A DNA stretch of 64,000 bases from Leeuwenhoekiella aequorea. GTDB taxonomy: Bacteria; Bacteroidota; Bacteroidia; Flavobacteriales; Flavobacteriaceae. Positions within the stretch are counted from its first letter, which is position 1; every line of letters starts with the position of its first letter. A model generated the notes under the pieces. The model did no database searches. It saw only the letters and a program-made list of their open reading frames with translations, and had not been told where the DNA came from. The stretch spans positions 682,001 through 746,000 of the forward strand of contig NZ_QOVM01000001.1 of NCBI RefSeq assembly GCF_004104375.1. Direction: 5' to 3'. Shown here in pieces: positions 1-64,000 of this stretch. A program made the translations under genes and the position numbers.

Positions 1-999
1 ATAACTGATTTCTGCTAAATTCCATTCATAACCATTGAAATCGGTGGTGTTATTAAATTGAATAATAACAGTATCAATATCTTCATGATATTTTGCAATA
101 CTTTGATAACCCGGAAGTAAACCCGTGTGCTCATACTCATAAATACTGGTGTAAATTTCTTGTTCGCCCGCTTCAAATACAGACCCATCATTTAATGCTC
201 TTATAAAAACACCCACGTCTTCTGCCGTGGCTATCATTAACCCGGTTTCTTCGGTTTTTAAATCTTCTTCAATTCCTACATAATACCCACTCATCAAATT
301 AGCGATGTCTATATCCTGAATAGATCCATATGTATTTGTAAGATTTAGTGGAATTAAAATTTCTTCCTTGATGAACTGTTTATGGCTATATTCTACTGTT
401 TTGTCAATAAGATCTGAAATTAACATGTAGTTTGTATTTGAATATCCGTAGTCTGTATCGGGATCAAAATCTGCCGGTAAGTCTAAGGCATAATTAAGAG
501 TTTCTTCCTTGCTAGAAGGCGGATTGATATAATAATCGGGATGATCTACAAAGTTAGGAATACCACTGCGGTGTTGTAACATCATCCGTAAAGTGATTTC
601 ATTAGAATTTTCTATTCGGTCGGCTAGTTCAGGGAAGTATTCAGCTAATGTTTTATCTAATGATAAACGATTTGCCTTAACTAATTTTGTTGTAGCTACG
701 GCTACATAAAGTTTTGTGATACTAGCAATTTTAAATAAAGCTTTAGGATTTGCAGGTATTTTGTTTTTTCGGTCGTGCCAACCAGCAGCATAAAATTCAG
801 GTGCTTTATCACCTTGATCTATATATACGATCATACCGTCAAAACCGTAATTTAGCGCCTGATCCAGTTGTTCTTGTACGGTTTCGGGAAGAGGAAGTAT
901 CCATGCTTTTACTAAAACCCATGGTACAAAGTATAAAGAACCTATACTTGCGGCAATAAAGAGGATTCTAAATACTTTTTTTAATTGTTTTTTATTCAT
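1..999 (-). CDS. Serine hydrolase of the beta-lactamase (class C/PBP-like) family, 3' end cut by the window
   Basis: Read directly from the sequence as an uninterrupted minus-strand frame of 333 codons from an ATG at 999 to the window edge. Residues 8-32 form a hydrophobic N-terminal segment (signal or anchor), so the catalytic domain should lie outside the cytoplasm. The two hallmarks of the fold are visible: SITK at residues 93-96 (SxxK, nucleophile Ser93 and base Lys96) and YSN at 186-188 (YxN). The third KTG-like box would lie beyond the window. Relatives include esterases, D-aminopeptidases and carboxypeptidases, so the substrate cannot be named. It stands apart from the next minus-strand gene by 195 bases with a terminator in between. 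Confidence 0.85.
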   Translation of the reverse strand, partial: MNKKQLKKVFRILFIAASIGSLYFVPWVLVKAWILPLPETVQEQLDQALNYGFDGMIVYIDQGDKAPEFYAAGWHDRKNKIPANPKALFKIASITKLYVAVATTKLVKANRLSLDKTLAEYFPELADRIENSNEITLRMMLQHRSGIPNFVDHPDYYINPPSSKEETLNYALDLPADFDPDTDYGYSNTNYMLISDLIDKTVEYSHKQFIKEEILIPLNLTNTYGSIQDIDIANLMSGYYVGIEEDLKTEETGLMIATAEDVGVFIRALNDGSVFEAGEQEIYTSIYEYEHTGLLPGYQSIAKYHEDIDTVIIQFNNTTDFNGYEWNLAEISY

Positions 1000-1141
1000 T
1001 TTCTAAAGGAGAAACATGTTAGATTCTGCTAATTTAATGAATTCAAAATCAAGCGAACTGATAAATATTATCTGTTAAATCTTCAGATGCTAAATCGAAA
1101 GACTACAAAATTTATTAAGGTTAATAATCTTCATAAATAAT

Positions 1142-1171
1142 AAGAGCGACAATTTTTGGATTGTCGCTCTT
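1142..1171 (-). terminator. Intrinsic terminator of the thioredoxin-like lipoprotein gene
   Basis: An 11-bp perfect stem (AAGAGCGACAA with TTGTCGCTCTT) around an 8-base loop lies 24 bases past the stop at 1195. On the minus strand it is followed by a T-rich but interrupted tract, so termination is likely though not ideal. Confidence 0.7.
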
Positions 1172-1194
1172 GTAGTATAAATAGTTAAGAAGTC

Positions 1195-1755
1195 TTATTC
1201 AGAATACGCGTGTTCATACGCTTCACCTTTTAAAATCTTAAGCATATCTTGTTCCAGACTTTCTATAGGATATTCTACAATACGGCCTAGTTCTTTGCCA
1301 TCCTTGCTAAATATAAATGTAGGAACTCTTATAATATTCTGACCATTTTCAAGTCCTTCCGGAGTTTTACGCTCTCGATTTACGGTAATTAAATTAATAG
1401 CTTCTGTCTTATTTACAACATCCAGAATCTTATAAAAGTGTGGCGTCTCACGCTTACTATCTTCACACCAGGTCCCCATAAAAATTGTTATATCGACATC
1501 AACTAATAATGTCTTTAACTCCTGAATGAAGCTGGTGTCTACTCCATAATTCTCATAACCGGAATTAAACCACATTCCAAATTTTTCTGTCTCTAAAGTG
1601 TTGCGTTTTGTAGGGCCCGTAATAACATCCTCATCTTGTTCTACAAGCATTTGTTCTGTGGGTTCCGATACTTGCTTAGCAATTTGATTCTTTGCTTTGC
1701 AGCTCACTAGTACCGTGACAAAAACCATTATGACCGCGTATCTTAAGTTTTTCAT
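1195..1755 (-). CDS. Thioredoxin-fold lipoprotein with a single-cysteine (CEDS) active site
   Basis: 186 aa. The N-terminus has a lipoprotein signal ending in LVSC (Cys19), so the protein should be lipid-anchored in the envelope. A thioredoxin fold follows a linker of about 40 residues: GTWCEDS at 94-100 takes the place of the WCxxC motif, and RVPTF supplies the cis-proline loop. The second active-site cysteine is a serine (Cys97, Ser100), which in this fold allows glutathionylation, mixed disulfide or isomerase-like chemistry but not a normal dithiol cycle. It lies 10 bases after gpmI on the same strand and is probably co-transcribed with it. The partner is unknown. Confidence 0.75.
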   Translation of the reverse strand: MKNLRYAVIMVFVTVLVSCKAKNQIAKQVSEPTEQMLVEQDEDVITGPTKRNTLETEKFGMWFNSGYENYGVDTSFIQELKTLLVDVDITIFMGTWCEDSKRETPHFYKILDVVNKTEAINLITVNRERKTPEGLENGQNIIRVPTFIFSKDGKELGRIVEYPIESLEQDMLKILKGEAYEHAYSE

Positions 1756-1765
1756 AGCAACTTTT

Positions 1766-3283
1766 CTATCTAACTAGGCTCTCCTGATCCATTACCGCAG
1801 GTTTTGCTATACCCATCATATCAAGAATAGTTGGAGCCACATCTCCTAAAATTCCGTTTTCAACAACCTTAATTTCGTTATCGACAACAATAATAGGTAC
1901 CGGGTTTGTAGTATGTGCGGTATTTGGAGAGCCATCTTCATTTTGCATTGTTTCACAATTACCATGATCTGCAATAACAATGCTGCTGTATCCATGTTCT
2001 AGTCCGGTTTCAACTACCGCCTTTGCGCAAGCATCTACAGTTTCTACAGCTTTAATAGCTGCTTCTATGATACCCGTATGACCTACCATATCCGGATTTG
2101 CAAAATTAAGACATACAAAATCGGCTTCTTCTTTTTTCAATTCTGCTACAATTTTGTCGCGAACTTCAAAAGCACTCATTTCGGGCTGTAAATCATAAGT
2201 AGCTACATTAGGTGATTTTGCTATAAGGCGCGTTTCCCCTTCAAATGGTAATTCTCTTCCTCCAGAAAAGAAAAAGGTAACATGAGGATACTTCTCTGTT
2301 TCAGCAATGCGTATTTGCTTCTTGCCTGCATCGGCGATAACTTCTCCGAGCGTATTTACCAGATTGTCTTTATCAAATATTACGTGGATATTTTTAAAAG
2401 TCTGATCATAATTAGTCATTGTCACATAATACAGGTTCATCTTCTGCGTGTTCTGTTCTGCAAAATCTTCCTGAGATAGCATTCGTGTTAATTCGCGTCC
2501 ACGATCTGTACGATAATTAAAAAAGAGCACCACGTCATTCTCTTTAATTTGAGCAACCGGTTTATCGTTTTCTGTAACTACTATAGGCTCCAAAAATTCG
2601 TCTGTAATACCGTTGATGTAGCTTGCTTTAATGACAGCAACAGGATCATTACTATGTGTACCTATACTATGTACTGATGCATCATAAGCTTTTTTAACAC
2701 GCTCCCAGCGAGTATCTCTGTCCATTGCAAAATACCTACCGGTTATAGTAGCTAATTTTGCACCATTATTTTGTGCATAATGATCCAGATCTTCAATAAA
2801 TGCCGCTCCGCTTTGCGGGTCGACATCGCGACCGTCTGTAAAAGCGTGAACATATATTTCTTTGATACCTGCCTCGTAAGCTGCTTTTATTAACCCCTTA
2901 ACGTGGTCAATATGAGCGTGAACCCCACCATCAGAAACTAAACCTAATAAATGAACGGGTTTATTATTTTCTTTAGCATAAGCAAAGGCTTTTTCAAGCT
3001 CGGGTTGCTCGCGTAATTTGTTTTCTTTAAGTGATTTATTGATTTTTGCAAAATCTTGATACACAATGCGACCGGCACCCAAATTCATATGACCTACTTC
3101 ACTATTTCCCATTTGCCCATCTGGCAATCCCACGTTGCCACCGTGTGTGAGTAATTGAGCATGTGGGTATTTTGTATAAAGACTGTCTATAAATGGAGTT
3201 TCAGCAAGATCAACCGCAGAAACGTTTTTATTAGGTGCAAATCCCCAACCATCGAGGATCATTAGTATAACTTTTTTGTTCAT
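1766..3283 (-). CDS. gpmI: 2,3-bisphosphoglycerate-independent phosphoglycerate mutase
   Basis: 505 aa, the usual length of the family. It interconverts 3- and 2-phosphoglycerate in glycolysis and gluconeogenesis in the cytoplasm. Visible signatures are the N-terminal metal-site motif LDGWG (Asp11), the phospho-serine loop GNSEVGH with Ser61 as the nucleophile carrying the phosphate, HAHIDH in the transferase domain, and the C-terminal metal ligands in NPDMVGH and ADHGNCE. These place it in the alkaline phosphatase superfamily with two metal ions, typically manganese. The ATG at 3283 is preceded by a good TATCTTTG box. The thioredoxin-like gene follows 10 bases downstream. Confidence 0.97.
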   Translation of the reverse strand: MNKKVILMILDGWGFAPNKNVSAVDLAETPFIDSLYTKYPHAQLLTHGGNVGLPDGQMGNSEVGHMNLGAGRIVYQDFAKINKSLKENKLREQPELEKAFAYAKENNKPVHLLGLVSDGGVHAHIDHVKGLIKAAYEAGIKEIYVHAFTDGRDVDPQSGAAFIEDLDHYAQNNGAKLATITGRYFAMDRDTRWERVKKAYDASVHSIGTHSNDPVAVIKASYINGITDEFLEPIVVTENDKPVAQIKENDVVLFFNYRTDRGRELTRMLSQEDFAEQNTQKMNLYYVTMTNYDQTFKNIHVIFDKDNLVNTLGEVIADAGKKQIRIAETEKYPHVTFFFSGGRELPFEGETRLIAKSPNVATYDLQPEMSAFEVRDKIVAELKKEEADFVCLNFANPDMVGHTGIIEAAIKAVETVDACAKAVVETGLEHGYSSIVIADHGNCETMQNEDGSPNTAHTTNPVPIIVVDNEIKVVENGILGDVAPTILDMMGIAKPAVMDQESLVR

Positions 3284-3301
3284 GATTTGTGTGTTGTTCT
3301 A

Positions 3302-3309
3302 CAAAGATA
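3302..3309 (-). promoter_or_regulatory. Putative -7 box (TATCTTTG) of gpmI
   Basis: On the minus strand TATCTTTG matches the Bacteroidetes -7 consensus TAnnTTTG and ends 18 bases before the gpmI ATG. I do not see a clear TTG at the usual -33 spacing, so the call rests on the -7 box and its position. Confidence 0.4.
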
Positions 3310-3418
3310 AGGACTTAACAAATCAATGGCTAAAAGTTTAAACAGCAATCACGATAGCGTTTGAAATTCTTCTAGAAATAGTTGTAAAAAATAACTGCAG
3401 TAAGAAGTTTACTATGAG

Positions 3419-4186
3419 TTAATTTATGCGATATTTCTTAATAGCTGCCTGTATTTTCTCAATACGATTTTCAGGATCTGGATGCGAACTTTGAAACTCA
3501 GGAACACTTTGGCCACCACTTGCTTCTTTTAAAATTTGCATTACCTCAATAAGGGCTTCTGGATTATAACCGGCTTCGATCATAAATTTAACTCCTAAGT
3601 CATCACTTTCTAATTCATCGCCACGACCATTTTTTAATAATAAGGTTTGACCTATTTGTGAAGCAAGCATACCCGCATCTGCACCTACCTGAGCTCCTGT
3701 AGCAACAGTATTTGCAAGTTCGCTTTGTGCTATACGTTCTGCAGAATGCCTGCCTACAACGTGACCAATTTCATGACCTAAAATCCCGGCAAGTTGATCT
3801 TCGCTATCCAGGCGCTCCATAAGAGCGTAGGTAATAAATATCTGACCACCCGGCAATGCAAAGGCGTTTACAGTATTGGGATCACGTAAAAGATGAAACT
3901 CATATTCATAAGGTGTTTCTCGAGCAATAGTATTGTCTACAAGCTTTTTACCTACTTGATCTACAAACTCCTGTAATTGAGCATCCGGGTGAAGACCTCC
4001 ATGTTGTTCTGCCATAATAGGGGCATTTTGTAAACCAATTGCTATTTCCTCATCGGTAGATAAGTTTATCGCCTGTGTGCGACCAGTATATGGGTTTTCT
4101 TCCTGACTCCCACAATACCGAACTAATCCAAATGCTACTATGGCCACTCCTAAAACAATTTTAAGCGATCTTCCTCCTAATTTCAT
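3419..4186 (-). CDS. M48 family metalloprotease, membrane- or periplasm-directed
   Basis: 255 aa. A hydrophobic N-terminal helix (residues 8-24) acts as signal or anchor; a cysteine follows in VRYCG, but this is not a proper lipobox. The catalytic motif HEIGH at 138-142 (HExxH, zinc ligands His138 and His142, base Glu139) is followed by ELESDD near residues 195-200, which would supply the third zinc ligand. Loss of multi-pass membrane segments separates it from HtpX; it resembles the soluble BepA/LoiP type that degrades misfolded envelope proteins. The role in this organism is inferred from family only. Confidence 0.9.
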   Translation of the reverse strand: MKLGGRSLKIVLGVAIVAFGLVRYCGSQEENPYTGRTQAINLSTDEEIAIGLQNAPIMAEQHGGLHPDAQLQEFVDQVGKKLVDNTIARETPYEYEFHLLRDPNTVNAFALPGGQIFITYALMERLDSEDQLAGILGHEIGHVVGRHSAERIAQSELANTVATGAQVGADAGMLASQIGQTLLLKNGRGDELESDDLGVKFMIEAGYNPEALIEVMQILKEASGGQSVPEFQSSHPDPENRIEKIQAAIKKYRIN

Positions 4187-4218
4187 AATGTCTGATTGTT
4201 ATAGGCTATTGCCTGTGT

Positions 4219-4950
4219 TTATAATAATTTTGGATTGATGTCTAAAATGTTTTCATTGCGGTAAGCAGTTATGAATTCGCTTGTAAAAGCTTCACTACCT
4301 AGGAGTTTTTTTTGCTGAAGAATATGAGTAATATCAAGTTTTTTAAACTCATTTAAATAGCCTTTTGAAAGTGGAGCATAGCTAAAATGCCAAGGTTCAT
4401 AATTGAACCCTTTTCTACCGTAATCATTCGTATAAACTTCGATAAAACCGAAAGATTCTGCATATTTATCTAACCAGGCTTTGAGTTCGCAAAATGGTCC
4501 ATTTCCGTGAAATTTTTTAGGATCTAAAACATTTGTTGTTATTCCTGTTCCACCTTGTATAATGTCAAGATCAGTAGCCCAATGATGTCGGGATGTTCCG
4601 GGAATCGTACTGTATTCTATAATTTTCTCTATAGCTGCAATTTTTGATAAACCGCTGCTGGTGTAATTTTTAAACTTACGTTCCCAAATGCGATTTTGAT
4701 GTGCATAATTGCGGTAGCTAGAAACCACTTCTATACGCAATCCGTCTTTTTTTGCTGCGGCCGATAATTTTTCAAAAGCTTCGGAAGCTTCGGGTCGCAA
4801 ACGGTAGCCATTTTTTTCAATGAGTTTAGGGTTTCCTTGACCTAATAGCTCAGATTCAGGTAGGTTGATAGCCGCACTAAGTGTATTAGGAAATAAACTC
4901 AAAGCTGTTATGCCTAAAGCCGTGTTTTGAATAAAATGGCGTCTTTTCAT
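4219..4950 (-). CDS. M15 family (VanY-like) D-alanyl-D-alanine carboxypeptidase
   Basis: 243 aa. The N-terminus carries twin arginines (MKRRHF) before a hydrophobic stretch, which suits Tat export, and Tat components occur elsewhere in the window. The zinc-site region GTSRHHWATDLD at about residues 138-149 corresponds to the M15B SxHxxGxAxD motif with His and Asp ligands, and EPWH near residue 190 supplies the remaining His and the catalytic Glu. SYRNYAHQNRIW is the conserved substrate-side loop. It should trim D-Ala from peptidoglycan stem peptides. Its ATG overlaps the stop of the upstream acetyltransferase by four bases (ATGA), which suggests translational coupling. Confidence 0.88.
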   Translation of the reverse strand: MKRRHFIQNTALGITALSLFPNTLSAAINLPESELLGQGNPKLIEKNGYRLRPEASEAFEKLSAAAKKDGLRIEVVSSYRNYAHQNRIWERKFKNYTSSGLSKIAAIEKIIEYSTIPGTSRHHWATDLDIIQGGTGITTNVLDPKKFHGNGPFCELKAWLDKYAESFGFIEVYTNDYGRKGFNYEPWHFSYAPLSKGYLNEFKKLDITHILQQKKLLGSEAFTSEFITAYRNENILDINPKLL

Positions 4951-5387
4951 TGTAATTTTTTGGAAAGTAAATAATGCACTCCTACATTTTCAATGTCAAA
5001 GGGTAAACCACTTATCGTAAAACCTTTCCGCAGATAAAAATTAAGTGCTTTGATACGGGCATTGCACCATAATACTTCTACTTTTAATTGCTTAAGCTTT
5101 TCTTCCCCGGCATCTATAAGTAAGCCGCCCAACTTCTTTTTTTGATGGGATTCTAAAATACCCATTCCGCGTAATTGATATTGTCTACCCGTAAATTGAG
5201 AATTTTGGTTGTTCATAAAACTGGCGACGCCTACTAGATTATTAGAATCAAATAAGCCTAAATGCAAAGTGTCTGCATTTAAATCCCCATCCATAGAGCA
5301 AGTAGCTAAAGGTCTATCAGCTCTTAGAACAGGATGACGAACCGCCCAAGTTTCTTGAGCGGTAATTTCTTTAATTGTATATGACAA
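4947..5387 (-). CDS. GNAT family N-acetyltransferase
   Basis: 146 aa, a single GNAT domain. The acetyl-CoA binding region is visible as RGMGILESHQKKKLGG (a relaxed R/QxxGxG/A motif) at about residues 73-88, followed by the helix AGEEKLKQ and the terminal strand-helix element FYLRKGF. The substrate is not predictable. It sits between another small GNAT gene (12 bases upstream) and the M15 peptidase (4-base overlap), so the three form one apparent minus-strand transcription unit. Confidence 0.85.
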   Translation of the reverse strand: MSYTIKEITAQETWAVRHPVLRADRPLATCSMDGDLNADTLHLGLFDSNNLVGVASFMNNQNSQFTGRQYQLRGMGILESHQKKKLGGLLIDAGEEKLKQLKVEVLWCNARIKALNFYLRKGFTISGLPFDIENVGVHYLLSKKLQ

Positions 5388-5399
5388 ACCGATTAACTA

Positions 5400-5693
5400 T
5401 TAATTTGCGCGTACATCTGCGTACTCTGGATGCTCATCAAATTTTACCTCTGCAAAAGGGCAAAGAGGTTCAATTTTAATATTTTTTGAGCGCGCATATT
5501 CTACTGCTCGTTCCATAAGTTTACTTGCATATCCTTGACCTTCATACTCCATTTTAGTCTCGGTATGATCTATAAGAATCGTGTTTGCGTCCTTTATTGT
5601 ATAGGTAAGCTCAGAAATTATCCCGTTTTCACCTTCAATTAAAAAAACTCCTCTAACGTCATTTTCTTTGTGTTGAATAGTTACTGAATCCAT
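5400..5693 (-). CDS. Short GNAT-like N-acetyltransferase (COG2388/YjdJ-type)
   Basis: 97 aa, the normal length for this minimal GNAT subfamily (human homolog GTLF3B/NATD1). The acetyl-CoA loop YEGQGYASKLME is seen at about residues 49-60, followed by AVEYARSKN and the family-typical CPFAEVKFDEHPEY near the C-terminus. Biochemical substrates of the bacterial members are not established. Its start faces the plus-strand GNAT gene at 5726 across only 32 bases. It is the first gene of the acetyltransferase/peptidase unit running to 4219. Confidence 0.85.
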   Translation of the reverse strand: MDSVTIQHKENDVRGVFLIEGENGIISELTYTIKDANTILIDHTETKMEYEGQGYASKLMERAVEYARSKNIKIEPLCPFAEVKFDEHPEYADVRAN

Positions 5694-5725
5694 TATTTTT
5701 ACGTTTTAGACTAAATTAAATAATT

Positions 5726-6157
5726 ATGAGCAAACTTAATGTCAAGAGATTGTATAAGGAAGACATTAACAACTTTTTACCACTCATACAAGAGTTGATG
5801 GGGCATCGATTAGACGATGCTATTTTAAAAGAACGATTTAAAGAAATGTTTGATCATAAATATGAATGTCACGGTATTTATGTAGATGAAACACTTGCTG
5901 GAGTATTTGGTCTTTGGTTTGCAACACGTCATTATTGTGGTAAAACCTGTGAGCAGGATCACGTATATATAAAACCAGAATACCGAAGTATGGGTTTAGG
6001 CAAACAAGTCTTTAAATGGATTTATAATTATGCTAAAGAGAAAGGTTGTGAAACGGCAGAATTAAACAGTTACGTTGAAAACTACCCAAGCCACAAATTT
6101 TACCTAAACGAAAATTATGTCATTAAAGGATATCACTTTTTAAAAAGCCTTGACTAG
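5726..6157 (+). CDS. GNAT family N-acetyltransferase
   Basis: 143 aa. The acetyl-CoA motif is clear in YRSMGLGKQVFKW at about residues 90-102, preceded by the strand DHVYIKPE and followed by the helix and FYLNENYVIKGYHF terminal element. It belongs to the general small-molecule or aminoglycoside-like GNAT group, with no safe substrate. It ends three bases before the stop of the convergent pepE gene. Confidence 0.88.
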   Translation: MSKLNVKRLYKEDINNFLPLIQELMGHRLDDAILKERFKEMFDHKYECHGIYVDETLAGVFGLWFATRHYCGKTCEQDHVYIKPEYRSMGLGKQVFKWIYNYAKEKGCETAELNSYVENYPSHKFYLNENYVIKGYHFLKSLD

Positions 6158-6160
6158 TAT

Positions 6161-6865
6161 TTAATCAAAATTTATAATAGAGCCAGTTTCTAGTTCATAA
6201 GGTGCTTTACCTGCTTCAAAAATACGAGCACTAAAGTCACCTTTAAGTATGTTGGTTTTATCTTTAACCGCTATCCAACTTCCTTCACGCAGGCCTACTA
6301 CGGGTAGTGTGTTAAACTGGTGAAATTCTGCTATACGAGTTTCACGTGTTTCTCCCATATGTTGACTGCCAGACACAGGATCTAAATAATGCGGATTTAT
6401 ATTAAAAGGAACTGCACCTATTGTTTTAAAACTAGGAGGGTAAATTATAGGCATATCATTGGTAGTCTGCATCGACACACCAGCTATATTTGTGCCAGCA
6501 CTTGTACCTAAATACGGTAGGCCCTCAAATATGCGTTTGCGTAATGTGGCAAATAAATCAAATTTGTATAATTGATCAACAAGTAAAAACGTATTACCAC
6601 CGCCAGTAAAAACAGCTTCAGCTTCTTCGAGTGCAACTTTTGGATTGTCAAATTCGTGAAGCCCTACAACTTCGATATCCAGTTTATCAAATGCTTCTTT
6701 TGCTTTTTCTGTATACAAATCGTGAGAAATTCCTCCCGGTCTGGCAAAAGGGATAAATACTAAGCGTTCTGCTTTTTCAAAATGCGTATTAAGCTCCGGC
6801 AAAAGGTAATCTAAATAGGATCCGCCAAAAACGGTAGAGGTACTTGCTAGTATTAAATTTTTCAT
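6161..6865 (-). CDS. pepE: Dipeptidase E (alpha-aspartyl dipeptidase, S51 family)
   Basis: 234 aa, the usual length of PepE. The enzyme hydrolyses dipeptides with N-terminal aspartate in the cytoplasm. The nucleophile elbow GTSAGTN at about residues 121-127 holds the catalytic serine, and the upstream TGGGNTF and the downstream NPHY complete the S51 pattern. No signal peptide is present, so it probably recycles Asp-X peptides inside the cell. It has one of the best promoters in the window (6882-6913). Confidence 0.93.
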   Translation of the reverse strand: MKNLILASTSTVFGGSYLDYLLPELNTHFEKAERLVFIPFARPGGISHDLYTEKAKEAFDKLDIEVVGLHEFDNPKVALEEAEAVFTGGGNTFLLVDQLYKFDLFATLRKRIFEGLPYLGTSAGTNIAGVSMQTTNDMPIIYPPSFKTIGAVPFNINPHYLDPVSGSQHMGETRETRIAEFHQFNTLPVVGLREGSWIAVKDKTNILKGDFSARIFEAGKAPYELETGSIINFD

Positions 6866-6881
6866 AGTTGCAGTTTTGATT

Positions 6882-6913
6882 CAAAGTTAAGTTTAATGGG
6901 CATTTAACAAAAA
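6882..6913 (-). promoter_or_regulatory. Putative Bacteroidetes promoter of pepE
   Basis: The minus strand shows TTTTTG, an 18-base spacer and TAACTTTG, fitting the -33 TTG and -7 TAnnTTTG elements of the Bacteroidetes primary sigma factor. The -7 box ends 16 bases before the pepE ATG. Confidence 0.6.
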
Positions 6914-6984
6914 TTTACAGGCTTTTTGATTAAAAAATTAACTTACTTGTCGTTACTTATAATTGTAAAATAACACACTTACCT

Positions 6985-7761
6985 ATGAAATTTTATACGC
7001 TTATATTTTTATGCTTATTGGGCATCTATCCAGCTATAGGACAGCAAGTCGCACGTGTAATGGTAGGAGGCCAGATACTTGTTCCTGCAGGTGATGATCC
7101 TAGCGGAATTGTCATTTATAATGAGACTTCTATGCGTGGTACTATTACTTCCCTTGAAGGTACTTTTGAAATTGCGGTTGCAAAAAATGATGAGATTGTA
7201 ATACAATCTGTACAATTTGCGCCGGTGACTGTACTTGTCGATAAAGGAATTGTAAACACTAAGAAAATGAGCATTACGTTGCGTGAAACTGTAAATGTTC
7301 TAGATGAGATTATAGTTACGCCTTACGATCTTACCGGTGATATTATTGCAGATGTTAATCGCATTCGGGTAATTGAACCTGTACCTTTTAGTGCAAAAGA
7401 TATACGCATCGAGGATAGTCAATATGATAAAAACTCACCTGCAGAAAATGTAGCTATAGATAATGAGCGTTGGAGATACGGACTCAATTTTGTAAATATT
7501 TTTAAAGCAGTTTTTAATATCAATAAAGATAATGCTGATATTGAGAGTAGTGCAGAAGATGAACTTGCTGCGATGTACTCAAATCAATTTTTTCAAGAGA
7601 ATTTGAATATTGAAAAGCAATCTATTGGCGCTTATATGGATTATGTTGCGGCAAATGGTCTAGATAAAGAAATGCTTGAAAATGGAAACGAACTAAATCT
7701 CATTCAATTCTTAATCGAAAAGCGAGATGACTTTATTAAAATTCAGACTCAAAATGATTAA
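6985..7761 (+). CDS. Exported CarboxypepD_reg-like protein (first of a tandem pair)
   Basis: 258 aa. A signal peptide (MKFYTLIFLCLLGIYPAIGQ) is followed by a beta-sandwich of the CarboxypepD_reg type: GQILV, then ITSLEGTFEIAV, DEIVIQSVQF and LDEIIVTPYDL. This module normally precedes a TonB-dependent receptor plug, but here the protein stops after about 140 further helical residues with no barrel. The C-terminal end (LIQFLIEKRDDFIKI) resembles that of the next gene, so the two are paralogs. Function is unknown. It starts a plus-strand run ending with an M1 peptidase, divergent from pepE. Confidence 0.8.
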   Translation: MKFYTLIFLCLLGIYPAIGQQVARVMVGGQILVPAGDDPSGIVIYNETSMRGTITSLEGTFEIAVAKNDEIVIQSVQFAPVTVLVDKGIVNTKKMSITLRETVNVLDEIIVTPYDLTGDIIADVNRIRVIEPVPFSAKDIRIEDSQYDKNSPAENVAIDNERWRYGLNFVNIFKAVFNINKDNADIESSAEDELAAMYSNQFFQENLNIEKQSIGAYMDYVAANGLDKEMLENGNELNLIQFLIEKRDDFIKIQTQND

Positions 7762-7828
7762 GTAGACGTGCAACTTTTATATACTTGTCACGTATTTAAG
7801 AAAACAAATCATTAGTCCACTATCTCAC

Positions 7829-8650
7829 GTGTTTAGGAATAAGCAATACTTTCTATTTTTTGTACTCTTCGGTAGTATGCTTATACCTTTGCATATTCAG
7901 GGGCAAGAGGCTATTCAGTTAACTGGTAAAATCACTAATGATTCTATAGATCACGAGTATCTACATGTTCTCAATTTAACCTTGCAAAAAGGGACAATAA
8001 CAAATGAAAAAGGTGTTTTTAGAATTCCAGTGCGCGAGCAGGATACACTATATATATCAGCCGTACAGTTTAAGCCAAAGGAAGTTGTAATTACTTCAGA
8101 AATTATAGCTAAAAACTTTCTAAAACTAGAGCTTGAAACTAATGTTACCGAACTCGAAGATGTAAACATTAGCGATATAGATTTAAGTGGAAGGCTTGGG
8201 GATGATATGAATATCCCAAAAGTTGAGAAACCATTCAATCCTGCAGATGCAGGTCTTCCTGTATATACAGGTCCCATCATTACGCAAGAAGAGCGTAAAC
8301 TATATACTGCAACTCATTCTGGTGGAGGTATCATACCGGTAAATGCTGTTATAAATGCAATTTCTGGACGTACTAAAATGCTAAAAAATCATGTTCGTAT
8401 TTCTAATATGGAAATAAGAGTTCAAAAAGCACGTAATCTAGTTTCAGACAGCACATATATTTATCAGCTCAATATTCCAGCAAAATATATTGATGATTTT
8501 GCGCATTATATTTATCAGGACAAAACTGAAAACCTTCAGATAGCTTCAGAGGATAATCCGTTATCCTTAATTGAACTCCTAATGGATCAGGCACCATTAT
8601 ATCTTCAGTTTAAGCAAATAGATGGTGTTAATCTTCAGAAAAAGGAATAA
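7829..8650 (+). CDS. Exported CarboxypepD_reg-like protein (second of a tandem pair, GTG start)
   Basis: 273 aa from a GTG at 7829; the hydrophobic signal peptide (residues 6-25) begins immediately after, so this start is needed. The CarboxypepD_reg fold is seen in LTGKITNDS, ITNEKGVFRIPV, DTLYISAVQF and ELEDVNISDIDLSG. The linker is rich in proline and glycine, and a helical C-terminus ends with LIELLMDQAPLYLQFKQ, matching the pattern of the preceding paralog. No enzymatic motif is visible. It lies 67 bases after its paralog and 83 bases before the DUF6702 gene. Confidence 0.8.
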   Translation: MFRNKQYFLFFVLFGSMLIPLHIQGQEAIQLTGKITNDSIDHEYLHVLNLTLQKGTITNEKGVFRIPVREQDTLYISAVQFKPKEVVITSEIIAKNFLKLELETNVTELEDVNISDIDLSGRLGDDMNIPKVEKPFNPADAGLPVYTGPIITQEERKLYTATHSGGGIIPVNAVINAISGRTKMLKNHVRISNMEIRVQKARNLVSDSTYIYQLNIPAKYIDDFAHYIYQDKTENLQIASEDNPLSLIELLMDQAPLYLQFKQIDGVNLQKKE

Positions 8651-8733
8651 TCTAATTTTTGGAATATATTTTGTTCAGATAGATTTGAAAAAAAGTTTAA
8701 GACTTCTTTTAAAGTTTTAATTTTATAAAATCT

Positions 8734-9234
8734 ATGAAAAAATTACTTGTTTTAATTCTCGTAGCTCTACCATTAATGGCTGCGAGCGCCCATAAATATT
8801 ATTTTAGTGTAACTCAGGCAGACTACGATGTAAAGTCTAAATCTCTAAAAATAGTTACGCGCGTGTTTTATGATGATCTGGAAAAAGTTTTTCAAGAACG
8901 TTATGACAAATCCATCAAGGTAGATAAAACTTATGATCAGGAAAAATTAGATGCCTACATTCAAAAATACTTTAATTCAAAGTTCATTGTCTCAATAAAT
9001 GGCAAAGAGCAGAAGCTATCCTATATAGGTCATAAGGATGAAGTTGACTACGTGGTATGTTTTGTGGAAGTTAAGAACATTACTAATCCTCAATCTATAG
9101 AAATTGAAAATACTTTGCTGATGGATATGTTTCCAGATCAAAAGAATGTGATACATCTTCAAGTGGGCAACACCAAGAAAAGTTACCTGCTTAACAAAGA
9201 AAATGATAAAGCAATGTTAAAACTTTCTGAATAA
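8734..9234 (+). CDS. DUF6702 family exported protein
   Basis: 166 aa. A signal peptide ends near ASA at residues 17-19, followed by the family-typical HKYYFSVTQ at 20-28. The mature part is mostly beta-strand with a central TRVFYDDLEKVF segment. The family is widespread in Bacteroidetes with no known activity. It is almost always exported, and here it lies between CarboxypepD_reg-like proteins and an M1 peptidase, 65 bases upstream of the latter, which suggests a shared periplasmic job. Confidence 0.82.
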   Translation: MKKLLVLILVALPLMAASAHKYYFSVTQADYDVKSKSLKIVTRVFYDDLEKVFQERYDKSIKVDKTYDQEKLDAYIQKYFNSKFIVSINGKEQKLSYIGHKDEVDYVVCFVEVKNITNPQSIEIENTLLMDMFPDQKNVIHLQVGNTKKSYLLNKENDKAMLKLSE

Positions 9235-9299
9235 TTTATTAACATATACCTAATCTTTACTTTTATAGAATTCAAAAGCACAAAATCGAATTACAATTT

Positions 9300-11600
9300 A
9301 TGAAACAAATCAAGTACACATTATTTAGTTTGATGTTTCTAGCAGCCTCTGTAGGTTTTGCTCAGGAAGCACCAGCTAAAGAAGAACGCCAGGCTGGGCA
9401 CACAAACACTAATAAGTTTAGACAACTTTATAATGAATTTGCTACGCCTAATCAATTCCGTACGGCTTCTGGAGCCCCAGGACCTGCATATTACCAGAAT
9501 GAAGCTGATTATGAAATTAAAATTGAGCTTAATGATGATAATCAGACCATAAGTGGTTACGAGACCATTACATACAAAAATAATTCACCAGATAAATTAG
9601 AGTATTTATGGGTGCAATTAGATCAAAATATACGCAAAAAAGATTCTCCTGCACTAGAGAAAGATGGTAGCGGATTAGCACCGGTAAACCAACCTGGTTC
9701 AATTGTGAATAGTTATATGAAAGAACCTTTTGATGGGGGGTTCAATATTTTAGAAGTTACTCAAGACGGGAAGCCTCTAAAGCATATGATAAATTTCACA
9801 ATGATGCGAATAGATATGCCACAACCACTAGCGCCAGGTGAGGAATTTGAATTTAGCGTAAAGTGGAATTTTAATATTGTTGAACATACTGTAGACAGAG
9901 CACGCTCTGGTTATGAAAGTTTTCCTGACGGAAACAAAAACTATGTTATTGCACAATTTTTTCCAAGAATGTGTGTATACAATGATGTAGAAGGATGGCA
10001 AAATTATCAGTTCTGGGGTAACGGTGAGTTCGCACTACCTTTTGGCGATTATGATGTAGAAATTACAGTTCCTGCAGATCATTTATTAGACGGTACGGGG
10101 GATCTTGTGAATAGAAAAGAGGTGTACTCAAAAGAAATGATGAGCCGTTGGGAGCAAGCTCAAAAGAGTTATGACAAGCCGGTTATCATTAGATCACAAG
10201 CAGAAGCTGTCGAAATTGAAAAAGGTCGTAGTAAAGCAAAGAAAACCTGGAAGTTGCATGCCGATAATGTACGTGATTTTGCATTTACATCTTCTCGCAA
10301 GTATATAATGGATGCTCAAGCGGTTAAGTTTCCTAAAGGAGATGTAATGGCTATTTCTATTTATCCTAAAGAAGGTAACCCGCTTTGGGAAGAATATTCA
10401 ACCAAAGCTGTGGTACAAACTTTAAAGTCTTATTCAAGAATGACTTTTGATTACCCATACCCTAAAGCTATTTCTGTACACGGTCAAAATCAAGGGATGG
10501 AATATCCTATGATATGCTGGAATTATGGTCGCCCAGATGAAGATGGTTCTTATAGCGATCGTACAAAATATGGTATGATCAGTGTAATTATTCACGAGGT
10601 AGGTCATAACTTTTTCCCAATGATCGTTAACAGTGACGAGCGCCAGTGGGGTTGGATGGATGAAGGTATTAATACTTTTGTACAATATGTAGCAGAGCAA
10701 GATTTTGGAGAGAATTTTCCTGAGGCAATAGCACCAAATTCGAAGTATCCTTCACGTCGTGGAGAGCCTTCAAAAATAACAGGTTATATGGGTGGCGATC
10801 AAAATTTTATCTCGCCTATCATGTCAAATCCTGAAAATGTTTATCAGTTAGGAAACAATGCCTACGGAAAACCTGCAACTGCGCTTAATATTTTAAGAGA
10901 AACAGTTATGGGTCGTGAGTTATTTGACTATTCTTTTAAAACTTACGCACAACGCTGGATGTTTAAGCATCCTACACCTGAAGATTTTTTCCGCACGATG
11001 GAAGACGCTTCTGCTGTAGATCTTGACTGGTACTGGAGAGGTTGGTTTTATACAACCGAGAATGTTGATATGGGTGTAGAAAGCGTTAAATCATATTACT
11101 TAACAAATAAACCTACAGCTGCTGGTAAAGAAATGCTTGCAAGATATGGTGCAGACCCTGCTAATGTAGACGCTGTTTATGTTGTTGAAGAAGGTGGTGA
11201 AGATTATGATGCAGCTATGAAAGGTAAGGCTGTTACTGAAAATGCGCCTAACCTTAATGAGTTTATGATGGATAACTTTACACCGGCAGAACGTGCAAAG
11301 TTAAAAGCACCAAAACATTTTTACGCAGTAACATTTAATAAGCCGGGCGGGATACCTATGCCTATTATTGTTGAATATAGTTATGCAGATGGTTCTAAAG
11401 AGAAAGTTACATATCCTGTACAGGTATGGCGCAAAAATGATGCGGCAGTAACAAAAGTTCTTGCAACAGATAAAGAACTTGTAGGTGTTATGCTGGATCC
11501 TAATTTAGAAACTGCAGATGTTGACGTTACTAACAACAGCTGGCCAAAACAAGAGCCGGTAAGCGAATTTGATAGCTTTAAAGAAGGTTCTGAAGATTAA
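9300..11600 (+). CDS. M1 family zinc metallopeptidase, exported
   Basis: 766 aa. A signal peptide ending near FAQ (residue 22) precedes an aminopeptidase N-like beta domain (about 60-300), then the gluzincin catalytic domain. The zinc site HEVGH followed 18 residues later by a Glu in WMDEG is complete (HExxH-x18-E). The substrate-exopeptidase loop GMEYPM replaces the usual GxMEN, so N-terminal recognition may differ from classical aminopeptidase N. The C-terminus lacks the long helical domain IV and ends in a beta-rich segment. It is the last large gene of the 6985-11600 run and is followed by a good terminator. Confidence 0.92.
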   Translation: MKQIKYTLFSLMFLAASVGFAQEAPAKEERQAGHTNTNKFRQLYNEFATPNQFRTASGAPGPAYYQNEADYEIKIELNDDNQTISGYETITYKNNSPDKLEYLWVQLDQNIRKKDSPALEKDGSGLAPVNQPGSIVNSYMKEPFDGGFNILEVTQDGKPLKHMINFTMMRIDMPQPLAPGEEFEFSVKWNFNIVEHTVDRARSGYESFPDGNKNYVIAQFFPRMCVYNDVEGWQNYQFWGNGEFALPFGDYDVEITVPADHLLDGTGDLVNRKEVYSKEMMSRWEQAQKSYDKPVIIRSQAEAVEIEKGRSKAKKTWKLHADNVRDFAFTSSRKYIMDAQAVKFPKGDVMAISIYPKEGNPLWEEYSTKAVVQTLKSYSRMTFDYPYPKAISVHGQNQGMEYPMICWNYGRPDEDGSYSDRTKYGMISVIIHEVGHNFFPMIVNSDERQWGWMDEGINTFVQYVAEQDFGENFPEAIAPNSKYPSRRGEPSKITGYMGGDQNFISPIMSNPENVYQLGNNAYGKPATALNILRETVMGRELFDYSFKTYAQRWMFKHPTPEDFFRTMEDASAVDLDWYWRGWFYTTENVDMGVESVKSYYLTNKPTAAGKEMLARYGADPANVDAVYVVEEGGEDYDAAMKGKAVTENAPNLNEFMMDNFTPAERAKLKAPKHFYAVTFNKPGGIPMPIIVEYSYADGSKEKVTYPVQVWRKNDAAVTKVLATDKELVGVMLDPNLETADVDVTNNSWPKQEPVSEFDSFKEGSED

Positions 11601-11624
11601 TTAATTTAAGAATTAATTACATTA

Positions 11625-11652
11625 AAAAGCCGGTGATCTTTCATCGGCTTTT
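11625..11652 (+). terminator. Intrinsic terminator after the M1 peptidase gene
   Basis: A 12-bp stem with one G-T pair (AAAAGCCGGTGA with TCATCGGCTTTT) and a 4-base loop sits 24 bases past the stop and is followed by TCATTTTTC. Confidence 0.8.
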
Positions 11653-11664
11653 CATTTTTCCCCA

Positions 11665-11672
11665 TATATTTG
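11665..11672 (+). promoter_or_regulatory. Putative -7 box (TATATTTG) of tatA
   Basis: TATATTTG matches TAnnTTTG and ends only 7 bases before the tatA ATG. If real, transcription would begin within a base or two of the start codon, giving an almost leaderless mRNA. No clear -33 TTG is visible. Confidence 0.35.
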
Positions 11673-11679
11673 TAGAACT

Positions 11680-11958
11680 ATGAATATACCATTTTTTATT
11701 AGCGGCGCAGAAATAGGCTTTATCGTTTTTATCATTGTAATGGTATTTGGCGCTGATAAAGTTCCTGATATTGCAAGAGGTCTCGGTAAGGGAATGCGTA
11801 CTTTAAAAAACGCTACAAACGATATCAAAACTGAAATTACTAAAAGTGCAGATAAGCAGGGAATCAATACAGACATAGCAAAAGATGTCAAGAAAGAAAT
11901 TGATGATGCCAAGAAGCACATAAGCGAGATTACAGGAAGTGTAAAGCGTAATCTGTAA
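11680..11958 (+). CDS. tatA: Twin-arginine translocase subunit TatA/TatE
   Basis: 92 aa. The protein has a short N-terminal membrane helix (about residues 7-24), the hinge FGADKVPDIARGLGKGM with the conserved FG and the basic amphipathic helix, then a charged tail. TatA oligomers form the export path for folded Tat substrates recruited by TatC. tatC is not adjacent; it lies at 55222-56070. The gene is flanked upstream by a terminator and its own candidate promoter, so it is probably monocistronic. Confidence 0.93.
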   Translation: MNIPFFISGAEIGFIVFIIVMVFGADKVPDIARGLGKGMRTLKNATNDIKTEITKSADKQGINTDIAKDVKKEIDDAKKHISEITGSVKRNL

Positions 11959-12003
11959 ACTATCAACACATTATACTTATAGTTGAATTAGATAATTATT
12001 AAT

Positions 12004-12019
12004 AATAAGTATACTTATT
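12004..12019. repeat. Perfect 16-bp palindrome in the tatA/methyltransferase intergenic region
   Basis: AATAAGTATACTTATT reads the same on both strands. The 238-base region between tatA and the convergent methyltransferase gene is otherwise strongly AT-rich and holds only this palindrome and the terminator at 12186. There is no T-tract after it. It could be a protein-binding site or chance in AT-rich DNA. Confidence 0.4.
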
Positions 12020-12185
12020 GAATATTGCTTAGTTTTATTATTATTTCTGTAAGGTTATTGATGTATTATTCAAATATTAGTAATATCTTCATATTATAAT
12101 AACTAACAACCGTTTTAAAATAGATAGGACTTTGTAAGATTGAAATATCTTTTTTTAGAATAATTTACTACCGTGTTAATTACCG

Positions 12186-12217
12186 AATCCCATCTTTTAA
12201 GATGGGATTTTTTTTCG
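12186..12217 (+). terminator. Plus-strand terminator that overlaps the 3' end of the convergent methyltransferase gene
   Basis: AATCCCATC pairs with GATGGGATT around a 6-base loop and is followed by a run of eight T on the plus strand, so it should stop transcripts coming from tatA. The stem includes the stop and last codons of the minus-strand methyltransferase (stop at 12197). There is no T-tract for the minus direction. Confidence 0.7.
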
Positions 12218-12847
12218 GCTTATGGTAAGTCCGTCTCGTATTGTAAGCAAAACTGTTTCTAGTCGGGGATCTTCGGCAAGAAGTTTATTATATTCTAATA
12301 ACGCGGCGGTTGAGGTGTCTTTAGGATTTAAAGTTTTTACAACTTTTCCGCTCCATAGCACATTGTCTGATAGTAAAATACCACCCGGTTTTAAACGATC
12401 TACTATAAGGTCAAAGTAAGCAGGATAATTAGGTTTATCGGCATCAATAAATACCAGGTCTAGTTCTTCAGTAATTTGGGGGATTATGTCCAGAGCATTC
12501 CCCAAATGTTGTTTGATAGTGGACCCATACCCAGATAAGTCAAAGTATTTTCTTTGAAAATCTACCAGTTCTTCATTAATATCTATGGTATGAAGTGTAC
12601 CATTTGCTTGCAAGCCTTCGGCAAGACATAGGGCAGAATATCCCGTATACGTTCCTATTTCTAAAATAGTTTTAGGATTTACAAGTTTTGAGATCATACT
12701 CAAAATTCGTCCCTGATAGTGACCACTAAGCATACGCGGTTGTACCACTTTTTGATAAGTTTCGCGTGTAAGGTTTTTTAAGAGCTGCGGTTCTTTAGAA
12801 GAGTGAGCAACTGCATAATCATCAAGTTCTTCAGAAATAAAATGCAT
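12197..12847 (-). CDS. Class I SAM-dependent O-methyltransferase (catechol-OMT/CCoAOMT-like)
   Basis: 216 aa, the usual size of this family. The SAM-binding loop is LEIGTYTGYS at about residues 62-71, the acidic residue TIDIN follows, and the metal-binding signature FIDADKPNY (Asp pair) and SDNVLW are intact, as in Mg-dependent catechol and caffeoyl-CoA O-methyltransferases. It methylates a hydroxyl next to another ring substituent in known members. It starts 4 bases after kmo ends, in the same apparent operon as kynU, so a hydroxylated kynurenine-pathway aromatic is a plausible but unproven substrate. Confidence 0.9.
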   Translation of the reverse strand: MHFISEELDDYAVAHSSKEPQLLKNLTRETYQKVVQPRMLSGHYQGRILSMISKLVNPKTILEIGTYTGYSALCLAEGLQANGTLHTIDINEELVDFQRKYFDLSGYGSTIKQHLGNALDIIPQITEELDLVFIDADKPNYPAYFDLIVDRLKPGGILLSDNVLWSGKVVKTLNPKDTSTAALLEYNKLLAEDPRLETVLLTIRDGLTISRKKIPS

Positions 12848-12851
12848 ATTT

Positions 12852-14258
12852 TTATTCTTCTTCTAATCCTTCTACAACCTCATCGTCATGAAGCATTTTG
12901 CGGGTTTCTTGTTTTACGAGATTTAGTTTTTCTTGAAGGGTCATACTTTCAGAAAACTTCCCGTCGTAAATTAAATTTAAAATAGCTTTATCTTGAACCC
13001 GGCCTCTGCGCATTGCTTCAGAATAGCGTAAATCTTCTCTAAAAGTTACCAGAGAATACTTAGAAAAATACTCTTGCGGAAATTCATTTTCAAAGGCAAT
13101 CTCTAATTTTCTTTTTTCCTGAAATATAGGCCGTGCAGTATGCGCTTTCATCTCGTGGAAGTTATCTACAGCAAGATCTGCAATCGCATCTGTATCTTCT
13201 TTGCGTTCATCCTGATAAGCTTTAAAAACTGCTTTCCAGTCTCCCTCGTGCTTATTTAAAGCTTTATCTAGGACATCAATATCTTCAAATGCAGAATTCA
13301 TTCCTTGACCATAAAATGGCACTATGCCGTGCGCTGCATCTCCCAGAAGTAAAACTTTGCCATAGGCGTGCCAAGGTGAGCATTTTATAGTTCCTAATGG
13401 AGAAGTGGGATTTTCTTTAAATTCTTGTATTAAATTAGGCATTAACGCTAATGCATCTGGGAATTCTCTTTCAAAATAATCAAGTATCGCCGCATCAGAA
13501 TTGAGACTTTCAAAACTGTCTTTTCCTTCGTCCCAAGATAAAAATAGGGTGACCGTGAAACTCCCATCAAGATTAGGTAATGCAATCATCATATCTTTTC
13601 CTCTAGGCCAGATATGCAAAGCATTTTTTTCTACTAAAAAACCACCATCGGCAGACGCCGGAAATGATAATTCTTTGTAGCCGTGAGTTAAAAAATCTTG
13701 CCCATAGCTGAATAAAAATTTGCGATGGTCTAGCATACTTTTACGTAACGCTGAACCTACGCCATCTGCACCCATTAAAATGTCTGCTTGATAATGTGTC
13801 TCTTTCTGAGTTTTGTAATCTTCAAATGTCGCTTTTGCTGTTTCAAGTTCAACACCAGTACATTTTTGATTAAAATGCATCGTTATATCTGGCATTTTAT
13901 CACACTCATTTAAGAGCATAATATTGAGGTCCTCACGAGAAATAGAGTTGATGTATTCGTGATTTCTTCCGCTGTAGGCGCTCATAAATAATTGCCCGTC
14001 AGCACTATGAATCATACGTCCGTTCATAGGTATGCATAGCGGTAAGACCTTATCTTCTAGTCCAGCAAGGCGTAGACCTTTCATTCCGCGGTCTGAGAAT
14101 GCTAAATTTATTGAGCGGCCAGAATCTACAATCTCTTCTCGTAAATCTGGACGCTTTTCCATCAACGTAACCTTATAGCCTCGCTGAGCCATGCGTAATG
14201 CTAGTAAAGAACCACAAAGTCCAGCACCAATAATTAATATATGTTCTTGATTTTTCAA
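12852..14258 (-). CDS. kmo: Kynurenine 3-monooxygenase
   Basis: 468 aa. The enzyme hydroxylates L-kynurenine to 3-hydroxykynurenine with NADPH and FAD. The N-terminal dinucleotide fold GAGLCGSLLA is at residues 12-21; SGRSINLAFSDRG is the family-specific active-site stretch; GADGVGSALR and the second FAD motif LLGDAAHGIVPFYGQGMN are all intact. A C-terminal helical region follows, as in the eukaryotic and bacterial enzymes. It lies 38 bases after kynU and 4 before the methyltransferase. With kynureninase it yields 3-hydroxyanthranilate, a precursor of quinolinate and NAD. Confidence 0.96.
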   Translation of the reverse strand: MKNQEHILIIGAGLCGSLLALRMAQRGYKVTLMEKRPDLREEIVDSGRSINLAFSDRGMKGLRLAGLEDKVLPLCIPMNGRMIHSADGQLFMSAYSGRNHEYINSISREDLNIMLLNECDKMPDITMHFNQKCTGVELETAKATFEDYKTQKETHYQADILMGADGVGSALRKSMLDHRKFLFSYGQDFLTHGYKELSFPASADGGFLVEKNALHIWPRGKDMMIALPNLDGSFTVTLFLSWDEGKDSFESLNSDAAILDYFEREFPDALALMPNLIQEFKENPTSPLGTIKCSPWHAYGKVLLLGDAAHGIVPFYGQGMNSAFEDIDVLDKALNKHEGDWKAVFKAYQDERKEDTDAIADLAVDNFHEMKAHTARPIFQEKRKLEIAFENEFPQEYFSKYSLVTFREDLRYSEAMRRGRVQDKAILNLIYDGKFSESMTLQEKLNLVKQETRKMLHDDEVVEGLEEE

Positions 14259-14296
14259 AAGTGATCTATTAATGGGTGGTTGTTTAAAACGACCGT

Positions 14297-15583
14297 TTAT
14301 TTTTTAGCTAAAAGTTCTTTTAGACGTTGAGTCATTTCATATACATCCTCAAAGCTATTGTATAGAGGAGCGGGAGCCACGCGTATAACATCTGGCTCTC
14401 TCCAGTCACAGATAATACCTGCCTGCATAAACCCGTCGTGCAGGCTTCGGTCTGCATTTTTTACTTGAATAGATAATTGACAACCGCGCTCTTCCGGATT
14501 TTCGGGAGTCAAAATAGCTATACGATCATCTTTTAAATCTTTTATTAAAAATTCTAAGTAGCCTGTGATTTTTTTGGATTTTGCACGTATATTTTTAAAT
14601 CCGGCTTCAGCAAACAATTCAAGAGATGCCCGTATGGGAGCCATTGATAATATGGGCGGATTGCTTAATTGCCAACCTTCTGCACCCTCAATAGGATCAA
14701 AATCAACACGCATATTAAAACGGCTATCCATTTTATGTCCCCACCAGCCAGTAAGGCGTGGGATATCTCTATCATTTGCGTGACGCTCGTGTACAAAGCA
14801 ACCGCCTATAGCACCAGGACCACTGTTTAGATATTTATAAGTGCACCAGACCGCAAAATCAGGTCCGTTCTCATGTAGGTCTGCATCAATGTTACCTACA
14901 CCGTGTGCAAGATCAAAACCTACTTTACATCCATATTTATGGCCTAATTCTGTAATTGCTTTTATAGGATACTTTTGACCGGTATAGTAATTAGAATTTC
15001 CTATCATTACCAGCGCAATTTCATTACCGTGCTCCTCAATAATTGCTTCGAGATCTTCAAAACGACATAAGTGCTCCTCTGTTCTGGGTTTCCAAAGTAT
15101 TAGAGCTTCGTCAGGATCGTATCCTTTTTCTTTAATTTGAGATATTACAGCATAGCTATCTGAAGGAAAGGCGTCACTTTCAATCAAAATTTTATAACGC
15201 TTTGAAGTAGGTCGGTAAAACGAAATCATCATTAAGTGCAAATTTGTACTTAGCGTGTTCATAATCACAACTTCGCTTGGCTTTGCACCTACAATGTCTG
15301 CCATAGGTTTAGTTAGCAGCTCGTGATATTCAGTCCACGGAACTTTTGCTTTAAAATGACCTTCAACTGCAATTTCTGCCCAGTTATTAAGCTCCTCTTC
15401 AACATAATCTCTGGCTTTTTTAGGCTGTAGTCCTAAAGAGTTTCCGCAGAGATAAATAAGATTTTTTCCATTCTCATCTTTAGGAAGATTAAAACGCTCT
15501 CTAAAATGTGCTAATGGATCTTCTGCATCAGCCTGTTTTGCATAGGCTAACGAATTCTGGTATGTGCTTTTTTCTTCTAACAT
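14297..15583 (-). CDS. kynU: Kynureninase
   Basis: 428 aa from the ATG at 15583. A longer frame from a TTG at 15601 only adds six hydrophobic residues and is less likely. The PLP enzyme cleaves kynurenine or 3-hydroxykynurenine to anthranilate or 3-hydroxyanthranilate plus alanine. The signature YLCGNSLGLQP is near the N-terminus, the PLP-phosphate and pyridine contacts fall in GFDLAHGVGN, and the Schiff-base lysine lies in CTYKYLNSGPG. It is the first gene of the kynU-kmo-methyltransferase unit, divergent from an MFS gene across 82 bases. Confidence 0.96.
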   Translation of the reverse strand: MLEEKSTYQNSLAYAKQADAEDPLAHFRERFNLPKDENGKNLIYLCGNSLGLQPKKARDYVEEELNNWAEIAVEGHFKAKVPWTEYHELLTKPMADIVGAKPSEVVIMNTLSTNLHLMMISFYRPTSKRYKILIESDAFPSDSYAVISQIKEKGYDPDEALILWKPRTEEHLCRFEDLEAIIEEHGNEIALVMIGNSNYYTGQKYPIKAITELGHKYGCKVGFDLAHGVGNIDADLHENGPDFAVWCTYKYLNSGPGAIGGCFVHERHANDRDIPRLTGWWGHKMDSRFNMRVDFDPIEGAEGWQLSNPPILSMAPIRASLELFAEAGFKNIRAKSKKITGYLEFLIKDLKDDRIAILTPENPEERGCQLSIQVKNADRSLHDGFMQAGIICDWREPDVIRVAPAPLYNSFEDVYEMTQRLKELLAKK

Positions 15584-15665
15584 AAGCTGTAAAAGTAGCA
15601 ATTAAAATAGTTTTAGTACGTGCTTAGATTTTTGGTATTTTTCCTTTTCCAAAATTAAAGATACT

Positions 15666-16814
15666 ATGAAAGCACTCCGTCTTGTTTTTAGCAATATGAG
15701 ATACTTTACACCAGTATTTTTATTTGCTACACTAAATATCGTATTTGGTACTTGGGCTATTTACATACCTCAAATAACGGCCAAGCTGCAAATTAGTGAG
15801 GGTATGTTAGGGTTTGCGGTGTTTTTTATGGCGTTAGGAACACTTGCCACCATACCCTTTGTCCCAAGAATTATCAAATTTCTTGAACTAGGAAAAACTA
15901 CGCTTCTGGCAATTTGTGGGTTTTGTATTGTCTTTATTGGTCCTTTTTTAGCTCCAACTTATACATTACTTTGTGCGGCTTTGTTTGTTGTAGGAGTATT
16001 TTCCGGGTTGCTTGATGTATCAATAAATACACTAGTAACCGAACTTGAGAAGAAAGATAAAATTCACTTTATGTCTGTTTCTCACGGGTTTTTTAGTCTA
16101 GGCGGAATGCTGGGAGCGGGTATAGGTACTGTTATACTTCCCTATATAGCTATGCCTTGGTATCACATGGCCGGGGTAATTGTTCTCTTGGTACTTGCTA
16201 ATATTGTTCTAAGTAAAAACTATCTACATCTTAGAAATGTTCACGAAGAGGAAGAAACCAAGTTTAAATTAAAAAATTTACGACCGCTAGTCGGGTTGGC
16301 GGTAATTGGCTTTTTGGTTATGGCGGCAGAGGGGGCCATTGTAGACTGGAGTGCATTATATTTAGAGAAAGTAACATTAGCAACTGCTACCTTAGTAGGT
16401 ATGGGTTATACTATTTTTAATGGAACAATGGCATTTGGGCGATTTTTTGGAGATACTGTGAGTTCAAAATATGGATCTCGATCCATTATGATTGCTGGCA
16501 GTTTTGTCGCCACATTAGGGTTTGCTCTCGTGCTTTATGGAGAAACTACGCTGGCATTGATAGGATTTGGTTTTGTAGGTATCGGACTTTCAATTGTCGT
16601 ACCGGAACTCTTTAGATATAGTGGGAATTTAAAAGGAATTAGGGCTGCAGAAGGTATTAGCTTTATTGCGGGAACTGGTTTTACCGGTCTTTTGTTAGGT
16701 CCTGTATTTCTGGGTTTTTTAGCGGAAACTTTTAATTTAAAAGGAAGTTTTATAGCCTTGATGATTTTCACATTTCTTGCGGGTTGTGTAGCATTCACCC
16801 TGAAGCGGAAATAA
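15666..16814 (+). CDS. MFS transporter (YbjJ/FucP-like)
   Basis: 382 aa with about 12 predicted membrane helices in two halves. The cytoplasmic A-loop is poorly conserved. Segments such as GVFSGLLDVSINT and SVSHGFFSLGGMLGAG resemble YbjJ and sugar-type MFS members. The substrate is unknown. An internal ATG (residue 12) would also leave all helices intact. It is divergent from kynU, so a link to tryptophan or kynurenine transport is possible but unsupported. A strong terminator follows the stop. Confidence 0.85.
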   Translation: MKALRLVFSNMRYFTPVFLFATLNIVFGTWAIYIPQITAKLQISEGMLGFAVFFMALGTLATIPFVPRIIKFLELGKTTLLAICGFCIVFIGPFLAPTYTLLCAALFVVGVFSGLLDVSINTLVTELEKKDKIHFMSVSHGFFSLGGMLGAGIGTVILPYIAMPWYHMAGVIVLLVLANIVLSKNYLHLRNVHEEEETKFKLKNLRPLVGLAVIGFLVMAAEGAIVDWSALYLEKVTLATATLVGMGYTIFNGTMAFGRFFGDTVSSKYGSRSIMIAGSFVATLGFALVLYGETTLALIGFGFVGIGLSIVVPELFRYSGNLKGIRAAEGISFIAGTGFTGLLLGPVFLGFLAETFNLKGSFIALMIFTFLAGCVAFTLKRK

Positions 16815-16816
16815 AA

Positions 16817-16836
16817 AACCCACCTTTTGGTGGGTT
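16817..16836. terminator. Bidirectional intrinsic terminator
   Basis: AACCCACC and GGTGGGTT form a perfect 8-bp stem with a TTTT loop. Six A precede it and a T-rich tract follows, so it can serve both the MFS gene (ends 16814) and the convergent lipoprotein gene (ends 16863). Confidence 0.85.
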
Positions 16837-16862
16837 AATATTTTTTTTGAAAAAGTTTATTA

Positions 16863-17576
16863 TTACTCTTCCGTCTTAACCGCAATATCTGTAAAATATA
16901 AGTGAACAGCATTTTCCGGAGCTTTATGATCTGAAGCGATCTTTATACCGTTATAATTGTTGTAATCTTCCCAAGTAGTAACCATAGAGTATTCTGAAAC
17001 ATTCCCTTTTCGGTAAACCCATTCTCTTACCATATAATTTTCATCGTAATAAAAATCATAAGCATCTCCTGGAGTATAACCACCTTCGTCACCATATGTA
17101 ATAGTAATTTTTTTCAGAAGTTTTTTGCTCATAGGCGCAGTTGCCGTGTCTTGTAATTTCAAATTGGTCCCGGTCTCATCCCATACCAGATGCATTGGAG
17201 CAAGAAGCCAGTATGAATCATTTATAAAACCTTTATCTGCATTCATAGCTAGGCTATCAATAGCATGACGGTTGTAGTTAACCGAATCCTTCTCACTTAT
17301 CATAGTGATATCATTCGTTTTAGGACTCCATTTCCAAGCACGCTCAAAATGCGTATCTCCACGATCTACATTAAATGTAAATTCTAATTGAGATACATTT
17401 TCCCAATTTGCAAGTCCGTTAGCCTCCGCAATTTTGAAAGCCACCTCTTGTTCAGGAGTGCGCTCTTCGGTAATAATTTGTGCTTCAGTAGTAGCAGTGT
17501 CTGTATTTTTATCTGTTTCAGTTTTGCAAGAATTAAATGCAATCGCAGCAAAAAGAGTAAGTAAGGATTTTTTCAT
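16863..17576 (-). CDS. Conserved lipoprotein of unknown function (possibly DUF6503)
   Basis: 237 aa. The signal ends in AFNSC (Cys16), a plausible lipobox, followed by a Thr/Glu-rich linker. The mature part has repeated aromatic strands (HFERAWKWSP, YWLLAPMHLVWD, DAYDFYYDENYMVREWVYR) that suggest a LolA/LolB-like half-barrel, and it resembles proteins labelled DUF6503 in Bacteroidetes. That assignment is from memory of the pattern and is not certain. No catalytic motif is visible. It is monocistronic, convergent with the MFS gene. Confidence 0.7.
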   Translation of the reverse strand: MKKSLLTLFAAIAFNSCKTETDKNTDTATTEAQIITEERTPEQEVAFKIAEANGLANWENVSQLEFTFNVDRGDTHFERAWKWSPKTNDITMISEKDSVNYNRHAIDSLAMNADKGFINDSYWLLAPMHLVWDETGTNLKLQDTATAPMSKKLLKKITITYGDEGGYTPGDAYDFYYDENYMVREWVYRKGNVSEYSMVTTWEDYNNYNGIKIASDHKAPENAVHLYFTDIAVKTEE

Positions 17577-17749
17577 AAGATTATTCTTTTAAGTTGTAAA
17601 AGTACGACGCTTTAAATTAACATTCAGGATGACTCAATTTTAAAATGAATAGAGGTCTACGGTAAGTATGGGTAAGTTTTGAGTTGGTTTCCGACTATAT
17701 TTAGGTAGTATGAATACTTATTTTTTTAATAAATATAACTGTGTAAATT

Positions 17750-18466
17750 ATGAAAACAATTCTTCATAAATCTGATTCTCGAGGAGATGCAAATCACGGA
17801 TGGTTACATAGCAAGCACTCTTTTAGTTTTGCTAATTATTACAATCCCGAACGAATGAACTTCGGAGCATTACGTGTTTTGAACGATGATAAAGTAAGTG
17901 GCGGTATGGGATTTGGCACTCATCCTCACAAGAATATGGAAATCATATCAATCCCGCTTTCTGGTGATCTAGAGCATCAAGATAGTATGGGAAATACTAC
18001 AGTAATAAGGGAAGGAGATATTCAAGTAATGAGTGCAGGAACCGGTGTACAGCACAGTGAGTATAACAAGAATAAGGATGAAGAAGTTGCTTTTCTACAA
18101 ATTTGGGTTATTCCTCATACTCAAAATGTGACTCCCCGTTATGATCAAATAACTTTAAACAAGGCAGATCGAAAAAACAAGTTACAGCAAATACTATCTC
18201 CTAATCAAAATGATGCTGGTGTCTGGATTTATCAAGATGCTTGGTTTAACCTTACCGATCTAGACGCGGGAAAGACTGTAAATTATACAATGAATAAAGC
18301 TGAAAATGGCCTTTATATTTTTGTATTAGAGGGCAGCGTTAAAATTAATGAACAACAACTTGACCGCAGAGATGCTTTAGGAATTATTGATGCTACCGAA
18401 TTGGAGATTTCAGCTCTTGAAGATGCTTATGTGTTATTAATGGAAGTACCTATGGATTTAGCTTAA
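17750..18466 (+). CDS. Pirin family protein (YhhW-like)
   Basis: 238 aa, a bicupin. The N-terminal cupin carries the metal-binding set THPHKNME at about residues 62-69 and VQHSEYN near 103-109 (three His and one Glu), as in E. coli YhhW, which has quercetin 2,3-dioxygenase activity in vitro. The C-terminal cupin is degenerate. The physiological role of bacterial pirins is unsettled. It is a single gene with a terminator 92 bases after its stop. Confidence 0.92.
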   Translation: MKTILHKSDSRGDANHGWLHSKHSFSFANYYNPERMNFGALRVLNDDKVSGGMGFGTHPHKNMEIISIPLSGDLEHQDSMGNTTVIREGDIQVMSAGTGVQHSEYNKNKDEEVAFLQIWVIPHTQNVTPRYDQITLNKADRKNKLQQILSPNQNDAGVWIYQDAWFNLTDLDAGKTVNYTMNKAENGLYIFVLEGSVKINEQQLDRRDALGIIDATELEISALEDAYVLLMEVPMDLA

Positions 18467-18557
18467 ATGGAGTTACTTACTCTGCGTATCCTTAGAAATG
18501 AGAAGAAGTTTATTTGCTTTACTATAATACGATTTATAGTGGGGCTTTTTACTGTGT

Positions 18558-18584
18558 AATCGCTATAGATTAGCGATTATTTTT
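18558..18584 (+). terminator. Intrinsic terminator downstream of the pirin gene
   Basis: AATCGCTA and TAGCGATT form an 8-bp stem around TAGAT, followed by ATTTTTATC. It lies in the 189-base gap between the pirin and Bcr/CflA-type genes; apart from the promoter box at 18631 I see nothing else there. Confidence 0.65.
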
Positions 18585-18630
18585 ATCATTTCTATAACAC
18601 TAGTTTTCCTGTTATCTTAGGTGAGTGGTC

Positions 18631-18638
18631 TAATTTTG
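18631..18638 (+). promoter_or_regulatory. Putative -7 box (TAATTTTG) of the Bcr/CflA-type gene
   Basis: TAATTTTG fits TAnnTTTG and ends 17 bases before the ATG at 18656. The -33 region is not convincing. Confidence 0.4.
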
Positions 18639-18655
18639 CGACTTGAAATTCTTCA

Positions 18656-19855
18656 ATGGCAAAACGTTATACTACATCCTCACGTAATCTTATTGTACTC
18701 ATATTAGGAACACTAATAGCAATAGGTCCTTTCTCAATAGATATGTACTTGCCGGGTTTTGAAAATGTGGCAAATGATTTTAATGTTGATATTAGCAAAG
18801 TAGGCTATACATTAACCAGTTATCTTATTGGTATTGCACTAGGACAATTAGCGTACGGCCCATTAATGGATAGGTTTGGAAGAAGACGACCCCTTATCGG
18901 CGGACTTACCTTATTTATTTTTTCATCTCTGATTTGTGCCTTTAGTTGGAAGTTAGAAATTCTCGTAACTGCTCGATTTTTTATGGCGTTAGGAGGGTGC
19001 GCAGGGATGGTAGCTTCAAAAGCTATGGTGCGTGATTTATTTGAAAAGAAACAAGTTGCCGATGTACTATCGACACTCATGTTAATTATGGGAGTTGCAC
19101 CCATTATAGCACCTACTGTAGGTGGTCTGGTTATAGGAGCATTTGACTGGGAAGCTGTTTTCTTTATACTTGCCGGTTTTGCCGTATTAATGCTATTACT
19201 TATCACTTATATTTTGCCCGAAAGTGCCAAGCCGAATACGGCAACCAGCTTACGGCCAAAACGTATTCTATCTGAATATCTCTCTATCTTAAAAAATAGA
19301 GAATTTTTCATTTTTGCGATGATACGTGGATTTTCTTTGGGTGCTTTACTAAGTTATGTGAGCAGTGCGCCCTTTATATTCTTGTCGTTTTTTGAGCTAA
19401 CAGAACAGCAATTTGGATGGGTTTTTGGAAGTAATGCACTTGGTCTGATACTAGGAAGTCAAATTAACCGACTTGCGCTAAGAAGATTTTCATTATTTAA
19501 TATAGCAGTAACTATTAGTATCGCACTAACGTTACTTACATTTGGCGGTTTAGTCGTAAGTAGCGTTGTGGGTGTACAATTTTGGATTATATATCCATTC
19601 TTGTTTATGATGCTTTTTTGCATCGGTTTTCAAAACCCAAATACTACAGCCTTGTCATTAGATCCATTCACAATTCAGGCTGGTAGTGCTTCTGCCTTAG
19701 TAGGAAGTATAGGAATGTTATTTGGTTCCGTAGCAAGTGTTGCTGTTTCTCAATTAGTTACAAATGGTGTAATGCCATTACTTTTTATTCTATTTTCTTG
19801 TGCACTTTGTAGTATGCTATTGATTTTATACTACAGACGTAAAATTAAAAGGTAA
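18656..19855 (+). CDS. Bcr/CflA family multidrug efflux MFS transporter
   Basis: 399 aa, 12 membrane helices. The family signature is seen in IDMYLPGFENVA in helix 1, the A-loop GPLMDRFGRRRPL between helices 2 and 3, and the helix 5 motif PTVGGLVIGAFDW. Members are proton-driven drug or dipeptide/cysteine exporters in the inner membrane. It is separated by 153 bases from the ABC exporter downstream on the same strand. Confidence 0.92.
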   Translation: MAKRYTTSSRNLIVLILGTLIAIGPFSIDMYLPGFENVANDFNVDISKVGYTLTSYLIGIALGQLAYGPLMDRFGRRRPLIGGLTLFIFSSLICAFSWKLEILVTARFFMALGGCAGMVASKAMVRDLFEKKQVADVLSTLMLIMGVAPIIAPTVGGLVIGAFDWEAVFFILAGFAVLMLLLITYILPESAKPNTATSLRPKRILSEYLSILKNREFFIFAMIRGFSLGALLSYVSSAPFIFLSFFELTEQQFGWVFGSNALGLILGSQINRLALRRFSLFNIAVTISIALTLLTFGGLVVSSVVGVQFWIIYPFLFMMLFCIGFQNPNTTALSLDPFTIQAGSASALVGSIGMLFGSVASVAVSQLVTNGVMPLLFILFSCALCSMLLILYYRRKIKR

Positions 19856-20008
19856 GTTGAGATTCAGTAATTGCTTTAATTATTAGTACTCAACTTATAG
19901 TATCAAAATAAATATGAAAAAGATAGCTTAGTGTTTTTCTGCGGAAGTTTTATGTGTAATTATACGACCACCAACACTCATTCTGTTTTCTTACAGCACT
20001 TATAAAAT

Positions 20009-21841
20009 ATGCGACCCAATTTAGATAGTATTTCAGATAATAAAAAGACCAATGTAAGAGCGTCATTTCAAGCATTGCGATTTATTCCTCGTTTTTTTAA
20101 AGAAATCTGGTCTGTTAGTCCGCAATTGTTTCTAGTAAACTTACTCTGCAGACTAATAAATTCGTTTGCTCCTGTAGTTATTCTCTGGGTAGGAAAACTT
20201 ATAATAGATGAGGTAATTGCTCAGGTGGCTGCAACAGATCCAGATTACACGCAATTGTGGAATTATGTAATTCTCGAATTTGTAATTGCAGTGGTTTCTG
20301 ATGTTATAAGCAGAATAATCGCTATTACCGATGGTCTTCTAGGTGACAAATACAACATACGCTCATCTGAGACAATGATTAGAAAAACAAGTGAAATAGA
20401 TATGAGCCAGCTTGAAGACTCAGAATTCTATGATAAACTTGAACGTGCCAGACAGCAAACTCAGGGTAGAGTAGGGCTTATGAGCAACGCACTGGGTCAA
20501 GCTCAAAGTATTATTTCTATAGCTACACTCATTGCTGGTCTAATATACTTCGAGCCCTTGCTCATTGTACTTCTGGCTTTAAGTATTATACCATTATTTA
20601 TAAACGAAATTCGATTTAGCGGTCAGCAATATTCATTATCAAGAAGCTGGACAACAGAACGCAGAGAATTAGATTATTTGCGATATATAGGTGCAAATGA
20701 TAAAACAGCCAAGGAGATAAAACTTTTTGGACTTACAGATTTTATAGCAACACGTTTTAGAAATCTAAGTGAGCAATATTATTCTATCAATAAGAGTATT
20801 ACCGTAAAACGAAGTATTTATAGTGCACTTTTTAATATCCTGGGTGTAATATGCTATTATGGTGCATATATAGTCATCATCCGCAGTGTATTACTAGGTG
20901 AGATTACAATAGGTGAACTTACTTTCTTATCGGCATCCTTTAACCGCCTTCGTAATAACTTACAAACCTTCTTTTCAAATTTTACGCGTATTACTGAAAG
21001 TGCATTGTATTTAAAGGATTATTTTGATTTTGTAGATTTAATCATTCCAGATCAAGATAAGAATTTTCTAGAACTTCCTACTGAAATTAAAATTGGATTT
21101 GAACTTCAAGATGTGCACTTTGGTTATCCCGGCAGTGATACTGAAGTGTTAAAAGGGGTGAGTTTTGAACTAAGAGCCGGAGAGAAAATGGCTTTTGTAG
21201 GTCAAAATGGTGCCGGGAAAACTACACTTATTAAATTGATGCTGCGGTTTTATGAACCCACTCAAGGGGCAATTTTATTAGATGGAATCAATATTAATCA
21301 ATATAATAAAGCAGAATTCCAACAAATGTTTGGAGTAATCTTTCAGGATTTCTTTAGATATGAATTTACCCTGCGTGAAAATATCGCCGTAGGAGATATA
21401 CTTGCCGTAAAAGATGATAAACGTATAGATAATGCAGCCCAGTTGAGTCTGGCTACTGAAGTTATTAAAGATTTACAAGACGGTTATGAGACTCAATTAG
21501 GAAAAAGATTTAAAAAAGGCCAAGAATTATCTGGCGGGCAGTGGCAAAAAGTTGCGCTTGCACGAGCTTACATGAAAGATGCTATGGTAATGGTTCTAGA
21601 TGAGCCAACCTCTGCATTAGATGCAAAAGCCGAATACGAAGTTTTTGAACGGTTTATAGATCTTACTAAAGGTAAAACGAGTATAATAATATCGCATCGT
21701 TTTAGTACGGTACGTATGGCAGACCGTATTCTTGTTTTAGAAAAAGGACGTATTCTTGAACTGGGAACTCATGAAGAACTCATGAAAGCTCCCAGATTAT
21801 ATGCAGAACTATTTGACTTGCAAGCCCAAGGTTATAAATAG
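20009..21841 (+). CDS. ABC transporter, fused permease and ATP-binding protein (type IV exporter)
   Basis: 610 aa, a half-transporter that should work as a dimer. About six membrane helices occupy residues 40-330. The ATPase follows with Walker A GQNGAGKTT, Q-loop VIFQDFF, signature LSGGQ, Walker B MVMVLDEPTSALD and the switch histidine in ISHRFST. The N-terminal half has EIDMSQLEDSEFYDKLERAR, typical of the lipid- or peptide-exporter-like group found with lantibiotic systems, but no peptide gene is seen nearby. Substrate unknown. The stop is one base from the convergent SDR stop. Confidence 0.92.
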   Translation: MRPNLDSISDNKKTNVRASFQALRFIPRFFKEIWSVSPQLFLVNLLCRLINSFAPVVILWVGKLIIDEVIAQVAATDPDYTQLWNYVILEFVIAVVSDVISRIIAITDGLLGDKYNIRSSETMIRKTSEIDMSQLEDSEFYDKLERARQQTQGRVGLMSNALGQAQSIISIATLIAGLIYFEPLLIVLLALSIIPLFINEIRFSGQQYSLSRSWTTERRELDYLRYIGANDKTAKEIKLFGLTDFIATRFRNLSEQYYSINKSITVKRSIYSALFNILGVICYYGAYIVIIRSVLLGEITIGELTFLSASFNRLRNNLQTFFSNFTRITESALYLKDYFDFVDLIIPDQDKNFLELPTEIKIGFELQDVHFGYPGSDTEVLKGVSFELRAGEKMAFVGQNGAGKTTLIKLMLRFYEPTQGAILLDGININQYNKAEFQQMFGVIFQDFFRYEFTLRENIAVGDILAVKDDKRIDNAAQLSLATEVIKDLQDGYETQLGKRFKKGQELSGGQWQKVALARAYMKDAMVMVLDEPTSALDAKAEYEVFERFIDLTKGKTSIIISHRFSTVRMADRILVLEKGRILELGTHEELMKAPRLYAELFDLQAQGYK

Positions 21842-21842
21842 C

Positions 21843-22601
21843 TTACAACGCATTTGCACTTAAACCCCCATCTACTTTAATGTTTTGTCCTGTGATAAAA
21901 GAAGCTTTTTCCATAGCTAAAAAAGCTATCGTTGCTGCCACCTCTTCCGGAGATGCAAAACGTTGCATAGGTGTACGTTCTATTATCTTATCGTAACGTT
22001 CTTTTTGATTAATAACCTCTTCAACAAAGGGCGTTTGAGTGTACCACGGTGATACCGAATTCACACGTATATTATTCTGTGCCCATTCTGAAGCTAAGCT
22101 GCGGGTTTGTTGTAATAAACCTGATTTTGACATGGCGTAAGGCGTGCCACTTTTTACATCCTGACTGCCTGCAACAGAGGCAACATTAATTACAGAAGCC
22201 TTACCAGATCTTTTTAATAAAGCGTAAAATTTACGGGTAAGCTCAAAAGGCGCGATGAGATTTACTTCAAGAATTTTTCGGTATTCTTCGGTCTCATAGT
22301 GCGTAGCTTCTTTTCTAATATTAAGTCCAGCATTATTAACTAAAATATCTAAACTACCACTTCGTTCAAACACAAAATCTGTAAGACGATCCTGATCATC
22401 TTCCAGACTTACGTCAGATACAATACCGTTGCAGATATAGCTTTTTTCCTGTAGCTCACTTTCAAATTGGTCAATATCTTTTTGATTGCGTGAAGTGAAT
22501 ATTACCTTAGCTCCTAATGCTAATAATTCTAATACTGTAGCTCTTCCTATACCCTTAGTTCCGCCGGTAACAAGTGCTGTCTTTCCATCTAAATTCCACA
22601 T
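21843..22601 (-). CDS. SDR family oxidoreductase (tropinone reductase-like)
   Basis: 252 aa from the ATG at 22601; a frame from TTG at 22631 would add ten unlikely residues. The Rossmann motif TGGTKGIG is near residue 12, the NNAG motif near residue 86, and the catalytic Ser, Tyr and Lys appear in NVASVAGS and YAMSKSG. The C-terminal FITGQNIKVDGG is typical of classical SDRs. This pattern is closest to plant-like tropinone reductases in the bacterial annotation sense, with NADP preference suggested by SRN after the second strand. Substrate unknown. Confidence 0.92.
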   Translation of the reverse strand: MWNLDGKTALVTGGTKGIGRATVLELLALGAKVIFTSRNQKDIDQFESELQEKSYICNGIVSDVSLEDDQDRLTDFVFERSGSLDILVNNAGLNIRKEATHYETEEYRKILEVNLIAPFELTRKFYALLKRSGKASVINVASVAGSQDVKSGTPYAMSKSGLLQQTRSLASEWAQNNIRVNSVSPWYTQTPFVEEVINQKERYDKIIERTPMQRFASPEEVAATIAFLAMEKASFITGQNIKVDGGLSANAL

Positions 22602-22689
22602 AAAATCAAATTTTGGGTTGTAAAAATACAAAGCCCTAGTGGGATTAGAGAAAAAATAGGGAATAGATTGTTTTGAGTATATAATAAAA

Positions 22690-22715
22690 AACGGCTGTCT
22701 TTAAAAACAACCGTT
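22690..22715 (-). terminator. Intrinsic terminator of the aldo/keto reductase gene
   Basis: AACGGCTG pairs with CAACCGTT with one mismatch around a 10-base loop, and the minus strand continues with six T. It lies 40 bases past the stop at 22755. Confidence 0.65.
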
Positions 22716-22754
22716 GATTAATTTATTTGAAATTATAATAACTAATCTCTAAAA

Positions 22755-23609
22755 TTAGAAATCAAAATTATCTGGATCTGGTCCTATACGTTCTTCTCTA
22801 TCGAGTGCATTTATTTTTTTCATGTCAAGGTCTGAAAGTTCAAAATCAAAAACTTCACTATTGCTTTTTATATGGTCTTTTGAAGTCGATTTTGGTATCG
22901 TGATTACACCATTTTGTAGATCCCAGCGTATAACTATTTGTGCAGGAGATTTATCATATTTTTCACCGAGTTCTTTTAGAGTATCATTATCAAAAGCTTT
23001 GCCTTGCATTAAGGGTGACCAAGCTTCATACTGAATAGAATTCAGTTTACAGAAGTCCTGCAAATCAGATTGTACAAGCCAAGGGTGGAACTCTAACTGA
23101 TCTACCATTGGGTTTATTTCGCAATCCTTCATTAAATCTTCAAGATGATGTTGTAAAAAATTGCTGACCCCTATTGCTTTTATTTTTCCGTCTTTATATA
23201 ATTTTTCAAGAGCTCTCCAGGTATCTTTGTATTTACCTTTAACTGGCCAGTGAATTAGATAAAGATCTAGATAATTTGTATCGAGACGTTCTAGTGACTT
23301 CTCAAAAGCCTCTATTGTAGAATCATAGCCTTGATCACTATTCCATATTTTACTGGTTAAAAATAGGTCTTCTCTTGCTATTTTACTTTGTTTTATTGCT
23401 TTGCCTACACCTTCTTCGTTTTCATAAGCTGTAGCAGTGTCTATATGCCTGTAACCAGTTTCTAAAGCCCAGCTTACCGCATTTATAACCTCTTCGCCTT
23501 CGTTAGCTTTGTAAACCCCTAATCCTAAATAAGGCATTTTAACTCCATTATGCAAAGTCCAAGTCCCACTTAAACTCTCAATCTTCTTTGTATTTCTGAA
23601 TGTGTTCAT
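22755..23609 (-). CDS. Aldo/keto reductase (AKR5-like)
   Basis: 284 aa, a TIM-barrel NADPH-dependent carbonyl reductase. The catalytic tetrad is readable: Asp in GYRHIDTATAYENE with its Tyr, Lys in LTSKIWN, and His in YLIHWP. The cofactor region near the C-terminus is IPKSTSKDHIKSN. The length and pattern fit 2,5-diketo-gluconate-reductase-type AKRs, whose true substrates are broad aldehydes. The 145-base gap upstream holds only the terminator of the small lipoprotein gene. Confidence 0.93.
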   Translation of the reverse strand: MNTFRNTKKIESLSGTWTLHNGVKMPYLGLGVYKANEGEEVINAVSWALETGYRHIDTATAYENEEGVGKAIKQSKIAREDLFLTSKIWNSDQGYDSTIEAFEKSLERLDTNYLDLYLIHWPVKGKYKDTWRALEKLYKDGKIKAIGVSNFLQHHLEDLMKDCEINPMVDQLEFHPWLVQSDLQDFCKLNSIQYEAWSPLMQGKAFDNDTLKELGEKYDKSPAQIVIRWDLQNGVITIPKSTSKDHIKSNSEVFDFELSDLDMKKINALDREERIGPDPDNFDF

Positions 23610-23705
23610 AGCGTATTTTTTTTCTAATTTATAAATTAGATCTCATACACCTGATATCTTTAACGGCTGTTAACGCTTGATTGTTAAGGCAATTAAGATT
23701 TAAAG

Positions 23706-23739
23706 AAAAAAAGTCTGTATTATAAATACAGACTTTTTT
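23706..23739. terminator. Strong bidirectional-type terminator after the small lipoprotein gene
   Basis: AAGTCTGTAT and ATACAGACTT form a 10-bp stem extended by A/T pairs, with T-tracts available on both strands. It lies 20 bases past the stop at 23760 and closes the two-gene unit 23760-24087. Confidence 0.85.
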
Positions 23740-23759
23740 CAATTTATTTTTTAAGATTA

Positions 23760-23903
23760 TTAATCTACAGCATCTTCAACAGCATCACCTACATCATCGG
23801 CTGCATTTTCAATTTTATCACCGGTAGTTTCAGTTTCACGGCAGCTGTATAAGGTTGTGCTTAACAATCCCGCGATAAAAAGCATTAAAAAAATACGTTT
23901 CAT
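23760..23903 (-). CDS. Small acidic lipoprotein, 47 aa
   Basis: Translated by hand from an ATG at 23903 to TAA at 23760-23762. The signal peptide (residues 1-20) ends in LYSC with Cys21 as the lipidation site. The mature part of 27 residues is very acidic and repeats DDVGDAVEDAVD-like heptads, so it may form a short amphipathic helix. It resembles entericidin-sized envelope lipoproteins in size only. It follows the Lmo0937-like gene by 25 bases and ends at a strong terminator, so the two are probably co-expressed. Confidence 0.75.
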   Translation of the reverse strand: MKRIFLMLFIAGLLSTTLYSCRETETTGDKIENAADDVGDAVEDAVD

Positions 23904-23928
23904 ACTATTAATTTTTGATTTAGATTAA

Positions 23929-24087
23929 TTAAAGGCGTCTTCCAGTTGCCAACTTATACAAAATTGCAATTACGGCAAGGACAAGAAGAATATGTATTAA
24001 ACTCCCTACAGATTCTGCAAAGCCAAAATACCCTACAAGCCATCCTATGATAAGTATTACAATAATAAGCCAAATGATATCTTTCAT
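23929..24087 (-). CDS. Lmo0937 family small membrane protein, 52 aa
   Basis: Translated by hand from an ATG at 24087. Two hydrophobic helices (about residues 4-22 and 28-45) are separated by GYFGFAESVGSLIH, and the C-terminus is basic (KLATGRRL). The WLVGYFGF and LIHILLVLAVIAIL blocks are the hallmark of the Lmo0937 family. These proteins are often linked to general or osmotic stress, but the function is not established. It is the first gene of the pair with the acidic lipoprotein. Confidence 0.8.
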   Translation of the reverse strand: MKDIIWLIIVILIIGWLVGYFGFAESVGSLIHILLVLAVIAILYKLATGRRL

Positions 24088-24126
24088 AATTATAAATATT
24101 GGTTAGTGATATAAAAGTAATTTTTT

Positions 24127-24151
24127 AAAAAAACTTAAGCATAGTGCTTAA
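24127..24151 (-). terminator. Terminator of the photolyase operon
   Basis: TTAAGCA and TGCTTAA form a perfect 7-bp inverted repeat around TAG, extended by one more pair, and the minus strand continues with seven T. It lies 20 bases past the stop at 24171. Confidence 0.7.
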
Positions 24152-24170
24152 CAGTGTGTTAACGTGTAAA

Positions 24171-25706
24171 TTAGAAATTTTGTGGGTTTTTTATGATATC
24201 CTCGGCTCGATTAATAATTTTTTCCATTTGTTCTTGTGGAATCTTATCGAGCAGGTTCAACATCATTTTCATTCTATGGTTGTTAGTAAAATAGCTCTTC
24301 TTTTTTGAGAGAAAATTCCAGTATAAACTATTGAATGGGCAGGCATCATCTTCTGTTTTTTTATTAACGTTATAGTGACAACTACTGCAATAATTGCTCA
24401 TTTTGTTAATATAACTACCACTTGAGATATAAGGTTTTGTAGCTACTATACCACCGTCTGCAAACTGACTCATACCACGTGTGTTTGTAATCTCAACCCA
24501 TTCTATGGCATCAATATATATTCCTAAATACCAAGCATCCACCTCGTCTGGATGCGTTTCGGTAAGCAGGGCATAATTACCTGTTATCATCAAACGCTGA
24601 ATGTGATGTGCATATGCATGATCTAGGCTTTGCTTAATACTGTGATGCAAACAATTCATTTTTGTATTAGCAGTCCAATAGAAACCAGGAAGCTCATTTG
24701 TGTTTTTTAATTTATTTGTCGTCTTGTAATCTGGCATTTTCATCCAGTAAACGCCTCTCATATATTCTCTCCAACCTAGAATTTGTCGTACAAAACCTTC
24801 AACCTGGCTTATATCGATCTCATCTTTATGTTCTCGCCAGTGCTCTATAACTTTATGAATAACTTCTAAAGGGTCAATAAGCTTACTATTAAGGGCAAAA
24901 CTCAATCTGCTGTGAAAAAGATAGATTTCATCGGGATCCATTGCATCTTGATAATCTCCAAAATGAAGTAGTAAATGTTCACAAAAATAATTGAGTACAC
25001 TTAGAGCATCCTGTCGGGAAGTGGGCCAATTGAAGTTTTCATTATCTACTGATCCTATTGTTTTGATTTGAGCTTGTGAAATGCGTTTAGCTATTTTAGT
25101 AACATCCTTTTTGAAACCTCGTTCGTGAGGAATAATGGGTTCCCCTTTCCACTTTTTTCTATTACTTTGATCAAAATTCCATTTACCACCTTCGGGATCT
25201 TTATCGGTTATCATCAATATCGAATATCGTTTACGCATATCACGATAAAAATATTCCATGGTGAGCGTTTTCTTTCCTTCAAAAAATTGCTTTAGATCTG
25301 TGCGAGAATTAAGAAAATGCTCAGTGTTAAACGTTTCTGTTTCAATATTCAGTGTTTCTGTAAAAGTTTTCAGCTGTTGATCTAGCCGGTACTCATCAGG
25401 AAGTTGATATTCAAACTTTGAAATTTTATGAGCTTTAATAAGTTTGTTTAAATTTTTTGCTAGGTCTTGTGTATTATCTGGATGATCAAGTTTGTAAAAA
25501 ATGACAAGATTACCTCGTGATTCTAACCAATTTGCAAAGATTCTCATTGCTTCAAAAAATGCTATTATTTTTTGAATATGGTGTACAGCATAATCAGTTT
25601 CCTGACGCATTTCAGCAAGAAAATAAATGACATCTTGAGAATTATCATTGTACCAAGAATGCTTATGATTTAATTGATCTCCAAGAATTAAACGTAATTT
25701 TTTCAA
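24171..25706 (-). CDS. Iron-sulfur bacterial cryptochrome/photolyase (PhrB/CryB type)
   Basis: 511 aa, matching the FeS-BCP class of (6-4) photolyases. The N-terminal part MKKLRLILGDQL opens the alpha/beta antenna domain; the C-terminal helical domain binds FAD. The four cluster ligands are seen as Cys352 (MNCLHH), Cys440 and Cys443 (YCSSC) and Cys456 (ACPFN), with the same spacing as the 4Fe-4S site of Agrobacterium PhrB. It should repair (6-4) photoproducts with blue light or act as a photoreceptor. It is the last gene of a four-gene operon, 11 bases after CRY-DASH. Confidence 0.95.
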   Translation of the reverse strand: MKKLRLILGDQLNHKHSWYNDNSQDVIYFLAEMRQETDYAVHHIQKIIAFFEAMRIFANWLESRGNLVIFYKLDHPDNTQDLAKNLNKLIKAHKISKFEYQLPDEYRLDQQLKTFTETLNIETETFNTEHFLNSRTDLKQFFEGKKTLTMEYFYRDMRKRYSILMITDKDPEGGKWNFDQSNRKKWKGEPIIPHERGFKKDVTKIAKRISQAQIKTIGSVDNENFNWPTSRQDALSVLNYFCEHLLLHFGDYQDAMDPDEIYLFHSRLSFALNSKLIDPLEVIHKVIEHWREHKDEIDISQVEGFVRQILGWREYMRGVYWMKMPDYKTTNKLKNTNELPGFYWTANTKMNCLHHSIKQSLDHAYAHHIQRLMITGNYALLTETHPDEVDAWYLGIYIDAIEWVEITNTRGMSQFADGGIVATKPYISSGSYINKMSNYCSSCHYNVNKKTEDDACPFNSLYWNFLSKKKSYFTNNHRMKMMLNLLDKIPQEQMEKIINRAEDIIKNPQNF

Positions 25707-25717
25707 GCTTATATTAT

Positions 25718-27016
25718 TTAATCAAATAGATTGTTTTGAGTCCACAAACGTGTATAATTACCAGATGCATCATAGCGTTCTGTTTGCTTCTCTATATTAA
25801 AAATACGATCTCTGGGATCGTTGCCTACACCACTCGCATACATCCAATTTCCATAATTGCTGTGTACATCATAATCAATAAGCATACTTTCAAAATAAGC
25901 TGCTCCTATGCGCCAGTCTTGTTGATTTTCTTTTGACCAGAAGCTTGCAACATTTTGCCTACCGCGATTGCTCATCCATCCAGTTTTTGCGAGTTCGATC
26001 ATATTAGCATTTACAAATGAATATTTTGTAGCGCCATCAATCCATTCTTTTCTTATGGAATTATTTGATTTCCATTCATATGTTGCAGTAGATATTCCGT
26101 TTATTTTGAAGATTGAATCACCATGTTTAAGCGAAATATATTTGAAGAAATCACGCCACATTAATTCAAATATTAACCAATAGGTACTGTCATTTTTAAT
26201 GTATTCTTCTTCAAACTTTTTTACATACCAGTAAATAGTACGTGGTGAAATACTGCCATTTGCAAGCCACGCAGATAGTTTTGAACTATAAGCAGAACCT
26301 ACAAGGCCATTGCGGGTTTCTTTATAGTTTTTTAAATTCTTAGACTTAAAAAAGTAGGATTGAATTCGTTCTAGAGCTTGATTTTCTCCACCTTTAAATG
26401 GAAATGCAGAACGTGAATCTCTTTTAAAATGCTCTAGACCTAAAGACTGTAAGGATGGTATATGAGTGGTATTATCTAAACGATTTTCTTGAGATAATTT
26501 TTTTGGAATTTTTTTTGCAGGTCTTACGCTTGTATGCTTTTCACACGTTTTTCTGAAATTAGTAAAGACCTTGGGGATTTGAGAAAAGTGATTGTAAGGG
26601 ATATCATCTGGATGCCACAAGAACTGATCATATTTCTCAATAAATTTAATGCCTTGTGGAATATTTTGTTGAACATTTAGTAAAACAGCAGCTTCTTCAG
26701 ACGTCCATTCTTTTTGAAGATAAATATTCTTTATATCGTACTTCTCTATTAATTCGGGTAGAATATCTTCAGGTTTACCTAAATATACGAGCAATGATAT
26801 GTTTAAATTATTTAGATTTTCCTTTAAATCTGAAACGGTTTCTAGCAAGAATTGAGCTCTGTATTTTTCAGTCTTTTTAAAACCAAATTCATCAATCTGA
26901 TAGTGTCGTGGATCAAAAAAGTATACTGCCAGAATAGACTCGCCAGCTCCTGAGGCATCTATTAAATTTGAGTTGTCCCGTATTCTCAGATCATTTCTAA
27001 ACCAGACTAAATCCAT
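25718..27016 (-). CDS. DASH family cryptochrome
   Basis: 432 aa. The N-terminal photolyase domain begins LVWFRNDLRIRDN. The FAD-binding helical domain contains YKETRNGLVGSAYSSKLSAWLANGSISPR, of which the SxxSxxxAxGxxS-type block is typical, then LMWRDFF and the DASH-type GWMSNRGRQNVASFW and DYDVHSNYGNWMYASGVGNDPR. DASH proteins repair cyclobutane dimers in single-stranded DNA, bind folate and FAD, and may signal. Its ATG overlaps the 3' end of the DUF2256 gene by ten bases, which points to translational coupling. Confidence 0.96.
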   Translation of the reverse strand: MDLVWFRNDLRIRDNSNLIDASGAGESILAVYFFDPRHYQIDEFGFKKTEKYRAQFLLETVSDLKENLNNLNISLLVYLGKPEDILPELIEKYDIKNIYLQKEWTSEEAAVLLNVQQNIPQGIKFIEKYDQFLWHPDDIPYNHFSQIPKVFTNFRKTCEKHTSVRPAKKIPKKLSQENRLDNTTHIPSLQSLGLEHFKRDSRSAFPFKGGENQALERIQSYFFKSKNLKNYKETRNGLVGSAYSSKLSAWLANGSISPRTIYWYVKKFEEEYIKNDSTYWLIFELMWRDFFKYISLKHGDSIFKINGISTATYEWKSNNSIRKEWIDGATKYSFVNANMIELAKTGWMSNRGRQNVASFWSKENQQDWRIGAAYFESMLIDYDVHSNYGNWMYASGVGNDPRDRIFNIEKQTERYDASGNYTRLWTQNNLFD

Positions 27017-27156
27017 AGGTTCTTTTTTGTACGTCTACAGCGTTCACTGCAATATTTTACATCATCCCAAGAAGTTTTCCATTTTTTACGCCAGCTAAAT
27101 GGTTTATCACAGGTTAAGCAAATTTTCTCTGGAAGGTTCTCTTTTTTATGCGCCAA
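27007..27156 (-). CDS. DUF2256 zinc-finger-like protein, 49 aa, TTG start
   Basis: Translated by hand. The TTG at 27156 gives the N-terminus AHKKENLPEKIC expected of the family, and no ATG or GTG exists in frame, so TTG is chosen. The key motifs are CLTC (Cys13, Cys16), PFSWRKKW and YCSERCRR (Cys36, Cys40), a likely Cys4 zinc site with a basic surface. DUF2256 proteins are of unknown function and commonly lie next to photolyase or cryptochrome genes. Here it starts 5 bases after the flavin reductase stop and overlaps the CRY-DASH start by ten bases. Confidence 0.88.
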   Translation of the reverse strand: MAHKKENLPEKICLTCDKPFSWRKKWKTSWDDVKYCSERCRRTKKNLWI

Positions 27157-27161
27157 GGGGT

Positions 27162-27794
27162 TTATAGGGTTTTAATAGATTCTCCAGGTTTAGCATACGA
27201 AAATCTATTTAAAATTTGAGGCAATGCATAACCATCCAGTCCGTCTATACAAACAGTTTGAGCGCGTTCTAGATTTAACCAGCCATCTTCATCTTGAATT
27301 TCTTTATCAACATAAATATGTTGCACTTTTCCTATTACAAAAATGCAGTCATTTTCTTTAATAAAGTATTCATTTTCAAATGTACAGCCTAGTTTAATGC
27401 GACTTTGCTTTACATAAGGAGCCTTAAAATTATCGAGGTATTCTTCTTCAAGTAACGTTTCTCTAAATTCTGAAACCGTACCGGCGTATTTTGCAGAGGT
27501 TTGATGTGCTTCCTTTATAAAGTTCTGATTTACGTGATTAACTGTAAATATTCCAGATTTTTTTATATTGTCGTAGGTATTACGTTCTACTGTAGTGGGT
27601 CGCAATACAAAGCCAAGAAGTGCAGGGCTGCTTCCAAGATGTGTTACCGAACTAAATATCGCAACGTTTGTAATATTGTCTTCTGATATAGTGCCAAGTA
27701 AGTTTGCCGATTTGAAACCGGTAACACTATTAATAAAATGCGCTCTATATCTTGAAGGCATTTCTCCTATTTGCTCTGCTCTAAAATGTTTCAT
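27162..27794 (-). CDS. Flavin reductase family protein (FMN-binding split barrel)
   Basis: 210 aa. The split-barrel flavin domain covers about residues 15-180, with SVTGFKSANLLGT and NVAIFSSVTHLGSSPALLGFVLRP as the flavin-contact strands and GIFTVNHVN as the following helix. Members reduce FMN or FAD with NAD(P)H or use bound FMN. Being the first gene of the operon with DUF2256, CRY-DASH and the FeS photolyase, it may supply reduced flavin, although direct reduction of photolyase FAD by such an enzyme is an inference. A terminator-like hairpin ends just before its ATG. Confidence 0.88.
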   Translation of the reverse strand: MKHFRAEQIGEMPSRYRAHFINSVTGFKSANLLGTISEDNITNVAIFSSVTHLGSSPALLGFVLRPTTVERNTYDNIKKSGIFTVNHVNQNFIKEAHQTSAKYAGTVSEFRETLLEEEYLDNFKAPYVKQSRIKLGCTFENEYFIKENDCIFVIGKVQHIYVDKEIQDEDGWLNLERAQTVCIDGLDGYALPQILNRFSYAKPGESIKTL

Positions 27795-27821
27795 AAAAAA
27801 AGGGTAAGTAAAACTTACCCT
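27794..27821 (-). terminator. Terminator-like hairpin directly upstream of the flavin reductase ATG
   Basis: AGGGTAAGT and ACTTACCCT form a perfect 9-bp stem around a 3-base loop. On the minus strand it is followed by a run of about seven T that runs straight into the ATG at 27794. It lies 70 bases past the OYE stop and may end that transcript, or act as a leader attenuator for the photolyase operon. Confidence 0.75.
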
Positions 27822-27890
27822 AAAATTATATTTTGTTTAATAATTATGTTGTTAACATTAAACGAAATAACAAAACATTTAGATTACAGA

Positions 27891-29003
27891 TTACGCATCT
27901 TGAGTTTCTTCAGCGTAGGTAGGATAATCAATATATCCCTTTTCTCCTTGTGTATAGAAAGTATCATCATCCCACTCTGCCATCGGTGCATTAATTGCAA
28001 AACGTTCAGCAAGATCAGGATTAGAAATATATAATTTTCCGAAGGCAACTAAATCTGCATTACCTTCTTTAATAACTTCATTTCCTTTTTTCTGATCAAA
28101 ATTAGCGTTAATCATAAGATTACCCTTATAGATGGGTCTGTAGCGTTTAGCGATTTCAGTTTCTAAATACTCGATTTCACTTACGTCATTAAAAGGCTCA
28201 GATAAATGCAAGTACGCTAAATCATAATTATTCAAGCGTTCAATTATATGATCGAATGTAGGTATTGTATCTTCGGTTGCATTTATACCAAATATCCCAT
28301 TTAGAGATGGATTTAAACGAACACCAATTTTATTTTCTGGACAAACTTCTTTAACCTTATCTAAAGTTTCAAAGAAGAAACGAGCTCTGTTTTCAATACT
28401 TCCGCCATAATTGTCTGTACGTACATTTGAATTTGTATTAAAAAACTGATGAAATAAGTAGCCATTAGAACTATGGATTTCAATACCATCAAAACCTGCT
28501 TCTAAAGCATTTTTTGCAGCATCAACAAACTCTTGCTGAGTTTCTTTAATTTCTTCAAGTGTCATTTCTTTTGGAGTGACAGTATCTTTAAAACCTTCAG
28601 AAGTAAAGGCCTTAGAATTAGGATTTACAGCACTGGGAGCGATTGGTTTATTTCCATTATGAAAATCTGGATGCGATATGCGTCCTACATGCCATAATTG
28701 TATAAATATTTTACCATCTTTTGCGTGTACGGCATTCACAACTTTTTTCCATCCATTAACTTGTTCTTGAGTATGAATTCCTGCAGTATGTATATAGCCT
28801 ACAGCACGTTCAGAAACTTGTGAGCCTTCTGTAATAATTAAACCGGCACCCGCTCTTTGAGTGTAATATTCTACATGTAAATCTGTAGGCACATTACCTG
28901 CATTCTCTGCGCGGCTTCGTGTCATAGGAGCCATTACGACCCTATTTTTTAACGTGATATCTCCTAGTGCGAACGACTCTAATAAAGGTTGATTAGTTTT
29001 CAT
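27891..29003 (-). CDS. Alkene reductase, old yellow enzyme family
   Basis: 370 aa, an FMN TIM barrel close to the NemA/OYE class. It reduces activated C=C bonds or nitro groups with NAD(P)H. Diagnostic stretches are NRVVMAPMTRSRA near the N-terminus, IQLWHVGRISHP (substrate and FMN contacts), the GFDGIEIHSSNGYLFHQF block with the His-Ser/Asn pair, and SIENRARF. The phosphate-binding end is GNLMINANF and VAFGKLYISNPDL. It lies upstream of the photolyase operon on the same strand, separated by a 96-base gap with a terminator. Confidence 0.94.
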   Translation of the reverse strand: MKTNQPLLESFALGDITLKNRVVMAPMTRSRAENAGNVPTDLHVEYYTQRAGAGLIITEGSQVSERAVGYIHTAGIHTQEQVNGWKKVVNAVHAKDGKIFIQLWHVGRISHPDFHNGNKPIAPSAVNPNSKAFTSEGFKDTVTPKEMTLEEIKETQQEFVDAAKNALEAGFDGIEIHSSNGYLFHQFFNTNSNVRTDNYGGSIENRARFFFETLDKVKEVCPENKIGVRLNPSLNGIFGINATEDTIPTFDHIIERLNNYDLAYLHLSEPFNDVSEIEYLETEIAKRYRPIYKGNLMINANFDQKKGNEVIKEGNADLVAFGKLYISNPDLAERFAINAPMAEWDDDTFYTQGEKGYIDYPTYAEETQDA

Positions 29004-29054
29004 AAATTTTCTTTTTCAATTTTTTAAAATTATAGATTAACGCGCTTATTGCGG

Positions 29055-29080
29055 TTGACCTATGTTATTAACTTAGTCAA
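29055..29080. promoter_or_regulatory. Inverted repeat upstream of the old yellow enzyme gene, possible operator
   Basis: TTGAC and GTCAA flank a 16-base centre, 52-77 bases upstream of the OYE ATG. Repressors of OYE genes in other bacteria (TetR-family NemR) bind such sites, but no regulator gene is adjacent here. The rest of the 243-base gap (29004-29246) shows nothing else clear. Confidence 0.35.
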
Positions 29081-29246
29081 TGAATTTACAGTACCCTAAC
29101 TAAGTCTTCTGTTAAACGTATTATAAAAGAAGATTCGCGTATCCTATAGTATTGTTAACCTCTAGAGAGTAGATGGTAGTATATGGAAGATTTTAAATGA
29201 TTATATTTTTGTAATAGGTGGATTACGAATCCTAAAATCTGAAAAA

Positions 29247-29681
29247 TTAATCATCAATATTTTGACGCATTTCGCGTTGACGCATAGGCATTTGATCAAT
29301 AACTTCAAATATTAAGCGTGGTTCAATAGCATACTGTTTTTGTAGCTTCACACCGCCATCTTTTCCTATTAAGGTAATTCCTTCATAACCTAGCGGAATT
29401 TTATACTTTTTACGTAGGGGAGCGATATGATAGGAGGAAACAACTTTAAGATCTTTGTCATAAATTCTCCCTTTAGAGAGTGCGAAAATAATAATGTTAC
29501 GATCGTCTAATTTCTTTGAAGCTGATTTAAATTGATCCCATTGCGCTGTGAAATTTTCATTTTGAAGACTCGTTGTTGAAAAGACTAAAATTCTATTGCG
29601 AGATTTAAATTTTGAAAAATCCTCCTGAGCTGAAGCTGTTAAAGCGAATAAAAATAGCGGGAGTACGGTTTTTTGTATCAT
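29247..29681 (-). CDS. DUF4174 domain protein, exported
   Basis: 144 aa. A short signal peptide ends near ASA (residues 16-18). The rest is one DUF4174 domain with a thioredoxin-like pattern but no active-site cysteine: RNRILVFST, NIIIFALSKG, then TLIGKDGGVKLQKQYAIEPRLIF, of which LIGKDGGVK is the family hallmark. Function is not known. It shares one base with the MsrA stop and is thus translationally coupled to an exported repair enzyme. Confidence 0.85.
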   Translation of the reverse strand: MIQKTVLPLFLFALTASAQEDFSKFKSRNRILVFSTTSLQNENFTAQWDQFKSASKKLDDRNIIIFALSKGRIYDKDLKVVSSYHIAPLRKKYKIPLGYEGITLIGKDGGVKLQKQYAIEPRLIFEVIDQMPMRQREMRQNIDD

Positions 29682-30361
29682 TAGTGTAATTTTTTATCTT
29701 TTAATACTTCGGGATAATTTTCTTTAAATTTTTTAAGTCGGGGCAATGAAACTCCTATAATATATGGATCTCGGGGATGCTTGGATTCATAATCTTGATG
29801 ATAATCTTCTGCTTTCCAAAATTTTTGAAAAGGAAATACTTGTGTAGTTATATTGCCGTCGTAATGCTTCTCATTTAAATCTTTTATAGTTCGATCTATG
29901 ATCTCTCTTTCATTTTCATTTTGATAAAATGCAATAGACCGATATTGTCTTCCGGTATCAGGTCCTTGGCGATTGCGTGTGGTAGGGTCGTGCGACGCAA
30001 AAAATACAGAAACTAATGTTTGGAATGATATAATTTGGGGGTTGTAAAGTACTTCTACAGCTTCAGCATGGTTAGTCTTCCCATAACTTACGTTTTCATA
30101 AATAGGATTTTCTTCTATACCACCGCTATAACCGCTAATGACCTCTTCAACACCTGCAACACTCTCAAATATAGCTTCTACACACCAGAAACAACCACTT
30201 GCAAAATAGGCTCTTGCTAATCCATTTTTGGTTTCGGTTTGAACAGGAAGCTTTTGCATCATGGCAAGATCATGTTCTGTATTGCCAGAATTTGTACACG
30301 ATAAACTCATTAAGAATAGAGCGAATGTAATTAAGAAGGCGCGCATCGTGTGAATTTTCAT
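29681..30361 (-). CDS. msrA: Peptide-methionine (S)-S-oxide reductase with lipoprotein signal
   Basis: 226 aa. The MsrA domain begins with ASGCFWCVEAIFE (catalytic Cys in GCFWC) at about residues 55-67 and contains the substrate-pocket residues in YSGG and the HDPTTRNRQGPDTGRQYRS stretch. The N-terminus (start at 30361 or at the ATG at 30346) has a lipobox LSC near residue 22, so the enzyme should be anchored in the envelope, unlike the common cytosolic form. It repairs oxidised methionine. The reductant outside the cytoplasm is not evident; DUF4174 is the coupled neighbour. Confidence 0.94.
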   Translation of the reverse strand: MKIHTMRAFLITFALFLMSLSCTNSGNTEHDLAMMQKLPVQTETKNGLARAYFASGCFWCVEAIFESVAGVEEVISGYSGGIEENPIYENVSYGKTNHAEAVEVLYNPQIISFQTLVSVFFASHDPTTRNRQGPDTGRQYRSIAFYQNENEREIIDRTIKDLNEKHYDGNITTQVFPFQKFWKAEDYHQDYESKHPRDPYIIGVSLPRLKKFKENYPEVLKDKKLH

Positions 30362-30424
30362 TAAATGTAGGAGAATCTTATAGGTGTCGCTGCTAACAGC
30401 TTGTTAAACTATAATATAAGGCAA

Positions 30425-30456
30425 AAAAAAAGCTCCGTATTTACGGAGCTTTTTTT
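30425..30456 (-). terminator. Strong intrinsic terminator of the coiled-coil gene
   Basis: AGCTCCGTA and TACGGAGCT form a 9-bp stem extended by A/T pairs on a 2-base loop, with a long T-tract on the minus strand. It lies 18 bases past the stop at 30475. Confidence 0.88.
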
Positions 30457-30474
30457 AATAGTTATGTGAGAATC

Positions 30475-31254
30475 TTACAATTTTGCAAAGACTTCTTGCA
30501 TTTTCTGTTGCTCTTCACGGGCTAATTCTTCATCAACAAGAATTCTACCACTATGCTCATCGGTAATGATTTTTTTGCGACCTGCAATTTCTACCTGAAC
30601 CTGAGGTGGAATTGTAAAAAATGATCCTCCAGATGCTCCACGCTCGATTGCTACGACAGCAAGACCGTTACGTACGTTAGAACGTATACGGTTATAAGCT
30701 TTAACAAGACGCTCATCTATAGAGTTTTCAAAAGCCTGGCTTTGCTCTAAAAGTGCTTGTTCTTCTTTTTCAGTTTCACCTAAAATAGCATCAAGCTCTT
30801 GTTTCTTATGCTTCAAGTGCTTTTGACGTTCTCCAACGCGCTCTTTAGTTTGATCAATCACAGAATTTTTTTGCTCTATTTGAGCACGGTATTCTCTGAT
30901 ATTTTTTTCAGCAAGCTGAATTTCTAATTCTTGAAATTCAATTTCTTTACTTAAAGAATTGTACTCTCTGTTATTACGTACATTCTTTTGCTGCTCAGTA
31001 TATTTCTTAATTGAAGCTTTTGACTCTTCAATAAGAATTTTCTTAGCTTTTATCTGATCATCAATTAAGCCAAGTTCACCTCCTAATTTTTCAAGTCGGG
31101 TATTTAATCCTGCAACTTCATCTTCAAGATCTTCTACTTCTAAAGGAAGCTCACCTCGCACATTGCGAATGGTATCAACACGAGAATGTATCAGCTGCAA
31201 ATCATATAATGCTCTGAGTTTCTCTTCAACGGTAGCTTCGGTCTTTTTTGCCAT
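30475..31254 (-). CDS. Coiled-coil protein of the C4 zinc-ribbon (DUF164) family with the cysteines lost
   Basis: 259 aa. Residues 30-185 form a long antiparallel-type coiled coil. The C-terminal ribbon keeps the family frame (GGSFFTIPPQ, then HSGRILVDEEL), but the four expected zinc cysteines are replaced: GASGGS stands where CxGC should be, and DEHSG where CexCG should be. The whole protein has no cysteine. Known members bind nucleic acid or act in flagellar and virulence contexts; this one must fold without zinc. It is followed upstream by Nif3, one base apart, so the two are an operon. Confidence 0.88.
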   Translation of the reverse strand: MAKKTEATVEEKLRALYDLQLIHSRVDTIRNVRGELPLEVEDLEDEVAGLNTRLEKLGGELGLIDDQIKAKKILIEESKASIKKYTEQQKNVRNNREYNSLSKEIEFQELEIQLAEKNIREYRAQIEQKNSVIDQTKERVGERQKHLKHKKQELDAILGETEKEEQALLEQSQAFENSIDERLVKAYNRIRSNVRNGLAVVAIERGASGGSFFTIPPQVQVEIAGRKKIITDEHSGRILVDEELAREEQQKMQEVFAKL

Positions 31255-31255
31255 A

Positions 31256-32350
31256 TTATAAATACTTAATAGGATTGGTGTTTTCGTCTTCTAAAACGAC
31301 TGCAAAATTAGTAAATTTTTTCGTAAGAAAGTCAGTAAGAATATTTTTTGTGAATTGCTCACTCTCATAGTGCCCAATATCTACAAGTATAAGTTTATTT
31401 TCAGCTTGATAAAACTGATGATATTTTAAGTCTGCTGTTATAAAAGCATCTGCTCCTGAGTGAATTGCGGCCTCTATGGCAAAACTACCGCTACCTCCTA
31501 AAACAGCAACTTTTTTAATTGGTTTTTCTAACTCAGCAGAGTGACGAACTCCCTTAGCCTGAAAGCTGTGAGCTACAAATTTTAAAAATGAAGGGGTATC
31601 TAGTGCTTCTGGTAATTCTCCCAGCATGCCCATTCCTATATGTTGATTGCTATTATCGAGCGTGGTAACCTCATAAGCTACTTCTTCATAAGAATGCGAT
31701 TCAAATAAGGTATTAAGAATAGCTTTTTCTAAGTGTGCTTCAAAAGTTACATTTAATTGTAATTCTTTTTCTACTTGTAGTTTGCCACGTTCTCCTTTTG
31801 TAGGATTACTTTCTGGTTTACCTAAAAAAGTTCCTTCGCCGTATGTGCTAAAACTACACGACTCATAGTTGCCAATAGTTCCGGCTCCGGCTTTAAATAG
31901 TGCTGTTCTCACCTTTTTGTAAATATCTTCAGGAATATAGGTGGTCAATTTTTTAATTTTTCCTTTTTTAGGAATCAGTACTTTTCGGTTTGTCAGACCT
32001 AAAGCATCACACATTCCTTTACTTACACCATGAGGTACATTATCTAATGCTGTATGAATAGCATAAATAGCGACATCATTTTTAATAGCTTTTAATACCA
32101 CACGTTCGACATAATTTTTTCCGGTTATTTTTTTGAGACCGCTAAATAGTATAGGATGAAAACTTACCACCAGATTACAATGCTGCGCAATAGCATTATC
32201 AATGGTTTTTTCTAGGGTATCTAATGTTACTAGAATTCCAGTAACTTCAGTATTAATATCACCTATGAGAAGGCCTACGTTATCAAAATCTTCTGCATTT
32301 GCCAAAGGGGCAAATTCCTCTAGAGCATTAATAATTTCTTTAACTTTCAT
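31256..32350 (-). CDS. Nif3-like dinuclear metal-centre protein
   Basis: 364 aa, the long form with an inserted PII-like CutA domain (about residues 125-235) between the two Nif3 halves. Metal ligands are visible in VVSFHPILFSGLK near the N-terminus and in DIGHYESEQ near the C-terminus. The family (GTP cyclohydrolase I type 2) forms hexamers; its true activity is unsettled, with links to NAD or folate-type metabolism. It starts 41 bases from the alternative lpxK start on the opposite strand and is coupled to the coiled-coil gene below it. Confidence 0.92.
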   Translation of the reverse strand: MKVKEIINALEEFAPLANAEDFDNVGLLIGDINTEVTGILVTLDTLEKTIDNAIAQHCNLVVSFHPILFSGLKKITGKNYVERVVLKAIKNDVAIYAIHTALDNVPHGVSKGMCDALGLTNRKVLIPKKGKIKKLTTYIPEDIYKKVRTALFKAGAGTIGNYESCSFSTYGEGTFLGKPESNPTKGERGKLQVEKELQLNVTFEAHLEKAILNTLFESHSYEEVAYEVTTLDNSNQHIGMGMLGELPEALDTPSFLKFVAHSFQAKGVRHSAELEKPIKKVAVLGGSGSFAIEAAIHSGADAFITADLKYHQFYQAENKLILVDIGHYESEQFTKNILTDFLTKKFTNFAVVLEDENTNPIKYL

Positions 32351-32427
32351 AGTATACTTAGCTTATATATTTCTCACTCAATAATCATCTCGTGGTGCGT
32401 AAATATAAAAATTATAACTTCGAGCCT

Positions 32428-33441
32428 GTGAAGAACGCACGTAAAATACTATGGCCAATTGCGGTTGCTTACGATGGAGTAACGCAACTGCGAAATTTCT
32501 TGTTTGATAAAGAAGTATTTAATTCTAGGGTTTACGATTTTCCAGTTATCGGGATAGGCAACCTCTCTACGGGTGGTACTGGTAAATCTCCTATGACCGA
32601 ATATGTTATTTCGCTTCTTAACGATTCGTATACAGTTGCAACATTAAGTAGAGGATATGGTAGAAAAACTACTGGTTATCTCGATGTTAGTCAAAATTCT
32701 ACAGCATCAGAAGTAGGTGATGAACCATTGCAGTTTGCACGTAAGTTTAAAGATGTTCAGGTTGCTGTCTGTGAAAATAGAGTAGAAGGTATTTCAAAAT
32801 TACGTGAGAAATCTATTTGTCCTGATGTAGTTGTTTTAGATGATGTTTATCAACATCGTAAAGTGTCACCCGGACTTTTGATTTTACTTACTGCTTACGA
32901 CGATTTGTTTTATCAAGACCTTGTGCTTCCTGCAGGCAATTTAAGAGAAAAGCGCACGGGTGCAGACCGGGCAGATTGTATTGTAGTTACTAAATGTCCT
33001 GATAACCTTTCCAAAGAAAATCAATATAAAATACGTGCTAAAATCTCTAGGTACAGCAGTGCGCCTGTTTATTTTGCAGCCATTGCATATAGCGAAATAC
33101 AGTCCATTAGGGGTTCTCTTGATTGGGAAGCTTTTTTAAATAAAAGGATAACTGTAGTAACGGGTATCGCAAAACCAGAGCCATTTCTAAATTACTTAGA
33201 AAGTAAAAAAATAGATTTTAATCATCTCAAATTTTCAGATCATCATAATTTTACTGAAGACGAAATTAACAGGTTAGACGATTCTGAAATTATAATTACT
33301 ACCGAAAAAGATTTTGTTAGACTAGACGGAAAACTAAAAAAATCAAAACTCTACTATATTCCAATAGCTTTTAAATTTTTGGGTGATGCTAAAAATTTTG
33401 ATGAAATAATCTTAAACTTTATCGCTTCTACTTCTAAATAA
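32428..33441 (+). CDS. lpxK: Tetraacyldisaccharide 4'-kinase
   Basis: 337 aa from the GTG at 32428, which gives the N-terminus KNARKILWP expected for LpxK; a GTG at 32392 would give 349 aa with 12 extra polar residues. LpxK phosphorylates the 4' position of the lipid A disaccharide at the inner membrane. The Walker A loop lies in GNLSTGGTGKSP, and DDVYQHRKV is the conserved Walker B/HR region. The C-terminal TEKDFVRLD block is the family end motif. It overlaps the convergent kinase stop by 8 bases. Confidence 0.93.
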   Translation: MKNARKILWPIAVAYDGVTQLRNFLFDKEVFNSRVYDFPVIGIGNLSTGGTGKSPMTEYVISLLNDSYTVATLSRGYGRKTTGYLDVSQNSTASEVGDEPLQFARKFKDVQVAVCENRVEGISKLREKSICPDVVVLDDVYQHRKVSPGLLILLTAYDDLFYQDLVLPAGNLREKRTGADRADCIVVTKCPDNLSKENQYKIRAKISRYSSAPVYFAAIAYSEIQSIRGSLDWEAFLNKRITVVTGIAKPEPFLNYLESKKIDFNHLKFSDHHNFTEDEINRLDDSEIIITTEKDFVRLDGKLKKSKLYYIPIAFKFLGDAKNFDEIILNFIASTSK

Positions 33442-35653
33442 TGACATTTTTGCGTTTTAACGCATTGTGAATTTTAAAGAAGAATTCTTCAATTTTATAA
33501 GGCTTAGGTATAATATCATTAAAACCGGCAAGATAAAAATCATCAATATTTTCATCTATAGTTACAGCGGTTAACGCAAGAATAGGAAGGTCTTTGTTAA
33601 ACTCTCTTATTTTCTGTGTTGCTTCTATTCCGCTTATTCCAGGCATATGAATATCCATAAGGACCAGGTCGTAATTTTCAAAACGTACCTTTTCAATTGC
33701 AATCTCACCATTGTCTGCAACGTCACACTCCATAGAATTTTTCTCTAAAATCTTACGGGTGATCATTTGATTGATTTTGTTGTCTTCAACTACAAGTAGT
33801 TTTCTTCCTTTTAGAGATTCGTAATCTATCTCATAAACACGCTCTTCAGGTTCTTTGTCTTTACTCAATGGGAGTGCATATTTTATATCGAAGAAAAATT
33901 TTGATCCTTTACCCAGTGTGCTCTCTAATTCAATTTTACTTTTTTGAAGATTGAGCAGGCGCTTAACAATAGATAATCCTAAGCCAGTACCACCAAATTT
34001 TCTATTAATTTGAACCGATCCCTGAGTGAAATTCTGAAAAATATCTTTTTGTTTTTTCTTGCTTATACCTTCACCGGTATCTTCAATCTCAAAGTGTAAA
34101 AACGTTTGCGTTTCATTTTTACTTAGTTGCTGAATGCGTATGAAGATAGAGCCGTCGCGCGTAAACTTATTTCCGTTACCAATTAAATTGATTAAAATCT
34201 GAGACATCATTAGGGGGTCTCCCACAATTTGTTCAGGTATTTCTTTGTCGTATTCTAATATAAGTTTATTTCCTTTTTCTTGTGCAGAACGTTCTAGTGC
34301 AAAAAGAACATCATCCACTCGTTTGCGTAAATTAAAAGTAGCTTTCTCAACCTCTACCTTATCTGCTTCAAGTTTGTTCAGATCAAGAATATTATTGATG
34401 AGAGAGAGGAGATATTCTCCAGAGAACTTTAGAGAGTCTAAATGTTTTTTTTGCTCATCTGTAGGATTTTCACTTAGCAATAAATGCGTAAGGCCGGTAA
34501 CAGCATACATAGGAATACGCAATTCGTGAGTAATTGTTGATAGAAACTGAGCCTTTACTACAGATGCTTTTTCTGCATTTTCTTTAGCAATTATAAGTTC
34601 CGCATTTTTGGCCTGAAGTAGTTCGTTTGCTTTTGCACGCAGATTATTATTCTTATAAAGTGAGAGTGCTAGAAGACACAATATGGTGAATAATGCTATA
34701 ATTAATACCGTTGTAATTTTATTAGCCTGTACTAATCGAGCGGGATTGTAATCTGCAGGATCTATTTCAGATAACAAAGCATTTTTTATGGTGAGCGCTT
34801 TTGTATTAGAGCCGTTGTCACCAAAATAAGTTTGTCTTTTTTGATTGTAGGTATCAAGATAGGCGAAGGCCTGCTCGTAATCTTTTGAATTACTGTAAAT
34901 CGTTCCTAAAAGTGCTAGAGCATCTAATTCAATTTGCGGAAAATTGTTGTTTATGCTTATATCGTGAGCCTTAGAGGCATAATCAAGACTCTTGTCTCTA
35001 TTTGTAAGACTCTCATATGCTCTGGAAGCTTGTATATAAATACGAGCAATTACATAGTAATTTTTCTTTTTCTGATTTTGCAATAAGGAGAGTGCATTTT
35101 CATATTTGGGAAGCGCTTCATCAGGTTTTTTTGATTCCTGAAGAATATTTCCGTGGTAGAGATATGCAGACGCCAGATCATCTGCTACGCCGGGATCCCG
35201 TGATCCTTTTAGAATAGTTTCAGCTTGCTGAAGAAAGGGTAGTGCCCGCTGTGACTCTTGAGTTTTAATTAAAATTTGAGCATAATACAAATAATCTTTT
35301 CCCAGTTGATCTGTTTCTTTAAGCTCCTGATGGGTGATTATTGCATCCCTGATTTCGACATTTGCTTTATCAAATTCGCCTTGTTTTAAATAGACGTTGC
35401 TCAGTAATTGACTCGCAGTTGCAACCCGGCTTTTATTATCTATTTTCTGCGCAAGGTATCTTGCTTCTTCGAGTTTCTTTACAGATTCTGTAAAATTAGA
35501 AGACGCTATTAATTTAACTGCGTTAATAATTAAAGAGTCTATTTTAATGTTGCGTTCATTTTCATTATTGTTAGGTCGTTGACCAAAACAAACCGCTGAA
35601 AACAACAGAAAAACGAGAAGTAGTTTTTTGTCGAAAAGCATTATTTTCTTCAT
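33434..35653 (-). CDS. Hybrid sensor histidine kinase/response regulator with TPR sensor
   Basis: 739 aa. A signal peptide (to about 24) leads to a periplasmic TPR array (about 40-290), one membrane helix (about 314-333) and a coiled-coil. The HisKA box THELRIP places the phospho-acceptor at His376. The HATPase domain has N-box NLIGNGNKF, DTGEGI and GGTGLGLSI; the receiver at about 610-735 has the phospho-acceptor Asp667 in LMDIHMPG and Lys in IIPKPY. No DNA-binding domain and no separate regulator is adjacent, so output is through another protein. It lies 44 bases after gap on the same strand. Confidence 0.94.
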   Translation of the reverse strand: MKKIMLFDKKLLLVFLLFSAVCFGQRPNNNENERNIKIDSLIINAVKLIASSNFTESVKKLEEARYLAQKIDNKSRVATASQLLSNVYLKQGEFDKANVEIRDAIITHQELKETDQLGKDYLYYAQILIKTQESQRALPFLQQAETILKGSRDPGVADDLASAYLYHGNILQESKKPDEALPKYENALSLLQNQKKKNYYVIARIYIQASRAYESLTNRDKSLDYASKAHDISINNNFPQIELDALALLGTIYSNSKDYEQAFAYLDTYNQKRQTYFGDNGSNTKALTIKNALLSEIDPADYNPARLVQANKITTVLIIALFTILCLLALSLYKNNNLRAKANELLQAKNAELIIAKENAEKASVVKAQFLSTITHELRIPMYAVTGLTHLLLSENPTDEQKKHLDSLKFSGEYLLSLINNILDLNKLEADKVEVEKATFNLRKRVDDVLFALERSAQEKGNKLILEYDKEIPEQIVGDPLMMSQILINLIGNGNKFTRDGSIFIRIQQLSKNETQTFLHFEIEDTGEGISKKKQKDIFQNFTQGSVQINRKFGGTGLGLSIVKRLLNLQKSKIELESTLGKGSKFFFDIKYALPLSKDKEPEERVYEIDYESLKGRKLLVVEDNKINQMITRKILEKNSMECDVADNGEIAIEKVRFENYDLVLMDIHMPGISGIEATQKIREFNKDLPILALTAVTIDENIDDFYLAGFNDIIPKPYKIEEFFFKIHNALKRKNVII

Positions 35654-35697
35654 TGAGCTACTAATATAGACACTTTGCCAAAATTAGAAACGATCTT

Positions 35698-36702
35698 TTA
35701 TGATTTTCGTGAGATTTTTAGGATTAAATCTATAATTCGTGCAGAGTAGCCCGTTTCATTGTCGTACCAACCTATTAATTTTACGAGGTCACCAATTACG
35801 GATGTCATTTGAGCATCTAATATGCACGAATGGGTATTCCCTACGATATCTATAGAAACTAGCGGAACTGTTGTGTATTCAAGAATTCCTTTTAAATAGG
35901 TTTCTGAAGCAGTTTTGAATGCTTCATTTATTTCTTCTATTGTAGTGTCGCGTTCCACATTAAGTGTGACATCTGTCAACGAACCGTTAGGTACGGGTAC
36001 GCGTATTCCGCAGCCACCAATAGCATTAGATAACTTCGGAAATATTTTTGTTAATGCTTTTGCGGCTCCGGTTGTTGTAGGAACTATCGATTGTCCTGCA
36101 GCTCTGGCTCTTCTTAAATCTGGGTGAGGCTGGTCGTGTAAACTTTGATCTGTGGTGTAAGAATGTACCGTAGTGATATAGGCTTGCTTCACACCACAAA
36201 GATCGTTTACAACTTTTATCATTGGGGCTGCGTTATTTGTAGTGCAGCTTGCATTAGAAATAATGAGTTCGTCGCCCGTGATCAAATCATCATTTACGCC
36301 TAAAACAATTGTTTTAATACGATCATCTGTAGCAGGTACACTCAATATAACTTTAGGTGCACCGGCCTCTAGATGTTTTTCTAGAAGGTCATAAGTTTTA
36401 AACTTACCGGTACTTTCTACGACAAGATCCAGTGAATGTAAGGCCCACGGAATATGCTCAGGTTCTGAAAACTGGTATAAATTTATTTCACGATCGTTAA
36501 CTAGTAAGCAGCCATTTGAGAAGCTAATATCTTTGTCAAAAATTCCGTGAATACTGTCATATTTGAGTAAGTGCGCAAGCGTATTACCATCTGCACGGTC
36601 ATTTATAGCAACAATTTCTATTGATGGATTGTCATATAATAACCTAAAAAGTCTGCGGCCAATGCGACCAAAACCGTTTATTCCTATTTTAATTTTAGAC
36701 AT
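35698..36702 (-). CDS. gap: Glyceraldehyde-3-phosphate dehydrogenase, type I
   Basis: 334 aa. It oxidises glyceraldehyde 3-phosphate to 1,3-bisphosphoglycerate or works in reverse. The NAD fold starts GINGFGRIGRR (residues 7-17); the catalytic Cys is in NASCTTNNAAP, the base His in VHSYTTDQ, and WYDNETGYSARI is the C-terminal signature. The residue after the second strand is Asp in INDRAD, which suggests NAD preference. It is 10 bases after lipA on the same strand. Confidence 0.96.
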   Translation of the reverse strand: MSKIKIGINGFGRIGRRLFRLLYDNPSIEIVAINDRADGNTLAHLLKYDSIHGIFDKDISFSNGCLLVNDREINLYQFSEPEHIPWALHSLDLVVESTGKFKTYDLLEKHLEAGAPKVILSVPATDDRIKTIVLGVNDDLITGDELIISNASCTTNNAAPMIKVVNDLCGVKQAYITTVHSYTTDQSLHDQPHPDLRRARAAGQSIVPTTTGAAKALTKIFPKLSNAIGGCGIRVPVPNGSLTDVTLNVERDTTIEEINEAFKTASETYLKGILEYTTVPLVSIDIVGNTHSCILDAQMTSVIGDLVKLIGWYDNETGYSARIIDLILKISRKS

Positions 36703-36712
36703 TGAAAATTAG

Positions 36713-37585
36713 CTATAGAAGGTGTTTTTGAGCTTTATAAGAAGATCGTACTAATGCACCACTTTCTACATGTCTAAAGCCCATTTCTAGCCCTAAAACT
36801 TCATATTTTTTAAATTGGTCTGGTGTGATAAACTGCTTTACCGGAAGGTGTTTCTTTGAAGGCTGTAAATATTGACCTATTGTGACAATATCTACGTTAG
36901 CGCTTCTTAAATCACGCATGACTTGTAAAACCTCATCTTCAGTCTCTCCAAGGCCAAGCATAATACCAGACTTTGTGCGTCTAATACCATTGTCTTTTAA
37001 ATATTTTAAAACACCCAGACTTCTCTCATATTGAGCTTGAATACGTACTTCTCGAGTAAGACGTTTTACAGTTTCCATATTGTGAGACACTACCTCTGGA
37101 GAAACTTCAATAATTCTATCGATGTTCCTTTCATTTCCTTGAAAATCTGGAATAAGTGTTTCTAAAGTTGTATTGGGATTCATTCTGCGTATAGCCTTTA
37201 CAGTTTCAGCCCACATTATTGATCCCATATCTTTTAAATCATCACGATCTACAGATGTGATAACGGCATGTTTGATAGCCATTAACTTTATAGATCGGGC
37301 AACTTTCTCTGGTTCTTCCCAATCTAAAGTGTCTGGTCTACCCGTTTTTACACCACAAAAGCCACAAGATCGCGTACAAACATTGCCTAATATCATAAAT
37401 GTAGCAGTACCTTCACTCCAACATTCTCCCATATTAGGGCAACTTCCTGATGTACAAATAGTATGCAAATCATATTTGTCTACTAATGATCTTAACTCAG
37501 TATACTTCTTACCTGTAGGTAATTTAACTCTTAACCATTTTGGCTTTGGAGTTCGTACAGGTGATGCAATAGTTTCAGTATTCAT
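36713..37585 (-). CDS. lipA: Lipoyl synthase
   Basis: 290 aa from the ATG at 37585; a TTG at 37615 would only add ten residues. The radical-SAM enzyme inserts sulfur into octanoyl-protein. The auxiliary cluster motif [12 protein letters not shown] and the SAM-cluster motif CTRSCGFC are both intact, as is the C-terminal SSY. It forms an apparent unit with gap. A palindrome TACGTACGTA at 37629-37638 lies about 44-53 bases upstream of the ATG; its meaning is unknown. Confidence 0.96.
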
Positions 37586-37796
37586 GCCTTGTTTTTTGCT
37601 GATGTAAAGATACAAACTGTAGCGTAATTACGTACGTATTCTAAACCTTTAGGTAATGCTCTTAAAATTTGACATTAAGCAGTTTTAACAAAGTATAACC
37701 AGATCGTTAAATTTATAGTAATTAGTAATTTATTGTGATTGAAAATAGGAGAATCGCGATATTTTTACAACGGATATTAAACTTAAAAACACTCAT

Positions 37797-37994
37797 ATGA
37801 AACGATTTACACTTCCTTTTTTGATTATCGCACTTATAACAGGAGTATACGGTTTTGGGGGTTTTAATCTATGGGCAACAGAAGCAGCACGCGTATTATT
37901 TCTAATATCTGCAGACTTATTTGTTGTTTCTTTATTTGCTAAATTTTTATTTAAAAAGAATCAAGATCAAGTTACCCAACGGGTAGAATCATAG
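37797..37994 (+). CDS. Small two-helix membrane protein, DUF1328-like
   Basis: 65 aa. Two hydrophobic helices (about 4-22 and 30-52) are joined by GVYGFGGFNLWATEAAR, and the tail KKNQDQVTQRVES is polar. The GFGG turn and helix spacing are those of the DUF1328 family, which has no known function; the match is by pattern. Upstream (37616-37796) I see no other gene. A candidate terminator follows. Confidence 0.7.
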   Translation: MKRFTLPFLIIALITGVYGFGGFNLWATEAARVLFLISADLFVVSLFAKFLFKKNQDQVTQRVES

Positions 37995-38021
37995 AATAAC
38001 AATACTTTCATTCCTAAATAC

Positions 38022-38049
38022 AAAACTGTCTGCCAAGGCAGTTTTTTTT
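38022..38049 (+). terminator. Candidate terminator after the DUF1328-like gene
   Basis: AAAACTG can pair with CAGTTTT, or CTGCC with GGCAG, and eight T follow. The stem is imperfect, but the T-tract is strong. Confidence 0.55.
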
Positions 38050-38096
38050 ATTTTAAATTGTAGCATAATTATTGTTGATGATAATCTAAAAATCAA

Positions 38097-39500
38097 ATGC
38101 GTATATTTTACTTTCTATTTATAATTCTATTAAGCACTACTCAATATTCTTTTGCACAAAAGCAAACCTTGCTAAAGGGAATGGTGACAGAAATTGAAGT
38201 GGTCTCAGATAGTTCAAACCTTGCTTATTCAATTTATTTACCGGCTAATTATACTAAGGCAACTCCTTCTAAAGCTTTATTTGTACTGGATCCTAATGGA
38301 GATGGTATGCGAGCAGCCCGTCTCTTTGTGTCGGCAATCGCTGGTGAAGAGTATGTAGTAGTTTCTAATAACTTTAAATTGAGTAAAAATTTGGATAGTC
38401 TGGATACAAATGCACAGCAGGCTGTAACAATGATGCGCGACGTGTTTGCAAAAGTGGCATTAGAATCTGGGCAAATTTATATAACAGGTTTAGGTTCTGG
38501 CGCTAAGACTGCAAGTGCATTATCGTATGTTTTAAAAAATACTGCGGGAATTCTAGTGATAGATGATATTTATTTTGCGGAGCAATACATTGAGCAAGCT
38601 AGTGGTAATGCAGTTATAGGTGTCGTAGGAGATTCATCACCTAGTTATTATCAGATGGCAAATCATTTTAATATGATGAAAAGTTTAAATAATTACAATG
38701 AACTATATACATATTCAGATCCAGGTGCCTGGCCTAGCGCAAATTTCTTAGGTATTCTTATTAATAGATTAAATCACTTCCAGGCAGATAGGTTTGACTT
38801 GCAAGTGGCCGATAGCATATGGCAACGCAATTATAATTCAGACATTGAAGCACTCGACAAGCTTGTATTAAAAGGGGAATATCTTACCGCTTATGACCTG
38901 AGTCAAGATTTAAAAGGCGATTATAGGGGCAATGTATCATTAGATAAGTTAAAAGATTTTTATAAAGATCTTCGTGGGACTGATGCTTACAAAACGGCTA
39001 AGCGTGCAAACAGATCAGGAAATTTACAGGAACTACTTCTTCTAGAGGATATTCAATACTTTCTTGATGAAGATATCACGCTAGCTAATTTTGAAAATCT
39101 TGGATATTGGGATAGCCGAATTAGTAATTTTAAAAATTCTGTTGACAATGTAACAATGGCAAACGAGCAAAAAGTAGCTCATAGAATGCTGGGTTATATC
39201 TCTTATACTATCGAAGATTTTCTGACACTAAATAAAGTGGGGTTAATTCCTCAGCGTATTTTTGGAAATGTTTTAGCTACGATGTTAGATGCTAGAAATT
39301 ATCGAGCTTATTTAAATATTATCAGTTTATCTGCTCAAGATGACGATGATAATACCGCTTATTTCTATCTGGAAGAGTTGCTTAAACAAGGATATACCGA
39401 CTATGAATCGTTGTATGCTATTCCAGAAACGACAACCCTTAGGATTAAGCCTACTTACAATCAAATTATAGCTAATTATCTTGGGAAATCTAAATTTTAG
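38097..39500 (+). CDS. Exported alpha/beta-hydrolase-like protein with a displaced nucleophile
   Basis: 467 aa. A signal peptide ends near FAQ (residue 21). Residues 25-220 follow an esterase-D-type alpha/beta fold (ALFVLDPNGDG, then QIYITGLGSG). The nucleophile elbow, expected as GxSGG, reads GLGSG at 131-135: the serine position holds Gly133 and the next position Ser134. The remaining 240 residues are helical and repetitive-looking, with no match I know. The protein is therefore a likely non-catalytic hydrolase relative, perhaps a binding protein. It overlaps the convergent MFS stop by 11 bases. Confidence 0.75.
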   Translation: MRIFYFLFIILLSTTQYSFAQKQTLLKGMVTEIEVVSDSSNLAYSIYLPANYTKATPSKALFVLDPNGDGMRAARLFVSAIAGEEYVVVSNNFKLSKNLDSLDTNAQQAVTMMRDVFAKVALESGQIYITGLGSGAKTASALSYVLKNTAGILVIDDIYFAEQYIEQASGNAVIGVVGDSSPSYYQMANHFNMMKSLNNYNELYTYSDPGAWPSANFLGILINRLNHFQADRFDLQVADSIWQRNYNSDIEALDKLVLKGEYLTAYDLSQDLKGDYRGNVSLDKLKDFYKDLRGTDAYKTAKRANRSGNLQELLLLEDIQYFLDEDITLANFENLGYWDSRISNFKNSVDNVTMANEQKVAHRMLGYISYTIEDFLTLNKVGLIPQRIFGNVLATMLDARNYRAYLNIISLSAQDDDDNTAYFYLEELLKQGYTDYESLYAIPETTTLRIKPTYNQIIANYLGKSKF

Positions 39501-40722
39501 AAACTTCGGTAAGAAGATCGTCTTCTTTTTTTAGAAATTTTTTCACGTAAAATAAAAGTAGAAGAGCAATAAGAGTTACTCCCATCATAAAAATCCAAGT
39601 GATATCGTAACTAAACGTGTTTACAAGTTGCATACCTATATTGTGCCCAAAAATGTGAGATAAAGAGAACGACATGCTGTAAAGTCCCATATAAGCACCT
39701 TGTCTACCTAATTTAGCTCTTCTTAACGCAAGCGCATTGCCAAAAGGAAAAGCTATCATCTCTCCCAATGTGGCTACTACCATACCTACAATAAGAAAAC
39801 TAGTATACTGAGTAGTGAAAAAGAATATAAAACTTATCCCTGTAAGAATTAATCCTCCTATAACACTCGATATTTGTGACCATCCTTTGCGCTCTGCAAA
39901 GGCTATAAGTGGCATTTCAAACAAGAATATGACAAGCCCGTTTAAGCCAAGAAGTAGTCCTATTTGTAGCTCAGAAAGATCCCGGATTTCTTTATAATAT
40001 AACGGTACTGTAGAGAAATATTGAACGAAAACAACACCAAATAGAGCCAGGGCGACTAGAAAAATAAGATAAATTTTATCTTTATAGGGTGATAACGGAT
40101 TGTCTATTAAGATCTCAGTATCTGTAACTTTTGCTTTTTTAGGATTTAAGGTATTAATTAATAAAAAACCTGCCGATATACAAGAAATTCCATCTACCCA
40201 AAACAGACCATAATATCCTATGCCAGCAATTATGAGTCCGCCAATTGCAGGTCCTGCCGAAAAACCAAGGTTTATGGCAAGCCGAATAAGAGTTAAAGAG
40301 CGTGTTTTATTTTCCGGTTTACTATAAGCGCTTAGTGCTACAAAAAATGCAGGTCTTGACAGGTCTGCAATTGCAATTAACATAAAAAAACCAATACAAA
40401 TTGCCCAGAAACTGGTTATAAATTGAAGACCGAAAAAACCTAAGCCTGTTCCTATTAGGCTAATGAGTATAGTTTTATAGAACCCTATTTTGTCTGACAA
40501 TATGCCTCCCAGCCAGGATCCGGCTAAAGATCCAAACCCAAAACAAGTCATAACCCATCCTACATCACCAAGGCTAAAATTTAAATCATCTCTAAGATAA
40601 AGTGATAGAAAAGGAATTACCATAGCTCCAGCACGATTCACCAATGTTATTAGCGCTAGCCACCACACCTCTCTAGAAAGACCCTTGAAACTATTGAAGT
40701 AAGAATTCAGAAACTGAAACAT
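39490..40722 (-). CDS. MFS transporter (drug/proton antiporter-like)
   Basis: 410 aa, 12 predicted helices with a central loop at about residues 195-210. The A-loop GGILSDKIGFYKT between helices 2 and 3 is well conserved, and the second-half loop AERKGWSQ is weaker. The substrate is unknown. A terminator-like hairpin lies 16 bases upstream of its ATG. The last 11 bases overlap the end of the hydrolase-like gene on the other strand. Confidence 0.88.
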   Translation of the reverse strand: MFQFLNSYFNSFKGLSREVWWLALITLVNRAGAMVIPFLSLYLRDDLNFSLGDVGWVMTCFGFGSLAGSWLGGILSDKIGFYKTILISLIGTGLGFFGLQFITSFWAICIGFFMLIAIADLSRPAFFVALSAYSKPENKTRSLTLIRLAINLGFSAGPAIGGLIIAGIGYYGLFWVDGISCISAGFLLINTLNPKKAKVTDTEILIDNPLSPYKDKIYLIFLVALALFGVVFVQYFSTVPLYYKEIRDLSELQIGLLLGLNGLVIFLFEMPLIAFAERKGWSQISSVIGGLILTGISFIFFFTTQYTSFLIVGMVVATLGEMIAFPFGNALALRRAKLGRQGAYMGLYSMSFSLSHIFGHNIGMQLVNTFSYDITWIFMMGVTLIALLLLFYVKKFLKKEDDLLTEVSKI

Positions 40723-40734
40723 AATTTTAAATCA

Positions 40735-40768
40735 TAAAAAAAGTCTGACGTTCTAATGCCAGACTTTT
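40735..40768 (-). terminator. Terminator-like hairpin upstream of the MFS gene
   Basis: AAAAGTCTG and CAGACTTTT form a 9-bp stem around a 12-base loop; the minus strand then continues with T. It may end the crcB transcript, 190 bases past its stop. The stretch 40769-40959 between it and crcB holds no ORF or RNA that I can recognise. Confidence 0.65.
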
Positions 40769-40959
40769 GTGTTTTATAAATATTATAAGGGTTAACACAA
40801 ACTATCAGGCAGAGGCTTTGAGACCTTATAAGTAGCTTGATATTTTGTACTATTATTTTTCATAGTATGTAAAAACTGTATGCTGATTTTAATTGCTTAA
40901 AACTAAGGTAAATGTTTTAAAATTTTATTTAAGGGAATTAAATAATTATGAATTTTATT

Positions 40960-41331
40960 TCAATAAATCTTAGAGATCCAAATGCCTATAAATACTGCGG
41001 AAAATCCCAAAATCAAACTTAATAGGGTATAAATTATAAAATTGAAAAAATCGCCATTCTTTAAGAATAGATGATTTTCATAAGCAAATGCAGAGAAAGT
41101 TGTGAACCCACCACAAAAACCTGTTGCTAGAATTAAAGTTGAATTAGTAGAAAGAGAGTTAGTCTTTAGAGCCCAACCTAAGATAAATCCTATTAATAAA
41201 CTTCCGATAATATTTGTAGTCAGTGTCCCGTACGGAAAACCATCAGTTGAAGGATTAAGCCATTTTGCTAGTAAATATCGAAGCGAGCTTCCTGCACCAC
41301 CTCCTATAAATACTAGTAGTAATTGCTTCAT
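40960..41331 (-). CDS. crcB: Fluoride efflux channel/transporter CrcB (Fluc)
   Basis: 123 aa, four membrane helices. Family motifs GGGAGSSLRY at residues 10-19, GTLTTNIIGSLLIG at about 35-48 and GFCGGFTTFSAF at about 71-82 are complete, including the Asn and the FxxF phenylalanines of the Fluc pore. It should export fluoride as a dual-topology dimer. A single copy is seen. No fluoride riboswitch is visible upstream; the start overlaps the preceding SRPBCC gene by 4 bases, so expression is tied to that gene. Confidence 0.95.
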   Translation of the reverse strand: MKQLLLVFIGGGAGSSLRYLLAKWLNPSTDGFPYGTLTTNIIGSLLIGFILGWALKTNSLSTNSTLILATGFCGGFTTFSAFAYENHLFLKNGDFFNFIIYTLLSLILGFSAVFIGIWISKIY

Positions 41332-42383
41332 AGGGCTTCAGAAGTTTGCTCTTCAACGGCTATAGGTATATACAATTCTGTTATCCACTCTGCTGGGTTA
41401 GGATTGTCTTGAGGGCCTACCACATAAATTTCAAAAGGATAGCTATTTTCAGCCTTAGATAAATTATTCTTCGCTAGGTATGTTTCAGTGTTTGACCAAG
41501 CTTCTTTTAAATTTTTGTAATCTCCTATAAGTGTAGTTTTAACTACGGTGTATGAAGGCATAAAGCCGCATAAAATAGTACTGTCTTCAGCAACTATAAT
41601 TTGAGATGTTGTAGGTAAACCACTTGATATTATAGCGCTATTATTATTTAAATCTCTACTATTAAAAATTGAAAGCGGCTTTCCAGAGACGGTAATGTTA
41701 TTACCTTTCATATAGTTATTAACCTGCGGAATCATTTGTTTTATTTTGTTGCGGGCTGCATCTAATGTTGTAGATGTAGTTACATACATATAAAACCCAC
41801 CGCTGTATTGCGTTATACCGTCTGTCTTAATAGAATAAGCCTGCATATCTTCACGCACACTGCTATCTAGAGAGCTAAGACCGGTTTTATACATGGTGCG
41901 CATGGCTTCATCAAAATCATAGCTTGTAAATGAGAAGTAAGCCTTATCCATTAATGTATGCTCTCCGCGCATTCCCCATGTAACTTTAGTGCCATTCTCA
42001 ACCTTTTCAAACTGCCAATAAACATTTGCGTGACGTTCTCCTGCGGGAGTTATAAAAGTAATCTCTTGTTCTAGTCTTTGGTTTTTTATTGCTGAGGTAG
42101 TTCGCATAGATCCATCTACTTCTTCACCGTTCCAGCTGTAGCTTGCACCTTTTCCGCTTGTTTTTTCAGGATAATTAAAAACCATTGTTGGGTCTTCTTT
42201 TTTCCAGGGTCCCCAGTTTTCCCAAGACTTGTAATCATTCACCTTGTTGTATACTAATGAAATGGGAGCTTCAATAATTTGAGACTCTTCAACTTCATAA
42301 GAGCCGTCTTTTGTAGCAAAATATATTGCTCCTGCTATAAAAAGTATGAGCAGTAAAAAAAATAAATACTTTAATATTTTCAT
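41328..42383 (-). CDS. Membrane-anchored SRPBCC domain protein with a GyrI-like C-terminal domain
   Basis: 351 aa. One N-terminal helix (about residues 5-24) is followed by a START/SRPBCC domain (about 30-175: QIIEAPISLVYNKVNDYKSWENWGPW is its opening part) and then a GyrI/AraC-type effector-binding-like domain (about 185-345, with SYTVVKTTLIGDYKNL and FEIYVVGPQDNPNP). Both domains bind small hydrophobic ligands in known proteins. The ligand is unknown. It overlaps crcB by 4 bases. Confidence 0.82.
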   Translation of the reverse strand: MKILKYLFFLLLILFIAGAIYFATKDGSYEVEESQIIEAPISLVYNKVNDYKSWENWGPWKKEDPTMVFNYPEKTSGKGASYSWNGEEVDGSMRTTSAIKNQRLEQEITFITPAGERHANVYWQFEKVENGTKVTWGMRGEHTLMDKAYFSFTSYDFDEAMRTMYKTGLSSLDSSVREDMQAYSIKTDGITQYSGGFYMYVTTSTTLDAARNKIKQMIPQVNNYMKGNNITVSGKPLSIFNSRDLNNNSAIISSGLPTTSQIIVAEDSTILCGFMPSYTVVKTTLIGDYKNLKEAWSNTETYLAKNNLSKAENSYPFEIYVVGPQDNPNPAEWITELYIPIAVEEQTSEAL

Positions 42384-42463
42384 CTAGAGGTGCGATTAGG
42401 AATTCAAATTTAACAATTAAATATGATTTAATATTTAACTGTTGTCATATTAGTTATTTGCGA

Positions 42464-42652
42464 CTATTCTTTAAGAAATAACTTAATTGCAAATAAGATG
42501 ACTACAAATACTATGAAACCAATTAAAATCCAGAAACTACCTTTATATTCTTTTTTATGCAGCTTGTTATCTTTACGATAACTCATAAACACAAATATGA
42601 CAAAAGCTATAAAAAAAAGGGCTGCAAAAATTAATTGACCGGTACTAAACAT
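42464..42652 (-). CDS. Small two-helix membrane protein, conserved in Flavobacteriia
   Basis: 62 aa from the ATG at 42652; the longer frame from 42715 adds 21 residues without the typical start. Two helices (about residues 5-23 and 42-59) flank a basic loop RKDNKLHKKEYKGS. I do not recognise a named family. The 5' side faces the MazG-like gene across 112 bases. Confidence 0.6.
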   Translation of the reverse strand: MFSTGQLIFAALFFIAFVIFVFMSYRKDNKLHKKEYKGSFWILIGFIVFVVILFAIKLFLKE

Positions 42653-42764
42653 TACAAAGTTTTTTAAATGAAATACGCTGAAAAATTTGTAATCTACTAA
42701 ACATTTATTTTTCAATACGTAATTTACACGAACAGGTCAAAATTAACTCTTTAAATAGAATAAT

Positions 42765-43151
42765 ATGAAAAAACGACTAGCAGCTGTTCACGAATTTCAT
42801 ACTGCCTTTGGACTAGGTATTAATGATCGTCCAATCGCAGATTTAGGTGAGGCAAAAAACAGGCTTCGGTATAACCTTATGAAAGAAGAAAATGAGGAAT
42901 ATCTTGAAGCGGCAATTTCTAATGATTTAACAGAGGTGGCAGATGCACTAGGAGATATGCTGTACATTTTATGCGGAACCATTATAGAACACGGAATGCA
43001 GCACAAAATTGAAGAAGTTTTCACCGAAATTCAACGTAGCAATATGAGTAAATTAGGTGCAGATGGGAAACCTATTTATCGCGAAGACGGAAAAGTATTG
43101 AAAGGGCCTGCATATTTTAAACCTAATATTAAAGAGATACTGGATAGGTAA
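42765..43151 (+). CDS. MazG-like nucleotide pyrophosphohydrolase
   Basis: 128 aa. The all-alpha NTP-PPase signature EExxE...ExxD is seen as KEENEEYLEA followed by EVADALGD, giving the Mg-binding acidic residues. The C-terminal SNMSKLGADGKPIYREDGKVLKGPAY is the typical end of the phosphoribosyl-ATP pyrophosphohydrolase-like subgroup. Probable role is house-cleaning of non-canonical nucleotides. It lies 50 bases before the ABC-F gene. Confidence 0.9.
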   Translation: MKKRLAAVHEFHTAFGLGINDRPIADLGEAKNRLRYNLMKEENEEYLEAAISNDLTEVADALGDMLYILCGTIIEHGMQHKIEEVFTEIQRSNMSKLGADGKPIYREDGKVLKGPAYFKPNIKEILDR

Positions 43152-43201
43152 ACCAATTAATGAGTTTTCTACTCCACATTTAAAGGCTAAATTCGCAGCC
43201 T

Positions 43202-45085
43202 ATGAGTGCAATAAATTATGTTTCGGTTGAATCTATCGCAAAGGCTTTTGGAGAGAAGGTCTTATTTAAAGATTTATCATTTGGTATTAATGAAGGCCAA
43301 AAAATAGGGTTGGTAGCAAAAAATGGTACTGGGAAAACCTCTATGCTAGATATTTTAGCTGGTGCCGAAAATCCCGATAGTGGTCAAGTGATTTTTCGTA
43401 AGGGAATCAAAGTGGCATTTCTTCCTCAAGAACCCAATTTAGATCCTTCGTTAACAGTGGAAGAAACAATCTTTGATAGCGATAATGAAATCCTAAAAGT
43501 TATTTCAGATTACGAGCACGCACTATTAAATATGGAGGATGGTGATGCGTATCAAAAGGCTTTTGATCAGATGGAAGTTCATCAAGCCTGGGATTTTGAG
43601 ACGCAATACAAACAAATTCTCTTTCAGCTTAAATTAGATGATCTTGATAGAAAGGTTGAAAAACTAAGTGGAGGGCAGAAAAAAAGATTAGCTCTTGCTA
43701 ATATGCTTTTGAGCAAACCTGATTTGTTAATTCTTGATGAGCCCACAAACCATTTAGATTTAGAGATGATAGAATGGCTTGAAGCATTTTTTGCAAAAGA
43801 AAATTTCACGCTGTTTATGGTTACTCACGATCGCTATTTTTTGGAGCGTGTGTGTAATGAAATTATAGAACTTGAAGAGGGAAAACTATATAATTACAAA
43901 GGTAACTATTCCTATTATCTAGATAAAAGAGAAGCGCGTATTGCTACTGAAGAAACTGAAACAGGTAAAGCAAAACAACTCTTCAAGAAAGAGCTAGAGT
44001 GGATGCGACGCCAGCCTAAGGCCCGTACTACAAAGTCAAAGTCAAGAATTGATGATTTTGCCGAAATAAAAGATAAGGCCTCAAAAAGACGTAATGACCA
44101 CGAAGTTCAACTTGAGCTTAATATGGAGCGTTTGGGTAGTAAAATTGTGGAGTTTCATAAAGTATCAAAATCATTTAAAGACCGAAAAATTCTTGATGGT
44201 TTTGAATATAATTTTCAGCGTGGAGAACGTATAGGGATTATAGGAAAAAATGGAACCGGTAAATCTACATTTTTAAATATCTTAACGGGGAGTATGCCTC
44301 CTGACAGCGGTAAGATTGTGATAGGGGAGACTATCCAATTTGGGTACTATACTCAAAAAGGAATTACTATAAAGCCCGGTCAGAAAGTCATCGATGTAAT
44401 AAAAGAATTTGGAGATTATATTCCACTTAAGAAAGGAAGGCAAATATCTGCCGGTCAGTTACTAGAACGCTTTCTTTTTGATCGTAAAAAGCAGTATGAT
44501 TTTGTAGAAAAGCTAAGTGGGGGAGAGCGAAAGCGTCTGTATTTATGTACTGTTCTTATTCAAAATCCTAACTTTTTAATTCTTGATGAACCTACAAATG
44601 ATCTTGATATTGTGACACTGAATGTACTAGAAAGTTTTCTTTTAGACTTTCCGGGATGTTTACTTGTGGTATCTCACGACCGTTATTTTATGGATAAGAT
44701 CGTAGATCATTTATTTGTTTTTAGAGGCCAAGGAGAAGTTGAAGATTTTCCGGGTAACTACTCAGACTTTAGAGTATATGATTCGGGGCCTGCTATTGAG
44801 CAGGAAATAGTTGTTAAGCCAAAAGAGGAAAAGGCCACTACAAAAGATAACTGGAAGACCGCATCAACTTCACTATCTTATAATGATCAAAAAGAATACA
44901 ATCGTATTGAGCGTGATATTCAAAAATTAGAGAAAGAAAAAGCAAGTAAAGAAGCGGAGTTTCTTAATCCGGATTTATCAGGAGAGGAAATTAATAAACG
45001 TTCTATAGCGCTTCAGGAGGTACAAGATAAGATAGATGCACTTACCGAAAGATGGTTTGAATTAAGTGCAAAAATGGAAGGATAG
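43202..45085 (+). CDS. ABC-F family ATPase (Uup-like)
   Basis: 627 aa with two ATPase domains and no membrane helix. Domain 1 has Walker A AKNGTGKTS, signature LSGGQKKR and Walker B LLILDEPTNHLD; domain 2 has GKNGTGKST, LSGGERKR and FLILDEPTNDLD. The linker between (about 230-320) is basic, and the C-terminal 70 residues form the coiled coil that defines Uup rather than EttA. ABC-F proteins act on the ribosome E site or in DNA repair. A 41-base span with inverted-repeat arms (45089-45129) follows its stop. Confidence 0.93.
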   Translation: MSAINYVSVESIAKAFGEKVLFKDLSFGINEGQKIGLVAKNGTGKTSMLDILAGAENPDSGQVIFRKGIKVAFLPQEPNLDPSLTVEETIFDSDNEILKVISDYEHALLNMEDGDAYQKAFDQMEVHQAWDFETQYKQILFQLKLDDLDRKVEKLSGGQKKRLALANMLLSKPDLLILDEPTNHLDLEMIEWLEAFFAKENFTLFMVTHDRYFLERVCNEIIELEEGKLYNYKGNYSYYLDKREARIATEETETGKAKQLFKKELEWMRRQPKARTTKSKSRIDDFAEIKDKASKRRNDHEVQLELNMERLGSKIVEFHKVSKSFKDRKILDGFEYNFQRGERIGIIGKNGTGKSTFLNILTGSMPPDSGKIVIGETIQFGYYTQKGITIKPGQKVIDVIKEFGDYIPLKKGRQISAGQLLERFLFDRKKQYDFVEKLSGGERKRLYLCTVLIQNPNFLILDEPTNDLDIVTLNVLESFLLDFPGCLLVVSHDRYFMDKIVDHLFVFRGQGEVEDFPGNYSDFRVYDSGPAIEQEIVVKPKEEKATTKDNWKTASTSLSYNDQKEYNRIERDIQKLEKEKASKEAEFLNPDLSGEEINKRSIALQEVQDKIDALTERWFELSAKMEG

Positions 45086-45088
45086 TTC

Positions 45089-45129
45089 AAACTTGATCGA
45101 CATTGTTAATAGTATAAAATATCAAGTTT
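45089..45129. repeat. Inverted repeat between the ABC-F and methyltransferase genes
   Basis: AAACTTGAT and ATCAAGTTT are perfect 9-base arms separated by 23 bases. The right arm ends 10 bases before the ATG at 45140. No T-tract follows, so it is not a standard terminator; it could be a leader stem or operator. Confidence 0.45.
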
Positions 45130-45139
45130 AGAGCTAATT

Positions 45140-45907
45140 ATGTGGTATACGCTTAAAGCTTATTTCAATTTTTTACGAGAAGCGACAAATCAGCACGGAG
45201 TACATTCTCCCTTTATTTATCAATTTGTAACAAAGTGTCTTTACGATCGCAAAGAATATACTCACTATCGAAGGTTACTAGATTACCGAAAAGGACTTTC
45301 AAATTCAAGAGAGATTATAACGGTTAAGGATTTTGGAGCTGGATCCCGAGTTTTTAAAACTAATGAGCGTTCTGTAAAGAGTATTGCAACTCATGCAGGT
45401 GCTTCATCAAAACGAATGAAGTTACTTTGCCGAGTAAGTTCTTACTTTGGTGTGAATCACGCATTAGAATTAGGAACTTCTGTAGGTCTTGCAACTGCTG
45501 GTCTTGCTTTAGGAAGTGATGCTGTGACAACCTTAGAAGGATGTTCTCAAACTGCTGAGGTTGCTAAGCAACATTTACGTAGTGCTAGTATTGAAAATGT
45601 AAATATTATAATTGGCGATTTTAAGGAGACCTTAGTTAAGCAGCTAGATAAAAATTATGACCTTATTTACTTTGATGGAAATCATAGCAAAGAGGCTACG
45701 CTGAACTATTTTGAAAAGTTACTACCAACGATTCATAATGATTCAGTATGGATTCTGGATGATATATATTGGTCTTCAGAAATGACTGAGGCTTGGGAGA
45801 ATATAAAAAACCATCCTCAAGTTGTTGTAACCGTAGACTGTTTCTGGTTGGGATTTGTTTTTTTTAGAAAAGAGCAAGCCAAAGAAAATTTTAAGATTAG
45901 AGCGTAA
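45140..45907 (+). CDS. Class I SAM-dependent methyltransferase
   Basis: 255 aa. The SAM loop reads LELGTSVGLATAGLA at about residues 113-127; the acidic strand-2 end is TLEGC, and YDLIYFDGNHSKEATL is the strand-4 region of O-methyltransferase-like proteins. The N-terminal 80 residues (INQHGVHSPFIYQF-type HGVHSPF motif) are conserved in Bacteroidetes relatives. Substrate unknown. Confidence 0.82.
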   Translation: MWYTLKAYFNFLREATNQHGVHSPFIYQFVTKCLYDRKEYTHYRRLLDYRKGLSNSREIITVKDFGAGSRVFKTNERSVKSIATHAGASSKRMKLLCRVSSYFGVNHALELGTSVGLATAGLALGSDAVTTLEGCSQTAEVAKQHLRSASIENVNIIIGDFKETLVKQLDKNYDLIYFDGNHSKEATLNYFEKLLPTIHNDSVWILDDIYWSSEMTEAWENIKNHPQVVVTVDCFWLGFVFFRKEQAKENFKIRA

Positions 45908-45983
45908 TTACTGTAACTCAAATATCATTTTGACTACTTATAGATGTAATCACCTGTTTTAATAACAGATTCAAAATAATTCT

Positions 45984-46679
45984 ATGGCCAGTTTGATCGA
46001 TATTAAGAATATAAAACGAGATTTTCCGCTAGGAAATGAAATTGTGCACGTCTTAAAAGGGATTGATCTACAGATTGATAAAGGTGAGTATGTAGCTATA
46101 ATGGGCCCTTCGGGTTCTGGAAAATCTACATTAATGAATTTGCTAGGATGTCTTGATACACCAACATCTGGTACTTATATACTAAATAATAGAGATGTGA
46201 GTTCGATGACTGATGACGAGCTGGCAGAGGTACGTAACAAAGAAATAGGTTTTGTTTTTCAGACTTTTAATTTATTACCACGTACAACGGCTTTAGATAA
46301 TGTAGCATTACCTATGGTTTATGCTGGTTATTCTAAATCAGACAGACACGCAAGAGCCGAAGAAGTACTTAATGATGTAGGGCTTGCAGATCGTATGGAT
46401 CACAAACCTAACCAGCTTTCTGGGGGTCAGCGTCAACGTGTGGCTGTTGGAAGAGCACTAGTAAACAAGCCTTCAATAATACTTGCTGATGAGCCTACGG
46501 GGAATTTAGATTCTAAGACTTCAGTAGAAATAATGGGGCTTTTTGATGATATACACGCCTCTGGGAATACGGTTATTTTAGTAACTCACGAAGAAGACAT
46601 TGCAGAGCATGCACATCGTGTAATTAGACTTAGAGATGGTTTGATTGAAAGTGATATACGCAAAAATGTACTCGTATAA
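45984..46679 (+). CDS. ABC transporter ATP-binding protein (MacB/LolD type)
   Basis: 231 aa, one ATPase. Walker A is GPSGSGKST near residue 39, Q-loop [10 protein letters not shown], signature [15 protein letters not shown] and Walker [13 protein letters not shown]. This is the class that powers MacB or LolCDE-like permeases. No permease gene is adjacent, so the partner lies elsewhere. Confidence 0.9.
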
Positions 46680-46771
46680 TTTTAGTTTGAATTATTAAAC
46701 TCAATCTAACAAGCTTATTTCTGTATTCTTAAATGTTATCGAAACGTCGTTTATTAGTGTATTCGAAAATG

Positions 46772-46779
46772 TATTTTTG
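46772..46779 (+). promoter_or_regulatory. Putative -7 box (TATTTTTG) of yaaA
   Basis: TATTTTTG fits TAnnTTTG and ends 15 bases before the ATG at 46795. At -33 spacing there is only GTTTA. Confidence 0.4.
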
Positions 46780-46794
46780 ATAAAAATATAAGAT

Positions 46795-47559
46795 ATGAAA
46801 GCAGTAGTTTCTCCGGCAAAATCACTAAATTTTGATTCAAAGTTGCCTTCTTCACGAGCAACCCAGCCTATTTTTTTAGAAGAAGCAGACACACTTAATA
46901 AAAAATTAGAGCGTAAAACAAAAGCTGAGATTTCAGAATTGATGAACATTAGTGATAAACTTGCAGATCTCAATTACCAGCGTTATAAAGATTTTACAGT
47001 TCCTTTTGATAAATATAATGCCAGACCTGCTGTATATACTTTTGATGGTGATGTTTATACAGGTTTAGATGCATACACAATTCCTACCGAAAAATTTGAT
47101 ACACTTCAGGATACTCTACGTATTTTGAGTGGGTTATATGGTGTACTAAAACCCTTTGATTTGATGCAAGCATACCGTCTTGAAATGGGAACCAAACTTA
47201 AATCTGGGCGTACTGAGGATTTATATGAATTCTGGGGAGATAAGATTACAAATGCTTTAAATGACGAACTTGAAAATGATGAGTTGTTTTTAAACTTAGC
47301 CAGTCTGGAGTATTTTAAAGCTGTAAATGTTGAAAAACTTAAAGTGCCGGTAATTACTCCTATATTTAAAGATTACAAAAATGGCAAATTAAAAATCATT
47401 TCATTTTATGCTAAAAAAGCCCGTGGTTCAATGGTACGATACATTATCGATAAAAATGTACAAACCATTGATGACCTTAAAGGTTTTGATTATGATGATT
47501 ATGGCTTTAGTGAGCAGTATTCAGATTTATCTAATAACGAATTGGTTTTTGTAAGATAA
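46795..47559 (+). CDS. yaaA: Peroxide stress protein YaaA (DUF328)
   Basis: 254 aa, the family length. The pattern SPAKSLNF at residues 6-13, the [18 protein letters not shown] block, [25 protein letters not shown] and the end [28 protein letters not shown] are all present. In E. coli YaaA lowers free iron and oxidative damage under peroxide. It ends 3 bases from the convergent THX gene. Confidence 0.95.
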
Positions 47560-47561
47560 TA

Positions 47562-47753
47562 TTAAGGTTTTTTATCTATTAAACTTTTCTCAGAGGAGGC
47601 TGCATCACCGGCCTCCATTGTTTTTTTAGCGGTTTGTTTAGTAGGAACATCTGCCGTTGTAGCAGTTCTTTTATTGCGGCCTCTAGGTCTTAGTTTCCCA
47701 AAGCTTCCGCTATTAATTTTTCCACGTTTAGTTTTTTTATCACCTTTTCCCAT
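47562..47753 (-). CDS. 30S ribosomal protein THX
   Basis: 63 aa. The N-terminal GKGDKKTKRGKI and SFGKLRPR are the signature of the tiny THX protein that sits in the head of the 30S subunit. The C-terminal 30 residues (TADVPTKQTAKKT and after) are an extension beyond the short Thermus form. The frame is on the minus strand convergent with yaaA. Confidence 0.88.
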   Translation of the reverse strand: MGKGDKKTKRGKINSGSFGKLRPRGRNKRTATTADVPTKQTAKKTMEAGDAASSEKSLIDKKP

Positions 47754-47815
47754 TGTATTATTTTTAGTGTTTTCTCTAAGTTAATAAATTCGAGTAGTTT
47801 GACAAAATCACAAAA

Positions 47816-47840
47816 AAAATCCCGCAATTTGCGGGATTTT
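47816..47840 (-). terminator. Intrinsic terminator of the fused immunophilin gene
   Basis: AAAATCCCGC and GCGGGATTTT form a perfect 10-bp stem around AATTT, and the minus strand ends in about eight T. It lies 17 bases past the stop at 47858. Confidence 0.9.
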
Positions 47841-47857
47841 ATATAGTATATTTAAAA

Positions 47858-48790
47858 TTATTTTACGTCCATAAGCTCTACGTCAAATACTAATATAGCA
47901 TCTGGAGGAATTACTCCACCAGCACCTCTACTACCATAACCTAAATCTGAAGGTATTACGAAGCGAGCTTTATCACCTACTTTTAAAAGTCCGATTCCTT
48001 CATCCCAACCGGCGATTACTTGACCTACACCAACCTGAAAATCTAAAGGCTGATTTCTTTTATAAGAAGAGTCAAACACGGTACCATCTGCTAATTGACC
48101 TTTGTAGTGAACAGAAACCATTTTGCCTGATTCAGCTTTTTTGCCAGAACCTTGCTGAATTATTTGATAACGCAAGCCGCTAGCAGTTTCTTTAAAACCT
48201 TCACTTAATTTATCTAATGCATCGGCTTTAGCGGCACGTTCTGCAGCAACACGCTTTTCTCTTGCTCCTTCAAAAGTTCTAAAAGCTTCAACAGCATTAA
48301 AGTTTTCTGCTTCAGAACCCTGGCGTATAATTTCAACTTTCTCCATTTTATCGCCCTGAGCGATAGCATCAACAACATCCTGACCTTCAACCACACTACC
48401 AAAAACAGTGTGTTTGCCATCTAACCAAGGTGTAGCGGTATGTGTTATGAAAAACTGACTTCCATTTGTTCCTGGTCCGGAGTTTGCCATAGATAATTTA
48501 CCTGGAGCATCATGCTTTAATGAAGCATCAAACTCATCGTCAAATTTATAGCCTGGATCTCCTGTTCCTGATCCCTGTGGGCAACCTCCCTGAATCATAA
48601 AATCTGGAATTACACGGTGAAATTTAAGACCATCGTAATATGGAGTTCCTTGATTTTTCACTTTGTTTTCAAGATTACCTTCGGCAAGGGCAACAAAGTT
48701 ACCTACTGTTCCCGGGGTTTTCTCGTGTTCTAGTTTTACTAAAATTTCGCCTTTTGGCGTATGAAATTTAGCATATATTCCGTCTTGCAT
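47858..48790 (-). CDS. Dual-family immunophilin: cyclophilin fused to FKBP
   Basis: 310 aa. Residues 1-160 are a cyclophilin domain (FHRVIPDFMIQGG, NGSQFFIT, WLDGKHTVFG, which hold the catalytic Arg, Phe and Trp/His). A charged helix of about 35 residues links to an FKBP domain at about 200-310 (VHYKGQLADGTVFDSS, VIAGWDEGI, YGSRGAGGVIPPDA). No signal peptide, so it is probably a cytoplasmic prolyl isomerase/chaperone. Such cyclophilin-FKBP fusions are known from Bacteroidetes and a few protists. Confidence 0.94.
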   Translation of the reverse strand: MQDGIYAKFHTPKGEILVKLEHEKTPGTVGNFVALAEGNLENKVKNQGTPYYDGLKFHRVIPDFMIQGGCPQGSGTGDPGYKFDDEFDASLKHDAPGKLSMANSGPGTNGSQFFITHTATPWLDGKHTVFGSVVEGQDVVDAIAQGDKMEKVEIIRQGSEAENFNAVEAFRTFEGAREKRVAAERAAKADALDKLSEGFKETASGLRYQIIQQGSGKKAESGKMVSVHYKGQLADGTVFDSSYKRNQPLDFQVGVGQVIAGWDEGIGLLKVGDKARFVIPSDLGYGSRGAGGVIPPDAILVFDVELMDVK

Positions 48791-48841
48791 CTCTTCAGTT
48801 TAAAATTGAATTGCAAAAATACACTTAACTATTACAAACAC

Positions 48842-48875
48842 AAAACCCGAAACATATCGCTACGTTTCGGGTTTT
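48842..48875 (-). terminator. Intrinsic terminator of ilvE
   Basis: AAAACCCGAAAC and GTTTCGGGTTTT form a perfect 12-bp stem around a 10-base loop, 23 bases past the stop at 48898. The T-tract on the minus strand is short. Confidence 0.75.
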
Positions 48876-48897
48876 AAAATTTTCAATAAAAAAATTA

Positions 48898-49968
48898 TTA
48901 AACGGTCATTGAAGGCACTTCATAACGCCATCCAAATGGATCTTCAGCTCTATTAGCTTGCAACGAAGTTAAATGCTGTTTCAATCTAGCACCATAAGCA
49001 TCCTCTAATTTTGGAAGATCAAACTCTTTATCTTTATGAGTAAATCCACAGATTGGCGAAATAACTGCAGCTGTACCAGCTCCAAACATTTCTTTTAAAG
49101 TGCCATTTTCTGCTGCTTCTACTATTTCTGAAACTTTTACAGGACGTACCTCAACATCAATACCTTCGCTCTTTGCCAACTCAATTAAGCTTTTACGTGT
49201 AATACCATCAAGAATACGATCACTTGTGGGAGCTGTAAGTAATTTATCACCTACTCTAAAGAAAACATTCATAGTGCCAGCTTCTTCCAGGTATTCGTGA
49301 GTATTTGCATCTGTCCACACTACCTGCTGGTAACCTCTTTTTTTAGCAAGTTCTGTAGGGTAGAATTGAGCAGCATAGTTACCTGCAGCTTTTGCAAAAC
49401 CTACTCCACCATCTGCAGAGCGGCTGTATTGATCTGCGAAAAGTACTTTTACCTCTCCGCTATAATATGCCTGTGCCGGAGCACAAATAATAATGAATTT
49501 ATATTTTGAAGATGGTGATGCAGAAACACCATTTTCTGTAGCAATTACAAATGGACGTAAGTAAAGAGAATTGTCGTTACCTGGTTTAATCCAATCGCTT
49601 TCTAAATTTAATAAGGTGTTTAGACCGTCGAAAAAATAATCTTTTTCAAAAGCAGGCATTGCAAGACGTTCTGACGATTTATTGATACGGTTGAAGTTTT
49701 CTTCTGGACGAAACATAAAGATTTTACCATTATCATCTTTATATGCTTTCATACCTTCAAAAACTGCCTGACCATAATGAAAGACTTTGGCAGAAGGATC
49801 CATACTGATTGGACCGTAAGGCACAATTTCAGGTTTTTTCCAAGCTCCGTTTTCGTATTCGCAAACAAACATATGATCTGTAAAGACCGTACCAAAAGAA
49901 AGCTTGCTGAAGTCTACATCGCTTATCTTAGATTCTGCAACCTTGGTTACTTTTATTGTATCTGTCAT
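48898..49968 (-). CDS. ilvE: Branched-chain amino acid aminotransferase
   Basis: 356 aa from the ATG at 49968; a GTG at 49989 adds only seven residues. The PLP fold-type IV enzyme converts branched-chain 2-oxo acids and glutamate to Leu, Ile and Val, or degrades them. Conserved blocks are YGQAVFEGMKAY near the N-terminus, LYLRPFVIAT, and the Schiff-base lysine region FAKAAGNYA, then EEAGTMNVFF and TSDRILDGITRKSLIEL. The class is the BCAT-II-type found in Bacteroidetes. Confidence 0.96.
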   Translation of the reverse strand: MTDTIKVTKVAESKISDVDFSKLSFGTVFTDHMFVCEYENGAWKKPEIVPYGPISMDPSAKVFHYGQAVFEGMKAYKDDNGKIFMFRPEENFNRINKSSERLAMPAFEKDYFFDGLNTLLNLESDWIKPGNDNSLYLRPFVIATENGVSASPSSKYKFIIICAPAQAYYSGEVKVLFADQYSRSADGGVGFAKAAGNYAAQFYPTELAKKRGYQQVVWTDANTHEYLEEAGTMNVFFRVGDKLLTAPTSDRILDGITRKSLIELAKSEGIDVEVRPVKVSEIVEAAENGTLKEMFGAGTAAVISPICGFTHKDKEFDLPKLEDAYGARLKQHLTSLQANRAEDPFGWRYEVPSMTV

Positions 49969-50072
49969 TATATTCAAATTTATAGACACAAATTTATCAT
50001 TTTCTGCATGTCTTCGAGCTCATGAATTGATTAAATTTACGAGCTCTTTCAAATATTAATTAAGAAATCGCT

Positions 50073-50585
50073 ATGAGAAAAATTTTTACAACCGCTGTTC
50101 TAGCATTAGCATTAGTTGCTTGTAAACAGGAAACTGCTACAAAGACTGTTGCGGAAACCGAATCTAATGAGGTGGAGTTAACAAAAATGAAGTTATACGG
50201 TGAAGATTTTAAAAATCAAGCGATGCTAACTTCTTTTGAGCTGGGAGATATATACAGTAATCTTAAAGCTGGAGATACGATTAATGTATCTTTTAAAAGT
50301 TCAGTTGAAGAAGTATGTCAGGAAAAAGGATGCTGGATGCAAGTTGACGTGGGTGCTGTAGATCCTGTAATGATAAAATTTAAAGATTATGCTTTTTTCG
50401 TTCCTAAAGATATAAAAGACAAAAGCGTAATGGTGCACGGCGTAGCTTATGTAAGCGAAACTCCAGTTGAAGAACAGCAGCATTATGCTAAAGATGCCGG
50501 TAAATCACAAGAAGAGATTGATGCAATCAAAACTCCGAAGCGTTCATTTAGTTTTTTAGCTAGCGGTGTAAAAGTCGCTCAGTAA
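50073..50585 (+). CDS. DUF4920 family lipoprotein
   Basis: 170 aa. The signal ends in LVAC (Cys17). The mature domain (about 40-165) is a beta-rich DUF4920 domain with EVCQEKGCWM as its hallmark; the two cysteines seven apart could hold a metal or a disulfide. The C-terminus has YAKDAGKSQEEIDAI and a final strand. Function unknown. Its stop is one base from the TTG of mnmD, which suggests coupling. Confidence 0.85.
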   Translation: MRKIFTTAVLALALVACKQETATKTVAETESNEVELTKMKLYGEDFKNQAMLTSFELGDIYSNLKAGDTINVSFKSSVEEVCQEKGCWMQVDVGAVDPVMIKFKDYAFFVPKDIKDKSVMVHGVAYVSETPVEEQQHYAKDAGKSQEEIDAIKTPKRSFSFLASGVKVAQ

Positions 50586-50586
50586 G

Positions 50587-51267
50587 TTGGAGCGTAAAAT
50601 AGTTAAAACAGGGGATGGTTCTACAACCATTCAAATTACCGAATGGAATGAACAATATCATTCTATGCACGGGGCAGTGCAAGAAGCTCAGCACGTATTC
50701 TTAAAAATGGGTTTAGACTATATTGTCACTCAAAATCCTCATTTAACTGAATTAAATATTCTTGAGATCGGTTTTGGTACTGGTTTAAACGCTTTACTTA
50801 CGCTTATACACGCACAAGAACAGACTGCTTTACCTATTAAGTATGAAGGGGTAGAGGCTTACCCTGTCCTTAAAGATGAATTAGATCAATTAAATTATTT
50901 TGAGTTAATAGATTCTAATACGGCACCAGAATTATTTGAAAAAATGCATAATACTGCTTGGGAGCAAGCTGTAGCTATTTCTCCGACATTTAGTTTAAAA
51001 AAAAGAAAGCAGACTTTTGAAACTATTATAGATAAGAATGCGCACCATTTAATTTACTTTGACGCTTTTGGAGCACGAGTACAACCAGAACTATGGGAAC
51101 AACCTATATTTCAAAAGATGTTTGATGCCTTATTGCAGAATGGAGTTTTAGTCACTTATGCAGCAAAGGGAAGTGTGCGTCGTGCAATGCAGGCAGTAGG
51201 GTTTAAAGTAGAAAGACTTCCTGGGCCTCCGGGAAAAAGAGAAATGCTACGCGCAGTAAAAATTTAA
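50587..51267 (+). CDS. mnmD: tRNA 5-methylaminomethyl-2-thiouridine methyltransferase, MnmD-type, TTG start
   Basis: 226 aa. The conserved opening TGDGSTTI followed by YHSMHGAVQEAQHVFL requires a start before residue 8; only TTG at 50587 is available, as no in-frame ATG or GTG precedes it. SAM motif LEIGFGTGLN at about residues 58-67, and YFDAFGARVQPELW and GPPGKREM at the end, are typical of the MnmD (DUF752) domain that finishes mnm5 modification of tRNA wobble U34. The FAD domain MnmC(o) is absent, as in many bacteria. Confidence 0.93.
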   Translation: MERKIVKTGDGSTTIQITEWNEQYHSMHGAVQEAQHVFLKMGLDYIVTQNPHLTELNILEIGFGTGLNALLTLIHAQEQTALPIKYEGVEAYPVLKDELDQLNYFELIDSNTAPELFEKMHNTAWEQAVAISPTFSLKKRKQTFETIIDKNAHHLIYFDAFGARVQPELWEQPIFQKMFDALLQNGVLVTYAAKGSVRRAMQAVGFKVERLPGPPGKREMLRAVKI

Positions 51268-51288
51268 CCTTTAAGCTTAAGTGTAATT

Positions 51289-52356
51289 TTATCTAAAAAG
51301 TTCCCAGTCTAACTTGAGTGAAAATATATTTGAATAGATAGCGGCACTTTGATCGCCAATGTCTGTAAGTGCATAATCGATGTGAATGCCTTTATACTGA
51401 AAACCAACCCCAATATTAGGTTGAAATCCAATGCGGTTGCTGCCATCAAGTTGTGTGATTTCCTGAAAATTGCCAACTCCAGCTCTTAAAAAGACTAAAC
51501 CTGTATAGCCAAATTCAAAACCTGCAGCCGGGCTTGCACTTACCGAAGAACTTGAGAAAATATCATTAGTTTGCGTAAAGCGAAGTAGTAAATCTACTTC
51601 TGCCTTTATAGTATAGTCGTAGTTAATTTCCCAATTGCGATTAATACCTAACTGTATTTTTGGGATGGTAATCTCTAACGTTTCAGGTAAGTCTTGATTT
51701 TGATCTGCTACCGCATTGCTTATTTTAGCAAACTCCTCTTCATTAATGGACCAGGTATTTACTGATGTGGTAATATCGCGAGCCATTAATCCGAAATTCC
51801 AATTTCCTTTTGTGAATTGTAATCCTACATCTAGTCCAAATCCCCAGCTAGAGGCAAAATCACCTATAATCCTACGTATAACTTTAGCATTTGCACCAAT
51901 CTTCAATCCTTGAACAGGTAATTCCCGAGCATAAGAAAGTGTTAAGGCATAGTCTGCGGTAGAAAATAAACTTATACGGTTGTAGTCAATATTTCCGTTG
52001 GCATCGATAAGCTGCGTTGTATTTAAGATATCATCAACTCCAAACCGGATCAATGATATCCCTAGAGCGCTTCGATCATCTAAAGGTGTCGCAAAAGCCG
52101 CATAGTCATATAAAGCAATATTTGCAAAATAACTAGCGTGCATAAGAGCAAGTTCATTATCTTCTAGTGCAACCAGCCCTGCAGGGTTCCAGTAACCACT
52201 ATTTACATCTGCACTACTTGCAGTTACAGCATTTGCCATAGCAAGTGATGCGGCATCAACCCCAATATTTAAAAATTCGTTAGAGTATTTTCTAACGACT
52301 TGTGAAAAGGAATTAACAGTAATAAATAGCAAAATTAAGGGTAAAACTTTTTTCAA
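51289..52356 (-). CDS. PorV/PorQ family outer-membrane protein
   Basis: 355 aa. A signal peptide ends near FSQ (residue 19), followed by the family start RKYSNEFLNIGVDAASLAMANAV and SGYWNPAGL, then a FadL-like beta-barrel pattern to the C-terminal strand SLKLDWELF. PorV proteins serve type IX secretion; this shorter type is often labelled PorV2 or UPF0164, and whether it serves secretion is not known. It is divergent from pssA across 112 bases. Confidence 0.88.
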   Translation of the reverse strand: MKKVLPLILLFITVNSFSQVVRKYSNEFLNIGVDAASLAMANAVTASSADVNSGYWNPAGLVALEDNELALMHASYFANIALYDYAAFATPLDDRSALGISLIRFGVDDILNTTQLIDANGNIDYNRISLFSTADYALTLSYARELPVQGLKIGANAKVIRRIIGDFASSWGFGLDVGLQFTKGNWNFGLMARDITTSVNTWSINEEEFAKISNAVADQNQDLPETLEITIPKIQLGINRNWEINYDYTIKAEVDLLLRFTQTNDIFSSSSVSASPAAGFEFGYTGLVFLRAGVGNFQEITQLDGSNRIGFQPNIGVGFQYKGIHIDYALTDIGDQSAAIYSNIFSLKLDWELFR

Positions 52357-52468
52357 TTCCGTCTTCTTTTTACGGTAAAGGTGGCTAAATGTGGTGAGAA
52401 GTTAAAGTTTATTTTACACGTATATCACGAGTAAGCATACTTTAGTACTTTTACAGAAACAATCAACT

Positions 52469-53215
52469 ATGAAAATCACACGTTATATTCCTAATGCATT
52501 TACAATGGCTAATCTATTTTGTGGTATGCTGGGTACTTTTTTTGCAGCTACCGGGCGACTGGATTTTGCGGCTTATGCAGTAGTGCTAGGAATCTTTTTT
52601 GATTTTTTTGATGGTTTTTTTGCCAGACTTTTTAAAGTAGAGGGAGAGTTAGGGTTGCAGTTAGACAGTCTGGCTGATGTTGTTACTAGTGGTGTGGTTC
52701 CAGGAATGGTAATGTTTCAATTATTACATAAGCTTGAGCACTGGAATACGGGTGAACGTTGGGTAGATGCAGGGCTATCTTGGGATTCAATTTCTGTAAT
52801 TCCGTTTTTAGGATTTGCAATTACACTTGCTTCTGCATTTAGGTTAGCCAAATTTAATATAGATACCCGGCAAACAACCTCATTCATAGGTTTGCCAACA
52901 CCTGCAAACGCATTACTTATCATTAGTCTGCCTTTAATAATACAGTTTCAAGATATTGCGATTGCTGAAAATTTAATTACAAACACCTATTTTTTACTTG
53001 CGCTCACTGCTTTGAGTTGTTTTATGCTTAATGCAGAAGTACCACTGTTTGCTCTAAAATTCAAAAGTTGGGGTATTGCCGAAAATAAAGTTCGTTATGG
53101 ATTTCTATTGCTGGCGGGAATCTTACTCTTTTGGCTTACGTTTCTAGCTATACCTATTATCATCGTATTGTATGTTCTAATATCAATGGTTACTAGAACG
53201 ACTACTAGCATTTAA
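52469..53215 (+). CDS. pssA: CDP-diacylglycerol-serine O-phosphatidyltransferase
   Basis: 248 aa, integral membrane. The CDP-alcohol phosphotransferase motif DGxxARx8GxxxDxxxD is complete in FFDGFFARLFKVEGE and LQLDSLADV (about residues 45-70). It makes phosphatidylserine, the precursor of phosphatidylethanolamine. Six to eight helices follow the motif pattern. The gap of 130 bases downstream holds nothing recognisable. Confidence 0.95.
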   Translation: MKITRYIPNAFTMANLFCGMLGTFFAATGRLDFAAYAVVLGIFFDFFDGFFARLFKVEGELGLQLDSLADVVTSGVVPGMVMFQLLHKLEHWNTGERWVDAGLSWDSISVIPFLGFAITLASAFRLAKFNIDTRQTTSFIGLPTPANALLIISLPLIIQFQDIAIAENLITNTYFLLALTALSCFMLNAEVPLFALKFKSWGIAENKVRYGFLLLAGILLFWLTFLAIPIIIVLYVLISMVTRTTTSI

Positions 53216-53345
53216 TAGAAGTTAAAAGATTTCTTCGGAAAAAGGATAAAATGGATAGCTGATTTGTAGTCTATATTGGGCATCTTGTATGCTCACAGTA
53301 GTCATATGAGATGAGTTGTAAAACGTTCTCAAGAATTACCAGATA

Positions 53346-53972
53346 ATGAATGATATAAATGATCAATTACTGAATGCTGTAAAGCAGATAAAAGCATTAG
53401 CTGAAGCTGGCCTTGTTTATAATTCTCAAAATTATGATGCAGAGCGTTATGAAGAAATGCGAACAGTATCTTTAGAAATGATGAGTATTCTTAGTAATCT
53501 TTCAGTTAAACAATTTACAAATTTCTACTTGCCAGAAAATGATTATCCCACTGCAAAAGTAGATGTACGGGCGCTTATCACAAATGATCGTAATCAAGTT
53601 TTATTAGTCAAGGAAACTTTAGATGATAAATGGACATTGCCTGGGGGTTGGGCAGACGTTGGTTTATCGCCGTCTGAAAATGTACTTAAAGAAGTTAAAG
53701 AAGAAACAGGATTTGATGCAGAAATAATTAGACTTTTAGCGATTTTAGATAAACGATGCTATCCGCATCCACCTCAGCCACACTACGTTTATAAATTATG
53801 TTTTTTGTGCAAAATTAAGGATGGAGATTTTGATCCTAACTTTGATATAAGCGCTGTTGGATGGTTTTCATTAGACAAACTACCAGATCTTTCTCCAGAT
53901 CGTATTTTAGAAGAGCAACTTCATAAATTGGTTTCATTAGCCAATGCCAATGAGGGGATCCACGTAGATTAA
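53346..53972 (+). CDS. NUDIX hydrolase with N-terminal helical domain
   Basis: 208 aa. Residues 1-65 are the NUDIX_N_2-type helical cap. The Nudix box begins GGWADVGLSPSE and ends LKEVKEETGFDA; the usual REUxEE is KEVKEE, so Arg is replaced by Lys but the three metal-binding Glu remain. Relatives hydrolyse ADP-ribose or CDP-choline-like compounds; substrate undefined here. Confidence 0.92.
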   Translation: MNDINDQLLNAVKQIKALAEAGLVYNSQNYDAERYEEMRTVSLEMMSILSNLSVKQFTNFYLPENDYPTAKVDVRALITNDRNQVLLVKETLDDKWTLPGGWADVGLSPSENVLKEVKEETGFDAEIIRLLAILDKRCYPHPPQPHYVYKLCFLCKIKDGDFDPNFDISAVGWFSLDKLPDLSPDRILEEQLHKLVSLANANEGIHVD

Positions 53973-53994
53973 TTCAATTGAACGAAAAAAAAAA

Positions 53995-54021
53995 GGGTTG
54001 AGCAATTTCTATGTTCAACCC
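53995..54021. terminator. Bidirectional terminator between the NUDIX gene and lptB
   Basis: GGGTTGA and TCAACCC form a perfect 7-bp stem around 13 bases. Ten A precede it (T-tract for lptB on the minus strand) and ATTATTTTATTTT follows for the plus strand. Confidence 0.8.
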
Positions 54022-54045
54022 ATTATTTTATTTTCTTAATTAAGA

Positions 54046-54783
54046 CTAGAAAAGTTTCTTTTTTCGTAGCTCAAAATTTTGTCCCAGATAAACTTTTCTT
54101 ACCATTTCATCTGCAGCTAATTCTTCGGGAACACCGTGTTTTAAAATGTTTCCCTCAAACATTAGATAAGTATGATCTGTAATAGCTAAAGTTTCTTGAA
54201 CATTATGATCTGTGATTAAAATCCCTATATTTTTCTGTTTTAATTGAGCAACAATACGTTGAATATCTTCTACGGCCACGGGATCTACTCCTGCAAAAGG
54301 TTCATCAAGCAGAATAAAATTAGGATTAGTTGCTAGTGCTCGTGCAATTTCAGTACGACGACGTTCTCCCCCAGATAATAAGTCTCCTCTACTTTTACGA
54401 ATATGTCCTAAGCTAAACTCATCAATGAGTTCTTCCATTTTAGCAAGTTGTTCTTTCTTACTCAGTTTTGTGAGCTGTAAAACACTTAAAATATTTTCTT
54501 CAATACTAAGTTTTCTAAACACAGAAGCTTCTTGAGCTAGATATCCGATTCCGTGCTGTGCTCTTTTGTACATAGGATATTTTGTAATATCCTGATTGTC
54601 TAGATGAATTGTGCCTCCATTAGGTTTTATTAAACCTACTATCATATAAAAAGAGGTGGTTTTTCCAGCTCCGTTGGGACCTAGTAAACCTACAATTTCT
54701 CCTTGCTGAACTTCAACAGTGATGCCTTTAACGACCTTTCGGCCTTTATAGGATTTCATTAAATTTTCTGCGCGTAGTTTCAT
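54046..54783 (-). CDS. lptB: LPS export ABC transporter ATP-binding protein LptB
   Basis: 245 aa. Walker A GPNGAGKTTSF at about residues 34-44, YLAQEASVFRKLS after the Q-loop, signature LSGGERRR, Walker B FILLDEPFAGVDP and switch His in ITDHNVQE match LptB. It powers LPS extraction from the inner membrane with LptF and LptG (not in the window). The cluster kdsD-tatC-CMD-lptB on this strand is tightly spaced. Confidence 0.95.
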   Translation of the reverse strand: MKLRAENLMKSYKGRKVVKGITVEVQQGEIVGLLGPNGAGKTTSFYMIVGLIKPNGGTIHLDNQDITKYPMYKRAQHGIGYLAQEASVFRKLSIEENILSVLQLTKLSKKEQLAKMEELIDEFSLGHIRKSRGDLLSGGERRRTEIARALATNPNFILLDEPFAGVDPVAVEDIQRIVAQLKQKNIGILITDHNVQETLAITDHTYLMFEGNILKHGVPEELAADEMVRKVYLGQNFELRKKKLF

Positions 54784-54839
54784 TTCCTCAATTTACAATT
54801 AGACTAAAAAATAACAACGGGGAAATCCCAGGATAAGTA

Positions 54840-55205
54840 TTATTTAGTAGCGTTTTCCTCTAGTGCTTCCCAAAATTCATAGGCTCTCCTTAAGTGAGGA
54901 ATTACGATAGTACCGCCTATTAATGTTCCTATGCTTAAAGTTTCCATTACCTGCTCCTTAGAGATACCTTCTTTGTAGCAACTTTCTAAATGGTATTTTA
55001 CACAATCATCGCAGCGTAAAACGGTAGAAGCGACTAATCCCAGAAGCTCTTTAGTCTTCACGTCTAATGCGCCGGCCGCAAAAGCGTTTGTATCTAAATT
55101 AAAAATTCTGTTGATGATCTTATTTTTATCACCTAGAATTTTATCATTCATTTTAGCGCGATATGCATTAAATGATTCTACTTGATTTTGAGAATTATCA
55201 GACAT
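54840..55205 (-). CDS. Carboxymuconolactone decarboxylase family protein (AhpD-like)
   Basis: 121 aa. The CxxC peroxidase-like motif reads LRCDDCVKYHLESC near residues 72-86 with the conserved His. This fits the CMD/AhpD fold; the redox-active CxxC makes an alkylhydroperoxidase or thiol-disulfide role more likely than decarboxylation. It lies 16 bases after tatC and 56 before lptB. Confidence 0.9.
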   Translation of the reverse strand: MSDNSQNQVESFNAYRAKMNDKILGDKNKIINRIFNLDTNAFAAGALDVKTKELLGLVASTVLRCDDCVKYHLESCYKEGISKEQVMETLSIGTLIGGTIVIPHLRRAYEFWEALEENATK

Positions 55206-55221
55206 ATAAGGGGTTAAATAT

Positions 55222-56070
55222 TTAAAGTTTGTTTTTAGATTTTTCGGCTCTCTTTAATTGCCTTGCTTCTTGTCGTAATACAAATGCAGAGATTACAATA
55301 CTCACTTCATATAATACAAGAATAGGTATTGAGACAATTACTTGTGTTGAGATATCTGGAGGAGTTATTACTGCAGATATGACCAGGACTATTATAAGTG
55401 CATATTTACGGTATTTACGTAAAAACTGTGGTGTGACTAAACCTATTTTAGTAAAGAAGTACATAATAATAGGCAATTCAAAGATCACACCAGCTGCAAG
55501 AGCACTAGCGCGTACTAAACCGATGTATGAATCAATATCAAATTCGTTTTTAACTTGTTCACCTACGGTAAAGTTGGCTAAGAAATTTATGGAAAGTGGG
55601 GCGATAATATAATACCCAAAAAGCACTCCCGTAAAAAACAATAGCGATGATATAATAATAAATCCACGAGAGTTCTTACGTTCTTTTTCATAAAGACCTG
55701 GAGATATAAACTTCCAAAACTCGTATATTACATAAGGAAAAGCAACTACGACTCCTACTATTATAGAGGTCCATATCGCAGCATTAAATTGCCCACCCAT
55801 TGTGCGGTTTTGAATTATAAAATTCATCTCATTCACACAACCCTTATCTGAACCAAAGATATTGGCTATCTGACAAAGTAAATCATAGGAAATAAAATCG
55901 GGTCTGGCAGGTGCAAAAATTATATCGTCAAATATAAAATCTTTAAAAATAAAGGCGACAACACCTACAATTACAATAGCCAGTGTGGCTCTAATTAAGT
56001 GCCATCTAAGTTCTTCAAGGTGATCTAAAAAAGACATTTCGTCTTGGGAGGTATTTTGTTTTTTTGCCAT
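55222..56070 (-). CDS. tatC: Twin-arginine translocase subunit TatC
   Basis: 282 aa. The opening MSFLDHLEELRWHLIRA is the TatC signature with the conserved Glu; six helices follow, with PYVIYEFWKFISPGLYEKERK as the second signature loop. A periplasmic insertion (about residues 50-95) is longer than in E. coli. It recognises RR signal peptides and works with TatA from 11680. It shares one base with the stop of kdsD. Confidence 0.96.
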   Translation of the reverse strand: MAKKQNTSQDEMSFLDHLEELRWHLIRATLAIVIVGVVAFIFKDFIFDDIIFAPARPDFISYDLLCQIANIFGSDKGCVNEMNFIIQNRTMGGQFNAAIWTSIIVGVVVAFPYVIYEFWKFISPGLYEKERKNSRGFIIISSLLFFTGVLFGYYIIAPLSINFLANFTVGEQVKNEFDIDSYIGLVRASALAAGVIFELPIIMYFFTKIGLVTPQFLRKYRKYALIIVLVISAVITPPDISTQVIVSIPILVLYEVSIVISAFVLRQEARQLKRAEKSKNKL

Positions 56071-57038
56071 TAGAGAATTCCTTCTTTAATTAAGTCGTGT
56101 AAGTGAACGACGCCTGTATAATTATTATTTTCATCAACAGCAAGAAGCTGTGTAATGCTATTTGTTTCTAAAACTTCGAGCGCAGCAGTGGCCATCGAAT
56201 GATTTGAAATTTGCTTGGGATTGCTACTCATAATATCTTTTGCCGTTAAACCGGTAAGAATATCATTTTTTTCTAGCATTCTGCGTATGTCTCCGTCGGT
56301 AATAATACCTACTATTTGCGAATTTTCTACTACAGCCGTTACACCCAGTCGTTTCTGAGATATTTCAACAATAACATCTTTTATGGGGGCATTCTCGTTT
56401 ACTTGAGGCTTATCGTGCAGTTCTACTAAATCACTAACACGTAGGTACATCTTTTTTCCTAGAGCACCTCCTGGATGGTATTTTGCAAAATCTTGAGGTG
56501 AAAATCCTCTCAAATCAAGTAATGCTAAAGCTAAAGCATCACCCATAACCAATTGTACAGTTGTACTTGTGGTAGGAGCAAGGTTATGAGGGCAAGCTTC
56601 TTTTTCAGCGTATGCTAATATAAGAGCATCAGCTTGTTTAGCTAAAAAAGATTCTTTGTTAGAGGTCATTGCGATAACCTTATTATTTCGGCCTTTTATT
56701 AATGGAATAAGCACTTTAATTTCGGCTGTATTGCCACTATTTGAAATACACACAACAACATCACCTTCTTGAATAGTACCGAGATCACCGTGAATAGCAT
56801 CGGCTGCATGCATAAAAATAGACGGTGTTCCGGTAGAATTTAGCGTAGCAACAATTTTTTGCCCTATTATTGCACTTTTTCCAACTCCAGAAATAATTAC
56901 CCGACCTTGAGCGTTATAAACTAGTGATACAGCTTCAGCAAATCGATTATCTAAAAGCGTAGTCAAATTAGCTACAGCTTCCTGCTCCAAAGCGATAGTT
57001 TTTTTAGCGCTTTTTAAAATCTGGTCGTAGGTATTCAA
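56070..57038 (-). CDS. kdsD: Arabinose-5-phosphate isomerase (KpsF/GutQ family)
   Basis: 322 aa: a SIS domain at about 30-180 (VIISGVGKSAIIGQKIVATLNSTG, CISNSGNTAE) and two CBS domains at about 205-320. It makes arabinose 5-phosphate for Kdo and so for lipopolysaccharide. The conserved HGDLG and APTTSTT blocks are present. It is divergent from recQ across 82 bases. Confidence 0.95.
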   Translation of the reverse strand: MNTYDQILKSAKKTIALEQEAVANLTTLLDNRFAEAVSLVYNAQGRVIISGVGKSAIIGQKIVATLNSTGTPSIFMHAADAIHGDLGTIQEGDVVVCISNSGNTAEIKVLIPLIKGRNNKVIAMTSNKESFLAKQADALILAYAEKEACPHNLAPTTSTTVQLVMGDALALALLDLRGFSPQDFAKYHPGGALGKKMYLRVSDLVELHDKPQVNENAPIKDVIVEISQKRLGVTAVVENSQIVGIITDGDIRRMLEKNDILTGLTAKDIMSSNPKQISNHSMATAALEVLETNSITQLLAVDENNNYTGVVHLHDLIKEGIL

Positions 57039-57091
57039 AAGATATAAGATTAAGCCGTTTGTTTGGAGTAGAAATTACTATATTTAGAATA

Positions 57092-57099
57092 CAAATGTA
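57092..57099 (-). promoter_or_regulatory. Putative -7 box (TACATTTG) of the kdsD-tatC-lptB cluster
   Basis: On the minus strand TACATTTG fits TAnnTTTG and ends 53 bases upstream of the kdsD ATG. No -33 TTG with the right spacing is seen. Confidence 0.35.
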
Positions 57100-57120
57100 T
57101 GCAAATTTGAACAAGCTTTA

Positions 57121-59316
57121 ATGACTTCAGAAGAAATAGACTTACACGCAGCTCTTAAAAAATATTTTGGTTTTAGTCAATTTAAGGGTCTACAGGAAGA
57201 TGTAATCAAAAGTATTGTTAATGGTGAACACACTTTTGTGATTATGCCCACCGGTGGCGGAAAATCTTTATGTTATCAATTACCAGCATTAATTGCCGAA
57301 GGAACAGCTATAGTTGTTAGTCCTTTAATAGCATTGATGAAAAATCAGGTTGATTCTCTCCGCGGGATTTCAAAGGAACACGGGATTGCTCACGTTTTAA
57401 ATTCTTCTTTAAATAAAGGAGAGATTAAACAGGTTAAAGAAGACATTTCTAATGGTATTACAAAACTTCTATATGTAGCTCCAGAATCGTTAACCAAGGA
57501 GGAAAATGTCGAATTTTTACGGTCTGTAAAAATTAGTTTTGTAGCAATAGATGAAGCTCATTGTATCAGTGAATGGGGACATGACTTTAGACCAGAATAT
57601 CGCAATCTTAGACATATTATAAAACGAATAGGTGATTCAATACCTATTATCGCGGTGACTGCGACAGCTACTCCAAAGGTTCAGGAGGATATAATGAAAA
57701 ATCTAGGTATTTCTGATGCAAACTCTTTTAGAGCATCATTTAATAGGCCTAATTTATATTACGAAATACGCCCTAAAACTAAAAATGTAGATGCTGATAT
57801 CATTCGGTTTATCAAGCAAAATCAAGGTAAGAGTGGTATTATTTATTGCCTAAGCAGAAAACGTGTTGAAGAGCTTGCTCAGGTTTTACAGGTAAATGGC
57901 ATATCGGCCGTACCTTATCACGCAGGTCTGGATGCTAAATCTCGAGCAAAACATCAAGACATGTTTCTTATGGAAGATGTGGATGTAGTGGTTGCTACAA
58001 TTGCGTTTGGTATGGGTATCGATAAACCAGATGTACGCTTCGTAATTCATCATGATATTCCTAAAAGTATCGAAAGCTATTATCAAGAGACCGGTAGAGC
58101 TGGACGTGATGGTGGTGAGGGGCATTGTCTTGCTTATTATGCTTATAAGGATATTGAGAAGTTAGAGAAGTTTATGAGTGGCAAGCCGGTAGCAGAACAA
58201 GAAATTGGTCATGCATTGTTACAAGAAGTAGTTGCCTATGCTGAAACTTCTATGTCTCGCCGCAAATTTATACTTCATTATTTTGGAGAAGAGTTTGACA
58301 ATGAAACAGGTGAAGGCGGTGATCTTGATGATAATGTGCGAAACCCTAAGAAAAAGCACGAAGCTAAAGATGAGGTTGTAAAGGTGCTTAATGTTGTTAA
58401 GAAAACTGGAGAAATATATAAGAGTAAAGAGCTTGTACTTACATTAGTGGGTAAGCCAAACGCTATTATTACATCTCACAAAACAGATGATGAAATCTAT
58501 TTTGGGAGTGGTAAAGATAAAGATCAAGGATATTGGAGAGCTCTTTTAAGACAAATTCTTGTAGCAGGATATCTTAAGAAAGATATTGAAACCTATGGCG
58601 TAGTCAAAATTACCGAAGCCGGAGAAAGTTATTTGAATAATGCGGTATCTTTTATGATGACCGAAGATCACACTTTTGAAGGAAGAGAAGATGTTGTTGA
58701 CAGAGGAGCCGTTACTGGTGGAGGAGCAGACGCTAAATTAATTGCGATGCTTAAAGATTTACGTAAAAAAGTAGGAAAGAAAAAAGGTGTTCCTCCCTAT
58801 GTGGTATTTCAGGATATGTCTCTTGAAGATATGGCTATTAAATACCCTACCACATTTGATGAAATGGCAAATGTATTTGGTGTAGGTGAAGGCAAAGCAA
58901 AAAAATATGGTAAAGAGTTTATAGATTTAATTACAGTTTATGTGGCTGAGAATGATATTTTCAAACCAGATGAATTAGTTGTTAAATCTACAGGTACAAA
59001 TAGTGCTTTAAAACTCTATATTATTCAGAATGTTGACCGCAAATTACCTTTAGATGACATTGCTTCCGCTAAGGGATTGGATATGAGTGATTTTGTAAAA
59101 GAAATGGAGGTGATCGTTAATAGCGGTACCAAGCTCAATATCAATTACTGGATAGAAGATATTCTAGATGAAGATCAGCAGGAAGAGCTGTATGATTACT
59201 TTTTAGAAGCTGAAACCGACAGTATTGAAGCAGCTCTTGAAGAGTTTGATGGTGATTACGATGAAGAAGAACTTAAGCTTTATCGTATAAAATTTCTTAG
59301 CGAGGTCGCAAATTAA
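57121..59316 (+). CDS. recQ: ATP-dependent DNA helicase RecQ
   Basis: 731 aa. Helicase motifs in order: motif 0 FKGLQEDVI, Walker A PTGGGKSLCYQLPAL, DEAHCISEWGHDFRPEY, VTATATP, then IATIAFGMGIDKPDVRFVIH and QETGRAGRDG. The RQC zinc region is altered compared with E. coli (few cysteines near residues 385-420), and an HRDC domain lies at about 530-610. A C-terminal helical extension (about 625-731) is typical of Bacteroidetes RecQ. Confidence 0.95.
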   Translation: MTSEEIDLHAALKKYFGFSQFKGLQEDVIKSIVNGEHTFVIMPTGGGKSLCYQLPALIAEGTAIVVSPLIALMKNQVDSLRGISKEHGIAHVLNSSLNKGEIKQVKEDISNGITKLLYVAPESLTKEENVEFLRSVKISFVAIDEAHCISEWGHDFRPEYRNLRHIIKRIGDSIPIIAVTATATPKVQEDIMKNLGISDANSFRASFNRPNLYYEIRPKTKNVDADIIRFIKQNQGKSGIIYCLSRKRVEELAQVLQVNGISAVPYHAGLDAKSRAKHQDMFLMEDVDVVVATIAFGMGIDKPDVRFVIHHDIPKSIESYYQETGRAGRDGGEGHCLAYYAYKDIEKLEKFMSGKPVAEQEIGHALLQEVVAYAETSMSRRKFILHYFGEEFDNETGEGGDLDDNVRNPKKKHEAKDEVVKVLNVVKKTGEIYKSKELVLTLVGKPNAIITSHKTDDEIYFGSGKDKDQGYWRALLRQILVAGYLKKDIETYGVVKITEAGESYLNNAVSFMMTEDHTFEGREDVVDRGAVTGGGADAKLIAMLKDLRKKVGKKKGVPPYVVFQDMSLEDMAIKYPTTFDEMANVFGVGEGKAKKYGKEFIDLITVYVAENDIFKPDELVVKSTGTNSALKLYIIQNVDRKLPLDDIASAKGLDMSDFVKEMEVIVNSGTKLNINYWIEDILDEDQQEELYDYFLEAETDSIEAALEEFDGDYDEEELKLYRIKFLSEVAN

Positions 59317-59340
59317 TTCTCAATTTATTCGGACTGTTAA

Positions 59341-59378
59341 TTGGCAATTTTCTGAAAAGGAAGTTGCCAAACTTCCTT
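59341..59378 (+). terminator. Two mutually exclusive hairpins between recQ and the polysaccharide operon
   Basis: AAGGAAGTT and AACTTCCTT pair perfectly (9 bp) around GCCA at 59357-59378; TTGGCAA (59341-59347) can instead pair with TTGCCAA (59364-59370), and the two cannot form together. No T-tract follows, so it may be a weak recQ terminator. The promoter box at 59411 lies downstream. Confidence 0.5.
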
Positions 59379-59410
59379 GTATTCCTATTTCATAATAAAT
59401 TGTTAAGGGC

Positions 59411-59418
59411 TATATTTG
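59411..59418 (+). promoter_or_regulatory. Putative -7 box (TATATTTG) of the polysaccharide export operon
   Basis: TATATTTG matches TAnnTTTG and ends 23 bases before the ATG at 59442. A matching -33 element is not clear. Confidence 0.5.
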
Positions 59419-59441
59419 TCGAAGTTGCAATCCCAACTAAT

Positions 59442-60332
59442 ATGAAAATTCCTACAAAAAACACCCTCTTTTCTCATAATTGGGACTTAGAACAGCGAAG
59501 CTCTATCTACTCGTCACTTTTTCCAAAAAAACTTAATATTGGTTCACTTTACAAAATAGTAGTATTAATGCTTCTTGTAATGATGAGTTCGTGTATTTCT
59601 ACTAAGAAGCTTACCTATCTTCAGGAATCTCAAAACACTGCCGACAGTTTAATTCAAGTGAATGTTTTGAAAAGTCCCTACAGAGTACAGGTTCACGATG
59701 TGCTTAGTATTAGAATAAAAGCTCTGGATCAAGAACTGGTAGCGCTATTTAATCCACAAGGAGGAGAAGGAGAAGGTTCAAGCTTAGGAGAAGGTTATTA
59801 TTACGATGGCTTTGTAGTTGATGACCACGGTAATATACGTCTTCCTACACTCGGTGAGATTTCTGTTTTAGGTTATACAGTTGAAGAAATACGAGAACGC
59901 GTCGAAGAAAAATTATTAGATGACTATTTTACTGAAAATGCAAACATATTTGTAACCGTAAAATTAGCCGGTATAAAATATACAATAGCTGGTGAGGTTG
60001 GAAGTCCTGGAACCAAAGTAGAGTTGGTGGAAGAATTATCATTACTCGAAGCTATTGTAAATAGTGGAGATATCACCGAATTTGGAAACAGAACTGATGT
60101 ATTGATATTGCGTCAATACCCTGGTGGACGAAAGGTTCATCACGTTGATTTAACAAAAATTGAAGCTTTAAATTCGCCTTATTATTACATACAACCTAAT
60201 GACTTGATTTTAGTGAATCCGCTTCCGCAGAAGTCATTAGGAGTAGGAACTACAGGTTTGCAATCTTTAAATACCATTGTTTCATTATTTACCCTAGCTG
60301 TGACTACAGTTTTATTAATCACCCGACTTTAA
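59442..60332 (+). CDS. Polysaccharide export lipoprotein (Wza-like)
   Basis: 296 aa from the ATG at 59442; a TTG at 59364 would precede the promoter box and is rejected. The hydrophobic stretch at about 36-48 ends in MMSSC, a lipobox, although the preceding region is unusually long. The Poly_export domain follows (YRVQVHDVLSIRIKALDQE), then a SLBB domain (ANIFVTVKLAGIKYTIAGEVGSPG), and a C-terminal helix that could cross the outer membrane as in Wza. The stop abuts the next start. Confidence 0.88.
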   Translation: MKIPTKNTLFSHNWDLEQRSSIYSSLFPKKLNIGSLYKIVVLMLLVMMSSCISTKKLTYLQESQNTADSLIQVNVLKSPYRVQVHDVLSIRIKALDQELVALFNPQGGEGEGSSLGEGYYYDGFVVDDHGNIRLPTLGEISVLGYTVEEIRERVEEKLLDDYFTENANIFVTVKLAGIKYTIAGEVGSPGTKVELVEELSLLEAIVNSGDITEFGNRTDVLILRQYPGGRKVHHVDLTKIEALNSPYYYIQPNDLILVNPLPQKSLGVGTTGLQSLNTIVSLFTLAVTTVLLITRL

Positions 60333-62804
60333 ATGGAAGATGAGTTTGAAATAAGAGATCTGCAAAACTTCTTTGATTTTAAAGGATTTCTAGTCAAAGT
60401 AGTTAGTTGGTGGCCTTTATTTGTGATTTGCATAGGTATTGCATATTACATTGCTCATTATAAAAATGTGCGTAAACAATCTGTATATCGTATGAGTAAT
60501 ATGATTACAGTAAAAGATGACCAAAATCCGTTTTTCACCTCAAATACTAGCTTAACATTTAATTGGGGAGGTACGACAGATAAAGTGCAAACAGCAATTA
60601 TCTTACTACGTTCAAGAAGTCATAATGAAGCTGTTGTTGAAAAGCTTCAGTTCTATGTAGATTATTTAAAACAAGGTGAGTATCATTTAGAAGACATTTA
60701 TGGGTCTACGCCATTTAAGGTAGATGTAAATACCTTAAGACCACAGGTTCTGGATAAAATGGTGAAAGTGGTTTTTCTATCCGATAAAAAATATCGTTTA
60801 GAGATTGACTTTAATGGAGGTTCTGGTTCTGCTCAGAATTACAAAACCAAGGAAATAAGTTCTTTATCACTTCCTCAAAATACGATAGCAAAAGAATACA
60901 ATCTAGGAGACCCTGTAGATTTTCCGTACTTCAATTTTAAGCTAAACCCTACTGATATTCCAGTAGAAATAGGAAAAGAATACCTCATCAAGTTCAATGC
61001 ATTTAACGGTGTTGTAAGTCGTTATCGCGGTATAGGGCTTGATCAAACACCCACTGGATCGAGCATTTTAACTCTTAGTCTTACTGGAACTAATAAAGCA
61101 AGATTAGTAGATTATTTAAACTCTTCTGTAAATGTATTGAGTGAAACTCAGTTAGAACGCAAAAATCTTTTTGCAACTAGAACAATCAAATTTATAGATA
61201 GTAGCCTGGCGGTAAAGACTGCTGAGATGAGTAGTGTTCAAGAAGAATTAGATTCATTTAGAGACAATAACTCATCAGTAGGTATAGGCGGCAGCGAGGA
61301 AGGGTTAATAACTAAGATAACTGAACTTGATGCACAAAAGCAGAATTTAGAACAGCGACTTGATTATTATCAAGATTTAGAGCGCTATTTGAAAACCAGA
61401 GAAGATTATAGTGTAGATATTCCTGCACCTTCAATTACGGGAATAGGAGAAGGAAGTGTAACGCAGAGTGTTTCTAATATCATAGAATTAGCCGAAGAAC
61501 GTAAGAGATTAGCTTATTCCGCAAAACCTAATAACCCTGCCTTTAAAGACTTAGATAGACGTATAAATGCGATTAAATCTGTTTTGTTTGAAAATATGGC
61601 TTCAAGCCAGCAAATTTTAAACAGACAACTGCGAGATGTGCGAAGTGAGATCGCGCAGACCGAATCTCAAATGCGGAAACTCCCTAATGAGCAGCAGCAG
61701 TTATTTGGAATACAAAGACGCTATAATCTGAGTGAAGGTGCTTACGGACTTTTCTTAGATAAACGTAGCCAGGCAGGAATTGTCAAAGCTGCAAATGTTT
61801 CAGATATATTAATCATTGATGAAGCCAAAGATACCGGAGATGGACCAATAGGCCCTAATACCGAGGTGAGTTATGTGATGGCAATTGTGGGAGGTACTGC
61901 TGTGCCTTTAGTTATATTGTTTTTGCTTTTCTTCTTTGATACAAATATTAGCAACCCTAATGAAATTAAGAGGCTTTCTAATATTCCAGTACTTGGTGCA
62001 ATAGGTAAGAGTAGTTTAAAAAGTAGTTTAGTAGTTATTGAAGACCCACGCTCTGCAATCGCAGAGGGATTTAGGGGACTTCGATCTAGTCTTCAGTTTA
62101 TATATAGGAAACAACAAATTGAAGGAGCCAAGACAGTACGTGTCACATCATCTGTGAGTGGTGAAGGGAAAACTTTTTGTAGCATTAATTTAGCCAGTGT
62201 GTTTGCATTAAGTGAACGCAAAACAGTTTTAGTTGGTCTCGATTTACGTAAACCGAAAATATTTGGAGATTTTAATTTGCCATCCGATAAAGGGGTGGTG
62301 AACTATCTAATTGGAGAAGATAATTTAGATACTATAATACAAAATACTCAGATTCCCCATTTAGATGTGATATTAGCAGGATCAGTACCTCCTAATCCAT
62401 CGGAGCTTTTGATGAGTGATCAAATGGATGTTTTAATTGCAGAACTGAAACAAAAATATGACTATATAATTTTAGATACTCCTCCATTAGGACTTGTTTC
62501 TGATGCATTAGAACTTGATGAATATGTAGATGCAACTTTGTATATTATAAGGCAACATTACACTAAGAAAGGGATGCTACGTCTCATAAATGATAAGTAT
62601 AAGAAGAAGGAAATAAATAATATAAGTTTCGTTCTCAATTATTTTTCAGCTAAAAGTAAAATGGGCTATGGTTATGAATATGGTTATAGTTATGGGAAGT
62701 ATGGAGACGCCTACAGACAAAATGGAAATTCTGGCTTGTTTTCAAAAATAAAGAGATATATAAAAGATATTACGAAGTGGTTTAATAACCAATTAGAGAA
62801 ATAA
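60333..62804 (+). CDS. Polysaccharide co-polymerase with tyrosine autokinase domain (Wzc-like)
   Basis: 823 aa. TM1 is at about 24-44 and TM2 at about 510-533; between them is a large periplasmic region with coiled coil (about 290-480). The cytoplasmic BY-kinase has Walker A SSVSGEGKT near residue 609, Walker A' GLDLRKPK and Walker B IILDTPPLG. The C-terminal tail holds a tyrosine cluster (GYGYEYGYSYGKYGDAY), the autophosphorylation site that controls oligomerisation. It starts right after the Wza-like stop and is 3 bases before the ABC permease. Confidence 0.95.
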   Translation: MEDEFEIRDLQNFFDFKGFLVKVVSWWPLFVICIGIAYYIAHYKNVRKQSVYRMSNMITVKDDQNPFFTSNTSLTFNWGGTTDKVQTAIILLRSRSHNEAVVEKLQFYVDYLKQGEYHLEDIYGSTPFKVDVNTLRPQVLDKMVKVVFLSDKKYRLEIDFNGGSGSAQNYKTKEISSLSLPQNTIAKEYNLGDPVDFPYFNFKLNPTDIPVEIGKEYLIKFNAFNGVVSRYRGIGLDQTPTGSSILTLSLTGTNKARLVDYLNSSVNVLSETQLERKNLFATRTIKFIDSSLAVKTAEMSSVQEELDSFRDNNSSVGIGGSEEGLITKITELDAQKQNLEQRLDYYQDLERYLKTREDYSVDIPAPSITGIGEGSVTQSVSNIIELAEERKRLAYSAKPNNPAFKDLDRRINAIKSVLFENMASSQQILNRQLRDVRSEIAQTESQMRKLPNEQQQLFGIQRRYNLSEGAYGLFLDKRSQAGIVKAANVSDILIIDEAKDTGDGPIGPNTEVSYVMAIVGGTAVPLVILFLLFFFDTNISNPNEIKRLSNIPVLGAIGKSSLKSSLVVIEDPRSAIAEGFRGLRSSLQFIYRKQQIEGAKTVRVTSSVSGEGKTFCSINLASVFALSERKTVLVGLDLRKPKIFGDFNLPSDKGVVNYLIGEDNLDTIIQNTQIPHLDVILAGSVPPNPSELLMSDQMDVLIAELKQKYDYIILDTPPLGLVSDALELDEYVDATLYIIRQHYTKKGMLRLINDKYKKKEINNISFVLNYFSAKSKMGYGYEYGYSYGKYGDAYRQNGNSGLFSKIKRYIKDITKWFNNQLEK

Positions 62805-62807
62805 TTA

Positions 62808-63671
62808 ATGAAGGATCAAGATGAGTGGTTGTATGAGATCAATGCTAAACAACCATTAATTGATATAGATTTTAAAGAGATTTGGAGATATAGAGATTTA
62901 CTCTATCTGTTTGTAAGACGGGATATAATTTCTGCTTATAAACAAACTATTTTAGGTCCTTTATGGTATTTAATACAACCTTTATTCACAGGTATTATAT
63001 TCACTTTAGTTTTTAATAATATCGCAAGTATTTCAACGGGGGGTGCGCCACCGTTTTTATTTAATTTAGCTGGTATTACCATGTGGAGCTATTTCGCCCA
63101 GTGTTTAAATAATACTTCAAACACGTTTGCTAGTAATGCCGGTCTTTTTTCAAAAGTATATTTTCCTAGAATTATCTCCCCGATGTCACAGGCTATTTCA
63201 GCCTTATTTAAATTGAGTATTCAGCTTTTTATTTTTGCCTGTTTTTATATGTATTTCGTTGTTAAAGGATCAGAAATACAACCTAATAGTACGCTTTGGT
63301 TTTTCCCTGTTCTTCTGCTTATTGTGGCAGTATTAGGTTTAGGAGCAGGAATGTTGATTTCGTCTTTAACTACTAAATACAGAGATTTTAGAATTTTAAT
63401 TGGCTTTGCGACGACACTTCTTATGTATATATCTGCGGTAATGTACCCGATTTCTGAAGTGCGTAATAGCGCTACTTTAGCGGAGTATACCTGGGTAGTC
63501 GAACTAAATCCTATAGCTATTCTAATTGAAGCTTTTCGATATATGACGTTGAGTGAAGGCTTATTTGAATGGCCTTTACTTACTTATTGCTCAGTGTTGA
63601 GTCTGGTTTTATTTTTTGTTGGTCTTATTGTTTTTAACAGGACGGGGAAGAATTTTATTGATACGATATAA
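62808..63671 (+). CDS. ABC-2 type polysaccharide/polyol phosphate exporter permease (Wzm/TagG-like)
   Basis: 287 aa, six helices. The amphipathic start [40 protein letters not shown] is the ABC2 polysaccharide-permease hallmark, and the second-half [13 protein letters not shown] is also typical. It moves lipid-linked O-antigen or teichoic-type polymers across the inner membrane. Its TAA overlaps the next ATG by one base. Confidence 0.94.
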
Positions 63672-64000
63672 TGAGTAATATTATTCTTAAAGCAGAAAAC
63701 ATTTCAAAACAATATCGCTTAGGCAATGTAGGTTCAGGTACCCTACGCGATGACTTTAAACGGAACTGGGCGCGCATACGAGGGAAAGAAGATCCTTTTT
63801 TAAAAGTAGGTGCAGTTAATGACCGCAGTCAAAAATGTACGGAGGATTATGTCTGGGCATTGCGCGATATTAATTTTGAGGTTCAGCAGGGTGAAGTACT
63901 TGGAATCATCGGTAAAAACGGAGCCGGTAAATCAACGTTATTAAAGATTTTATCACGGGTAACCGCACCCAGTACCGGAGTTATTAAAAGTCGTGGCCGT
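63671..64000 (+). CDS. Polysaccharide ABC exporter ATP-binding protein (Wzt-like), 3' end cut by the window
   Basis: 110 codons read directly from the ATG at 63671 to the edge. The start [14 protein letters not shown], the family-specific insertion before the Walker A (about residues 25-60, with LRDDFKRNW), and [10 protein letters not shown] match TagH/Wzt-type ATPases. Walker [10 protein letters not shown] is at about residues 84-92. The signature and any C-terminal polymer-binding domain lie outside the window. Confidence 0.92.

Follow-up and report, generated by a model that had tools for sequence, protein, structure and literature searches.

A bamP locus in Leeuwenhoekiella aequorea with two predicted BamP-family proteins and a DUF6702–M1 peptidase pair

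The window analysed here, the whole stretch of 64,000 nucleotides from the L. aequorea genome, contains four consecutive genes on the plus strand, whose products we call P1, P2, the DUF6702 protein, and M1. Their open reading frames confirm the arrangement and strand given in an earlier, sequence-only reading of this DNA (the original prediction), and the export of all four proteins that it proposed is supported by signals assessed by eye. The genes and the features discussed below are as follows.

6985..7761, plus strand: P1, BamP-type protein (ORF, 258 aa; matches NCBIfam BamP and PDB 9n2d_E)
7330..7518, plus strand: P1 inter-domain linker, motif D..S..EN(I/V)A....YG.NFVNIFK (from the alignment; boundaries and motif by eye)
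7829..8650, plus strand: P2, second BamP-family protein with its own strongly conserved linker (ORF, 273 aa, GTG start)
8174..8395, plus strand: P2 linker, motif LGLP...TQ.ER.L..A...GGG..P.N.IIN.ISGRTKMLK (from conservation)
8396..8647, plus strand: P2 C-terminal helical domain (helices in the AF2 model; match to the P1 C-domain)
8659..8687, plus strand: candidate internal promoter TTG-N18-TAGATTTG ahead of DUF6702 (from sequence; TAnnTTTG match at 8680)
8734..9234, plus strand: DUF6702 protein (ORF, 166 aa; PF20420)
9300..11600, plus strand: M1 family zinc metallopeptidase (ORF, 766 aa; PF01433)
10494..10505, plus strand: GMEY, altered form of the substrate-binding loop GxMEN (N to Y)
10593..10664, plus strand: HExxH-x18-E zinc-binding motif
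11625..11652, plus strand: terminator hairpin closing the unit (terminator-like hairpins in related M1-TatA gaps)
11680..11958, plus strand: TatA, conserved neighbour outside the unit (from Pfam, gene order, and terminators)

The intergenic gaps measure 67 bp between P1 and P2, 83 bp between P2 and DUF6702, and 65 bp between DUF6702 and M1. Across Flavobacteriaceae loci, terminator-like hairpins are rare between the four genes and common 3′ of M1, where they occur in 98 of 128 M1-TatA gaps versus 1.7 in shuffles. The transcript thus probably ends after M1, and the four genes probably form one transcript; membership of TatA in the unit was rejected owing to the terminators upstream of tatA. The original prediction had named internal promoters and terminators as signals that could separate the genes. 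The rarity of terminators between them speaks for a single unit. The pattern of the candidate promoter ahead of DUF6702 recurs in 8 of 148 BamP-DUF6702 gaps versus 2.6 in shuffles. Within the window, the TAnnTTTG element by itself is about as frequent as chance predicts (94 vs 91.0), and scans for sigma-70-type promoters were uninformative (29 found vs 30.3 expected).

Judged by homology and architecture, P1 and P2 are BamP-family proteins. P1 consists of a signal peptide (recognised by eye), a CarboxypepD_reg beta-sandwich, a BamP-type linker, and a C-terminal helical domain, and it aligns with the NCBIfam BamP profile NF053692 over residues 1-256 (profile positions 1-249 of 251; 102.4 bits) and with the BamP chain 9n2d_E over residues 7-254 (E = 1.9e-7). 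P2 scores 76.0 bits on NF053692, with its N-domain covered. Given the equivalog cut-off of 230 bits, neither protein is certified as BamP itself, and their scores on the Pfam profile CarbopepD_reg_2 (25.7 bits for P1, 30.5 bits for P2) also lie below the cut-off of 32.2 bits. Positions 3-236 of a P2-type profile match residues 25-248 of the BamP chain with an E-value of 3.5e-26, and the P1-type and P2-type profiles match each other at 1e-43. The C-domains of P2 and P1 alone match at 7e-18, compared with 0.0079 or worse in ten column-shuffled controls and 0.46 in a reversed one. The AF2 model of P2 (pLDDT 88.4) has 9n2d_E as its best Foldseek match over 84 columns, a match that covers about the N-domain only.

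The reference for this family comes from Flavobacterium johnsoniae, for which Liu et al. (2025, PMC12611786) identify BamP as Fjoh_1771 (PDB 9n2d and 9n2e), a subunit of the BAM complex that inserts its linker into the barrel of BamA, and describe a darobactin phenotype. As they report, growth and gliding were normal in the published tests of strains without BamP or all homologues, only the loss of BamP4 raised vancomycin sensitivity, BamP was found only in Flavobacteriaceae, and the darobactin resistance of other Bacteroidota was left open. In our literature search, the locus tags Fjoh_1769 to Fjoh_1773 returned only Liu et al., for Fjoh_1771, and no publication linking M1 or carboxypeptidase-like proteins to BAM was found.

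In the genome that we used as reference (G254; one contig, 6.1 Mb), BamP matches the F. johnsoniae chain of the publication with 100% identity, scores 371.1 bits on NF053692, and lies in the order pepE (minus strand), two P2-type genes, bamP, DUF6702, M1, and tatA, with the bamP stop overlapping the DUF6702 start by one base (TAATG). As in our block, this bamP is followed by DUF6702, M1 (57.6% identical to that of the block), and tatA, and the protein shares with P1 and P2 the CarboxypepD_reg N-domain, extended linker, and C-terminal helical domain, and with P1 the linker motif, which we find in the aligned F. johnsoniae chain. In contrast to it, P1 and P2 remain below the NCBIfam cut-off, and the P2 linker is of the N.ISGRTKMLK type, which occurs twice upstream of bamP in the reference. 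The four-gene block is the bamP locus of the L. aequorea genome. With P1 and P2 assigned to the BamP family, known from the BAM complex, and the published bamP lying in the orthologous locus, the claim that no known pathway joins the four genes is not supported.

The block order is conserved across the Flavobacteriaceae and so is not unique to this genome. Among 80 named loci, a BamP-like gene is followed by DUF6702 in 77, the three loci without DUF6702 ending at contig ends, and DUF6702 is followed by M1 in 76. In most of 85 loci, though not in all, P1-type and P2-type paralogues occur together: 68 carry both types, 10 have the P2-type alone, and 7 have the P1-type alone. Among the matches listed, 90 of the 104 genera with DUF6702 have it behind a BamP-like gene, and the fetched stretches of G009, G024, G054, and G108, 4 of the 14 DUF6702 loci first counted without one, also contain a BamP-like gene upstream. 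An M1 copy intervenes between the BamP-like gene and DUF6702 in G072, DUF6702 is at a contig edge in G027, and the DUF6702 profile has no match in G088. The fetched stretches of G002, G030, G070, and G074 have no BamP-like gene beside the DUF6702-M1 pair, and likewise there is none in those of G100, G014, and G112. In ten loci without DUF6702 and M1, BamP directly abuts tatA, so BamP arrays can survive the loss of the pair.

DUF6702 and M1 make up a separate unit, almost always kept or lost together. Across 120 genera, DUF6702 was found in 104 and M1 in 105, with both in 103, neither in 14, and one in 3. M1 is the next gene after DUF6702 in 149 of 150 family frames, compared with 4 of 31 outside the family. 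DUF6702 is not strictly required for the persistence of M1, since G042 and G080 have M1 alone in open frames (that of G080 is shorter; that of G042 stops at the end of the frame); a decaying pseudogene was ruled out in both, as there is no stop inside the homologous part. DUF6702 without M1 was not found in the 120 genera except for one weak match (G088). The two genes never change in opposite directions in independent pairs on the tree, but well-supported branches force only 3 changes, against 8 on the best tree, so their co-loss is not significant after correction for support. The peptide-handling role that was originally proposed for all four proteins fits only the DUF6702-M1 half. This half is separable from BamP, since ten loci lack both genes and in G070, G074, G030, and G002 the pair has no BamP-like gene beside it. 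For the sensing role proposed at the same time, we found no support.

The DUF6702 protein itself was correctly recognised, with 164 bits on PF20420 against a gathering score of 24 bits. Its mature N-terminus is probably a histidine (codon 8791-8793) that aligns in all 150 of the DUF6702 frames examined from the family and in all 31 from outside it. In the Pseudomonas ‘metal sequesterase’ PaDUF6702, a Ni/Cu site was modelled with His1, His28, and His32, one tested DUF6702 member binds Ni, Co, and Cu tightly, and M1 is among the published DUF6702 neighbours, as described in PMC12537917. Our protein shares with PaDUF6702 the PF20420 domain, an export signal (by eye), the N-terminal histidine, and the M1 neighbour, but, with positions matched by residue number, it has Asp at 28, as do 148 of 150 family frames, and lacks a conserved histidine at 32, a position that varies, so the published tri-histidine site is not kept and metal binding by the flavobacterial subfamily is putative.

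M1 scores 41.4 bits on Peptidase_M1 (PF01433; cut-off 27.7), with no further Pfam domain above its cut-off, and its PDB relatives are distant by sequence (12 at E 0.001, the best being ERAP1 at 1.1e-5). As in the M1 aminopeptidases of PF01433, the HExxH-x18-E motif is intact, here and in 173 of 173 orthologous frames. The GxMEN loop, by which M1 aminopeptidases are recognised and whose alteration had been noticed from the sequence, reads GMEY here; this pattern matches 141 of the 173 frames, and the other 32 are unmatched. It is not specific to the block, since two other M1 paralogues of the genome read GGMEY, a third having AGMEN.

Given the bamP locus and the separable pair, we consider it probable that the block comprises two modules on one probable transcript, an array of BAM accessories and, behind it, a metal-binding-type periplasmic protein with its partner peptidase, rather than part of an unknown pathway. 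P1 and P2 would be accessory BAM subunits that reside in the periplasm and bind BamA. By analogy with F. johnsoniae BamP, their N-domains may dock on the POTRA domains of BamA, their C-domains may bridge POTRA1 and BamD, and their linkers may thread into the barrel and occupy its lateral seam, where they would gate substrate insertion and shield the site from darobactin-like compounds. Since the linker of P1 is of the BamP type and that of P2 is of another type, conserved separately, the paralogues could be alternative plugs of one seam. In the second module, the DUF6702 protein, through its N-terminal histidine, would most likely load or hold the metal of M1, which may trim peptides in the periplasm, and the two modules might also cooperate.

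The original description of P1 and P2 as barrel-less paralogues with the beta-sandwich of TonB receptors stands, and the LDEIIVT junction is present in P1, though only loosely in P2 (LEDVNIS). The barrel is indeed absent, but they are not mere receptors minus a barrel, as their own conserved linkers and C-terminal helical domains are parts of BamP. That they are decayed TonB- or SusC-type receptors, reduced to the N-terminal extension and without a role in BAM, is hardly credible. The N-domain does match SusC chains, but SusC and TonB chains match the P2-type profile at their N-terminal domain only, whereas its match to the known BAM subunit is nearly full length. At 258 and 273 aa, neither protein has the plug and 22-strand barrel of such receptors, and the helical C-domain of the P2 model also argues against membership. 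In P2-type proteins, conservation is highest in the linker (mean 2.13 bits, halves 1.96 and 2.28, versus 1.94 for the N-domain and 1.56 for the C-domain), and the P2 query is matched at E 1e-5 in at least 119 of 120 genera. Among 10063 frames, the C-domain profiles match 378 (P2), 322 (P1), and 134 (class-wide type, below) at E 0.01, none longer than 420 aa.

Two further readings concern the pair. DUF6702 and M1 might work with BamP as one machine at BAM, a peptidase for quality control that would free the BamP-guarded BamA seam of stalled or cut substrate peptides. The BAM-linked metallopeptidases of E. coli offer a parallel by analogy, and the scarcity of terminators inside the block, the one-base overlap in the reference, and the frequent position of DUF6702 behind a BamP-like gene would all suit such a machine. 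The separations described above, in both directions, make it rather improbable, and the main text of PMC12611786 never uses the word peptidase. Alternatively, DUF6702 could inhibit M1 or switch its activity instead of donating metal, in keeping with its near-absence where M1 is lacking, the occurrence of M1 alone in G042 and G080, and the fact that only one histidine of the published three-histidine site is kept. We regard this as unlikely, though with a real chance of being correct, given the invariant His1 and the tight metal binding of the tested member. The two-module reading agrees best with these observations.

The two-module reading assigns two poorly annotated proteins to the gate of the outer-membrane assembly machine, makes it probable that this gate is served by several plugs, each conserved in its own right, and gives the DUF6702-M1 pair a testable function, DUF6702 being known in the literature that we found only from binding assays and models. 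Outside the Flavobacteriaceae, at least 93 of 190 genomes, from at least 34 families of the class Bacteroidia, encode near-full-length barrel-less proteins of a third BamP type that differs from both P1 and P2. It is a fair possibility, if somewhat less likely than not, that BamP-type seam plugs are a widespread BAM accessory of Bacteroidia with several interchangeable linker types, which could explain darobactin insensitivity outside the Flavobacteriaceae. This proposal indicates in which groups the published confinement of BamP to one family would no longer hold and makes the class-wide relatives candidate genes for darobactin resistance in other Bacteroidota.

For a class-wide relative, the AF2 model (pLDDT 70.1, 9 sequences) is poor in the linker, and its best PDB match is 9n2d_E (E = 7.2e-7) but with an rmsd of 20 over 146 columns, so the structure supports the N-domain only and the C-domain assignment rests on profile comparison. 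The comparison with the P1-type profile is weaker (1.7e-5 for linker plus C-domain, 1.1e-6 for the C-domain), and in the comparison with the P2-type C-domain, a reversed control reached 0.027. With HMMER, the P2 C-domain profile matches 3 of the 9 class-wide sequences and the P1 profile 1 of 9. Outside the bamP locus, the only homologue found in F. johnsoniae that is of full size and lacks a barrel belongs to the class-wide type; it is therefore probably the published BamP4.

By sequence, P1 and P2 are BamP-family proteins, and the block in which they lie is the same locus as bamP of F. johnsoniae. The observation of four plus-strand genes at 6985-11600 was confirmed; the spacings are 67 bp (P1/P2), 83 bp (P2/DUF6702), and 65 bp (DUF6702/M1), and the features are the following:

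P1, plus strand, 258 aa; CarboxypepD_reg_2 match below its cut-off
P2, plus strand, 273 aa; CarboxypepD_reg_2 match below its cut-off
Third gene, plus strand, DUF6702 (164 bits)
Fourth gene, plus strand, M1 peptidase (41.4 bits)
8659-8687, promoter-like element 5′ of DUF6702
11625-11652, terminator-like hairpin 3′ of M1

On the NCBIfam BamP model, P1 scored 102.4 bits with nearly end-to-end coverage and P2 scored 76 bits with its N-domain covered, both below the 230-bit equivalog cut-off. The top solved structure by sequence for each of them was BamP in the F. johnsoniae BAM complex (PDB 9n2d chain E). A P2-type profile of 121 proteins matched residues 25-248 of the 249 in this chain (E 3.5e-26), and SusC/TonB-type chains matched the same profile in the N-domain only. 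P1-type and P2-type profiles aligned over 237 columns (E 1e-43). With their C-domains alone, E was 7e-18, whereas the best of ten column-shuffled controls gave 0.0079 and a reversed one 0.46; the E-values of this C-domain test each refer to a single comparison. The AF2 model of mature P2 (mean pLDDT 88.4, pTM 0.54) combines a confident beta-sandwich (6-77) with a C-domain made of helices (158-241), joined by a linker that itself contains short helices; its top PDB match was again 9n2d_E, over 84 columns that correspond roughly to the N-domain.

Searching with the BamP chain, we found a match of 100% identity in one genome (G254; one contig, 6.1 Mb), where the order is pepE (minus strand), two P2-type genes, bamP, DUF6702, M1, and tatA, followed by one more gene and an opposite-strand O-methyltransferase gene. 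There, the last base of the bamP stop codon is also the first of the DUF6702 start codon (TAATG), and the M1 protein is 57.6% identical to that of the window. The original prediction of a conserved four-gene periplasmic peptide-handling or sensing unit stands in part: the gene order is conserved in Flavobacteriaceae, but the core of the block is the bamP locus, which is of a known kind. What is new is a second linker class, the location of a DUF6702-M1 pair within the probable bamP transcript, and the occurrence of relatives far beyond the reported range. On the minus strand, 3419-4186 holds a gene assigned by eye to the M48-type metallopeptidases; in 40 of the 85 loci retrieved, its relative lies in the neighbourhood of the bamP locus.

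Of 120 Flavobacteriaceae genera, 119 contain a match to P2 at E 1e-5, the weakest not being among the matches listed. Gene order was tallied in 80 named loci, chosen as the best P2-type matches of 535: DUF6702 has a BamP-like gene before it in 77 and M1 after it in 76, and TatA comes after M1 in 67; contig ends break off the three loci without DUF6702 and the one with DUF6702 but without M1. Across the 120 genera, M1 follows DUF6702 in 99 of 104, to which re-checking added G034, at a contig edge, and a listed BamP-like gene precedes DUF6702 in 90 of 104, to which it added G009, G024, G054, and G108; no such gene was found before DUF6702 in G002, G030, G070, or G074. Two M1 frames, an apparent duplication, occur at the locus in G062, G072, and G115.

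Terminator-like hairpins, scanned in gaps no longer than 900 bp in locus sets that share species, were present in 98 of 128 M1-TatA gaps (1.7 in base-shuffled gaps), compared with 12/207 between BamP-like genes (3.7), 4/148 between BamP and DUF6702 (1.3), and 4/143 between DUF6702 and M1 (2.0). In most of these loci, the unit thus appears to end past M1, and the original prediction is not refuted by internal promoters and terminators that split the genes in relatives. Promoter-like elements were found in 8 of 148 BamP-DUF6702 gaps (2.6 expected) and may provide DUF6702-M1 with a separate transcription start as well.

The two BamP-like types are distinguished by their linkers. P1-type linkers share with BamP a motif recognized by eye (D..S..N....YG..FV.IFK), and P2-type linkers end in N.ISGRTKMLK. 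In the 167 of 203 P2-type proteins left once near-copies were removed, the linker is the best conserved part (2.28 bits in its second half and 1.96 in its first; N-domain 1.94, C-domain 1.56), which would not be expected of a passive tether. Liu et al. (PMC12611786) describe a BamP linker that enters the BamA barrel and exits at the lateral seam, marked divergence of the F. johnsoniae homologues in this loop, and darobactin sensitivity when all four are absent. Omp85-family proteins are present in the L. aequorea genome.

Of the 120 genera, 104 have DUF6702 and 105 an M1 orthologue, called at E 1e-150 or better; 103 have both, 14 neither, one only DUF6702 (G088, where the match is weak and its frame longer), and two only M1 (G042 and G080, both frames open, that of G080 shorter), a co-presence with a Fisher p of 2.6e-15, uncorrected for kinship. 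In ten tatA-bearing loci (G004, G021, G026, G037, G038, G043, G075, G082, G107, and G114), neither a DUF6702 nor an M1 frame separates tatA from the BamP-like genes; the last BamP-like frame adjoins that of tatA (-6 to 82 bp), and in four of these loci, G038, G043, G075, and G107, only one BamP-like gene is present. In a tree built from pepE, O-methyltransferase, and tatA for 82 of the 85 loci, absence of DUF6702 requires eight changes, three forced by well-supported branches, and absence of M1 nine; in independent pairs on this tree the two never changed in opposite directions, although with three such pairs a sign test cannot reach significance. Given these counts, the pair-less loci, and the open M1-only frames, M1 seems to be less dependent on DUF6702 than DUF6702 is on M1, and neither seems to depend on BamP. 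Second DUF6702 matches occur elsewhere in the genome in G073 (C18) and G058 (C29).

All 173 M1 frames carry the HExxH-x18-E catalytic motif. A His directly after the putative signal peptide is found in 150 of 150 Flavobacteriaceae DUF6702 frames, from two locus sets overlapping in species, and in 31 of 31 outside regions hand-picked among the matches listed; the next gene is M1 in 149/150 and 4/31, respectively. PMC12537917 reports that a Pseudomonas DUF6702 protein binds Ni with picomolar Kd and Co and Cu with nanomolar Kd, at a site modelled with His1, His28, and His32. In Flavobacteriaceae, position 28 is Asp in 148/150, position 32 is variable, and position 122 is His in 103/150; thus, with positions matched by number, this subfamily retains only His1 of the three. 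From partnership and motifs, M1 most likely trims periplasmic peptides, and DUF6702 supplies or holds its metal, or controls it. Co-transcription with bamP may provide shared timing in envelope growth to modules without mutual contact.

Liu et al. (PMC12611786) describe BamP homologues as detectable only in Flavobacteriaceae, but a search of the class with the P2 profile brought up proteins from other families, barrel-less and about 245-296 aa in length. Nine of these aligned to the P2 profile over 231 columns (E 4e-33), with 1.8e-12 for linker plus C-domain (shuffled 0.072 or worse, reversed 0.1) and 7e-10 for the C-domain alone (shuffled 0.088 or worse, reversed 0.027); against the P1-type profile, the corresponding values were only 1.7e-5 and 1.1e-6. 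HMMER with the P2 C-domain profile finds only three of the nine, and an AF2 model of one class-wide relative supports the N-domain only. The nine-protein profile matched at E 1e-15 or better in 169 of 197 Bacteroidia genomes and had no such match in 28; among the matches listed, at least 100 genomes have one over 200 positions in a frame below 330 aa, at least 93 of them outside Flavobacteriaceae, in at least 34 families. The class-wide type cannot be universal, since, according to Liu et al., B. thetaiotaomicron and P. gingivalis have BAM complexes with only BamADGH in common with that of F. johnsoniae.

In G254, the search yielded four barrel-less homologues of 249-269 aa: three belong to the bamP locus, and the fourth, at 2.874 Mb, is of the class-wide type; the other matches are a 117-aa frame and frames of at least 391 aa. 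Because Liu et al. (PMC12611786) likewise describe four homologues, BamP4, for which they report the largest darobactin effect, is probably the protein at 2.874 Mb. This class-wide protein (L268, G254:C1:2874421-2875179) has a counterpart in L. aequorea (L131:3089-3871, C2:632597-633364), and a helicase-like frame (named by eye) adjoins both genes. A 97-aa frame in G111 (C11:300931-301098) matches the BamP C-terminal domain only, at 48% identity. Another tandem pair of barrel-less BamP-like proteins in L. aequorea (L130:3388-4932, C8; BamP model scores 83 and 82 bits) adjoins genes resembling, by eye, coaD and ddl.
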